This document shows positions 1 through 33,393 of a stretch of DNA of 33,393 bases, piece by piece (within the stretch, counting starts at the first letter, position 1; each line of letters opens with the position of its first letter). The DNA lies in IMG/VR virus record IMGVR_UViG_3300010160_000141, positions 1 to 33,393 of that record; one strand, 5' to 3'. The DNA is from a virus. The notes under the pieces are model-generated. The model did no database searches. It saw nothing but the letters and a program-made list of their open reading frames with translations, and was not told where the DNA came from. The translations under genes and the position numbers were made by a program.

Positions 1-292
1 CAGACTGCTCAATTGATGGGTGGGTGACAAAGCCTTCAGCTTGCACCAAAACGCCTTGTGCGGCCTCATACGCAGACAACGCCATTGGCTCAGTGTCTGT
101 GCCGTGCTGCATTGCAGCATTGCTGTACGACTCAGCAGCAGCGCCGGTCAGCCTTTCACAAACCAGCAAGGCCATGTAATTGGCGCGGCTGGCTGAATAG
201 CCTGACTGAGTTTTTGCAATGATGTCGCTGATGCGGCTGGCGGTTACTTTGCCCAGACGGGCGGCAAACCATTCGGGGCTACGCTGTTCCAT
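1..292 (-). CDS. YqaJ/lambda-type exonuclease, N-terminal half (partial, runs off window start)
   Basis: ATG at 292-290. The 97 visible codons begin MEQRSPEWFAARLGKVTASR, the N-terminal signature of the YqaJ viral recombinase family. These are 5'-3' double-strand exonucleases of the PD-(D/E)XK fold that resect DNA ends so a single-strand annealing protein can pair them. The frame is open to base 1 and ends at an IEQS-like stretch just before the catalytic core. The rest of the same protein is at 33119-33393. The start overlaps the end of the alpha-CTD-like gene by 14 bases, and the SD is weak (AAAGAAAAAC), so translation is probably coupled. The Erf annealase lies two genes upstream and an SSB-like gene immediately downstream, a classical phage recombination cassette. 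Family assignment is by remembered signature; I am confident of it. Confidence 0.88.
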   Translation of the reverse strand, partial: MEQRSPEWFAARLGKVTASRISDIIAKTQSGYSASRANYMALLVCERLTGAAAESYSNAAMQHGTDTEPMALSAYEAAQGVLVQAEGFVTHPSIEQS

Positions 293-665
293 GTTTTTCT
301 TTTAATCGTAAATTTAAACGAGCAAGTTGGCTTTCAATGTCTTGCAATGTTGTTCTGCCTAAGTATGGTAATTTTAATAAATCAAATCTTGTAAGCAGAG
401 TTAACTGCTCTACTGTTTTAATGTTTTCAGCGCGTAAAACATTTTTAGCGCGTACAGTTAATTGAAGGCAATCAATGCCAAGCGTAGTCACCGCTACTGG
501 CAAACCTACTCTGGCTTTTAACATTGCGTCTGCGTAAGCGTAAGACGCTGAACACGCCAGCTCTAAATTTGTTTCGTAATTCCATGCGGCAGATGCGGCA
601 TAAGCGGCCATGACTTTTGCCGCAAAATAGTCGCGCAATGACATTTCGGGTGTTTCGTCTTTCAT
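279..665 (-). CDS. Phage protein with RNA polymerase alpha C-terminal-domain-like fold
   Basis: 128 aa. Residues about 8-52 (RDYFAAK, then AYADAMLKAR) resemble a short N-terminal module seen in many phage proteins of unknown function. Residues about 62-122 match the C-terminal domain of the RNA polymerase alpha subunit: LQLTVRAKNVLRAENI, then LLKLPYLGRTTLQDIESQL. In E. coli numbering the DNA-contact residues Arg265, Asn268 and Gly296 appear conserved (here R72, N75, G103), whereas Lys298 and Ser299 are Thr. The N-terminal alpha domain needed for polymerase assembly is absent. ATG at 665 is preceded by AGGAG and overlaps the Erf stop (TAATG). It may bind UP-element-like DNA or act as a decoy or partner for activators and sigma. 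Function is inference; a plain helix-hairpin-helix DNA-binding role is the main alternative. Confidence 0.8.
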   Translation of the reverse strand: MKDETPEMSLRDYFAAKVMAAYAASAAWNYETNLELACSASYAYADAMLKARVGLPVAVTTLGIDCLQLTVRAKNVLRAENIKTVEQLTLLTRFDLLKLPYLGRTTLQDIESQLARLNLRLKEKHGTA

Positions 666-1222
666 TAGACTGCTCCTAATTTCTTTTTCATGGCATCCTT
701 GGCCTTGATGATTGTGTTCTGCCAGGCTTCATCACCCTTGCAGGCGGCGTAGCCTTCTTTAAAAGCCTTGATTAACGCTGGCTCATCAGCGGCCGCATTA
801 ATGGCGCTGAGATGGTCTGTCAGCCCGTCCACTGTCCTGATCTCAGTGCGGCGGCTACCGGCATTGCCATCATCATCCTCGGGTGCAATTCCGCATGCTG
901 CCATGAGGCTATAGCGCCTTGCGTATGTAAGTGCGCTGCCGTAACCCTGTGGGTCTTGCTTGCTTGCTGGCACATGGAGAATGCCGCACTCCAGCGTTTC
1001 ACCAGATTCGTGAACAAAGACTGTTTCCACCATCACTCCGTTGTCGCAGTCGTAGCATTTCTGAATCAAGGCTATGCCAGCGGCGTTTAGGCTGCTCATG
1101 ACGGCATCAACGCAAGCGGCAAGGTCTGCGTACTTGCTACGGAAGTGCGGGTTTGTGGCGCTTTTGAGGGCTGGGCCAAAAGCCTTTTGTGCCTGTACTA
1201 AGGCGGTTGCAATGTTTTTCAT
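665..1222 (-). CDS. erf: Erf-family single-strand DNA annealing protein
   Basis: 185 aa from ATG 1222. A TTG at 1234 would add four residues but lacks an SD. The block KQDPQGYGSALTYARRYSL at residues about 88-106, followed by a CGIAPEDDDGN stretch, is the hallmark of the Erf family, whose founder is the P22 annealing protein. Erf forms rings on single-stranded DNA and anneals complementary strands, recircularising or recombining phage DNA. The exonuclease that would supply its substrate (YqaJ, from 292) is encoded two genes downstream and an SSB-like protein follows that. The C-terminal 60 residues are Ala/Lys-rich and less conserved. It overlaps the next gene by one base. Confidence 0.9.
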   Translation of the reverse strand: MKNIATALVQAQKAFGPALKSATNPHFRSKYADLAACVDAVMSSLNAAGIALIQKCYDCDNGVMVETVFVHESGETLECGILHVPASKQDPQGYGSALTYARRYSLMAACGIAPEDDDGNAGSRRTEIRTVDGLTDHLSAINAAADEPALIKAFKEGYAACKGDEAWQNTIIKAKDAMKKKLGAV

Positions 1223-1230
1223 GGTTTCTT

Positions 1231-1425
1231 TCAAGTTAATTCACGTTGTAGGTGCTGCAATTCTTCCGTGGCAATCTGGAGATGTTGGCGCTGGTCTTCT
1301 ATGACTTGGCACAGCTCATGTACGCTATGCCGTAAAAAGCCCACTTGGTAAGCGCACCGGACAAGCGGGTCAGCGCTGCACTTGCTGCCGGTTTCAGCGG
1401 CTTGGATGATCTGATCGGCATTCAT
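1231..1425 (-). CDS. Small early protein with C-terminal coiled coil, function unknown
   Basis: 64 aa from ATG 1425, overlapping the preceding 28-residue membrane peptide by ATGA and preceded by GGTGG. Residues about 30-64 are heptad-like and rich in Gln, Leu, Glu and His (CQVIEDQRQHLQIATEELQ), suggesting an alpha-helical oligomer. Its stop TGA sits about ten bases before the Erf start. No family recognised. The unbroken chain of start/stop overlaps is the main evidence that it is a real gene. Confidence 0.6.
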   Translation of the reverse strand: MNADQIIQAAETGSKCSADPLVRCAYQVGFLRHSVHELCQVIEDQRQHLQIATEELQHLQRELT

Positions 1426-1508
1426 GCTGACCACCAGACAACAAGGGATAGGGCAAGGCCAAAGCCAATGGCTGTGGCAAGCAACAGGTCAAGGGCAAGG
1501 TTTTTCAT
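1422..1508 (-). CDS. 28-residue single-pass membrane peptide
   Basis: Very short frame starting at ATG 1508, behind a near-perfect SD (GCGGAGGACAG ATG) and overlapping both neighbours by ATGA. The product begins MKNLALDLLLATAIGFGLAL and ends SLVVWWSA, which is one hydrophobic helix of about 22 residues with a Lys near the N-terminus. Known phage peptides of this size include inhibitors of host membrane enzymes and superinfection factors, but nothing here identifies the target. Overlaps on both sides and the strong SD make it more likely a gene than chance. Confidence 0.55.
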   Translation of the reverse strand: MKNLALDLLLATAIGFGLALSLVVWWSA

Positions 1509-1720
1509 CTGTCCTCCGCAATAGACTTTTCGATCTGCTGGATGATCGAAGGGTTGATGATGTCCATGAAGTCTTTGTGTGACCCGTCAACGTGCAGGGC
1601 GTAGACTGTGACAATGACCGGCCAGCCTGGGCTTAAGTCGGTTGCTGTCTCGGCAGGCTCTAAGTCGGCTAGGCCGGTGTAGCGAAACCCGTCAAGAATT
1701 TCGTCAAAGTGAATGTTCAT
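1505..1720 (-). CDS. First gene of the leftward early operon, function unknown
   Basis: 71 aa from ATG 1720, with GGAG seven bases upstream. The longer frame start at 1741 adds seven residues without an SD. The product begins MNIHFDEILDGFRYTG, has a central hydrophobic strand-rich part (PGWPVIVTVYALHV) and an acidic helical C-terminus. I do not recognise a family. It is the first gene after the divergent control region and so probably among the first products made. It overlaps the membrane peptide by ATGA. Confidence 0.6.
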   Translation of the reverse strand: MNIHFDEILDGFRYTGLADLEPAETATDLSPGWPVIVTVYALHVDGSHKDFMDIINPSIIQQIEKSIAEDR

Positions 1721-1810
1721 ACTTGCTCCAAAAAGACCCACCGAAATAGTGGGATTGCTATGGATTGTATAGATAAATTAACAGATGTAAAGTCTTTTGC
1801 CACAAATATT

Positions 1811-1839
1811 TTTATAGGCTTGGCATTTTCTATAGTCAT
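1811..1839 (-). promoter_or_regulatory. Candidate leftward early promoter
   Basis: On the minus strand, ATGACT (1839-1834) and TATAAA (1816-1811) are spaced by 17 bases, fitting a sigma70 promoter with a start near 1804. That leaves a leader of about 80 bases before the first early gene at 1720. One arm of the inverted repeat (1763-1774) lies within this leader. Prediction by eye only. Confidence 0.45.
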
Positions 1840-1849
1840 TGCCTATTGT
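1820..1849 (+). promoter_or_regulatory. Candidate rightward promoter for the Cro-like gene
   Basis: TTGGCA (1820-1825) and TATTGT (1844-1849) are spaced by 18 bases. The predicted start is near 1856, 25 bases before the Cro-like ATG (1881). The promoter overlaps the leftward promoter candidate face to face. The second arm of the inverted repeat (1863-1874) lies just downstream of the predicted start, where a bound repressor would block escape. Confidence 0.4.
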
Positions 1850-1880
1850 GCTTTGCTTAGAAATCTATACAATCAGCGGG

Positions 1881-2060
1881 ATGAAATTAATTACTGAACA
1901 ACAACAGGCGGCGCTGCACAACGCCATTGCTAAGGCTGGCAGCAAGGCAAAGCTGGCCCGGCTTTTGGGGGTGTCTCGGGCTGCTGTGACGCATTGGAAG
2001 AAGCTACCTAATGGCAGGCTTTACCAGCTACAAGTCATGCAACCGGAGTGGTTTAAATGA
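1881..2060 (+). CDS. Cro/YdaS-like helix-turn-helix regulator
   Basis: 59 aa from ATG 1881. The frame is open further upstream, but that part covers the promoter region. Residues about 14-36 (AGSKAKLARLLGVSRAAVTH) form a helix-turn-helix like that of Cro and YdaS-type prophage regulators. The protein has little beyond the DNA-binding domain, as usual for Cro. It is the first rightward gene after the inverted-repeat control region, and so a likely autorepressor and switch between the two blocks. No SD is evident, and the start may be close to the transcript 5' end. No CI-type repressor with a peptidase or oligomerisation domain is encoded opposite. It overlaps the next gene by ATGA. Confidence 0.75.
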   Translation: MKLITEQQQAALHNAIAKAGSKAKLARLLGVSRAAVTHWKKLPNGRLYQLQVMQPEWFK

Positions 2061-2305
2061 ACCATTTCACGGCCACTCAGATTTTGGACAAAGCTCGGGA
2101 GGGTAAACGCTACCCTTTGCACATTATCAACCAAGCACTGGAGTTAACAGGGGACATTGATGAACCACATGCTGGAGACAGAGGCTCGAGAATGGGTGAA
2201 ACGCCACAGGCAGAAGGCCAGAGAGCTGGGGGCAAACGCAGCCCATTTGTGGTGGCGCAAGGTGTCATACGACATAGCAAGAATTCGTGGTCAGTCGGCG
2301 TTTGA
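2057..2305 (+). CDS. Small early protein, function unknown; C-terminal half questionable
   Basis: 82 aa, starting by ATGA overlap with the Cro-like gene. Residues 1-35 (QILDKAREG, then HIINQALELTGD) look like a conserved helical phage peptide. From residue about 36 the composition changes, and the frame overlaps the next gene (2160-2348) for almost 150 bases. A one-base shift near 2150 would end it at a TGA touching the next ATG, the spacing normal for this genome. So either the tail is real, or there is a small indel or sequencing error. No function assigned. Confidence 0.5.
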   Translation: MNHFTATQILDKAREGKRYPLHIINQALELTGDIDEPHAGDRGSRMGETPQAEGQRAGGKRSPFVVAQGVIRHSKNSWSVGV

Positions 2306-2348
2306 TGAATTGCGTGACGAAATGAACAGGCAGAGGAAACATGAATGA
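2160..2348 (+). CDS. Small basic helical protein, conserved-looking, function unknown
   Basis: 62 aa from ATG 2160, with AGGGGA seven bases upstream. The product begins MNHMLETEAREWVKRHRQKA and is strongly charged and alpha-helical, with a WW pair in the middle and a basic C-terminus. Its stop overlaps the start of the C5-methyltransferase by eight bases. It looks like the small helical proteins often found beside DNA-metabolism genes in phages, but no activity can be named. Confidence 0.6.
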   Translation: MNHMLETEAREWVKRHRQKARELGANAAHLWWRKVSYDIARIRGQSAFDELRDEMNRQRKHE

Positions 2349-3078
2349 GCTGGCTCTTTTCGCAGGCGCTGGTGGGGGAATTCTTGGGGGAAAACTTCTT
2401 GGATGGCGAACAGTCTGCGCTGTCGAATGGGAAGCCTACCCAGCAAGCGTACTGTGTGCCCGACAAAATGACGGCCTTTTCCCGCCTTTCCCAATTTGGG
2501 ATGACATACGCACCTTTGACGGAAAGCCTTGGAGAGGAATTGCTCAAGTCGTATCAGGCGGTTTTCCTTGCCAAGACGTCAGTGCCGCTGGTACAGGTGA
2601 CGGACTCGATGGAGAAAGATCAGGAATGTGGGCAGAAATGGCTCGCGTCATTTGTGAAGTACGACCCCAGCATGTCTTTGTGGAAAACTCACCAATGCTC
2701 ACTTCTAGGGGACTTGGACGAGTTCTTGGAGACTTGGCCTCAATGGGGTTTGATGCAAGATGGGGAGTGTTGGGAGCTAACTTTGCAGGATTTGACCATA
2801 GGCGACAGCGAATTTGGATTGTTGCCAACTGTGCTGGCAACCGATTGGAAGGGAGGGACAACAGCCGCTCGCCAGGACAATGGAAAACTAAGATTCGATC
2901 AATGGCGGGACTATGTAAAGCTAAAACACGGGTTGACCTACCCTCACCCGATGCATTCGGAAATGCGAATGGGATGGCCTGTCGGGTGGACAGACTTAAA
3001 GCCATTGGAAACGGACAAGTCCCACTTTGTGCAGCAACAGCATGGAAATTGTTAAGTGAGACACGCTGCCAGGGTTGA
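2341..3078 (+). CDS. dcm: C5-cytosine DNA methyltransferase
   Basis: 245 aa. Conserved C5-methyltransferase motifs are in order: motif I LFAGAGGG (6-13), motif IV GGFPCQ with catalytic Cys77, motif VI VFVENS (113-117, usual ENV reads ENS), motif VIII HRRQRIWI (153-160) and motif X RLKAIGNGQVP (218-228). The target-recognition stretch between VIII and X is short, about 55 residues. It methylates carbon 5 of cytosine in a specific sequence, probably to evade host restriction, since no cognate endonuclease is recognisable. The SD (GAGG, 2333-2336) is only four bases from this ATG. The gene completely contains another long open frame (2345-3055) and overlaps the nuclease gene by 23 bases. All catalytic motifs are present, so the enzyme is probably active. 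Confidence 0.93.
   Translation: MNELALFAGAGGGILGGKLLGWRTVCAVEWEAYPASVLCARQNDGLFPPFPIWDDIRTFDGKPWRGIAQVVSGGFPCQDVSAAGTGDGLDGERSGMWAEMARVICEVRPQHVFVENSPMLTSRGLGRVLGDLASMGFDARWGVLGANFAGFDHRRQRIWIVANCAGNRLEGRDNSRSPGQWKTKIRSMAGLCKAKTRVDLPSPDAFGNANGMACRVDRLKAIGNGQVPLCAATAWKLLSETRCQG
2345..3055 (+). CDS. Long ORF nested in the +1 frame of the C5-methyltransferase gene
   Basis: 236 aa, same strand as the methyltransferase and wholly inside it. It starts at an ATG four bases later (ATGAATG), so the shared SD sits eight bases away, better spaced than for the methyltransferase. The product looks like a real soluble protein: it is Trp-rich, with MSWLFSQALVGEF, SLWKTHQCSLLGDLDEF, LETWPQWGLM (128-137) and MGWPVGWTDLKPLETDK (209-225). 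I recall proteins with these same features near phage cytosine methyltransferases. Its TAA is immediately followed by the GTG of the next gene (TAAGTG), as expected if ribosomes pass from this frame. Function unknown; a partner or specificity factor of the methyltransferase is a guess. The alternative is a fortuitous frame. Confidence 0.55.
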   Translation: MSWLFSQALVGEFLGENFLDGEQSALSNGKPTQQAYCVPDKMTAFSRLSQFGMTYAPLTESLGEELLKSYQAVFLAKTSVPLVQVTDSMEKDQECGQKWLASFVKYDPSMSLWKTHQCSLLGDLDEFLETWPQWGLMQDGECWELTLQDLTIGDSEFGLLPTVLATDWKGGTTAARQDNGKLRFDQWRDYVKLKHGLTYPHPMHSEMRMGWPVGWTDLKPLETDKSHFVQQQHGNC

Positions 3079-3322
3079 CGCAAATCAAGAGGCTATTGTT
3101 ACGGCGCTACGCAATGCTGGCGCTTTTGTGTGGATCATTGGCCTGCCTGTTGACCTTCTTGTCGGCTACCAGCACCAGACTTACTTGGTGGAAATCAAAA
3201 CCACCTCTAAAAAGCGTTTAACGAAGCTACAGGCCGATTTCTTTTTAAGGTGGACAGGTGGCCTGCTGTACAGAATTGACAGCCCTGAAGCCGCTTTACG
3301 CATGATTGAGGAGATGGAATGA
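3056..3322 (+). CDS. VRR-NUC-like PD-(D/E)XK nuclease
   Basis: 88 aa with GTG start directly after the TAA of the nested ORF; GGAA lies upstream. The layout is that of minimal VRR-NUC proteins: an N-terminal helix (ANQEAIVTALRNAGAFVW), a strand ending in the first Asp (GLPVDLLVGY), then YLVEIKTTSKKRLTK carrying the E-x-K catalytic pair, and finally a strand with LLYRIDSPEAA. Such standalone VRR-NUC proteins include Holliday-junction-type structure-specific nucleases. A role in resolving branched recombination or packaging intermediates fits the Erf/YqaJ genes elsewhere. Its stop overlaps the next ATG (ATGA). Confidence 0.82.
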   Translation: MRHAARVDANQEAIVTALRNAGAFVWIIGLPVDLLVGYQHQTYLVEIKTTSKKRLTKLQADFFLRWTGGLLYRIDSPEAALRMIEEME

Positions 3323-3948
3323 GCTATATCGTGGCATCACTGCCGCCTGTTAAGTGTTTTGTTAAGCGTGAATTTTTGTACAACTTTACTAAGGGGCATG
3401 GCGAGTTAGAGCCAGCCATCTGGGTCAGCCTGAAAGCCCTGCGCGGCCAGGTGTTCCGCATTGAGTCACTGCTGCCCAATTACGGCGCTTTGTATGACAA
3501 GCTGCCCATCCATGCTTATGTTTGGCACACAGAGGCTGGAGACTTGCCTGTAGACACGCTCCAGCTATGGGACTGCATGGGCTACAAGTTCACCATTGTG
3601 GAAAAGATCGGGCTACGCAATTTGGGTGTTAAGTTTTTGGGCAAAGATAAGCAATGGCACTTTGGGCAGTACATGTTTACAGTGGACTTTTGCGCTGACG
3701 GCATGGAAGTTGACACTGGCTTTACAGAGCAAGCTGAAGAACACAAGTCGTTTAACTGGATCAAGCTAGACAACGGCCAGTTTGCTTGCCAGCCAAACAA
3801 CAGATGCCTGTGGTACGACCAGAGCCTAATTCCTGCTGAGACAAAGTTTCCAGACTTTCAAGCTGCCAAAGAGTTTTGGACAGTGGACGGCACACGCAAG
3901 TGGGCTACTGGTGTTGATTGGTTTTACCACATTGAGGAAAAGACTTGA
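3319..3948 (+). CDS. Conserved phage hypothetical protein, about 209 aa
   Basis: Begins MSYIVASLPPVKCFVKREFL, a start I associate with a widespread uncharacterised family in aquatic and T7-like phages. It is rich in aromatic residues, with repeated WxxxD/YxxxW segments (VWHTEAGDLP, DTLQLWDCMGY, YQ-type strands near residue 120) and looks mostly beta. No catalytic motif, signal peptide or membrane segment. ATGA coupling on the 5' side and TTGA on the 3' side place it firmly in the DNA-metabolism operon. Function unknown. Confidence 0.7.
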   Translation: MSYIVASLPPVKCFVKREFLYNFTKGHGELEPAIWVSLKALRGQVFRIESLLPNYGALYDKLPIHAYVWHTEAGDLPVDTLQLWDCMGYKFTIVEKIGLRNLGVKFLGKDKQWHFGQYMFTVDFCADGMEVDTGFTEQAEEHKSFNWIKLDNGQFACQPNNRCLWYDQSLIPAETKFPDFQAAKEFWTVDGTRKWATGVDWFYHIEEKT

Positions 3949-4274
3949 TTCCCGAAGACGCAGCGCAATTAATCAGGGATCGAGCACCACTGTACGGCGA
4001 GGCCAAAGCTCAGCGGGTCTACCTTGAGGAGTTTCGCAAGTCTAAGAAGGCCATGCTGATGAAAGACTCCTTAAAGTCGGGTGTAGAGGCTGCAAACGCA
4101 CAGGAGCGCGAGGCTTACGCTGACCCTGAATATGTCCAGCTAATCAAGGGCATGGCATTGGCAATAGAAAAGGAAGAAACCCTTAAATGGGAGATTGAGG
4201 CAGCAAAGCTGGACATAGAAATCTGGCGCAGCCGTGAGGCCACCAACAGGACACAGGACGGGGCGCACAGGTGA
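3945..4274 (+). CDS. Conserved helical phage protein, function unknown
   Basis: 109 aa from TTG 3945, which overlaps the preceding stop (TTGA) and has GAGGA upstream. Almost entirely alpha-helical and charged: KAQRVYLEEFRKSKKAML, then AQEREAYADPEYVQLI and a C-terminal helix with LKWEIEAAKLDIEIWR. The AQEREAYADPEY segment is typical of a small phage family found next to nuclease and recombination genes. It may be a structural helper for the nuclease or methyltransferase. No known domain. Confidence 0.7.
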   Translation: MIPEDAAQLIRDRAPLYGEAKAQRVYLEEFRKSKKAMLMKDSLKSGVEAANAQEREAYADPEYVQLIKGMALAIEKEETLKWEIEAAKLDIEIWRSREATNRTQDGAHR

Positions 4275-4948
4275 AAGTTGAAATTGGCAATGCCACTCTT
4301 TACCTTGGCGACTGCATGGACATCTTGCCTACGCTGGGCAAGGTGGATGCTGTGATTACTGACCCGCCTTATGGGATTGGGTTAAAGACTGATTACTCGA
4401 AGTTGTTGCGCAGCACAAAAACATTTAAACCAATACACGGTGACGATCAGGAATTTAACCCCTCTCTTTATTTGTCATTGGGCGTACCGTGTGCATTTTT
4501 TGGCGCAGATCATTTCCATCATTCTTTGCCTGCTGGTGGCACTTGGCATATTTGGGATAAGCGCCCAACGTCAAAGTCAAATATGTTTGCTGATTTTGAA
4601 AGCTGGTGGACTAGCTGGAACTCAGGCCCATCAAGAATTTTTCGCTATCAGTGGGTGTGTGCTGGGCATCCAGGCATTGCGCAGGAAAAAATAGAGCACC
4701 CAACGGTTAAACCTGTGCCGGTTATGGCTTCAATCATTGAGCGCACAAAGTTTGAAACCATCCTTGATCCTTTTATGGGCAGCGGAACAACAGGCGTAGC
4801 CGCCATCCAGCTAGGCAGGCGCTTTATCGGCATTGAACGTGAACCCAAGTACTTTGACATTGCCTGCAAGCGCATAGAGCAAGCGGTGGCGCAGGGACAA
4901 CTATTTGCGCCAGAATCAGTTAAGCAAATTCAAACAAGCTTTTTATGA
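4271..4948 (+). CDS. DNA N6-adenine (or N4-cytosine) methyltransferase, beta class
   Basis: 225 aa from GTG 4271 (GTGA overlap). The catalytic DPPY is at residues 31-34 and the SAM-binding ILDPFMGSGTTG at 165-175. That order (IV before I) defines the beta class. HPTVKPVPVM (143-152) is the segment that usually precedes motif X-like contacts. The target-recognition part (about 40-135) is short, as in solitary phage enzymes. It would transfer a methyl group from SAM to an exocyclic amine in a short recognition sequence, probably to protect phage DNA from host nucleases together with the cytosine methyltransferase. No restriction partner is visible. Confidence 0.9.
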   Translation: MKVEIGNATLYLGDCMDILPTLGKVDAVITDPPYGIGLKTDYSKLLRSTKTFKPIHGDDQEFNPSLYLSLGVPCAFFGADHFHHSLPAGGTWHIWDKRPTSKSNMFADFESWWTSWNSGPSRIFRYQWVCAGHPGIAQEKIEHPTVKPVPVMASIIERTKFETILDPFMGSGTTGVAAIQLGRRFIGIEREPKYFDIACKRIEQAVAQGQLFAPESVKQIQTSFL

Positions 4949-5259
4949 TTGTTAAACATAAGTACATCAGAAGCAAAAAGCTGTTAAAGCTGGTGGCGGG
5001 GCTGGACTGTCAATGTTGCGGGTCTGGTGAAATGGTGCAAGCTGCCCACACCAATTGGGGCGGTCATAAGGGCAGGGGCATTAAGGCTGATGACAACCTG
5101 GTCGCTGCTTTGTGCCTGAGATGCCACTATGAGATCGACCAAGGATCAAAGTTAAGCAAAGAAGAAAGAATGGAAAAGTGGCAGAAAGCCCACAGCAAGA
5201 CTGTAAATTGTTTGCGATCTGTTTGGCCTGTTGACATTCCTTTCCCAGAGGCGGTATGA
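4945..5259 (+). CDS. HNH-like / YbcO-type zinc-binding putative nuclease
   Basis: 104 aa, ATGA-coupled to the adenine methyltransferase. The layout is that of the YbcO/DUF1364-like HNH group: CQCCGS (about 23-28), QAAHTNWGGHKGRG (34-47) with the candidate catalytic His, then LCLRCHYEIDQGSK (about 57-70) with the second Cys/His pair. These proteins usually occur beside phage recombination genes and are suspected nucleases. The alternative is a purely structural zinc protein. The Cys and His pairs are intact. Confidence 0.75.
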   Translation: MIVKHKYIRSKKLLKLVAGLDCQCCGSGEMVQAAHTNWGGHKGRGIKADDNLVAALCLRCHYEIDQGSKLSKEERMEKWQKAHSKTVNCLRSVWPVDIPFPEAV

Positions 5260-5456
5260 GGCTTTGTCCCTGTGGCGCTACGATTACGCAGCACATGACC
5301 ACCACTAAAGAAATCTGGAATTGCACTGGCTGCAAAAGACGGGAAGTTTTTCCCTTTACAAAAGTCAAAAAGCCGATTAAAATAAAGATGTCAAGTGCAG
5401 CAACACCGGACACCATGAGGCCACTTTCTCATGCGTTACCCTTCAAAGGGGACTGA
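5256..5456 (+). CDS. Small zinc-ribbon protein
   Basis: 66 aa, ATGA-coupled to the HNH-like gene. Cys4, Cys6, Cys23 and Cys26 (CPCG, then NCTGCKRRE) form a compact zinc ribbon. The basic stretch FTKVKKPIKIK follows, and a loosely structured C-terminus ends LSHALPFKGD. It may bind nucleic acid. It is the last well-supported gene before the gene-poor stretch. The C-terminal 20 residues differ in character from the ribbon and may be a remnant of a longer protein. Confidence 0.6.
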   Translation: MRLCPCGATITQHMTTTKEIWNCTGCKRREVFPFTKVKKPIKIKMSSAATPDTMRPLSHALPFKGD

Positions 5457-5628
5457 TGTTGCTGCATCAGAACGCAGTAGAAAGTGGCTTTTCTGCGTCC
5501 AGTGCCGATTGCTGATGACGAAACAATGCACCCATGTCGCGGTGGCTATCGAGGAAAGCGATGCGCTTACTGACAAGCCAGCGCGTGAACTTGTTAGGGG
5601 TATCACAGGAACAGAGCAAACGTGGTGA
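5431..5628 (+). CDS. Doubtful small ORF
   Basis: 65 aa, overlapping the zinc-ribbon gene by 26 bases. A GAGG lies ten bases from the ATG, further than usual. It contains FCVQC and a helical C-terminus (ARELVRGITGTEQTW). A second ATG at about 5515 in the same frame would give a 37-residue form. I recognise no family. Its 5' part runs through two predicted RNA hairpins, which argues for a structured untranslated region as an alternative. Confidence 0.3.
   Translation: MRYPSKGTDVAASERSRKWLFCVQCRLLMTKQCTHVAVAIEESDALTDKPARELVRGITGTEQTW
5453..5498 (+). other. Two adjacent inverted repeats, possible RNA structure
   Basis: CTGATG at 5453-5458 pairs with CATCAG at 5465-5470 around a six-base loop. 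Directly after it, ACGCAG at 5472-5477 pairs with CTGCGT at 5493-5498, with an inner AAAG/CTTT extension. No U-run follows, so these are not typical intrinsic terminators. They may protect or punctuate the upstream mRNA. Confidence 0.35.
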
Positions 5629-5780
5629 TGTGACGGCTAGCCCAACGATATGAGGGCGCTCTGGAAATCTAACCTAGACCTTATGGGTGCAGTAGTCTGA
5701 ATAAGATGGCTGAAGTCGGGGATATCATCCGCTTGGCTTGTCCTATGGGAAATGCTAAAATAAAACAAGGAGAATTCATC
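5629..5780. other. Gene-poor stretch between early and late rightward genes
   Basis: No well-supported gene. Two very short frames are chained here: ATG 5561 to 5653 (30 codons, AGGA six bases upstream) and ATG 5650 to 5700 (16 codons, ATGA overlap). Further short inverted repeats occur (AGCCC/GGGC near 5640-5660; AGAC/GTCT near 5677-5699). No tRNA cloverleaf or T-arm consensus found. The right end holds a strong promoter candidate. Confidence 0.35.
5733..5761 (+). promoter_or_regulatory. Strong candidate sigma70 promoter for the late/virion genes
   Basis: TTGGCT (5733-5738), a 17-base spacer, then TAAAAT (5756-5761) with a TGC extension upstream of the -10 box (extended -10). The predicted start is near 5768, almost at the SD AAGGAGA (5767-5773), so the leader would be very short. 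The -35 and its flank (GCTTGGC) also occur at the Cro-side promoter near 1819. Confidence 0.5.
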
Positions 5781-6146
5781 ATGGCTGCTCAAGATAAAGA
5801 TGTTGCTGACTTCATTTCCACCCTGCTGCACAGTGGGACAGTCACACATTTCATGCACTTATCCACCGACTCCTTTGCTGTTCACATGGCTTTAGGTGGC
5901 TACTACACAGAAATCATTGAGCTGGTGGACAACTTTGCAGAGGCTTACTCTGGGGCGTACCAGAAGATCAAGACCTTCCCTGAGAACTTCCACAATGCCA
6001 AAGACCCTGTGCGCTACCTAGAGAGCATTTGCGACTATGTAAAGAAGAACAGGGAAGCAATGCCAGATGACAGCCAGCTACAGAACATCATTGATGAGAT
6101 AGCTGCCCTGATCGACTCGACACTGTACAAGTTAACACTGAAATGA
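5781..6146 (+). CDS. DUF5856-like helical-bundle protein
   Basis: 121 aa from ATG 5781, with AAGGAGA eight bases upstream, the best SD in this part. The upstream in-frame ATG (5706) covers the promoter. LLHSGTVTHFMHLSTDSFAV, then ALGGYYTEIIELVDNFAEAY, matches the phage DUF5856 family, a four-helix protein reminiscent of Dps/ferritin-like folds (His, Asp and Glu in the helices). Possible metal- or DNA-linked protection during infection; this is not established. It leads the rightward late block and overlaps the glycosyltransferase by ATGA. Confidence 0.7.
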   Translation: MAAQDKDVADFISTLLHSGTVTHFMHLSTDSFAVHMALGGYYTEIIELVDNFAEAYSGAYQKIKTFPENFHNAKDPVRYLESICDYVKKNREAMPDDSQLQNIIDEIAALIDSTLYKLTLK

Positions 6147-6823
6147 TCCGCATCTTTGCAGGCTACGACCCAAGGGAAGCTGTTGGCTTTCATGTTTTCT
6201 GTCAAAGCCTTATTGAGCGAACCAAAGAGCCGGTAGCGATCACTCCCTTTTTTGGCAAGCAGCGGGACGGCTCAAACGCCTTCATTTATCAAAGATTCTT
6301 AGTCCCGTATTTCACAGGGTTCAAGGGCAAGGCAATCTTCATGGATGCTTCAGACATGCTGATGCTGGGCGACATAGATGAGCTGAACAAGCTATTTGAC
6401 CCCACAAAGGCTGTACAGGTCGTTAAACACGACTACAAGACCAAGCACCCCAAAAAGTACATTAACACGCCTATGGAGGCCAAGAACGAGGACTATCCTA
6501 GGAAGAACTGGTCAAGCCTGATCCTGTGGAATTGTGAGCATCCTCGGAACAATGTGTTAACCCCTGATTACATTGATGACCACAGCGGCAGTGACTTGCA
6601 TCGGTTTACCTGGCTGCCCGATTCCTTAATTGGTGAGCTGCCTAAACAATGGAATGTGCTGGTAGGTGAGCAAGACAACGCCAATGCCAAGATAGCGCAC
6701 TACACTCTGGGCATACCGGAGTTTTTTCATTACAAGGACTGCGACCACAGCAAGCCTTGGCACAGCACCAGAAGCAGAATGCTAAACGGCCTCATCAACA
6801 TGAAAGAGCAAGATGGCGACTGA
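6143..6823 (+). CDS. GT8-like glycosyltransferase
   Basis: 226 aa. It begins MIRIFAGYDPREAVGFHVFC and carries YQRFLVPYF and AIFMDASDMLMLGDI (64-78). The DxxD there corresponds to the metal/nucleotide-sugar-binding motif of GT-A glycosyltransferases. SSLILWNC and HYTLGIPEFFHY complete the GT8-like pattern. No membrane segment. It may glycosylate a virion or host-surface component, or modified DNA. The two methyltransferases are upstream and a sugar-modification cluster is at 16306-19099. It overlaps the next gene by 11 bases. Confidence 0.8.
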   Translation: MIRIFAGYDPREAVGFHVFCQSLIERTKEPVAITPFFGKQRDGSNAFIYQRFLVPYFTGFKGKAIFMDASDMLMLGDIDELNKLFDPTKAVQVVKHDYKTKHPKKYINTPMEAKNEDYPRKNWSSLILWNCEHPRNNVLTPDYIDDHSGSDLHRFTWLPDSLIGELPKQWNVLVGEQDNANAKIAHYTLGIPEFFHYKDCDHSKPWHSTRSRMLNGLINMKEQDGD

Positions 6824-7949
6824 GCAAGAACTTGCCCAAGCGTTAAACCCTGCGTTTGGCATCTATCCCAAGGCTTTTAGGGGCAACACCGGCAACCCGC
6901 AAGACGCTGCCAATTTGCCCGTGGATGTGATGCGAGGGCGCACGGCTGGCTTGTTGGGGATGTTTGGCGATGTTGTTAACCAGCCCAGCGCCTTTACGCC
7001 TGTTAGGGCTGTTCAGTTAGCCATGCAGGGCGTGATGGGGCAAGACAAGTACCCAGACACAGAGCATTTCCTAAAGACCATGCCTTTAGCGCCTACATCA
7101 AGGGCTGGTCAAGTAGCAGGCCAGGCTGCATCGTTTGTGCCGTTAAACCCAGCGCCAGCAGTCAGGGCGGCTAAGGCGGGGGTTCAAGCGCTTGGCCCGA
7201 CAGCCTCAAACATGGCTGAAGATTTCCTGATGCGGCGCGGTTTGATGCCCACCCTTGATGTCTACCACGGCACACCACACACATTGCCGCCAACAGAGCG
7301 CAACCCATTGGGTGAGTTTGATGCGTCTAAGATTGGCACTGGTGAGGGAGCGCAGGCTTACGGCTATGGGATTTATACGGCTGAAAATCCAGCAGTGGCA
7401 AAGGGCTATGCTGATAAATTGGCAACAACTGGACGATCTGGCCCTTGGTGGGAAGCTATGGTTAGGCAGCGCATTGCACAAGGCGAGTCAATTAATGATG
7501 CGAAAAAATTTGTCGCACAAAACAATCCGTCATTAGCTGAAAAAATTGTTGCCATTCCAGATAAGTTGCTTAAAGTAAATAAATCTTTGTACAAAGTAGA
7601 TTTGCCAGATGCAATGATTCCTAAGATGCTGGATTACGACAAGCACCTAAGCGAACAATCGCCCGAAGTGCAAAAAATCCTTTTGCCGTACCAGAAGGAA
7701 ATTGGCGGCAGCTTTGGCACTGGCGAGCAAACATTGACAGCTATTGCGTTTGAGCGGCGCATGAAAGGGCTTGATGACTCACCGGCTGCTGTGGCAGAGC
7801 AATTAAGACAAATGGGCATTCCTGGCGTTAAATATTTTGACGAAGCATCACGCGCCAAGGGTGAAGGCACACGCAACTTTGTCACCTTCCCTGGCGAGGA
7901 AAAGAACTTAACAATTCTAGAGCGCAATGCAGAAAAGAGTGCAAAATGA
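6813..7949 (+). CDS. ADP-ribosyltransferase-like protein with ejection-type N-terminus
   Basis: 378 aa from ATG 6813. Residues 1-145 are Ala/Pro/Gly-rich and low in charge (MRGRTAGLLGMFGDVVNQP, then a PLNPAPAVRAAKAG stretch), similar in style to the internal virion proteins at 23441-27015. From residue about 149 it matches the ADP-ribosyltransferase-like domain of polyvalent phage proteins: YHGTPH (151-156), GTGEGAQAYGYGIYTAENPA (175-194), LYKVDLPD (259-266) and GVKYFDEASR (338-347), consistent with the H-Y-[E/Q] core. It may modify a host protein with ADP-ribose from NAD, perhaps after injection. It lies directly before the terminase genes. The stretch 7480-7620 is more AT-rich than its surroundings. 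Target unknown. Confidence 0.72.
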   Translation: MATEQELAQALNPAFGIYPKAFRGNTGNPQDAANLPVDVMRGRTAGLLGMFGDVVNQPSAFTPVRAVQLAMQGVMGQDKYPDTEHFLKTMPLAPTSRAGQVAGQAASFVPLNPAPAVRAAKAGVQALGPTASNMAEDFLMRRGLMPTLDVYHGTPHTLPPTERNPLGEFDASKIGTGEGAQAYGYGIYTAENPAVAKGYADKLATTGRSGPWWEAMVRQRIAQGESINDAKKFVAQNNPSLAEKIVAIPDKLLKVNKSLYKVDLPDAMIPKMLDYDKHLSEQSPEVQKILLPYQKEIGGSFGTGEQTLTAIAFERRMKGLDDSPAAVAEQLRQMGIPGVKYFDEASRAKGEGTRNFVTFPGEEKNLTILERNAEKSAK

Positions 7950-8275
7950 CTACAGACATAACTAAAGTAGCCAATAGTAGGAAGAAAGCTGGTGGGCGAG
8001 TAGCGGGAACGCCAAACAAGGTCACAGCACAGGCTAGAGAGGCCATAGCGCTGTTTGTTGACGATAACGCCCCTAGACTAGCCCAATGGCTTGATGCAGT
8101 CGCTAACGGCGATCCAGCCCATGATGTCAAACCTAACCCAGCCAAGGCATTTGAGCTGTTTCAGTCTGTGATTGAGTACCATGTACCCAAGCTGGCAAGG
8201 ACAGAAGTCACAGGTGCAGACGGCGGCAGCTTGGTGGTTGAAATTGTGAAATATGCGGATACAAGTTCCAAATAA
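7946..8275 (+). CDS. terS: Small terminase subunit
   Basis: 109 aa, ATGA-coupled. The basic N-terminus KKAGGRVAGTPNKVTAQARE is typical of a group of small terminase proteins. It is followed by an Ala-rich helical part (LAQWLDAVANG, then NPAKAFELFQSVIEYHVPKL) and a short C-terminal strand. It recognises phage DNA and stimulates the large subunit. Position immediately before, and 23 bases overlapping with, the large terminase supports the assignment. Confidence 0.75.
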   Translation: MTTDITKVANSRKKAGGRVAGTPNKVTAQAREAIALFVDDNAPRLAQWLDAVANGDPAHDVKPNPAKAFELFQSVIEYHVPKLARTEVTGADGGSLVVEIVKYADTSSK

Positions 8276-9620
8276 CTGGCAACCCAGACATTACCAGCGC
8301 AAGGCTTGGTCTTACCTTGAAAATGGCGGTAAACACGCTGAACTGATCTGGCACAGGCGATCTGGCAAAGATGATCTTGCACTAAATTGGGGCGCTGTAG
8401 CGGCGTTTGAACGGCCAGCTAACTATTGGCACATGCTGCCTGAGTACGGCCAAGCCCGTAAAGCGATCTGGCAAGCTGTTAATCCTCGCACGGGCAAGCG
8501 CAGAATTGATGAGGCATTCCCTAAAGAGCTGCGTAGCAATACCCGCGAACAGGAAATGCAGATCATGTTTAAGAACGGGTCAACTTGGCAGCTTGTGGGC
8601 GCTGACTCCTTTAATTCGCTGGTAGGTTCTACCCCTGCTGGCGTAGTGTTCTCAGAATGGGCATTGACTAACCCTGCTGCAAGGGCTTATCTGCGCCCAA
8701 TCTTGGCTGAGAACAACGGCTGGCAAGTCTACATAACCACACCCCGCGGCCGCAACCATGCAATGCGTACTTACAACGCAGCCAAGGAGTCAAGCGCATC
8801 TTTTGCCCAGCTTCTGACTGTTGATGACACTGGCGCAATCAGCCCTGAAAGGCTGGAGGAAGAACGCAAGGCATACATCGCAGAATATGGCGCAGATGAG
8901 GGGATGGGGCTGTTCGAACAGGAATACTACTGTTCTTGGGCGGCGGCAATCTTGGGCGCTTACTACGCAAAAGAGATGCGCCAGGCTGAAAACGAGGGGC
9001 GCATCAGGGTTTTACCTTTTGATCCTGAAAGCCCTGTTTTTAGTGCATGGGATTTGGGTTACAGAGATGACACGGCGGTCTGGTTTTATCAGGTGGTCAG
9101 GGGCGAGATCAGGGTTATGGATTACTACGCAGTCTCAGGCGCAAGTATTGAGGAGATTGCTGATGTAGTCATTGGCAAGGGCTACCGCTACACCAAGCAC
9201 TATTTACCCCACGATGCGAGAGCCAAGACGCTGGCATCAGGTGGCAAATCAATTGTCGAGCAACTGGCAGCGCACTTGGGCGGCATGGCAAAGCTGGCAA
9301 TCGTGCCTGAAATTGGGGTACAGGACGGCATTCAGGCGGTGCGGATGATCTTGCCCTACTGCTATTTTGACCCTAGCTGCGATGAGGGGCTGGAAGCACT
9401 CAGACAGTACCAAAGAGAGTACGATGAGGAAAAAAAGGCTTTTAGGCAAAATCCTCGCCATGACTGGTGCTCACACCCTGCTGATGCGTTTAGAATGTTA
9501 GCAGTGGCCTACCGGCAAGAGAACAAAGATTTAGCGCCACCTAAAGGCAAAACCCTGCAAACCATTACTCTCGATGAGATGTGGGACTTTGAGAACACTC
9601 ACAAACAGGAGCGAATATGA
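8253..9620 (+). CDS. terL: Large terminase subunit (packaging ATPase and nuclease)
   Basis: 455 aa. ATPase part: a variant Walker A WHRRSGKD (33-40), Walker B VVFSEW with catalytic Glu135, and coupling motif TTPRG (162-166). Nuclease part: SAWDLGYRDDTAVWF with Asp267, an Asp near 290, PHDA (319-322) and HPADAF with Asp411, as in the RNase H-like terminase nucleases. Length is usual for the family. It drives DNA into the prohead and cuts the concatemer. The WHRRSGKD form is shared by many podovirus terminases. Confidence 0.95.
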   Translation: MRIQVPNNWQPRHYQRKAWSYLENGGKHAELIWHRRSGKDDLALNWGAVAAFERPANYWHMLPEYGQARKAIWQAVNPRTGKRRIDEAFPKELRSNTREQEMQIMFKNGSTWQLVGADSFNSLVGSTPAGVVFSEWALTNPAARAYLRPILAENNGWQVYITTPRGRNHAMRTYNAAKESSASFAQLLTVDDTGAISPERLEEERKAYIAEYGADEGMGLFEQEYYCSWAAAILGAYYAKEMRQAENEGRIRVLPFDPESPVFSAWDLGYRDDTAVWFYQVVRGEIRVMDYYAVSGASIEEIADVVIGKGYRYTKHYLPHDARAKTLASGGKSIVEQLAAHLGGMAKLAIVPEIGVQDGIQAVRMILPYCYFDPSCDEGLEALRQYQREYDEEKKAFRQNPRHDWCSHPADAFRMLAVAYRQENKDLAPPKGKTLQTITLDEMWDFENTHKQERI

Positions 9621-9892
9621 GCCAGCCAGTAGCAGAAGTCGGTGCATACAAAAACATGACCGCAACAGGCGATGTAACCACAGGCCCATGCCAGCTTCTT
9701 GGGTTTTACGTCAACAGCACCACAGTAGGCACAGTAGTGCTTAAAGATGGCGGCTCAAGCGGCACAGTCATTTGTGGCACGATCACACCGGCCGTAGGTT
9801 TTCACCGATTTCCAGCGAATGTAGGCACAAGCCTGCATTTCACTGAGGGCGGCACATTGGATATAACCTTCTTCTTTGCCGCTGGCTTCTGA
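9617..9892 (+). CDS. Small beta-rich protein between terminase and portal
   Basis: 91 aa, ATGA-coupled on both sides (portal ATG at 9892). Sequence such as LLGFYVNSTTVGTVVLKDGG, GTVICGTITPAVGFHRFP and LDITFFFAAGF suggests a small jelly-roll- or Ig-like beta domain. Small proteins of this kind recur at this position in aquatic podoviruses and may decorate the virion. No family name known to me. Confidence 0.6.
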   Translation: MSQPVAEVGAYKNMTATGDVTTGPCQLLGFYVNSTTVGTVVLKDGGSSGTVICGTITPAVGFHRFPANVGTSLHFTEGGTLDITFFFAAGF

Positions 9893-12198
9893 TGGCTTAC
9901 GAAGACACAGGCGCTTACAAGGGCGAAAACCCTGGCCCGTATTGGCACGACCAGATAGCAAACGCTGAAAAGGTCTTTGACAAGTGGGACAGGCGAGGCC
10001 ATAAGATTATTAAGCGCTACCGCGATGAGCGCGATGCGGTAGAGATGCCGAGGATGAAGTTCAACATCCTGTGGTCAAACATTCAAGTGCTGATGCCTTC
10101 CTTGTACGGGCGGCAGGCCAAGCCTGAAGTATCACGCAGATACATGGATCAAGACCCTGTAGGGCGCTTAGCCTCCACCATGCTGGAGCGCGTGATCGAG
10201 TATGAAACAACCCAATTTAACGACTTTGACAGCGCAATGGTCAACGCTGTGCAAGACCGGCTGTTGCCAGGTCGAGGCACAGTCTGGATTCGTTACGAGC
10301 CTGTAATCGTAGGTGAGCCAGCGCCCGAAGTCGAAGTCGAGCTTGGGGAAGCTGAAGAACCGCAAGTTTCCAATGTCCAAGAGTCGGGCGAGTCGATTGA
10401 CGCTGCCCACAGCCCTGTGGATTACGTCTATTGGAGCGACTTTCTGCACAGCCCAGCCCGTACATGGGATGAAGTCTGGTGGGTAGCCCGTGCCGTCTAC
10501 ATGACCCGCGATGAGGGTGTAGAGCGCTTTGGCGATGTGTTTAAGAATGTCGGCCTGACTGACCAGAACACAGATGATGATGGCAAGAATCAGCAGACAG
10601 TCAAGACCACATTTGAGAAAAAGGCCAAGGTTTTTGAGATATGGAACAAGCGCACTTTCAAGGTGTGCTGGGTTGCCAAGGGCTATCCCCAGTCGCTTGA
10701 TGAGCGTGATGACCCGCTAGAGCTAGAAGGCTTCTTCCCTTGTCCTAAGCCCCTGATTGCTACGACCACCACGGGGACAATGATCCCTGTTCCTGACTAC
10801 TGCGAATACGAAGACCAAGCGCAAGAGCTGGACAACCTGACACAGCGCATCTATATGCTGACCAAAGCCTGCAAGGTGGTCGGTGTGTTTAACGCTGAGT
10901 TTAAGGAGCTGGGTCGCCTGTTTACTGAGGGCATCGACAACAAGATGTTCCCTGTGACAAGCTGGGCAGCGATGAGCGAAAAGGGTGGGCTAAAGGGTGC
11001 TATCGACATGATGGACACCTCGCAGATCATCATCACGCTGCGTGAGTTGTATGCGGCGCGGGAGCAAGTCAAGCAGTCTATCTACGAAATCATGGGCATT
11101 TCGGATATTTTGCGCGGCGCATCCAAGGCGCAAGAAACTCTGGGCGCACAGCAGCTTAAAGCTAACTTTGGATCGCTGCGATTGAGAAGCAGCCAAGGCG
11201 AAGTGGCTCGGTTTGCTACGGACATTTTTAAGCTCAAAGCGCAAGTTATCTGTAAGTTTTACCCTCCTGAGCTGATTGTCGAGATGTCGGGCGTGATGAA
11301 TACGCCAGATGGTCAAGACCCGCAAATGCTGCAAGCTGCGATCCAGATGCTGTCAAACAGCACGATCCGCGACTTCCACATTGCAGTCGAGGCTGACAGC
11401 TTGGCTCAGATTGACGAGCAAGCAGAGAAACAAGGCGCACAAGAGGCTGTTCAGGCTATTGGGCTGTTCTTGCGTGAAGCCATGCCAATGGTAGGCTCTG
11501 CGCCTGAAACGCTGCCAATGGCCTCAGAGATGCTGCTATTCCTTGTGCGCCGGTTTAAGGCTGGCAGGGGGCTGGAATCGGCTGTTGAACGGGCTATGAA
11601 AGCGCTGCAAGACAAGGCAGACCAAGCTGCCCAGCAACAGCCAGCGCCCGATCCGGAGCAAATCAAGATGCAAGCCCTGGCGCAGTCTGAGCAAATGAAG
11701 ACGCAAGCGCAAGTGCAGTCAGACCAGATGAAGCTGCAAGCAGAAATGCAAATGGCGCAAGCCCGTGCTGAGTTTGACATGCAAATGCAGCAGGCCAAGA
11801 CTCAGGCAGACATGCAAATAGCGCAGATGAAGGCTGAATTTGAGACTGTTAAGCAACAAAACGAGATGCAAATTAAGGCCAGAGAGATGGCAGGGAAGGA
11901 AGAATATGAACGATGGAAAGCAGAGCTGGACGCAGCGACTAAAATTATGGTTGCGCGAATTGGGAGTAACCCTGGGGTTGATTTACCAGTCGTTGAAGCG
12001 GCGGCTGCACAAATAACCAACGAGCTGGGCGGCACGATTTTGACGGCAATGGACAAGATTGCCATGATGCACGACCAGATGGCGAATCTCCACGGCGAGT
12101 CAATGCAAAACATTGGCAATGCCATGCAAAGGCTTAACGCACCGAAGAAGGTAGTGCGGGGCGCTGACGGCATGGTGATCGGGGTAGAGACAGCATGA
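9892..12198 (+). CDS. Portal (head-tail connector) protein
   Basis: 768 aa, long like the P22-type portals. The N-terminal part includes WHDQIANAEKVFDKWDRRGH, FNILWSNIQVLMPSLYGRQA and PKPEV-type segments usual for this family. An acidic loop (about 140-175) is rich in Glu and Pro. Residues about 590-685 contain repeated Q-M-K/Q-A units (QMKTQAQVQSDQMKLQ) forming a long helix or barrel comparable to the P22 portal barrel inside the capsid. A twelve-copy ring is expected at the packaging vertex. It follows the terminase and precedes the scaffold and coat genes. Confidence 0.9.
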   Translation: MAYEDTGAYKGENPGPYWHDQIANAEKVFDKWDRRGHKIIKRYRDERDAVEMPRMKFNILWSNIQVLMPSLYGRQAKPEVSRRYMDQDPVGRLASTMLERVIEYETTQFNDFDSAMVNAVQDRLLPGRGTVWIRYEPVIVGEPAPEVEVELGEAEEPQVSNVQESGESIDAAHSPVDYVYWSDFLHSPARTWDEVWWVARAVYMTRDEGVERFGDVFKNVGLTDQNTDDDGKNQQTVKTTFEKKAKVFEIWNKRTFKVCWVAKGYPQSLDERDDPLELEGFFPCPKPLIATTTTGTMIPVPDYCEYEDQAQELDNLTQRIYMLTKACKVVGVFNAEFKELGRLFTEGIDNKMFPVTSWAAMSEKGGLKGAIDMMDTSQIIITLRELYAAREQVKQSIYEIMGISDILRGASKAQETLGAQQLKANFGSLRLRSSQGEVARFATDIFKLKAQVICKFYPPELIVEMSGVMNTPDGQDPQMLQAAIQMLSNSTIRDFHIAVEADSLAQIDEQAEKQGAQEAVQAIGLFLREAMPMVGSAPETLPMASEMLLFLVRRFKAGRGLESAVERAMKALQDKADQAAQQQPAPDPEQIKMQALAQSEQMKTQAQVQSDQMKLQAEMQMAQARAEFDMQMQQAKTQADMQIAQMKAEFETVKQQNEMQIKAREMAGKEEYERWKAELDAATKIMVARIGSNPGVDLPVVEAAAAQITNELGGTILTAMDKIAMMHDQMANLHGESMQNIGNAMQRLNAPKKVVRGADGMVIGVETA

Positions 12199-12908
12199 GC
12201 CTAGCCCTTGCTGATCGGGTAAGGCAGACAACCACCTCAACCGGCACGGGGACAATAACCCTTGATGGCTCGGTTGAGGGGTTTCAGTCGTTTGCGGTAA
12301 TTGGCAACAACAACACCACTTATTACACGATTGCAGGCGGCGCACAGTGGGAAGTCGGGATCGGGACTTATTACGGCGGGACGCTAGCGCGAACCACTGT
12401 AATTTCCTCATCCACAGGCTCAAAACTTGACCTTGCGGCTGGCACAAAGGATGTGTTTGTCACGCTGCCATCAAGTGTGGCAGTCACCAGTGGCACGGAT
12501 GTCACTTTTACAAAGGTCACATCTCCAACAGTACAGGCCACCAATTCAGGCGGTTTGGCCTTAAAAAACTCTGCTGGCACGACCCAAATGAGCATGGGCG
12601 CAGGGGGCGGTGACAACATCTCCCTGAATGTATCGACTAACCTTAACGGCGCAAATTCTCAAATAGACATCAGCCCTACTGGTACGGGTCATGTCCACAT
12701 GAAGCCTAGCGGCTCGGGGTCGGTTGAAATAGCGCCAATCAACGCTGGTACTTTGGACAACCTGGTCATTGGCGGCATCACGCCAAAAGCCGTCACTGCA
12801 ACCTCATTGACCATCACAACCGGCACGATTTCCACTGCGCCAAGCGGCGGCACAGACATAGTTAACAAAACCTATGCAGATGGATTAGCCGCCAAGTGGG
12901 GTGATTGA
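12195..12908 (+). CDS. Virion protein, tail-fibre-like, beta-structured
   Basis: 237 aa, ATGA-coupled to the portal. It begins MSLALADRVRQTTTSTGTGT, with GFQSFAVIGNNNTTYY and GTYYGGTLARTTV, an N-terminal domain often seen on aquatic phage fibre or decoration proteins. The rest is Thr/Ser/Gly-rich repeats (TGTGHVHMKPSGSGSVEIAP), like trimeric beta-helical fibres, and it ends with NKTYADGLAAK, a tail-fibre-type segment. Likely a minor fibre or spike; receptor unknown. Confidence 0.65.
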   Translation: MSLALADRVRQTTTSTGTGTITLDGSVEGFQSFAVIGNNNTTYYTIAGGAQWEVGIGTYYGGTLARTTVISSSTGSKLDLAAGTKDVFVTLPSSVAVTSGTDVTFTKVTSPTVQATNSGGLALKNSAGTTQMSMGAGGGDNISLNVSTNLNGANSQIDISPTGTGHVHMKPSGSGSVEIAPINAGTLDNLVIGGITPKAVTATSLTITTGTISTAPSGGTDIVNKTYADGLAAKWGD

Positions 12909-13270
12909 TGTTTGGCTTTGCGGCATTTGCAGAGCTGCCATTTGCCACTGTTGGCGTAGGTGTAGCGCCAGCACCGACTGAAGTTTTATTAGGTGGTCAC
13001 TTTGGCTTTGATGAGAAAAAGCGTGATGCACAGTGGGCAAAAGATCGCAAGCTAGAGGCGCAGCGCAAGCAAAAGCTCAAAGAAGCGCTGTTTGGCCTGC
13101 CGCCAGAAGTGCGGGAAGAAATCACATCCTCACCCGATCAAGCAATAGATGTTGCGCTAAGTAAACAAGTTAACTATGATGCGCTGATGCAGCGGGTCAA
13201 AGACCTAGAAGCTAGGGTTAGGCGCAAGCAAGACGATGACGATATTGCAATGATTTTGGAGTTGATATGA
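12908..13270 (+). CDS. Small head-region protein with coiled-coil C-terminus
   Basis: 120 aa from ATG 12908 (TGATG overlap with the preceding stop). The first 35 residues are hydrophobic and Ala/Pro-rich (FGFAAFAELPFATVGVGVAP), possibly a virion anchor rather than a true signal peptide. Residues 40-121 are highly charged and helical (KKRDAQWAKDRKLEAQRKQK, and VNYDALMQRVKDLEARVRRK). Function unknown; position between portal and scaffold suggests a head assembly factor. Confidence 0.6.
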   Translation: MFGFAAFAELPFATVGVGVAPAPTEVLLGGHFGFDEKKRDAQWAKDRKLEAQRKQKLKEALFGLPPEVREEITSSPDQAIDVALSKQVNYDALMQRVKDLEARVRRKQDDDDIAMILELI

Positions 13271-13695
13271 AACGCACTTGGGTCTACCCCGTTGACGGCA
13301 GCGAACCTTACGAGGCAACGTCTGGCGCATATCGCGGCGAGATAATTACCACTGTAATGGGCGACATTGAGCCGTTTCGGTCACCGGATGGGGTCATGAT
13401 TACAGGGCGCAAGCAGTGGCGGGAACATTTAAAAGCCACAGACAGCATAGAAATGGGCCATTCTGATGTAAAGTATGCTCAACAAGAGTGGAACAGGAAA
13501 AAGGAAGTTCAGCGGGAACGGCTAAAGGGTCAGGTCGCCACAGTGCAAGAGTTTGACCGGCCAGGCTCACCGATTGCCCCAATGCGGATGAGCAATCTGA
13601 ATGTGGAGATGGCAAACCGCCTGCATAACAGGCCAATGCCAGAGCGCAAAGAAATGATTAAAATGACTTTGGAACAAATGAAAAGGATGAAGTGA
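13267..13695 (+). CDS. Conserved head-region protein, function unknown
   Basis: 142 aa, ATGA-coupled. N-terminal WVYPVDGSEPYEA and PFRSPDGVMITGRKQWREH recur in phage proteins placed before the scaffold. The C-terminal half is basic and helical (RKKEVQRERLKGQVATVQEF) and ends KMTLEQMKRMK. It may help scaffold or portal incorporation. No enzymatic motif. Confidence 0.6.
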   Translation: MKRTWVYPVDGSEPYEATSGAYRGEIITTVMGDIEPFRSPDGVMITGRKQWREHLKATDSIEMGHSDVKYAQQEWNRKKEVQRERLKGQVATVQEFDRPGSPIAPMRMSNLNVEMANRLHNRPMPERKEMIKMTLEQMKRMK

Positions 13696-14726
13696 TGGAT
13701 CAAGAAGTTGTCGCACCCGACACACCAGAAGCCCCAACACCAGAAGCGCCAGCGGCAGAAGTCAAGGCTGAACCCAGCCGTGCCGATACGATCCGCGAGG
13801 CAATGAAGCAGGCTGATGACAAGCCACCACGATTAGCCCGTGCGCCCAAAGAGGCAAAAGAAGCCAAGGCCACAGACCCCAAATTCCCCACTGAGAAGAC
13901 TGAAGCACCGAAGATGGCAGAAATGCCAAAGTCGTTGCGGCGCGAGTTAAAAGAGCATTGGGAGAAAGCCCCAAGCGAGCTACAGCAAGCCATTGCCCAG
14001 CGTGATGCTGACTACGAAAAGGGCATTGCCAGCTATAAAACCCGCGATGCAGAGGCAAGGCAGATTACTGAGCAATTTGCCCCTTATGAGTGGATTTTAA
14101 GGAACGAAAACACCACCCCAGCAGCGGCAATTGGCCCACTGTTGCAGACGGCAGCGCTGCTCCGAACAGGAACGCCACAGCAAAAGAGCCAAGCTGTAGC
14201 CCAGATGATCCAGCAGTTCCAAATTCCGCTAGATCAGGTGGCCTCATATTTCAATGGCGAGACTCCACAGCCAGAAAATACTCATTACAATCAATTAGCG
14301 CAACAAGTACAGCAGCTTACGCAGCACATCACGCAGAGCCAGTACGAAGCGCAGAAACAGAATGAAAATCGAGCACTCTCGGTTATCCAGCAGTTTGCAG
14401 GCGACCCTGCCAATCTGCATTTTGAGGCAGTCTCTGACCGAATGTTGCAGCTTCTCCAAGCTCCACAGGTGTTAGGTGACACAAGTCAAATGTCAGAACG
14501 CGAGAAATTGCAACTGGCTTATGACACGGCAGTGCGGCTTGATCCAGCTATCGCGCAGCAGTTTTATGCTCAACAGCAACAAAACACGCAGGCAGCTAAC
14601 CAAGTGCAAAGAGCAAAAACAGCGGCGGTACAGGTACGAGGAGCACCAGGCTCTAGCATCAGTGGCGCTATTAATCAGACAGACCGGCGAGCCGTTATAG
14701 CCAATGCGCTACGGCAAATCGGGTAA
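13695..14726 (+). CDS. Capsid scaffolding protein
   Basis: 343 aa from ATG 13695 (GTG at 13692 also possible; AGGA lies upstream). The N-terminus is disordered, Pro/Ala/Glu-rich (APDTPEAPTPEAPAAEVK). MPKSLRRELKEHWEKAPSEL (about 78-98) and the Gln-rich helices around residues 180-300 are characteristic of podovirus scaffolds. It ends with TDRRAVIANALRQIG. It directs coat assembly and leaves before or during packaging. It is placed directly before the major capsid gene, with its own SD-separated gap of 13 bases. Confidence 0.85.
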   Translation: MDQEVVAPDTPEAPTPEAPAAEVKAEPSRADTIREAMKQADDKPPRLARAPKEAKEAKATDPKFPTEKTEAPKMAEMPKSLRRELKEHWEKAPSELQQAIAQRDADYEKGIASYKTRDAEARQITEQFAPYEWILRNENTTPAAAIGPLLQTAALLRTGTPQQKSQAVAQMIQQFQIPLDQVASYFNGETPQPENTHYNQLAQQVQQLTQHITQSQYEAQKQNENRALSVIQQFAGDPANLHFEAVSDRMLQLLQAPQVLGDTSQMSEREKLQLAYDTAVRLDPAIAQQFYAQQQQNTQAANQVQRAKTAAVQVRGAPGSSISGAINQTDRRAVIANALRQIG

Positions 14727-14739
14727 TTAGGAGTAAGTT

Positions 14740-15720
14740 ATGGCATACGCCAACGCAAATTACTCAGACGTATTGGCAACGACCATTGAAAGTCGTTCCG
14801 GCATTGTTGCGGATAACGTGACAAAGAATAATGCCTTGCTGACCCGTCTGCGCGAGAAGGGCAAAATGAAGCCTTTCTCTGGTGGTTCGACCATTCTGCA
14901 AGAATTGTCATTCCAAGCCAACAGCACAGCCATGTATTATTCTGGCGCTGAAACACTGAACATCTCCCCAGCGGATGTGATTAGTGCTGCTCAGTTCCCG
15001 ATCAAACAGGCAGCAGTGGCAGTTACGATCAATGGTTTGGAAATGCTCCAAAACAGCGGCGAAGAACAGATCATCGACTTGTTTGATGCCCATTTGGACG
15101 TTGCCGAAGCATCTATTGAAAACTTGATCTCCACTGGTATTTACTCGGATGGTACGGCCAACAACGGCAAGCAGATCACTGGTCTGCAAGCTATGGTGGT
15201 TGCATCTCCGTCTACTGGTGTGGTCGGCGGTATTGATCGCGCTACATGGTCATTCTGGCGCAACCAGACTTTTGACTTCTCTACAGACCTTGGTGCGTCT
15301 GCCTCTGCGTCCAACATTCAGTCGGGTTTTAACCGCCTGTATGCGAAGACAAGTCGCGGCTCTGATGTTGTTGACCTGATCCTGTTGGATAACAACCTGT
15401 GGGGCTTCTTCATGTCGTCCCTGCAAAACATTCAGCGTTTTCCTGGCTCTAGCAAGATGGCCGAACTCGGCTTTGTTGCATCCAAGTACATGAATGCCGA
15501 TGTGGTTCTGGACGGCGGTATCGGTGGAAATATTCCTACCGGCACAGGCTACTTCCTGAACACCAAGTACATTTTCTTCCGGCCTCACGCAAACCGCAAT
15601 TTCGTCCCAATCGGTGACGAGCGTATGAGCACCAATCAGGACGCAATCGTGCGCTTGATCGGTTGGGCCGGTAATATGACTGCCTCGGGACTTCAGTTCC
15701 AAGGCATCATGACTGAATAA
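14740..15720 (+). CDS. Major capsid protein
   Basis: 326 aa with a strong SD (TTAGGAG) seven bases from ATG. It begins MAYANANYSDVLATTIESRS, then KPFSGGSTILQELSFQAN and INGLEMLQNSGEEQIIDLFD. The pattern, length and position after the scaffold fit the HK97-fold coat of aquatic podoviruses. Codon use here (many CTG, GGT, ATC, CGT) is more biased to highly expressed codons than in neighbouring genes, as expected for the most abundant virion protein. An intrinsic terminator follows one gene later. Confidence 0.88.
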   Translation: MAYANANYSDVLATTIESRSGIVADNVTKNNALLTRLREKGKMKPFSGGSTILQELSFQANSTAMYYSGAETLNISPADVISAAQFPIKQAAVAVTINGLEMLQNSGEEQIIDLFDAHLDVAEASIENLISTGIYSDGTANNGKQITGLQAMVVASPSTGVVGGIDRATWSFWRNQTFDFSTDLGASASASNIQSGFNRLYAKTSRGSDVVDLILLDNNLWGFFMSSLQNIQRFPGSSKMAELGFVASKYMNADVVLDGGIGGNIPTGTGYFLNTKYIFFRPHANRNFVPIGDERMSTNQDAIVRLIGWAGNMTASGLQFQGIMTE

Positions 15721-15732
15721 GGAGCAAATATC

Positions 15733-16266
15733 ATGGCAGATTACGTCACTGATGGCAAAATCGGCATTGACTTGACGGCTACTTATGCGTCAACAAGTGC
15801 AGGTTCTACGACCCTATTTCCTGTTACACCAGGTTCACGAGTCAGCACTAGCAACAATGGTGTTTACATCTTTGTTCGTGCTGAGAGCGACATTGCTGCA
15901 TTTGATGCAGTCATCATGTCCACATTTGCAGATTCGGCTAGTCTTACACCCGTAATGCGAGCTGTTCCTGTAACAACCACCAACGCTGCTGCGCTGGGTT
16001 ACAACATGGTTGGCTTTGCTCAAACCGCAATTGCATCTAGCTACTACGGCTGGGTTGGCATCAATGGTCTGTTGCAAGTTAACCTTTTGGTTGCCTGCAA
16101 TCCTAAAGTGCCGCTGTACACCACTGCAACGGCTGGCAAACTTGACGACACTACTGTGTCGGCTGGTTTCATTCAGGGCATTGTGGCGACCACATCGGCC
16201 ACCAGCGCAAGCGCACCATATTGCATGGTGAACAACGCTGGCCTGATGCCATCTAACCCTGTGTAA
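15733..16266 (+). CDS. Capsid-associated (decoration-type) protein
   Basis: 177 aa, with AAGGAG nine bases before ATG. It begins MADYVTDGKIGIDLTATYAS and contains GVYIFVRAESDIAAFDAVIM and YGWVGINGLLQVNLL. This is beta-rich with little charge, like the small head-stabilising proteins encoded just after the coat gene in this kind of phage. It shares the strong translation signals of the coat gene and ends at the terminator, so a high-copy head protein is likely. Confidence 0.65.
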   Translation: MADYVTDGKIGIDLTATYASTSAGSTTLFPVTPGSRVSTSNNGVYIFVRAESDIAAFDAVIMSTFADSASLTPVMRAVPVTTTNAAALGYNMVGFAQTAIASSYYGWVGINGLLQVNLLVACNPKVPLYTTATAGKLDDTTVSAGFIQGIVATTSATSASAPYCMVNNAGLMPSNPV

Positions 16267-16272
16267 AAAATT

Positions 16273-16304
16273 GGCCTCTCCCTTAAAAAAGGAGGGGTCT
16301 TTTT
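16273..16304 (+). terminator. Intrinsic terminator after the capsid genes, containing the next gene's SD
   Basis: GGCCTCTCCCTT (16273-16284) pairs with AAGGAGGGGTC (16289-16299), giving about 11 pairs with one bulged C, a short A loop, and then TTTTT (16300-16304). The 3' arm contains GGAGG, which is the only SD for the ATG at 16306. Termination and sequestration of that SD would both lower expression of the downstream cluster relative to the coat. Confidence 0.85.
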
Positions 16305-16305
16305 A

Positions 16306-17937
16306 ATGAGTCTTTTACCCCTAAAAATCACTGGTCAATGTGTCTCAGATGACGAGACACTTTTTGGACACATGGATGCAGCGGTGGCGCGAGGCTACCC
16401 ACAAGTCACACAAGCGCAAGACCCCAAAGAGGGCAAGATCGTTTTAGTGGCAAGTGCGCCAAGTGTCAGGGGGCAGATAGAGCTTATTAAAAAGATGCAA
16501 GCAGACGGGTTGCCCATTGTTGCAATCAAAGGGGCGCACGATTGGCTGATAGATAACGGCGTGATTCCCGATTACGCTTTAGCCATCGACCCGCAAGAAC
16601 ACCGGATAGCGTTTTACAAGCCAAACTGGGCTGTTAACTACATGATTGCCAGCCAGTGCCACCAAGCGCTGTTTGACAACCTTGTCGGCCACAAAGTCAC
16701 GCTTTGGCATCCGTACATCAAAAAAGGCCAAGACCGGCCAAAGAACTGCATGCTTATTGGCGGCGGCACAACTTCCGGTCTGAGGGCAATTTCCCTGTTT
16801 TATGTGCTTGGCTGGCGCAACTTTGAGCTGTTTGGCTTTGATTCGTGCAACAGCGGCGAGGAATTACGAGTCAATGGCGATGGCTTAAAAGACGGCGACA
16901 AGCTGCTTGAAGTCAGAATTGATCCTAAAGGAGAGGCATTTTTTTGCAATGCTTCAATGGCGCTGCAAGCTGAACACTTCCAGACCTACTACGACTATCT
17001 GCCAGATGCCACCTTTGCGGGGCATGGACACGGGCTGATTCAAGCCATCATCAAAAAGCGCAGCCAGAACGTCTTCGAGCTGGCGGGATTAATTGACAAG
17101 CGCAATGAGTTAAACACTCGGACATCGTTCATTCATTGGGGCGACAACAAATCGGCAAGCTGGCGCTATCGTGCCAAGATACCGGCAGGAGATTGGGCAA
17201 GCCTGAACGACCTGACGGCCGACACGCTGGTGTTTGCCAAGCCCCAAGCGCAAGAGCTGATGGACATGGCACGAGCCAAGGCACGGGGCGCATGGATTGT
17301 GGTGGACTTTTGCGATGACCATTTCGATTGGATGCACTACCAAGAGGCGCTGCGCCTGGCCGATGTGGTCACTTGCCCCACTGATGAGATGGCAAGGCGC
17401 ATAAAGGTGCTGGGGCGTGATGCCGTGGTCATTCCTGACCCGTTTGAGTACCCGTTGAAGAAGCCTCATTGCAAAGGTGTTAACCTGTTGTGGTATGGTC
17501 ACCAAGTTAACAGAGCAAGCCTAGAGCGCATTTTGCCTGAGATAGCGGGTTATCACCTACGGGTGGTGTCCAACTTTGCAGGGGCAATTCCGTGGTCAAA
17601 AAAGACCATGCTCAAAGAGTTTGCACAAGCTGACATTGTGGTGCTACCCGCTACAGAGACTTACAAGAGCGCCAACAGAGCAATTGAGGCGATCCGACAG
17701 GGTTGCTTTGTGGTGGCAGAGCCTCACCCTGCGCTAGAGGGTTTCCCGATCTACATTGGCAACATCAAGGACGGCATTGAATGGACTTTAAAGAACAAAG
17801 CAAACCGGCTCATATCGAAGGCGCAGTCTTTCGTGACGGAAAAATTCTCGCCGCAAACACTAAGCGCCAAGTGGAAGATAGCTACGAGACGGCCTACAAC
17901 CTTGGATGCGGAACAAAGAAATGGGACGGATGGATAA
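16306..17937 (+). CDS. DUF115 (MptE/Maf-like) domain fused to a glycosyltransferase-like domain
   Basis: 543 aa. Residues about 43-250 are DUF115-like: KIVLVASAPSV, VAIKGAHDWLIDNGVIPDYA, MLIGGGTTSGLRAISLFYVL and ELFGFDSC, as in Maf flagellin-glycosylation and MptE-like proteins. Residues about 275-525 resemble GT4 glycosyltransferases: DTLVFAKPQAQE, VVTCPTDEMARRIKVLG, VVIPDPFEYP and VVLPATETYKSANRAIEAIR. It probably attaches or activates a sugar for a virion or cell-surface target. It is the first gene after the terminator, its SD lying in the terminator stem. The last 50 codons overlap the next gene in another frame. Pairing with the second DUF115 protein at 18365 suggests one pathway. Confidence 0.78.
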   Translation: MSLLPLKITGQCVSDDETLFGHMDAAVARGYPQVTQAQDPKEGKIVLVASAPSVRGQIELIKKMQADGLPIVAIKGAHDWLIDNGVIPDYALAIDPQEHRIAFYKPNWAVNYMIASQCHQALFDNLVGHKVTLWHPYIKKGQDRPKNCMLIGGGTTSGLRAISLFYVLGWRNFELFGFDSCNSGEELRVNGDGLKDGDKLLEVRIDPKGEAFFCNASMALQAEHFQTYYDYLPDATFAGHGHGLIQAIIKKRSQNVFELAGLIDKRNELNTRTSFIHWGDNKSASWRYRAKIPAGDWASLNDLTADTLVFAKPQAQELMDMARAKARGAWIVVDFCDDHFDWMHYQEALRLADVVTCPTDEMARRIKVLGRDAVVIPDPFEYPLKKPHCKGVNLLWYGHQVNRASLERILPEIAGYHLRVVSNFAGAIPWSKKTMLKEFAQADIVVLPATETYKSANRAIEAIRQGCFVVAEPHPALEGFPIYIGNIKDGIEWTLKNKANRLISKAQSFVTEKFSPQTLSAKWKIATRRPTTLDAEQRNGTDG

Positions 17938-18383
17938 ATGTCGATCTCTATTCGGATGTCTCAGACATTAAATGCGATCTGCAAAAGCTGGAAATTGCGT
18001 CTGATTCGGCTGATGCCGTGGCTGCGATTCATGTTTTAGAGCACTTTTACGAGTGGGAAGTCGCTGATCTGCTGACTGAGTGGAAACGGGTGCTAAAGCC
18101 TGGCGGCAAGATGATCCTAGAGCTGCCCTGCATGGACAAGGTGTTTGCCTACGTCCACAACTGCGTAACCAACAAAGAGCCTTTGCAGCCCTTTATGACC
18201 CTGAATGCGCTGTACGGCGACCCGAAATATAAGAACGAAGCGATGTGCCACCATTGGGGCTGGTTTCAAGTTCCATTGAGCCAGATGCTGGAGTCGGTGG
18301 GCATGCAGCGCATAGAATTTTTTGAGCCTCGCTACCATTTCCCATTCAGAGACATGAGGGTCGAATGCTACAAGGAGTCTTGA
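17781..18383 (+). CDS. SAM-dependent methyltransferase (class I, type 11-like)
   Basis: 200 aa from ATG 17781. NLGCGTKKWDGWINVDLYSD (about 40-59) is the SAM-binding loop and acidic post-strand residue. HVLEHF (84-89) and LTEWKRVLKPGGKMILELPC complete the class I pattern. The substrate is probably a small molecule, sugar or protein rather than DNA, since DNA methyltransferase motifs are absent. The start overlaps the upstream gene by 157 bases; a GTG at 17871 would shorten this but has no SD. It sits between two DUF115 proteins, suggesting a surface-glycan modification set. Confidence 0.8.
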   Translation: MDFKEQSKPAHIEGAVFRDGKILAANTKRQVEDSYETAYNLGCGTKKWDGWINVDLYSDVSDIKCDLQKLEIASDSADAVAAIHVLEHFYEWEVADLLTEWKRVLKPGGKMILELPCMDKVFAYVHNCVTNKEPLQPFMTLNALYGDPKYKNEAMCHHWGWFQVPLSQMLESVGMQRIEFFEPRYHFPFRDMRVECYKES

Positions 18384-19099
18384 GCAACGCAGAGCGTCAT
18401 GCCCAAATGTCGCAGGCGCATGGGCAAATGCTCAAGAAAAAGACCAAATTTAACGATAAATGGGCATCAATCGTTTGCTACGGGCCAAGCCTAGCTGACA
18501 CATGGCAGCAAATCAGGCGACCAATCGTTACAGTGTCAGGGGCGCATGACTACCTAGTCGAGCGAGGGATCGTGCCAGATTTCCATGTGGACTGCGATCC
18601 AAGGGAGCACAAGGCCAGAATGCTTAAAAGGCCACAGAAGGCCACAACGTACCTGATGGCTACTGTGTGCCATCCAAGCTGGTGGGAGGTGCTGAAGGGG
18701 CATAGAGTGCGTCTGTGGCACTTGATTAACGGCAACGATTTAGACACAGTGGCATGGGTGGCGGCAAACCATCCAAAAGGCTTGAACAGCATGATTTCGG
18801 GTGGCTCGACTGTGGGCATGAGGGCAATGGAAGTAATGGCGGCGCTGGGATATCGGCGGTTTAAGTTTCACGGAATGGATTGCAGCTACTTAACAGACCG
18901 GCATGCAGGGCCACATTTGGGGAAAAATCAAGATAAAATATTTGTCAAGGCTGGGGACAGGGTGTTCCAGACCACACGGCAAATGCTTGAAGCGGCAATC
19001 GAGATGGAGCAATTCATCAAGACTCAGGATGCAGAGCTTGCATTTTTTGGCGATGGTTTAATGCAAGAAACCGCGCTACAACTAAAGGAAATAGCATGA
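18365..19099 (+). CDS. Second DUF115 (MptE/Maf-like) family protein
   Basis: 244 aa from ATG 18365, with GAGGG upstream. It parallels the N-terminal half of the 543-aa protein: GAHDYLVERGIVPDFHVDCD against GAHDWLIDNGVIPDYALAID; CHPSWWEVLKGHRVRLWH against CHQALFDNLVGHKVTLWH; and SGGSTVGMRAMEVMAALGYR against IGGGTTSGLRAISLFYVLGW. The two are paralogues, one freestanding and one fused to a transferase. The likely role is in sugar transfer or nucleotide-sugar handling; the substrate cannot be read from sequence. ATGA overlap with the next gene. Confidence 0.75.
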   Translation: MLQGVLSNAERHAQMSQAHGQMLKKKTKFNDKWASIVCYGPSLADTWQQIRRPIVTVSGAHDYLVERGIVPDFHVDCDPREHKARMLKRPQKATTYLMATVCHPSWWEVLKGHRVRLWHLINGNDLDTVAWVAANHPKGLNSMISGGSTVGMRAMEVMAALGYRRFKFHGMDCSYLTDRHAGPHLGKNQDKIFVKAGDRVFQTTRQMLEAAIEMEQFIKTQDAELAFFGDGLMQETALQLKEIA

Positions 19100-19683
19100 A
19101 AAACGAAGTGGCTGGATGGACAGACGAATCATTTATGGAGAGCAATCGCGGCAAGATGGCGGTGTTTTTCCATGCGGTTCAGGTGCAAAACAACTTTAGA
19201 ACGGCTGAAGAAAAGCGCCCGATCTTTCAAGAGCGTATTTTCTTGAAAAAGCTAGTGCCAGGCGACAACACCCTGACCATTGACCGGCCAATGCGTGAGC
19301 AAGACATTGAAGACTTTCCCGTAGAGTGGGCAAGATTTGAGCAAAAGAAAGAGGAAACAGTGCCAGGCACTCCAATCGAGGTGTGGAGCGCTGTTTCTGA
19401 GACTCAAAAGGCCGAATTTAAGGCGCTTAACATCTTCACAATTGACCAGTTTGCCCAGCTTTCAGACATCGTTGGCAACAAGATCATGGGCTTTAACGAT
19501 TTGCGCGACAAGGCCAAAGCGTTTATTGCCGCTGCTGAAGACTCGCAAATGTTTGACAAAATCCGTGCTGAGACTGATGAAAAATTGAAGGCTCAAGATG
19601 CTGAAATGGCTGAACTCCGTGCGATGATTGCAGAGTTGACGGCCAAAAAAGCTGGCCGTCCCAAAAAAGAACTGGTGGAGTAA
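19096..19683 (+). CDS. Conserved protein before the tail-connector gene
   Basis: 195 aa, ATGA-coupled. The N-terminal part is beta-rich (KMAVFFHAVQVQNNF, then IFLKKLVPGDNTLTIDRPM). A helical middle (FKALNIFTIDQFAQLSDIVG) resembles a helix-hairpin-helix. It has an acidic coiled coil (EKLKAQDAEMAELRAMIAEL) and ends KKAGRPKKELVE. Similar proteins occur just before the head-completion gene in aquatic podoviruses. Probably a virion assembly factor; not proven. Confidence 0.6.
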   Translation: MKNEVAGWTDESFMESNRGKMAVFFHAVQVQNNFRTAEEKRPIFQERIFLKKLVPGDNTLTIDRPMREQDIEDFPVEWARFEQKKEETVPGTPIEVWSAVSETQKAEFKALNIFTIDQFAQLSDIVGNKIMGFNDLRDKAKAFIAAAEDSQMFDKIRAETDEKLKAQDAEMAELRAMIAELTAKKAGRPKKELVE

Positions 19684-20598
19684 ATGGCCTACACGCTGCT
19701 GCAATTAGTCGATCAAGTCTCCGGTGAGTTGGGACTGTCTCAACCAGCGGCGGTAATTGGCAATTCCAACAACCAGACAGCGCAGCTCCTTGCCTTGGCC
19801 CAGCGTCTTGGCAAAGACTTGGTGCGTGATTATGAGTGGCAGCGTTTGGTCAAGGCGTACATTTTCCAGACTACGGCGGCAACCACTGTTACGGGCGATA
19901 TAACGGCCAATTCAAGCGTTATCACCAACATCACCACATCGGGCTTGCAAGTCAGCAATGTGGTCACTGGCACGGGCATAGCGGCTTACTCTGAGATTTT
20001 GACAATTGACTCTGCATCTCAGCTAACCCTGAACACGCCGGTTAGCACTTCTACGGCGGCTGTCTCATTGACATTTGCAAAGCAAGACTACCCAATGCCA
20101 GGCGGCTTTGACCGGATGATCTCCGACACGAATTGGGACAGAACAAACCATTGGCGCAACCTTGGCACAAAGACTTCCCAAGAGTGGCAATGGCTGCAAG
20201 GCGGCATCATCTCGGTTGGCCCACGGGAGCGTTACCGAATCTACAACGACAAGCTGCGTATATTCCAAGCCTTGACCAGTGTTTACAACCTTGCGTTTGA
20301 ATACGTTGGCAGCTATTGGGTTGTCGCTACGGGCGGCACAGAAGGCACAAAATCAGCCTACACAGCCGATTCAGACACTTGCGTTTTTGCTGATGACTTG
20401 ATGCTGGCCGGTCTGAAATACTATTTTCTGAAAGCCAAGAAACTTGACTATGCGATTGAGCTGGGCGAGTTTATGAGAACACTGAGCTACACCAAGGCGC
20501 AAGATGTGCCGGTGGCTGCACAGTCGCTAGCGCCAGCAGGCATGAATGCACTGGTCGGGCCTTGGAGCATCCAAGACGGCAACTGGCCTACCGCATAA
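19684..20598 (+). CDS. Head-tail connector / tail tubular A-like protein
   Basis: 304 aa, starting right after the preceding stop (TAAATG). The helical N-terminus LLQLVDQVSGELGLSQP and LAQRLGKDLVRDYEWQRLVK, with C-terminal LKYYFLKAKKLDYAIELGEF, match podovirus head-completion (gp4/tail tubular A-type) adaptors. Residues about 63-135 form a Thr/Ser/Val-rich beta insertion (TTATTVTGDITANSSVITN), probably exposed around the connector. A twelve-fold ring below the portal is expected. It overlaps the nozzle gene by TAATG. Confidence 0.75.
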   Translation: MAYTLLQLVDQVSGELGLSQPAAVIGNSNNQTAQLLALAQRLGKDLVRDYEWQRLVKAYIFQTTAATTVTGDITANSSVITNITTSGLQVSNVVTGTGIAAYSEILTIDSASQLTLNTPVSTSTAAVSLTFAKQDYPMPGGFDRMISDTNWDRTNHWRNLGTKTSQEWQWLQGGIISVGPRERYRIYNDKLRIFQALTSVYNLAFEYVGSYWVVATGGTEGTKSAYTADSDTCVFADDLMLAGLKYYFLKAKKLDYAIELGEFMRTLSYTKAQDVPVAAQSLAPAGMNALVGPWSIQDGNWPTA

Positions 20599-22145
20599 TG
20601 CTTGCATCATTTGCCAAAGCGCCACCTACGCAGCGCAGTCAAACAGTCTCGGTAGCAGCGCCCATCGGTGGCTGGAACGCCAGAGATTCGCTAGGTGCAA
20701 TGGATCCGATGGATGCGGTGACGCTGACCAACTTTTGGCCTGGCACTAACTCGGTCATTTTGCGAAACGGCTACACCAAGTTTGCCACTGGCATTTCGGG
20801 GCAAGTTGAAACGCTGATGTCGTACAGCTCTGGCTCAGCAAACAAGCTATTTGCCATTGCTTCAGGTTCAATTTACAACATCACTGCTGGCGGTGCAATA
20901 GGGTCGGCTGATGTCTCAAGCCTGACAAACGCAAGATTTCAGTACAGCAACATTACAACCCCAGCGGCATCTTATTTGATGTGCGTGAACGGCGCAGACA
21001 AGCTCAGAACCTATGATGGCTCGGCTTGGCACAAAGACGGCGATGGGCCTCCATACGACATTACCGGCGTAGACAGCGCAACTTTATCTAACATTACGCT
21101 GTTTAAAAACCGGATTTGGTTTACAGAAAACAACAGCTTAAAAGCATGGTATTTGCCTGTTAACTCCATTGGCGGCACGGCTACTGCTTTGGACATGACC
21201 AGCTTGTTTAGGCTTGGTGGCTACCTTATGGCTGGCATGACTTGGACGCTAGACGCTGGATATGGCGTAGATGACTATTTGGCGTTTATTACCAGCAACG
21301 GCGAAGTAATTGTTTGGCGCTTGACTGATCCGACAACCCCATCAGGGATTTCGCAGATCGGGGTTTATTCAGTCGGCGCACCAATTGGCAGGCGCTGCTA
21401 CACCAAGTTTGGTGGCGACTTGCTTATCATCACGCAAGATGGCGTAGTGCCAATGTCGGGGTCTTTGCAATCGTCCAGGCTTGACCCAAGGGTGTCGATC
21501 ACCAACAAAATCCAGTACGCCATGAGTTTGGCAATTTCTACCTACGGCGCTAATTTTGGGTGGCAACTGCTTTACTACCCTAAAGAAAACCAATTGCTGA
21601 TGAATGTGCCGATTGCCGTGGGTCAGCAACAGCAATATGTAATGAACAACATTACAAAAAGCTGGTGCAACTTTACAGGCTGGGATGCTAATTGTTGGGA
21701 GTTGTTTGTAGACAATCCTTACTTTGGTGGCGATGGCTTTGTTGCAGCGGCTTGGAACGGCACTGTAGATGACACTTCAAACATTGAAGGTTTTGCTCTG
21801 CAAAGTTTTCAGAATTACGGCACGGCGACACAAAAGCAGTGCAAGATGATTCGCTATCACTTGTTTTCGGATGGCAATCCATCAGTTTTTGGCAATGTCA
21901 ATGTAGATTACAACTTGGCTGACCAAAGCGCTCAGCTAAGTTTTTTTGGCAATGTCGTAGGTTTGTGGGACTCAGGTTTATGGGATTCAGCACTTTGGGG
22001 CGGTGGCTTAACACCTACGGCAAGCTGGGAGGGGGCAACAGAAATTGGCTATACCTTTGCGCCACTGTTAAAAACTGCCACTCAGGGAATACAATTACAG
22101 TGGGTCGCAACCGATCTAGTGTTTGAGGCCGGTGGTGTCCTTTGA
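20598..22145 (+). CDS. Tail nozzle / tail tubular B-like protein
   Basis: 515 aa from ATG 20598 (TAATG overlap). It begins with a short extension, then QTVSVAAPIGGWNARDSLGA, DPMDAVTLTNFWPGTNSVIL and RNGYTKFATG, a start typical of podovirus nozzle proteins. The rest is beta-rich with repeated aromatic strands (LWDSGLWDSALWGGGL near residue 460), consistent with a beta-propeller-like ring. Forms the short tail tube below the connector. Confidence 0.75.
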   Translation: MLASFAKAPPTQRSQTVSVAAPIGGWNARDSLGAMDPMDAVTLTNFWPGTNSVILRNGYTKFATGISGQVETLMSYSSGSANKLFAIASGSIYNITAGGAIGSADVSSLTNARFQYSNITTPAASYLMCVNGADKLRTYDGSAWHKDGDGPPYDITGVDSATLSNITLFKNRIWFTENNSLKAWYLPVNSIGGTATALDMTSLFRLGGYLMAGMTWTLDAGYGVDDYLAFITSNGEVIVWRLTDPTTPSGISQIGVYSVGAPIGRRCYTKFGGDLLIITQDGVVPMSGSLQSSRLDPRVSITNKIQYAMSLAISTYGANFGWQLLYYPKENQLLMNVPIAVGQQQQYVMNNITKSWCNFTGWDANCWELFVDNPYFGGDGFVAAAWNGTVDDTSNIEGFALQSFQNYGTATQKQCKMIRYHLFSDGNPSVFGNVNVDYNLADQSAQLSFFGNVVGLWDSGLWDSALWGGGLTPTASWEGATEIGYTFAPLLKTATQGIQLQWVATDLVFEAGGVL

Positions 22146-22578
22146 AATAACATCCGATCATGCGGTTGGTCACTGGACTGCCAAGCAGCTCGATGGTGGA
22201 TATTTTGAAGAACGCAGCCGTGCGATTGGGCTGGCAAAAGATGGTGACATCATTGCTGGCGTGATTTACGAGAACTGGAACGGGCAATCAATTTTTTGCC
22301 ACATTGCGATTGAGGGTCGGATCACTGCAAGCTACTTAGCTGCAATTTTTGATTACCCGTTCAATGTTTGCAATGTCAAAAAGATCATTGTCCCTGTAGA
22401 CGCAACAAATGCAAAAAGCATAACTCTGGTTGAGAAGATGGGCTTCACAGAGGAGGCAAGGGTTAAAGATGGCATGGCTGATGGGGACTTAATTTTGTTC
22501 ACATTGGCTAAAAAAGATTGCAAATATTTAGGGGAAAGATATGGGGAAAAAAGCACCAACGCCACCACCAGCGCCTGA
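22135..22578 (+). CDS. GNAT-family N-acetyltransferase
   Basis: 147 aa from GTG 22135 (GTG 22132 also possible), overlapping the nozzle gene by 11 bases, with GAGG upstream. Central strand-helix GDIIAGVIYENWNGQSIFCH, then IIVPVDATNAKSITLVEKMG and FTEEARVKDGMADGDLILFT, fit the GNAT fold with the N-A-K-S-I-T-L-V-E-K-M-G-F acetyl-CoA helix. It would transfer an acetyl group from acetyl-CoA to an amine; its target is unknown. Its location inside the tail block suggests modification of a host or virion protein. The final 12 codons overlap the next gene in another frame. Confidence 0.8.
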   Translation: MSFEITSDHAVGHWTAKQLDGGYFEERSRAIGLAKDGDIIAGVIYENWNGQSIFCHIAIEGRITASYLAAIFDYPFNVCNVKKIIVPVDATNAKSITLVEKMGFTEEARVKDGMADGDLILFTLAKKDCKYLGERYGEKSTNATTSA

Positions 22579-23434
22579 CTACGCTGGCGCAGCAGTCGCG
22601 CAAGGCGCATCTAATTTGGAATCGGCTCGCGCTACCGCAAAGCTGTCTAACCCCAATACCTACACTCCATACGGAACTCAACTTGTTTCCTATGATGGCG
22701 ATGTGCCAACTATTCGGCAAACTCTAACGCCACAAGCTCAACAGACCCTTGAGGCTGAGCAAAGAGTACAAACAGGCCTTGCAAACCTTGGCGAAAAAGG
22801 TACGCAAATGGCCTCCAATGTTTTGGACAAGCCATTTGCCTTTAACGGCCCAGCAGTACAGACAAGCCTAAACACAAGCAACATTGCCAGAATGCCGGTC
22901 AACGCTGGCACAACGGGACAAGAAGCAATCATGTCACGCCTTGAGCCATCACTGGCACGGGCTAGAACAACCACAGATACTAACCTAGTGAACCAAGGCT
23001 TGCGGCCAGGCACTGAGGCTTACGACAATGCCATCCGGTCACTCGGTGAGCAAGAGACTGACCAGCGCACTCAGGCGGTGCTGCAAGGCATTAATCTAGA
23101 CACGGCGGCAAACGCGCAAGGCTACAACCAAGCGCTGCAAGGCGGTCAGTTTGCCAACACAGCGCAGCAGCAGGCTTTGGCTCAAGCAATCCAAGGGCGG
23201 CAAATGCCTCTTAATGAGATTACTGCGCTTATGTCTGGATCGCAAATCCAGAACCCGCAATTTCAAGCGTATCAAGGGGCAAATGTGGCGGCAGCGCCTA
23301 CCTTTGCGGCAACACAGGCGCAAGGCGCATTTGATGCAAACGCATACAACCAGCAAGTAGCGGCTCAAAATGCCAACACTGCTGGTCTGTTTTCGTTAGG
23401 CAGCGCGGCCACAAGAATGATAAAACCATTTTAA
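22541..23434 (+). CDS. Internal virion / ejection protein 1
   Basis: 297 aa with GGGGAAAG upstream. N-terminal GKKAPTPPPAPDYAGAAVAQ and the long Gln/Ala/Asn-rich helical body (TQAVLQGINLDTAANAQGYN, FANTAQQQALAQAIQGRQMP) are typical of proteins packed in the head and ejected with DNA in aquatic podoviruses. No lytic transglycosylase motif. It is the first of three consecutive proteins of this type. Confidence 0.65.
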   Translation: MGKKAPTPPPAPDYAGAAVAQGASNLESARATAKLSNPNTYTPYGTQLVSYDGDVPTIRQTLTPQAQQTLEAEQRVQTGLANLGEKGTQMASNVLDKPFAFNGPAVQTSLNTSNIARMPVNAGTTGQEAIMSRLEPSLARARTTTDTNLVNQGLRPGTEAYDNAIRSLGEQETDQRTQAVLQGINLDTAANAQGYNQALQGGQFANTAQQQALAQAIQGRQMPLNEITALMSGSQIQNPQFQAYQGANVAAAPTFAATQAQGAFDANAYNQQVAAQNANTAGLFSLGSAATRMIKPF

Positions 23435-23440
23435 AAAATT

Positions 23441-25186
23441 ATGGCAACAGTAAATTTATCACCATACACGGCTGAATCTGAAGCAATTGCGCGGCGGCTA
23501 CGCATGGCTGAAGCGCTGGGGCAAAAAGCGGCTCAACCATTAGAGATGCCAACAATGCCAGGCGTAAAAATCAGCCCTTACGCTGGTTTGGCAAAAATGC
23601 TTGAGTCGTACACTGCTGGTCAAGATGAACGAGCAGCTAGAGAAGAATCCAAAGCGCTTGGTGAAAAATACCAAAAAGACATTTCTGCTGATTACTCTAC
23701 CCTGTTAAAAGGATTGACCCCAACAGCGGCCGTGCCTGAAGGCGCACCAACATACATGCCAAATGTGGATCAACGTGATGTTGCTGAAAACTCTCGCATG
23801 GTGATGCAGCCAGAGCTCAATGAGATGGGTGAAATCATTGCTGCCGGTCAGCCTGGCGCTGGTAACTTTGGGGTCACGCCTGGCACACCAGCAATTGCTG
23901 CAACTACTGGTGAATTGTCTGCTAAAGACTTTCAAGCAATGAGAACCCCAGAAGGGCAGCAGCAGTACATGGCTCAGCTTTTGGCGCAGATTGCTCCTAA
24001 AGAAGGCATGGTTTTGCCAGAAGGCTCTAGCTACATTACCAAGGCTGGCAAAGTGCTTATCCAAGGCACAGGCAAAGAAGATTTCTTTAATCCTAAAAAC
24101 GAATTTGACCCAATTTCAGGACAGACGCTAACTGTTGCGTACACCAATAAAGGCAATCGCAAAGTCATTGACACAAAAGGCGCATATACGCCAGATCAAT
24201 GGAATTCAATTCCTGTTGCAGAACGCGCAAAAATGGCGTTTGACCAGTACAAATTTGGCAATGTTAGCGCTACCGATCTTATGCAGGCGGCTCAGAAAAA
24301 TGTGCAGCTTGGACAAGAACTTGCAAAACTTGGCTTTGACATTGGCCCAAGCGCAGCGGGTGGCGGGGTGCGTTTACCGGTTAATGCGCCAATGCCGCCT
24401 ATTCCTGGCACACCACCAACAGCTAACGCACCAGCAATCCCCGCAGCTATGCCAGCGGCCTTGGCAGGCGCACAGCCGGTTGCGGCGCGGCCAATGCCTG
24501 CTATGCCGGTTGCGGCGCGTCCAGCGGCTGCTACGCCTACTGTGGCGGCTGCGCCCGTAGCTGTTGCGCCTGTAGTCCCTCCAGCAACGCCTAATGCACA
24601 AGTTGCTTTGTCGCCTAGAGCGCGGCAAGAACTAGAAAAAGCACGGCAGCTAGAAGAATTTAAAGGGATGAATGAAGGGCAAAGTAATGCCGCTTTGTTT
24701 GGCGGCGCTATGAATCAAGCACAAACTGTTATTAAACAGCTTGAAAACGAAGGCACAGTTAAAAACGCAATTCTTCCTAGTGTTTTGCAAAGTCTTGTTA
24801 AATTAGTTCCGTTTGGGCCAGGTGAGCAAGCGGCTAACATTATTGAGTCCATTGCAAGGACAGACCCAACATCATTGTTTGGGCCTGACCAAAATCAACA
24901 AAAATTAGGACAAGCGCAAATTGCTTTTGCTACTGCTTGGCTGCGTAAGACTTCTGGCGCTGCGTTTGGTGGTAACGAGATTTCAAACACAATCAAAGAA
25001 TATTTTCCATTGATTGGTGAAGGTGCAGATGTAATTAAGCAAAAAGCAGAAGCTAGAGATAGAGCTATTGAAGGTCTAAAATTGTCTACGGGCGCACAAG
25101 GTAAGGCTTACATTGAAAAATATGGCGGCACACCTACTGGCGGCGCGTCAAGTCCAAATGATCCATTCGGCTTGAGGAAAAAATAA
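23441..25186 (+). CDS. Internal virion / ejection protein 2
   Basis: 581 aa. Helical N-terminus (TAESEAIARRLRMAEALGQK). Residues about 320-385 are a low-complexity Ala/Pro linker that includes a duplicated PVAARP unit. The C-terminal domain (about 390-565; RQELEKARQLEEFKGMNEGQ, ATAWLRKTSGAAFGGNEISN) looks folded. AFGGNEI with YFPLIGE resembles the C-terminal part of other phage ejection proteins. TAATG overlap with the next gene. No catalytic motif recognised. Confidence 0.65.
   Translation: MATVNLSPYTAESEAIARRLRMAEALGQKAAQPLEMPTMPGVKISPYAGLAKMLESYTAGQDERAAREESKALGEKYQKDISADYSTLLKGLTPTAAVPEGAPTYMPNVDQRDVAENSRMVMQPELNEMGEIIAAGQPGAGNFGVTPGTPAIAATTGELSAKDFQAMRTPEGQQQYMAQLLAQIAPKEGMVLPEGSSYITKAGKVLIQGTGKEDFFNPKNEFDPISGQTLTVAYTNKGNRKVIDTKGAYTPDQWNSIPVAERAKMAFDQYKFGNVSATDLMQAAQKNVQLGQELAKLGFDIGPSAAGGGVRLPVNAPMPPIPGTPPTANAPAIPAAMPAALAGAQPVAARPMPAMPVAARPAAATPTVAAAPVAVAPVVPPATPNAQVALSPRARQELEKARQLEEFKGMNEGQSNAALFGGAMNQAQTVIKQLENEGTVKNAILPSVLQSLVKLVPFGPGEQAANIIESIARTDPTSLFGPDQNQQKLGQAQIAFATAWLRKTSGAAFGGNEISNTIKEYFPLIGEGADVIKQKAEARDRAIEGLKLSTGAQGKAYIEKYGGTPTGGASSPNDPFGLRKK
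24475..24519 (+). repeat. Two 15-bp direct repeats in the Ala/Pro linker
   Basis: GCCGGTTGCGGCGCG occurs at 24475-24489 and 24505-24519, a 30-base period. It encodes PVAARP twice (PVAARPMPAMPVAARP). Likely produced by slippage or unequal recombination in a low-complexity linker. Confidence 0.8.
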
Positions 25187-27015
25187 TGGCAACGCTTGTT
25201 GAGTTTCGCGCCAAAAACCCAGAGTACAACGACATGCCAGATGTGGCATTAGCGGATGCAATGCACTCCAAGTTTTACTCTGACATTCCTAAGCCACAGT
25301 TTTACAAGCAACTTGGATTAGGCGCAGAGACACAAATCCCTGGCGGCGAAACGTCTGTCACATTGCCGCCCAAGCCTGCGACAATGCGTGATCGCATCAT
25401 GGGCGTAGTTGAAACGCCTGCAATTATTGCTGGCAATGTTGGGCGCATGATTGCAGCGCCGATTGCAAAATACGGCACAGAAGCTGTTGTGGGCTGGAAC
25501 ACGCCTGAAGGTATGAAGCAAGGGCAAGAGGCTGGACAAACAACGTCTAATCAGTTTTATCAGCCAAGAACAGAAACAGGCACTAACATTGTTGACTCAA
25601 TGGCAAAAGCATTAGGGGCAATTCCTCCTACGCCATTGACAAGTGCAGGGGTGGCGCTATCAACGCTTGCTGGCCCAGCGCTTACGCAAACGGCAAGAAT
25701 GATCCAGCCTGCAATGCAGACTGCAACGCAAACACCAGCGATGCAAAAAATGGCTGCATTGCTTAAGCCACCAGAAAAACAAATGGTGGGCATGGGCGCG
25801 GCTAGTACGGATGAAGTTTTGCTACGCCAGCAACGAGCGCAGGCACAGGGCATTCCGCTAACCAAGGGTGAGCAATTGCAAGATTTTGGACTCATGAAGC
25901 GTGAGTCTGATTTGCCCAAAGAAAACCCAGAGCTAGCCAAAGGCTTGATTGAATTTAAAGCTGGTCAAAAGCAAGCAATCGTTAAGCGTTTTGAGCAACT
26001 GGCTGATGAAACCGGCGCAGTCTACGCTGACCCAACTGCTTTCAGAAAAGTTGGCTCTTTGGTGGACACAGAACTTGTCAAGCAATTTGATGCTAAAAAA
26101 CTAAGGGTAGACAATGCTTATCAAGCGGCTAGAAATGCTGGCGAAACAAAAGAAGTGGTCAGCACTGCACCACTAGAACAGTGGCTTGCCGCTAATGCGC
26201 CAGAAGCCATATCCGTTCCTGAAATTAATTCAATTGCGGCAAAACTTGAAGCGCTAAAAACGGCAAGAAACGGCCAAGTCACCATTGACGATGTTGAAAA
26301 CCTTTACAAAGCGGCTGGTCAACTTGGCAAAAAAGGCGATCCATCGGGTGTGTTTATGGGTCAAGTTAAAGGCGTTATTAATGACATGACTGAAGGTGTT
26401 GGCGGCGACTTGTATCGTGCCGCAAGGGTGCAACGCAAAGAGCTTGGCAACCAGTTTGAAAACACCTATCGAGTGGCAAAATTGCTAGGCACAAGAGGCG
26501 GTTATGGTGATCGTGCCGTGGCACTGGACGATGTGTTTTCACATGTTGTTTTAGATGGCAGCTTAGAAGAAATGCGAACTGTTACTCAATTGCTTAAAAA
26601 AGGTGGCCCACAAGGACAACAGGCTTACGCTGAATTGCAGGGTCAAACGATCCAATACCTTAAAGATCAGCTCACAAAAAATGCAAGCGGTGAGCTGTCC
26701 TTTGCTAAGATCAAAAACGCAATTGACACGCTTGATCGGGAAGAAAAATTAGGGTACATGTTTGGCAAGTCAGGGCGTAACACCTTGATTGATGTGCGTG
26801 ATGCAATACAGGATGCGTTAGTGAAACCGCCAGGCACTGTCAATTATTCCAATACAGGCAGTGTTGTAATTAGAGGTTTAGACAAGCTGGCAGAAATGCG
26901 AGTGCCTTTGGCTAAAGCAGCATCTGACATTGCCAAATCGCGGGAAATAACCAAGCAAGTGGAAGAATCCACAAAATACAACGCTTTAGTGGACGCTTTG
27001 AAAGGTACAAAATGA
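25186..27015 (+). CDS. Internal virion / ejection protein 3
   Basis: 609 aa, TAATG-coupled. It begins MATLVEFRAKNPEYNDMPDV, an N-terminal motif seen on phage internal or ejection proteins. A hydrophobic Ala/Gly-rich part follows (about 65-100 and 130-175; SAGVALSTLAGPALTQTARM), which could cross or perturb a membrane. The C-terminal two-thirds is helical (ADAMHSKF-type and LEQWLAANAPEAISVPEI segments). No transglycosylase or protease motif visible. Expected to enter the cell with the DNA. Confidence 0.65.
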   Translation: MATLVEFRAKNPEYNDMPDVALADAMHSKFYSDIPKPQFYKQLGLGAETQIPGGETSVTLPPKPATMRDRIMGVVETPAIIAGNVGRMIAAPIAKYGTEAVVGWNTPEGMKQGQEAGQTTSNQFYQPRTETGTNIVDSMAKALGAIPPTPLTSAGVALSTLAGPALTQTARMIQPAMQTATQTPAMQKMAALLKPPEKQMVGMGAASTDEVLLRQQRAQAQGIPLTKGEQLQDFGLMKRESDLPKENPELAKGLIEFKAGQKQAIVKRFEQLADETGAVYADPTAFRKVGSLVDTELVKQFDAKKLRVDNAYQAARNAGETKEVVSTAPLEQWLAANAPEAISVPEINSIAAKLEALKTARNGQVTIDDVENLYKAAGQLGKKGDPSGVFMGQVKGVINDMTEGVGGDLYRAARVQRKELGNQFENTYRVAKLLGTRGGYGDRAVALDDVFSHVVLDGSLEEMRTVTQLLKKGGPQGQQAYAELQGQTIQYLKDQLTKNASGELSFAKIKNAIDTLDREEKLGYMFGKSGRNTLIDVRDAIQDALVKPPGTVNYSNTGSVVIRGLDKLAEMRVPLAKAASDIAKSREITKQVEESTKYNALVDALKGTK

Positions 27016-28274
27016 GTTACAACGGCTCTGGCACATTCCAAATAAACAGCACCGGCCAGCCGGTTGTTTCGGGCACAGTCATTTCTAGCACGGCCTTTAA
27101 TGCGCTGACTGCTGACTTGGCAACTGGTCTAAGCACTGCCATCACAAAGGACGGGCAGACTGCTACCACGGCACGGATTCCGTTTGCGGCGGGAATTAAC
27201 TCAACGCTAGTGACAGACTCCTCTAGCACGACCACAGGCTCGATCATTACTGCTGGCGGGGCTGGTATCGCCAAGGCGCTGTTTGTTGGCACTACGGCTA
27301 ATGTGGCGGGTGCTGTGACCCTTCAAAGCACCCTTGCTGTGGGTGGTGTGGCGACTTATAGCGCACAGCCGATCTTCTCCAGCTTGACGGCATCTAGCGC
27401 AGTGGCGACTGATGCGTCCAAGGGTCTGGTTAGCGTGACTAACACCGGCACGGGTAACAACGTGCTTGCTACATCACCAACGCTAGTTACGCCTGTTTTG
27501 GGTGCAGCATCTGCTACTTCAGTGACTGTCGCCGCTGGCGCAGTAGGCACACCTTCCATCACCACCACAGGCGACACCAACACCGGCATCTTCTTCCCTG
27601 CCGCTGACACCATTGCTTTTTCTGAAGGTGGTGCGGAGGCTATGCGAATTGATAGCTCTGGTCAATTGGGCATTGGTGTTACACCTGCTTTTAAATTAGA
27701 TATTAGTGGTAGCGGTACAACTGCAAAAGTCAATACGCTAGATACGCATGATGGTGGTGCATCTCTTAGCACATGGATGAAAGTGGGTAGACGGGCTGGT
27801 ACTGGTACAAATGCTTATATAAATACATTGCATAGTGGCTCTGATGCTGTTAGCGCATTAACATTTGCATTTGGGACAACGGGTACTGGAACGGAAGTCG
27901 CCCGTATCGACTCCAGCGGCAATGTACTTGTCACCAATGCCGCCGGTCTTGGTTACGGAACAGGTGCTGGTGGCACTGTTACCCAAGCAACAAACAAGGG
28001 GACAGCGGTCACCCTAAACAAGCCTACGGGTCAAGTGACAACAAACAACGCCGCGCTGGGTGCTGGTGCTACTGTTTCTTTCAGCATAAATAATTCCATA
28101 ATTACAGCCACGGACAATATTATGGTGGTTGTCACTGGTGGTAGCAGCTACACAGTTCAACCCGCATTTGTAAGCGGCGGGGTTGCAAATATCAGACTTA
28201 CAAACATAACTGGCGGCTCACTTTCAGAAGCTGTCGTAATCAACTTTGCCGTCATCAAAGGCGCAACATCTTAA
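27012..28274 (+). CDS. Tail fibre protein
   Basis: 420 aa, ATGA-coupled. It is Thr/Ser/Gly/Ala-rich with beta-repeat units (GSIITAGGAGIAKALFVGTT, NTGIFFPAADTIAFSEGG) and two copies of an RIDSSG unit (EAMRIDSSGQLGIG; EVARIDSSGNVLV). The C-terminal domain (about 315-420; GYGTGAGGTVTQATNKGTAV, LTNITGGSLSEAVVINFAV) is a common fibre tip. The segment 27650-27890 between the RIDSSG copies is more AT-rich with different codon use. Determines adsorption to a surface receptor that cannot be named. Confidence 0.8.
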   Translation: MSYNGSGTFQINSTGQPVVSGTVISSTAFNALTADLATGLSTAITKDGQTATTARIPFAAGINSTLVTDSSSTTTGSIITAGGAGIAKALFVGTTANVAGAVTLQSTLAVGGVATYSAQPIFSSLTASSAVATDASKGLVSVTNTGTGNNVLATSPTLVTPVLGAASATSVTVAAGAVGTPSITTTGDTNTGIFFPAADTIAFSEGGAEAMRIDSSGQLGIGVTPAFKLDISGSGTTAKVNTLDTHDGGASLSTWMKVGRRAGTGTNAYINTLHSGSDAVSALTFAFGTTGTGTEVARIDSSGNVLVTNAAGLGYGTGAGGTVTQATNKGTAVTLNKPTGQVTTNNAALGAGATVSFSINNSIITATDNIMVVVTGGSSYTVQPAFVSGGVANIRLTNITGGSLSEAVVINFAVIKGATS

Positions 28275-28287
28275 TCAGGAGCAAACC

Positions 28288-28491
28288 ATGTCTTATCTTG
28301 CCGCAGTCTGCCACGACATTAAATCAAACACTCTAGAAGCCACATGGATTGAAGAAATCCTTGGCAGCGATGGTTTGCCAGTAGAACTTAAGCGGGTCAA
28401 GTGCCGCAATTACAGCGTTGAGCAAAAGGCCGAGTTCCTTGCTGACTGCGGTGATGCGGGTCAAAAATATGTAACTATGGCTGCATGGTAA
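28288..28491 (+). CDS. Small protein after the tail fibre, function unknown
   Basis: 67 aa from ATG 28288, with AGGAG upstream. It begins MSYLAAVCHDIKSNTLEATW and continues with KRVKCRNYSVEQKAEFLADC. Small proteins of this type often follow the fibre gene in aquatic phages; a fibre chaperone is possible but unsupported. Four Cys, no transmembrane segment. Confidence 0.6.
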   Translation: MSYLAAVCHDIKSNTLEATWIEEILGSDGLPVELKRVKCRNYSVEQKAEFLADCGDAGQKYVTMAAW

Positions 28492-28515
28492 TTTGCATAA
28501 AAAGAACACAATGCC

Positions 28516-28716
28516 ATGAACCAGATTGACGCAACAGATGCTCGGCTTGCAACGCATGAGGAAGTCTGTGCGCTGCGCTACGAGGCGATCCAGAAATCGT
28601 TTGAGTTGGGCAGCAAACGCATGAGCCGCATCGAATACATCCTATATGCGCTGATTGCTGTCACGCTGCTTGGCCCAGGCTTTGCTGCTGAACTGTTGAA
28701 AAAAATCCTGATGTAG
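28516..28716 (+). CDS. Small membrane protein, possibly holin-related
   Basis: 66 aa. A charged helical N-terminus (EEVCALRYEAIQKSFELG) precedes a single membrane helix at about 39-58 (IEYILYALIAVTLLGPGFAA) and a short basic tail. The layout resembles XhlA-like lysis accessory proteins. A weak SD (AAAGAAC) precedes it. The neighbouring genes include more membrane proteins and the holin at 29910. Confidence 0.6.
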   Translation: MNQIDATDARLATHEEVCALRYEAIQKSFELGSKRMSRIEYILYALIAVTLLGPGFAAELLKKILM

Positions 28717-28718
28717 TC

Positions 28719-28838
28719 ATGGAAGCGCTGCCGCCACCACCGCCAGCGGCGCAATCGCCCCGTTTTGAGTGCATCAAGTGGACATGGACATCTGACCGGC
28801 TGCTAGTCTGGTGCTTGAAGTGGCGGGAGAAAAAATGA
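28719..28838 (+). CDS. 39-residue proline-rich peptide
   Basis: Short frame from ATG 28719, ATGA-coupled to the next gene. It begins MEALPPPPPAAQSPRFECIK, then WTWTSDRLLVWCLKWREKK. The Pro run, four Trp and two Cys recur in a small family near phage lysis genes as far as I recall. No signal peptide or lipobox, so not an obvious Rz1. Confidence 0.5.
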   Translation: MEALPPPPPAAQSPRFECIKWTWTSDRLLVWCLKWREKK

Positions 28839-29305
28839 TCGACCCCATAAGCGCCCTTGCAGGCATACAGGCAGCAGTCGCGCTGATCAAAAAAGTCAGC
28901 AAGACTGTTGACGATGTATCGTCTCTTGGCCCTGTCCTCGGCAAGTATTTTGACGCAAAATCCACGGCTACCAAGGCCGCTGTTCAGGCCAAGAAGTCCA
29001 AGTCCAGCATGGGCACTGCTATCCAAATCGAGATGGCGCTGGATCAGGCAAAGCGCTTTGAAGACGAGTTGCAACTCCTGTTTATGCAGTCCGGTAAGGT
29101 AGATGTCTGGAACAAAATCAAGTCCAGAGCCGCAGCGTTAGATGTTGAGTCTGCTCATGATGCACGCAGAGAAAAAGAAGCTGCGGCCAAGCGCAAACAA
29201 GAGATGGACGAGGTTGTTGAGTTGGCCTTGCTGGCGGTTGTCTTCTTCAGCTTGGTCGGGGTGATCTTGTATTTCACCATTGGAATCCTTGGTCAGCAAA
29301 GATGA
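28835..29305 (+). CDS. C-terminally anchored membrane protein of the lysis/late region
   Basis: 156 aa from ATG 28835. The N-terminus is mildly hydrophobic (DPISALAGIQAAVALIKKVS), then helical and basic (KAAVQAKKSKSSMG, and ARREKEAAAKRKQEMDE). A single membrane helix lies at about 128-152 (LALLAVVFFSLVGVILYFTI). The layout would put the bulk in the cytoplasm. ATGA-coupled on both sides. It may be a spanin- or antiholin-like partner, or a virion-associated protein; not assignable. Confidence 0.65.
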   Translation: MIDPISALAGIQAAVALIKKVSKTVDDVSSLGPVLGKYFDAKSTATKAAVQAKKSKSSMGTAIQIEMALDQAKRFEDELQLLFMQSGKVDVWNKIKSRAAALDVESAHDARREKEAAAKRKQEMDEVVELALLAVVFFSLVGVILYFTIGILGQQR

Positions 29306-29910
29306 GCGACGAGCGTTTAAACCTAGTTGACAAGGTGCTGGCCTATGTGTCCAGCCCGTTCCGTTTGTTTGCAATGGTGCTGATGGCTGTCCTCACGTTT
29401 GCAGGCTACTTCGTATATACAAACCAAGAGCTGTTGATAGGGGCGTACAAGGAGTCCAGAAAGATTCCATCAATTGCCGAAGACCGCGTTGAAGATGCAG
29501 CCGCCCACTTGTTTAAACAGTCCGGCGCTCTGATTGTGGCGGTGTTTAAAGTGAACTCAATGTTTGGTACGCGCATCCTGTATAGAGCCTATGGCAAAAA
29601 CGGCAGGGACAAAACAAACGATGGGCTTGACGTAGGGCTGTTTACCCAGAACGCTGCTAACAACAGTGATGTAGTGAAGCTGATGGCAAACGAGATTCCA
29701 TGCGGAGAATACAAGTCAGCACAAAGTGAAATGGGGCTTTGGTATATTGCAAGGGGGGTGGCCTTTACATGCCGCATTTCAGTGCCGCCTGAGCCTGGCC
29801 GGTTTGTAGGACAGATCACAGTCGGATGGGCGGCAGAGCCAGCAGACATGGACAGCACCCGTGCCATGCTACAGATTGCAGCAACAATGCTTTCAAGGAG
29901 TAAACAGTAA
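29302..29910 (+). CDS. N-terminally anchored membrane protein, large extracytoplasmic domain
   Basis: 202 aa. A membrane helix at about 18-40 (SPFRLFAMVLMAVLTFAGYF) follows a short charged tail. The remaining 160 residues would be periplasmic, with two Cys (IPCGEYK; FTCRISV) that could form a disulfide and a GRFVGQITVGW strand. I recall similar proteins in aquatic phages placed with the holin. Possible role in lysis timing or superinfection exclusion; inference only. Confidence 0.65.
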   Translation: MSDERLNLVDKVLAYVSSPFRLFAMVLMAVLTFAGYFVYTNQELLIGAYKESRKIPSIAEDRVEDAAAHLFKQSGALIVAVFKVNSMFGTRILYRAYGKNGRDKTNDGLDVGLFTQNAANNSDVVKLMANEIPCGEYKSAQSEMGLWYIARGVAFTCRISVPPEPGRFVGQITVGWAAEPADMDSTRAMLQIAATMLSRSKQ

Positions 29911-30407
29911 TGGATTGGCTTAAACAAATTGCGCCCACAATTGCCACGGCAATGGGTGGCCCACTAGCAGGCATGGCTGTGTCTGCCATCTCTAAGGCCA
30001 TCGGCGTAGACCCTGACAAGGTGGGCGACCTGATCTCCAACAACAAGCTGTCAGCAGAGCAAATTGCTCAAGTCAAGATTGCAGAGATTGAGCTGCAAAA
30101 GCAAGCGCAAGAGCTTGGCCTAAACTTTGAAAAGCTGTCTGTAGAAGATCGCAAGTCTGCGCGTGACATGCAAGCAGCGACAAGATCAATTGTGCCGCCT
30201 GCGCTGGCTGCAATCGTCAGTCTTGGCTTTTTTGGTATCCTTAGCATGATGCTGTTTGGCAAGGTCGATAGCGGCAACCCAGCGATTTTGATGATGCTGG
30301 GGTCACTTGGCACTGCTTGGACGGGCATCATTGCTTACTATTTCGGCTCATCTGCTGGCTCACAAGCTAAGACAGATTTGCTTTCTAAAGCCCCTGCAAT
30401 TAAATGA
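29910..30407 (+). CDS. Holin (3TM-type)
   Basis: 165 aa. Amphipathic N-terminal segment (ATAMGGPLAGMAVSAIS), a charged helical linker (about 45-90), and two strong membrane helices at about 95-117 (VPPALAAIVSLGFFGILSMM) and 124-147 (AILMMLGSLGTAWTGIIAYY). The tail FGSSAGSQAKTDLLSK is a signature of this holin family. It makes lesions in the inner membrane that release or activate the endolysin encoded at 30857. TAATG-style coupling with its neighbour. Confidence 0.8.
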   Translation: MDWLKQIAPTIATAMGGPLAGMAVSAISKAIGVDPDKVGDLISNNKLSAEQIAQVKIAEIELQKQAQELGLNFEKLSVEDRKSARDMQAATRSIVPPALAAIVSLGFFGILSMMLFGKVDSGNPAILMMLGSLGTAWTGIIAYYFGSSAGSQAKTDLLSKAPAIK

Positions 30408-30417
30408 AGGAGATGAT

Positions 30418-30576
30418 ATGAAACTAGAAGGACTGTACGCAAACATTCACGCGAAACGTGAGCGCATCAAAGCTGGCTCTGGCGAAACAATGAGGAAGCC
30501 TGGCACAGAGGGCGCACCTACTGCCAAAGCATTTAAAGAGTCTGCTAAGACTGCAAAGCCAGAGAAGAAGAAATGA
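30418..30576 (+). CDS. Small conserved basic phage protein
   Basis: 52 aa from ATG 30418, behind AAGGAGAT. LYANIHAKRERIKAGSGETM and GAPTAKAFKESAKTAK are near-invariant features of a very widespread small phage protein. Unstructured and basic, so likely nucleic acid- or virion-associated. Function unknown. ATGA-coupled to the DUF6321-like gene, with which it commonly travels. Confidence 0.7.
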   Translation: MKLEGLYANIHAKRERIKAGSGETMRKPGTEGAPTAKAFKESAKTAKPEKKK

Positions 30577-30860
30577 GTGCGGCTTGGCAACGCAAGGAAG
30601 GTAAGAACCCTGAAGGCGGTTTAAACGCCAAGGGACGCGCCTCAGCAAAGGCAGAAGGCATGAACCTCAAGCCTCCGGTGAAAAGCGGCGACAACCCTCG
30701 CAGAGCATCCTTTTTAGCCCGTATGGGCGCAATGCCTGGCCCTATGGAAAAAAACGGAGAACCCACCCGTTTAGCTTTATCGCTAAAGGCATGGGGTGCT
30801 TCTTCCAAGGAAGATGCTAGACAAACAGCAAAGGCGATATCTGCAAGGAATAAGAAATGA
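30573..30860 (+). CDS. DUF6321-like phage protein
   Basis: 95 aa, basic. Tandem glycine-rich motifs EGKNPEGGLNAKGRASA and KSGDNPRRASFLARMGAMPG, then SLKAWGASSKEDARQTAKAI, match the DUF6321 family common in podoviruses. Low predicted globularity. Position between holin and endolysin. Function unknown. Confidence 0.7.
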   Translation: MSAAWQRKEGKNPEGGLNAKGRASAKAEGMNLKPPVKSGDNPRRASFLARMGAMPGPMEKNGEPTRLALSLKAWGASSKEDARQTAKAISARNKK

Positions 30861-31267
30861 CTCCGCACTTTACGCTGGCAGAGCTGACGGCCACTAGCCA
30901 CAGGCAGTTTGACAACACGCCGAACGAAACGGAACTAGCCAACTTGCAAAAGCTGGCTGAGTTTCTTGAAGTGGTCAAGCAAACGCTAGACGGCAAGCCA
31001 ATCATGATTAACAGCGCTTTTCGGTCAAAGCAAGTTAACGACTCTGTTGGCAGCAAGGACACCAGCCAGCACCGGACGGGTTGCGCTGCTGACTTTAAAG
31101 TGCCAGGCATGACTCCTGACGCTGTGGTCAGGGCAATCATGGCGGCTGGCCTGCCCTATGACCAGATCATCCGTGAGTTTGACGCATGGACACACATCAG
31201 CATCAGCGACAAGCCACGCAGACAAGCGCTGGTGATTGACAAGTTAGGCACTCGGGCTTTTGCGTAA
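30857..31267 (+). CDS. M15-family peptidase endolysin
   Basis: 136 aa, ATGA-coupled. M15_3-type zinc peptidase: INSAFRSKQVNDSVGSKD, then SQHRTGCAADF supplying His72 and Asp79 as zinc ligands, and WTHISI supplying His113. Asp109 or Glu107 may be the catalytic base. It cleaves the peptide stems of peptidoglycan. No signal peptide or wall-binding domain, so it is released through the holin. It is the last rightward gene, and its 3' end overlaps the last leftward gene by 24 bases. Confidence 0.88.
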   Translation: MTPHFTLAELTATSHRQFDNTPNETELANLQKLAEFLEVVKQTLDGKPIMINSAFRSKQVNDSVGSKDTSQHRTGCAADFKVPGMTPDAVVRAIMAAGLPYDQIIREFDAWTHISISDKPRRQALVIDKLGTRAFA

Positions 31268-31408
31268 CAGCTCGCGGTAGGCAGCAATAGCGTCCTTCAG
31301 GTCGCACTGAAGCTGTTCAATCCGGTCATTCTGCTGAATCATTTTTTCGTTTGCTTGCTGCGCGAACTCCGCTAGGCTTTCTTGCGACCACGTTCTGAAG
31401 TTTGACAT
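31244..31408 (-). CDS. Last gene of the leftward operon, small helical protein
   Basis: 54 aa from ATG 31408, preceded by CGGAAG. A start at 31435 would add nine residues but has no clear SD. It begins MSNFRTWSQESLAEFAQQAN and continues as a coiled-coil helix (MIQQNDRIEQLQCDLKDAIA). It overlaps the zinc-ribbon gene by 83 bases in another frame and the endolysin gene on the opposite strand by 24. Function unknown. Confidence 0.55.
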   Translation of the reverse strand: MSNFRTWSQESLAEFAQQANEKMIQQNDRIEQLQCDLKDAIAAYRELLRKSPSA

Positions 31409-31523
31409 GTTCTTCCGTTGTGAATTTGTGTCCATTGCCGCATTGTCGGCGGCGTAGTGTAAAACCTTCCTTGGCTCTTGTGTCTTCCACAGTGCTCCAC
31501 GCCTTGCAAATTGGGCAATTCAA
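31326..31523 (-). CDS. NrdR-like zinc-ribbon protein
   Basis: 65 aa from TTG 31523, with AAAGGAG eight bases upstream and TTGA overlap with the preceding stop. CPIC (3-6) and TLRRRQCGNGHKFTT (about 22-36) correspond to the zinc ribbon of the NrdR repressor, but the second pair reads C-x3-H instead of C-x2-C. No ATP-cone follows, so it is not a full NrdR. It may bind DNA or RNA. The C-terminal tail is basic (ASKRKNDSAE). Confidence 0.65.
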   Translation of the reverse strand: MNCPICKAWSTVEDTRAKEGFTLRRRQCGNGHKFTTEEHVKLQNVVARKPSGVRAASKRKNDSAE

Positions 31524-31879
31524 GCGTTTTTCTCCTTTAACTTGTCAGCAATAGCATCGGCAATTTTTCGCCAGTGTTCACCCTCTAAAGCAAACGCTAT
31601 TTTGTAAACTTCATCATCCGTCAGCCCTACCCATTCGCTCTTTGGTGGGAATTCATACAGCGCCTTTGCGCTTTCTTCTGTCTCAGCGCAATCAGTCCAG
31701 CCGAACGGCTCTGCTTTGAAATAACCAAAAGGCTCCTGCACTGGCTGTGCCAAGGCTTCTTTGATGGCGTCTCTGGCTGCTAAAACTTTTGCAGCGCAAG
31801 CCTCATCATATTCAATGTCTTCATAAGAAGCGTACATAAGCGCTTCTAGCGCCAACTTAAGTGCTTCGTCTTTGGTCAT
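31520..31879 (-). CDS. Conserved early phage protein, function unknown
   Basis: 119 aa from ATG 31879, with AGGGGA upstream. MTKDEALKLALEALMYASYE, then AARDAIKEALAQPVQEPFGY is a modular start frequent in phage early proteins. The C-terminal part (DDEVYKIAFALEGEHWRKIA) is helical. Acidic overall. No catalytic motif. Overlaps at both ends (ATGA and TTGA). Confidence 0.6.
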   Translation of the reverse strand: MTKDEALKLALEALMYASYEDIEYDEACAAKVLAARDAIKEALAQPVQEPFGYFKAEPFGWTDCAETEESAKALYEFPPKSEWVGLTDDEVYKIAFALEGEHWRKIADAIADKLKEKNA

Positions 31880-32088
31880 GCTTGTCCCCTTGCTCGGATG
31901 GCTCTGCCAATTGCACCGTCTTGCAACGAGTCCATGCTGTCGCCAATCACTGCACACGCTTCACGCTCATCAGCACGGGCTGCTGCTGCGACAAGGGCGG
32001 CAAATCGTTCAAGGTCTTGAGGTGTTTGCAGTGCCCACTCAGAAAACCCAGCCTCACGCGCCATGCGGAGGATGTCTTCTTGTGTCAT
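31876..32088 (-). CDS. Conserved small early protein
   Basis: 70 aa. ATG 32088 is chosen because it overlaps the preceding stop (ATGA) and has GGAG nine bases upstream; an ATG at 32103 is in frame. MTQEDILRMAREAGF, then LERFAALVAAAARADEREAC is a helical pattern repeated in many phage proteins of unknown role. Confidence 0.65.
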   Translation of the reverse strand: MTQEDILRMAREAGFSEWALQTPQDLERFAALVAAAARADEREACAVIGDSMDSLQDGAIGRAIRARGQA

Positions 32089-32297
32089 ATCAGCAAGCTC
32101 CATATCCAAAGGCCGGTAAAGAACAGCAGCAGAACAACCACCATCAGCGCCACCAGCACAAAGCCAACGACAACGCTGCCCACTGTTTGCCACACTTCCG
32201 ACACTGGCTCAATGTCGGCAGGAACAGCAGGGTAAGGCTTGACCTTGCGAACAGGGCAGTCTTGTCCTTGGTGGCAAGGCCCATCACAGCAATTCAT
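32085..32297 (-). CDS. Small membrane protein with N-terminal Cys cluster
   Basis: 70 aa from ATG 32297, with GGAGG upstream. Cys3, Cys4, Cys8 and Cys14 (MNCCDGPCHQGQDC) could bind a metal. A Pro-rich linker precedes one long membrane helix at about 39-68 (VGSVVVGFVLVALMVVVLLL). Small MNCC-type peptides are common in phage early operons. ATGA-coupled on both sides. Role unknown. Confidence 0.65.
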   Translation of the reverse strand: MNCCDGPCHQGQDCPVRKVKPYPAVPADIEPVSEVWQTVGSVVVGFVLVALMVVVLLLFFTGLWIWSLLI

Positions 32298-32479
32298 GCT
32301 GCCTCCGTATAGGCTTTAAGGCGCTTGATTCGGTTGCGGTTGTAGACCACCAGCGCCTGCGCGTATTCAACGCCAGTTTCAGCCCTGAGCAAAGCAAACT
32401 CTGCCTCTTTAAGCTCCATCGCAACAGCTTGGGCAGGGGTAAGCATTTTAAAAACTTCAAGCAATTTGGGCAATTTCAT
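32294..32479 (-). CDS. Small helical early protein
   Basis: 61 aa from ATG 32479 (ATGA overlap with the preceding stop); ATG 32488 would add three residues. MKLPKLLEVFKMLTPAQAVA, then a helix with ELKEAEFALLRAETGVEYAQ and basic RNRIKRLKAY. I recall close relatives in other phages, function unknown. Confidence 0.6.
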   Translation of the reverse strand: MKLPKLLEVFKMLTPAQAVAMELKEAEFALLRAETGVEYAQALVVYNRNRIKRLKAYTEAA

Positions 32480-32787
32480 AGTGTCCATTCCCTTTCTTGG
32501 CGATTGGAATTTGACTTCACAGTCTTGCCGGTCAGACGGATCAGGCCAAGTTTCTGCATTTCGTTCAAGCGCCTAGCGATCTGGTTAGGGTCAAGCCGTG
32601 AGTAAAACGAGATGCCATCCTTGCCCAAAGGCCCAATCGTAGAAAGCGCTTCCAAGATTTGAGCGTAGTGAGAGCTGACATCTGTAATGGATGCTGCCGC
32701 CTCATGTGATGTTGCTGGGTCACTATTACGCACCCGTGAAAATTCCGGTAATGGGAAAATCTTTTTGAAAACGTCTTTGTAGTCCAT
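32476..32787 (-). CDS. Winged-helix DNA-binding-like protein
   Basis: 103 aa from ATG 32787, with AAGG upstream. The frame is open back to 32859, but that extension looks non-native. SDPATSHEAAASI, then HYAQILEALSTIGPLGKDG and PNQIARRLNEMQKLGLIRLT form a helix-turn-helix with wing like MarR-type or phage replication-associated winged helices. Candidate regulator of the leftward operon or ssDNA partner. A 71-base gap upstream holds no gene. Confidence 0.65.
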   Translation of the reverse strand: MDYKDVFKKIFPLPEFSRVRNSDPATSHEAAASITDVSSHYAQILEALSTIGPLGKDGISFYSRLDPNQIARRLNEMQKLGLIRLTGKTVKSNSNRQEREWTL

Positions 32788-32858
32788 GATGTGCCTTGTA
32801 AAAGAAGGGGACTTACGCGCCAGGCAACTGCGGGAAGCACAGCGCTGCCCCAAAAACA

Positions 32859-33122
32859 TTAAAAAGGTATAGAGGAATCCATGTCATCAAACCCACTATC
32901 AACCCTTTTAGGACGGGCAACAGGCGGCGCAGAAAAAGAAGCTGGCGCATCTGTCTTTTGCTCAAAGCACTGAAACCATCCGTCAAACGGGGTGGGAACG
33001 CTGTCCAGCTTAATTTTCATCTTGCCATTCTCAGCCCAAACAGTGCCGTGCGTAGTCCAGTAAGTCTTTTTTTGCCCTTGCATTTCGTATTCACGGGCGG
33101 CATATTTAATGTCGTATTTCAT
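32859..33122 (-). CDS. SSB-like protein with C-terminal IPF tip
   Basis: 87 aa, ATGA-coupled to the YqaJ gene. The N-terminal 50 residues are beta-rich (KKTYWTTHGTVWAENGKMKI, then KLDSVPTPFDGWFQCFEQ), compatible with a small OB-type fold. A flexible Pro/Ala linker (about 58-74) is followed by GFDDMDSSIPF. The acidic stretch ending in IPF is the hallmark tip of bacterial SSB, which recruits RecO, RecQ, exonucleases and others. Position directly after the exonuclease supports a single-strand DNA-binding role. The OB fold is inferred, not seen. Confidence 0.6.
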   Translation of the reverse strand: MKYDIKYAAREYEMQGQKKTYWTTHGTVWAENGKMKIKLDSVPTPFDGWFQCFEQKTDAPASFSAPPVARPKRVDSGFDDMDSSIPF

Positions 33123-33393
33123 AATTTTTCAAGTTCCTTAATTTTGCTTTCCATCTCGCCAAGAAATTTAACCACTTCAGTTTCCAGCCCTGCCACATAG
33201 ACAGGATCGTAGACCTCGCGCACAACAAACATTTGCAGTCGTTCTGGTAATCGCGGATCGTAGCTAAGAAAATCGCACCAGTGCCGTCCCGTGCAGGCCA
33301 TCTGCCACTGGACTTGTGGTCGGTGCTTTGTCGGCATCTTTTTGGCAAGCAAAATATCCAAGTGGTTGGCAGTGTTCAAACACTTGATTTCGA
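33119..33393 (-). CDS. YqaJ/lambda-type exonuclease, C-terminal half (partial, runs off window end)
   Basis: In the frame of the 5' half at 1-292, the codon split across the join reads Val and is followed by EIKCLNTANHLDILL. VEIKC carries the catalytic E-x-K of the PD-(D/E)XK exonucleases. WQMACTGRHWCDFLSYDPR is the family's conserved second block, then a helical C-terminus (ETEVVKFLGEMESKIKELEK). The stop TGA overlaps the SSB-like start (ATGA). Joined directly, the two halves make 188 residues, shorter than the roughly 200 usual. The Asp-bearing segment that normally sits just before VEIK is not present in the window. Confidence 0.88.
   Translation of the reverse strand, partial: EIKCLNTANHLDILLAKKMPTKHRPQVQWQMACTGRHWCDFLSYDPRLPERLQMFVVREVYDPVYVAGLETEVVKFLGEMESKIKELEKL

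Follow-up and report, generated by a model that had tools for sequence, protein, structure and literature searches.

An RNA polymerase alpha C-terminal domain joined to a small phage domain in a phage recombination operon

The fusion gene and its operon

UP elements and many activators exert their effect on RNA polymerase through the C-terminal domain of its alpha subunit (alpha-CTD). The stretch of viral DNA analysed here at its full length of 33,393 nucleotides (IMG/VR record IMGVR_UViG_3300010160_000141; hereafter, the window) contains, close to its first base, an open reading frame of 128 codons in which such a domain follows a small phage module. The preliminary description of the locus had given positions 279-665, which stand, and the frame is now assigned to the minus strand, where it reads from 665 to 279 (ATG 665-663, stop 281-279). 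The placement in a recombination operon, also proposed there, agrees with the genes on both sides:

665..1234, minus strand: ERF-family single-strand annealing protein, directly upstream (PF04404, 9.7e-22)
279..665, minus strand: LRDYFA / alpha-CTD fusion gene (open reading frame and translation; Shine-Dalgarno-like AGGAG 7 nt 5' of the ATG)
2..292, minus strand: YqaJ-family exonuclease, N-terminal part, directly downstream, running off base 1 (PF09588, 2.2e-11)
33119..33391, minus strand: YqaJ exonuclease, C-terminal part (open frame; YqaJ profile, 1.1e-32)

The three genes are tightly packed: the ERF stop and the ATG of the fusion gene share one base (TAATG), and YqaJ starts within the final 14 bases of the fusion gene. 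The YqaJ frame is cut at base 1 and resumes at 33391-33119; hence, the contig probably represents an entire genome that is circularly permuted and some 33.4 kb long. By the criterion of length only, none of its open reading frames could encode beta or beta-prime; the longest (768 aa, 9892-12198) adjoins the terminase gene.

The C-terminal domain is an alpha-CTD

291..482, minus strand: alpha-CTD domain, residues 62-125 (PF03118 over 62-115; fold match over 56-125, Z up to 14)

That this part of the protein resembles alpha-CTD had been noticed from the sequence, and profile and structure comparisons concur. PF03118 (RNA_pol_A_CTD) matches residues 62-115 with an E-value of 6.4e-13 and 48.7 bits, well above the cut-off of 23.8, whereas the Pfam runners-up, DUF2982 and HHH_5, stay below theirs (for HHH_5, 12.8 bits against 27). 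All PDB sequence matches with E <0.3 are RNA polymerase alpha, the best at 5e-8. In NCBIfam, the best-matching models are those of full-length RpoA, and these match with nothing but their C-terminal ends (28-46 bits, against cut-offs of 228-523), so that the N-terminal assembly domain of alpha is absent, as the preliminary description had stated.

The AlphaFold model contains helices at residues 10-24, 34-53, 71-79, 85-89, 93-97 and 104-116; because its confidence is moderate (mean pLDDT 73.5, pTM 0.44), the modelled arrangement of its two domains is not to be trusted. The C-terminal domain, in turn, superimposes on solved alpha-CTDs with Z-scores of 12.7-14.1 and deviations of 0.7-1.0 A over 66-67 residues, for example, on 1z3e from B. 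subtilis (Z 13.8, 0.7 A, 67 residues) and on 1lb2 from E. coli (Z 12.7, 0.9 A, 66 residues). At E <=0.001, Foldseek gave 34 matches, every one of which is an alpha chain or a complex of RNA polymerase. Structure prediction with superposition had been put forward as a check, with an unrelated HhH fold as the adverse outcome; it is the alpha-CTD fold that was obtained, and profile and fold together rule out a chance HhH resemblance. Judged from both, the C-terminal domain is a true bacterial RNA polymerase alpha-CTD that was captured without the assembly domain, even though its identity to other alpha-CTDs is 32-47%.

The LRDYFA module

510..644, minus strand: LRDYFA module, residues 8-52, predicted two-helix hairpin (helices 10-24 and 34-53; own HMM and PHROGs)

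The part in front of the alpha-CTD belongs to a family that is unnamed in Pfam and that we call LRDYFA, a name coined in this analysis after its profile, LRDYF(A) ... Y..AD.MLK.R. An HMM built from 35 stand-alone relatives recognizes the window protein with an E-value of 1.4e-18, and residues 8-52 also match phrog_2201 (5.3e-11) together with three smaller PHROGs, one of which is labelled transcriptional regulator; the PHROGs of LRDYFA proteins include phrog_20565 and phrog_37111. The stand-alone members are proteins of about 70 aa with the typical pattern '...GGPAFP...GMTLRDYFAAKAMQ......AYxxADAMLKARE'. Sequence scans found the family at no fewer than 227 viral loci, at 72 bacterial loci, for the most part in Proteobacteria, and in 64 named phage records. 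Thus, the fused "phage-specific module" of the preliminary description does exist, yet it represents a widespread and common small phage family.

Recombination genes of the ERF, YqaJ, RecT and AAA_24 types lie near LRDYFA at 41 of 72 bacterial loci and at 27 of 88 viral ones; this setting, found in the window, in MW202462 and in contig L075, is common but not universal. Specifically, MW202462 carries the genes in the order ERF, LRDYFA, exonuclease and SSB, the first three as in the window. The LRDYFA family proteins are like the window protein in residues 8-52; most of these small proteins, however, have about 70 aa and lack the alpha-CTD that the window protein possesses. LRDYFA is a small helical phage domain that normally stands alone and often comes from early, recombination-type operons. 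Its joining to an alpha-CTD is a first clue to its function, as it evidently works together with a domain that binds DNA and polymerase.

Repeated fusion of LRDYFA and alpha-CTD

The pairing recurs in three topologies, with LRDYFA placed before the alpha-CTD (the window protein), split by it (L075), or after it (L278 and L292); the E-values of the LRDYFA HMM are 7e-20 for L075, 2.6e-9 for L292 and 5.7e-8 for L278. LRDYFA also precedes the alpha-CTD in L024, L035 and L057 (3e-10 to 6e-10) and, in a degenerate form, in the L026 and L012 groups (4e-6 to 2e-3). In the control for this HMM, 20 shuffles of each of 81 proteins, the top score was 5.4 bits. Since L024, L035, L278, L292 and the L026 and L012 groups were all retrieved by queries with the alpha-CTD alone, the result is not circular. 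The existence of three topologies implies that the pairing arose more than once. A sequencing artefact was considered and ruled out, since contigs that are unrelated share the pairing, which takes three topologies and recurs at a homologous locus.

At this homologous locus, the same operon slot exists in three states: LRDYFA alone (MW202462, L086), LRDYFA with the alpha-CTD inserted (L075), and LRDYFA with the alpha-CTD appended (the window). The L075 operon consists of ERF, the LRDYFA gene split by the alpha-CTD, and YqaJ, its ERF and YqaJ being, respectively, 82% (over 130 aa) and 68% identical to those of the window at the amino acid level. The L086 gene (3932-4144) equals the L075 gene (3932-4393) minus the insert, with nucleotide identities of 90% in the initial 108 bases and 95% in the final 43, and a YqaJ gene lies further downstream in L086; the two contigs make up a with/without pair for the insertion of an alpha-CTD domain. 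In the predicted structure, the L075 insert would sit between two long helices.

The alpha-CTD of L075 shares 77% identity with a betaproteobacterial RpoA, as against no more than 34% with that of the window, and the alpha-CTD of L018 is 80% identical to E. coli RpoA. Judging from these identities, the two look like separate, recent captures from host rpoA, apparently at least two in number. The repeated, separate fusions of alpha-CTD in related phages suggest a widespread phage route into host transcription.

Contact surfaces of the window protein

450..452, minus strand: codon of Arg72, equivalent of E. coli alpha Arg265 (alignment)
441..443, minus strand: codon of Asn75, equivalent of Asn268 (alignment)
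357..359, minus strand: codon of Gly103, equivalent of Gly296 (alignment)

Three main UP-element contacts, Arg265, Asn268 and Gly296, had been described as kept, and alignment assigns them to Arg72, Asn75 and Gly103. Within the 265 determinant, the equivalent of Leu262 is also retained and Thr stands in for Ser299, as Asp does for Glu302, whereas Cys269 is replaced by Val and Lys298 by Thr; Asn294 is changed to Tyr as well. The 261 determinant for sigma (Asp258, Asp259 and Glu261), a functional surface that PF03118 membership does not require, reads Asp, Cys and Gln in the window protein. With Lys298 and two of the three acidic sigma-facing residues gone, the sigma contact of this protein may be lost. 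The 287 region is altered as well (Val287 to Phe, Glu286 to Arg). As far as can be read from the alignment, the DNA-binding surface is partly kept and the sigma-facing surface is largely lost.

These changes bear on the possibility that the alpha-CTD is tolerated cargo, neutral or decaying, at the end of a functional LRDYFA protein. Such an explanation would accommodate the relatives that do without an alpha-CTD in the same operon and the drift of several contact residues in the window copy. However, a domain that, at 32-47% identity, still scores far above the Pfam cut-off, is predicted to fold normally and keeps the Arg265, Asn268 and Gly296 equivalents hardly has the appearance of cargo, and the three fusion topologies argue for selection; we consider this explanation very unlikely.

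Phage alpha-CTDs at large

The first viral scan with the window protein retrieved LRDYFA relatives only, and no close relatives of the whole protein were found in INPHARED or in genome contigs. A scan with a small alpha-CTD alignment yielded 41 viral contigs, with no assembly domain in the matching open reading frames (two of which run off the contig start), and a second scan, with patterns from the C-terminal half of the domain, yielded 56 loci that partly overlap the first set. Named phages with alpha-CTD proteins include Bacillus phage Goe8 (gp005), Ruegeria phage V16 and Microbacterium phage Morrill. Accordingly, the "free mimic" of the preliminary description is indeed a free alpha-CTD, but it is not unique, being accompanied by dozens of viral contigs and by some named phages, part of them annotated as such. 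Several matches to the pooled query were apparent whole rpoA genes (L055 was inspected) and were judged to be bacterial contamination, as were the "phage" matches to the domain alone, which were rpoA of Acinetobacter MD-2021a. When PF03118 was scanned against the class that includes Pandoraea, about 25 of 369 genomes had at least two matches, a count in which free domains are not distinguished.

Because the patterns of the first scan fixed Arg265 and the acidic patch and were biased accordingly, conservation was recounted on the set from the C-half patterns, which leave the N-terminal half free. In this set, Arg265 is present in all 36 aligned sequences and Asn268 in 29 of 36, acidic residues occupy position 259 in 29 of 33 and position 261 in 27 of 35, and position 287 is variable. 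Hence, phage alpha-CTDs as a class retain the surfaces that bind DNA and face sigma, whereas the one for activators is not retained.

This pattern is relevant to the proposal that a free alpha-CTD serves host takeover, lowering host transcription by occupying UP elements or host regulators. The absence of an assembly domain would suit such an activity, and so would the location of the Goe8 gp005 gene in a block of small genes near the genome end. The preliminary description had considered, in particular, titration of activators such as CRP; this is not supported, given that the 287 region is kept neither in the window protein nor in other phage alpha-CTDs. Moreover, single alpha-CTDs bind UP DNA weakly, and the fusion protein, as far as the map shows, is made inside a recombination operon. 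A role of this kind therefore appears distinctly unlikely.

Transcription domains recur among the partners of phage alpha-CTDs. Fusions to sigma-70 region 4 were found in four contigs:

L033, 3377-4201: sigma-70 region 4 + alpha-CTD fusion (sigma match 8.6e-16)
L049, 3494-4174: sigma-70 region 4 + alpha-CTD fusion (sigma match 8.1e-19)
L056, 2365-3363: sigma-70 region 4 + alpha-CTD fusion, also with HTH_17
L291, 3422-4129: sigma-70 region 4 + alpha-CTD fusion

These could be a new class of phage promoter-binding factor. In host initiation complexes, sigma region 4 and alpha-CTD meet at the -35/UP DNA. Other partners are HTH_3 (L294), DUF3310 (L023, L045) and Cys-rich, zinc-ribbon-like N-termini (L044, L050). 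One phage contig, L036, carries a tandem pair of alpha-CTD genes (3215-3670 and 3707-4234). In seven further viral proteins (L255, L257, L260, L269, L275, L282 and L288), the alpha-CTD comes first and is followed by a similar C-terminal region of about 60 aa, '...YFxxHExVxxxYxxSLxxL'. The alpha-CTD can thus be regarded as a mobile module that phages join to their own proteins, often to sigma region 4, HTH or LRDYFA, and these fusions make up a class of candidate transcription factors of phages that is open to experimental test.

Transcription adaptor or recombination accessory

Without an assembly domain, the fusion protein cannot join a polymerase core. We tentatively propose, at somewhat less than an even chance, that it is a transcription or promoter adaptor: its alpha-CTD would engage A/T-rich promoter DNA and probably also the polymerase of the host, LRDYFA being the partner-binding part. 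The alpha-CTD would bind A/T-rich, UP-like DNA through the surface formed by Arg72, Asn75 and Gly103 and would sit beside the host sigma-holoenzyme at a promoter, while LRDYFA would take over the role of the alpha N-terminal domain by tethering it to a partner or to a second copy of the protein itself. The most likely effect would be modulated transcription of the phage's early recombination operon by host polymerase, not a general block of the host. Binding to UP elements or tethering of polymerase, both envisaged in the preliminary description, has good, if indirect, support in the sigma-4 and HTH fusions and in the 265 and 261 surfaces that phage alpha-CTDs have kept. The adaptor is likewise favoured by the DNA-contact residues kept in the window protein, by the repeated fusion of alpha-CTDs to transcription domains, by the several joinings of LRDYFA to alpha-CTDs, by the recent captures from host rpoA and by the label, transcriptional regulator, of one LRDYFA-matching PHROG. 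What speaks against it is the loss of Lys298 and of most of the acidic 261 patch in the window protein, with which the sigma contact may have gone, and the location of the gene among recombination genes.

A site at which such a protein might act can be pointed out upstream of the operon:

1764..1813, minus strand: candidate leftward operon promoter TTTACA-16-TACAAT with A/T-rich CCTATAAAAATATTT just upstream (consensus scan; sequence read)

In the consensus scan, the frequency of promoter matches was not above chance. The A/T-rich CCTATAAAAATATTT, read by eye, is a possible UP element. TTTACA promoter-like sites preceded by CCTATAAAAA, possibly UP-like, are seen both in the window (1760-1830, minus strand) and in L075 (2660-2715), again with promoter scans that do not exceed chance.

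The operon itself suggests a different role, namely, that of a recombination accessory in which the alpha-CTD would serve solely as an HhH clamp on DNA, to which LRDYFA would recruit ERF or YqaJ, and transcription would not be involved. The position of the gene, between ERF and YqaJ with overlapping ends, fits this explanation, as do the frequent recombination genes near LRDYFA noted above and the loss of most of the sigma-facing patch from the window protein. In addition to the window, L011, L017, L018, L019 and L279 have an alpha-CTD gene that touches a recombination gene. In L018, the order is RecT, HTH/alpha-CTD, exonuclease, so that the slot equals that of the window; in L017, it is YqaJ, alpha-CTD, AAA_24. 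Such contacts involve 5 of 46 alpha-CTD clusters, as compared to 16 of the 660 remaining genes that lie on the same strand at these loci, a moderate enrichment (Fisher p 0.009) that is based on profiles grown from few seeds. The location of the fusion gene between recombination genes, together with the five other clusters, makes a direct recombination role possible, and so do the operon setting and the lost acidic patch for a role in recombination only. Yet 41 of the 46 clusters do not adjoin detected recombination genes, the sigma-facing patch is preserved in phage alpha-CTDs as a class, which also occur in fusions with sigma-70 region 4 or HTH domains, and the recent captures derive from rpoA, not from HhH proteins of repair. 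On balance, we regard a pure recombination accessory as rather unlikely, and the transcription adaptor is preferred.

The two functions might also be combined: repeated capture of alpha-CTD and its fusion to LRDYFA would then physically link host polymerase or promoter DNA to the phage recombination machinery, which we deem unlikely. If true, LRDYFA / alpha-CTD proteins would represent a phage-made coupling of transcription and recombination within the wider set of phage alpha-CTDs that includes the sigma-4 fusions.

Relation to known proteins

The alpha-CTD family is known, and phage copies are already annotated in databases, for instance, in Rhodococcus phage Finch, Mycobacterium phage Mithril, Goe8 (gp005) and Erythrobacter phage vB_EliS-L02 (ORF 40). 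The best match among annotated phage alpha-CTDs, A0A6J5QDR9 (133 aa), aligns to the window protein along the whole length. Goe8 gp005 (210 aa) lacks the assembly domain, like the window protein, but differs in its N-terminal part; the sigma-70 region 4 fusions of L033, L049, L056 and L291 lack it as well, their partner being a sigma or HTH domain instead of LRDYFA. As compared to the host domain (E. coli RpoA 250-329), the window protein belongs to the same family, has the same fold and keeps the equivalents of Arg265, Asn268 and Gly296; unlike host alpha, it has no N-terminal domain, does not assemble into polymerase and carries a fused phage module, and Lys298, Cys269 and most of the acidic 261 patch are changed. 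Phage T4 encodes Alt and ModA, enzymes that ADP-ribosylate Arg265 of the host alpha-CTD. Both systems, thus, centre on alpha-CTD, but those of T4 are enzymes and not copies of the domain.

The alpha-CTD open reading frame of an Erythrobacter phage has been reported and was read as a part of RNA polymerase (PMC9127768). We found no functional study of phage alpha-CTD proteins in the literature, mainly open-access, and no description of the LRDYFA pairing, its three topologies or the sigma-4 fusions in the open-access literature.

Other genes of the window

Two overlapping open reading frames on the plus strand, 2341-3078 and 2345-3055 (245 and 236 aa), lie in different frames, and both match DNA methyltransferase families, one with phrog_363 (3e-58) and PF00145 (4.9e-27), the other with phrog_1008 (2e-15). 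The frame at 3319-3948 matches phrog_3704, labelled ferredoxin (1.6e-73); similar open reading frames adjoin the alpha-CTD genes of L012, L015 and L031.
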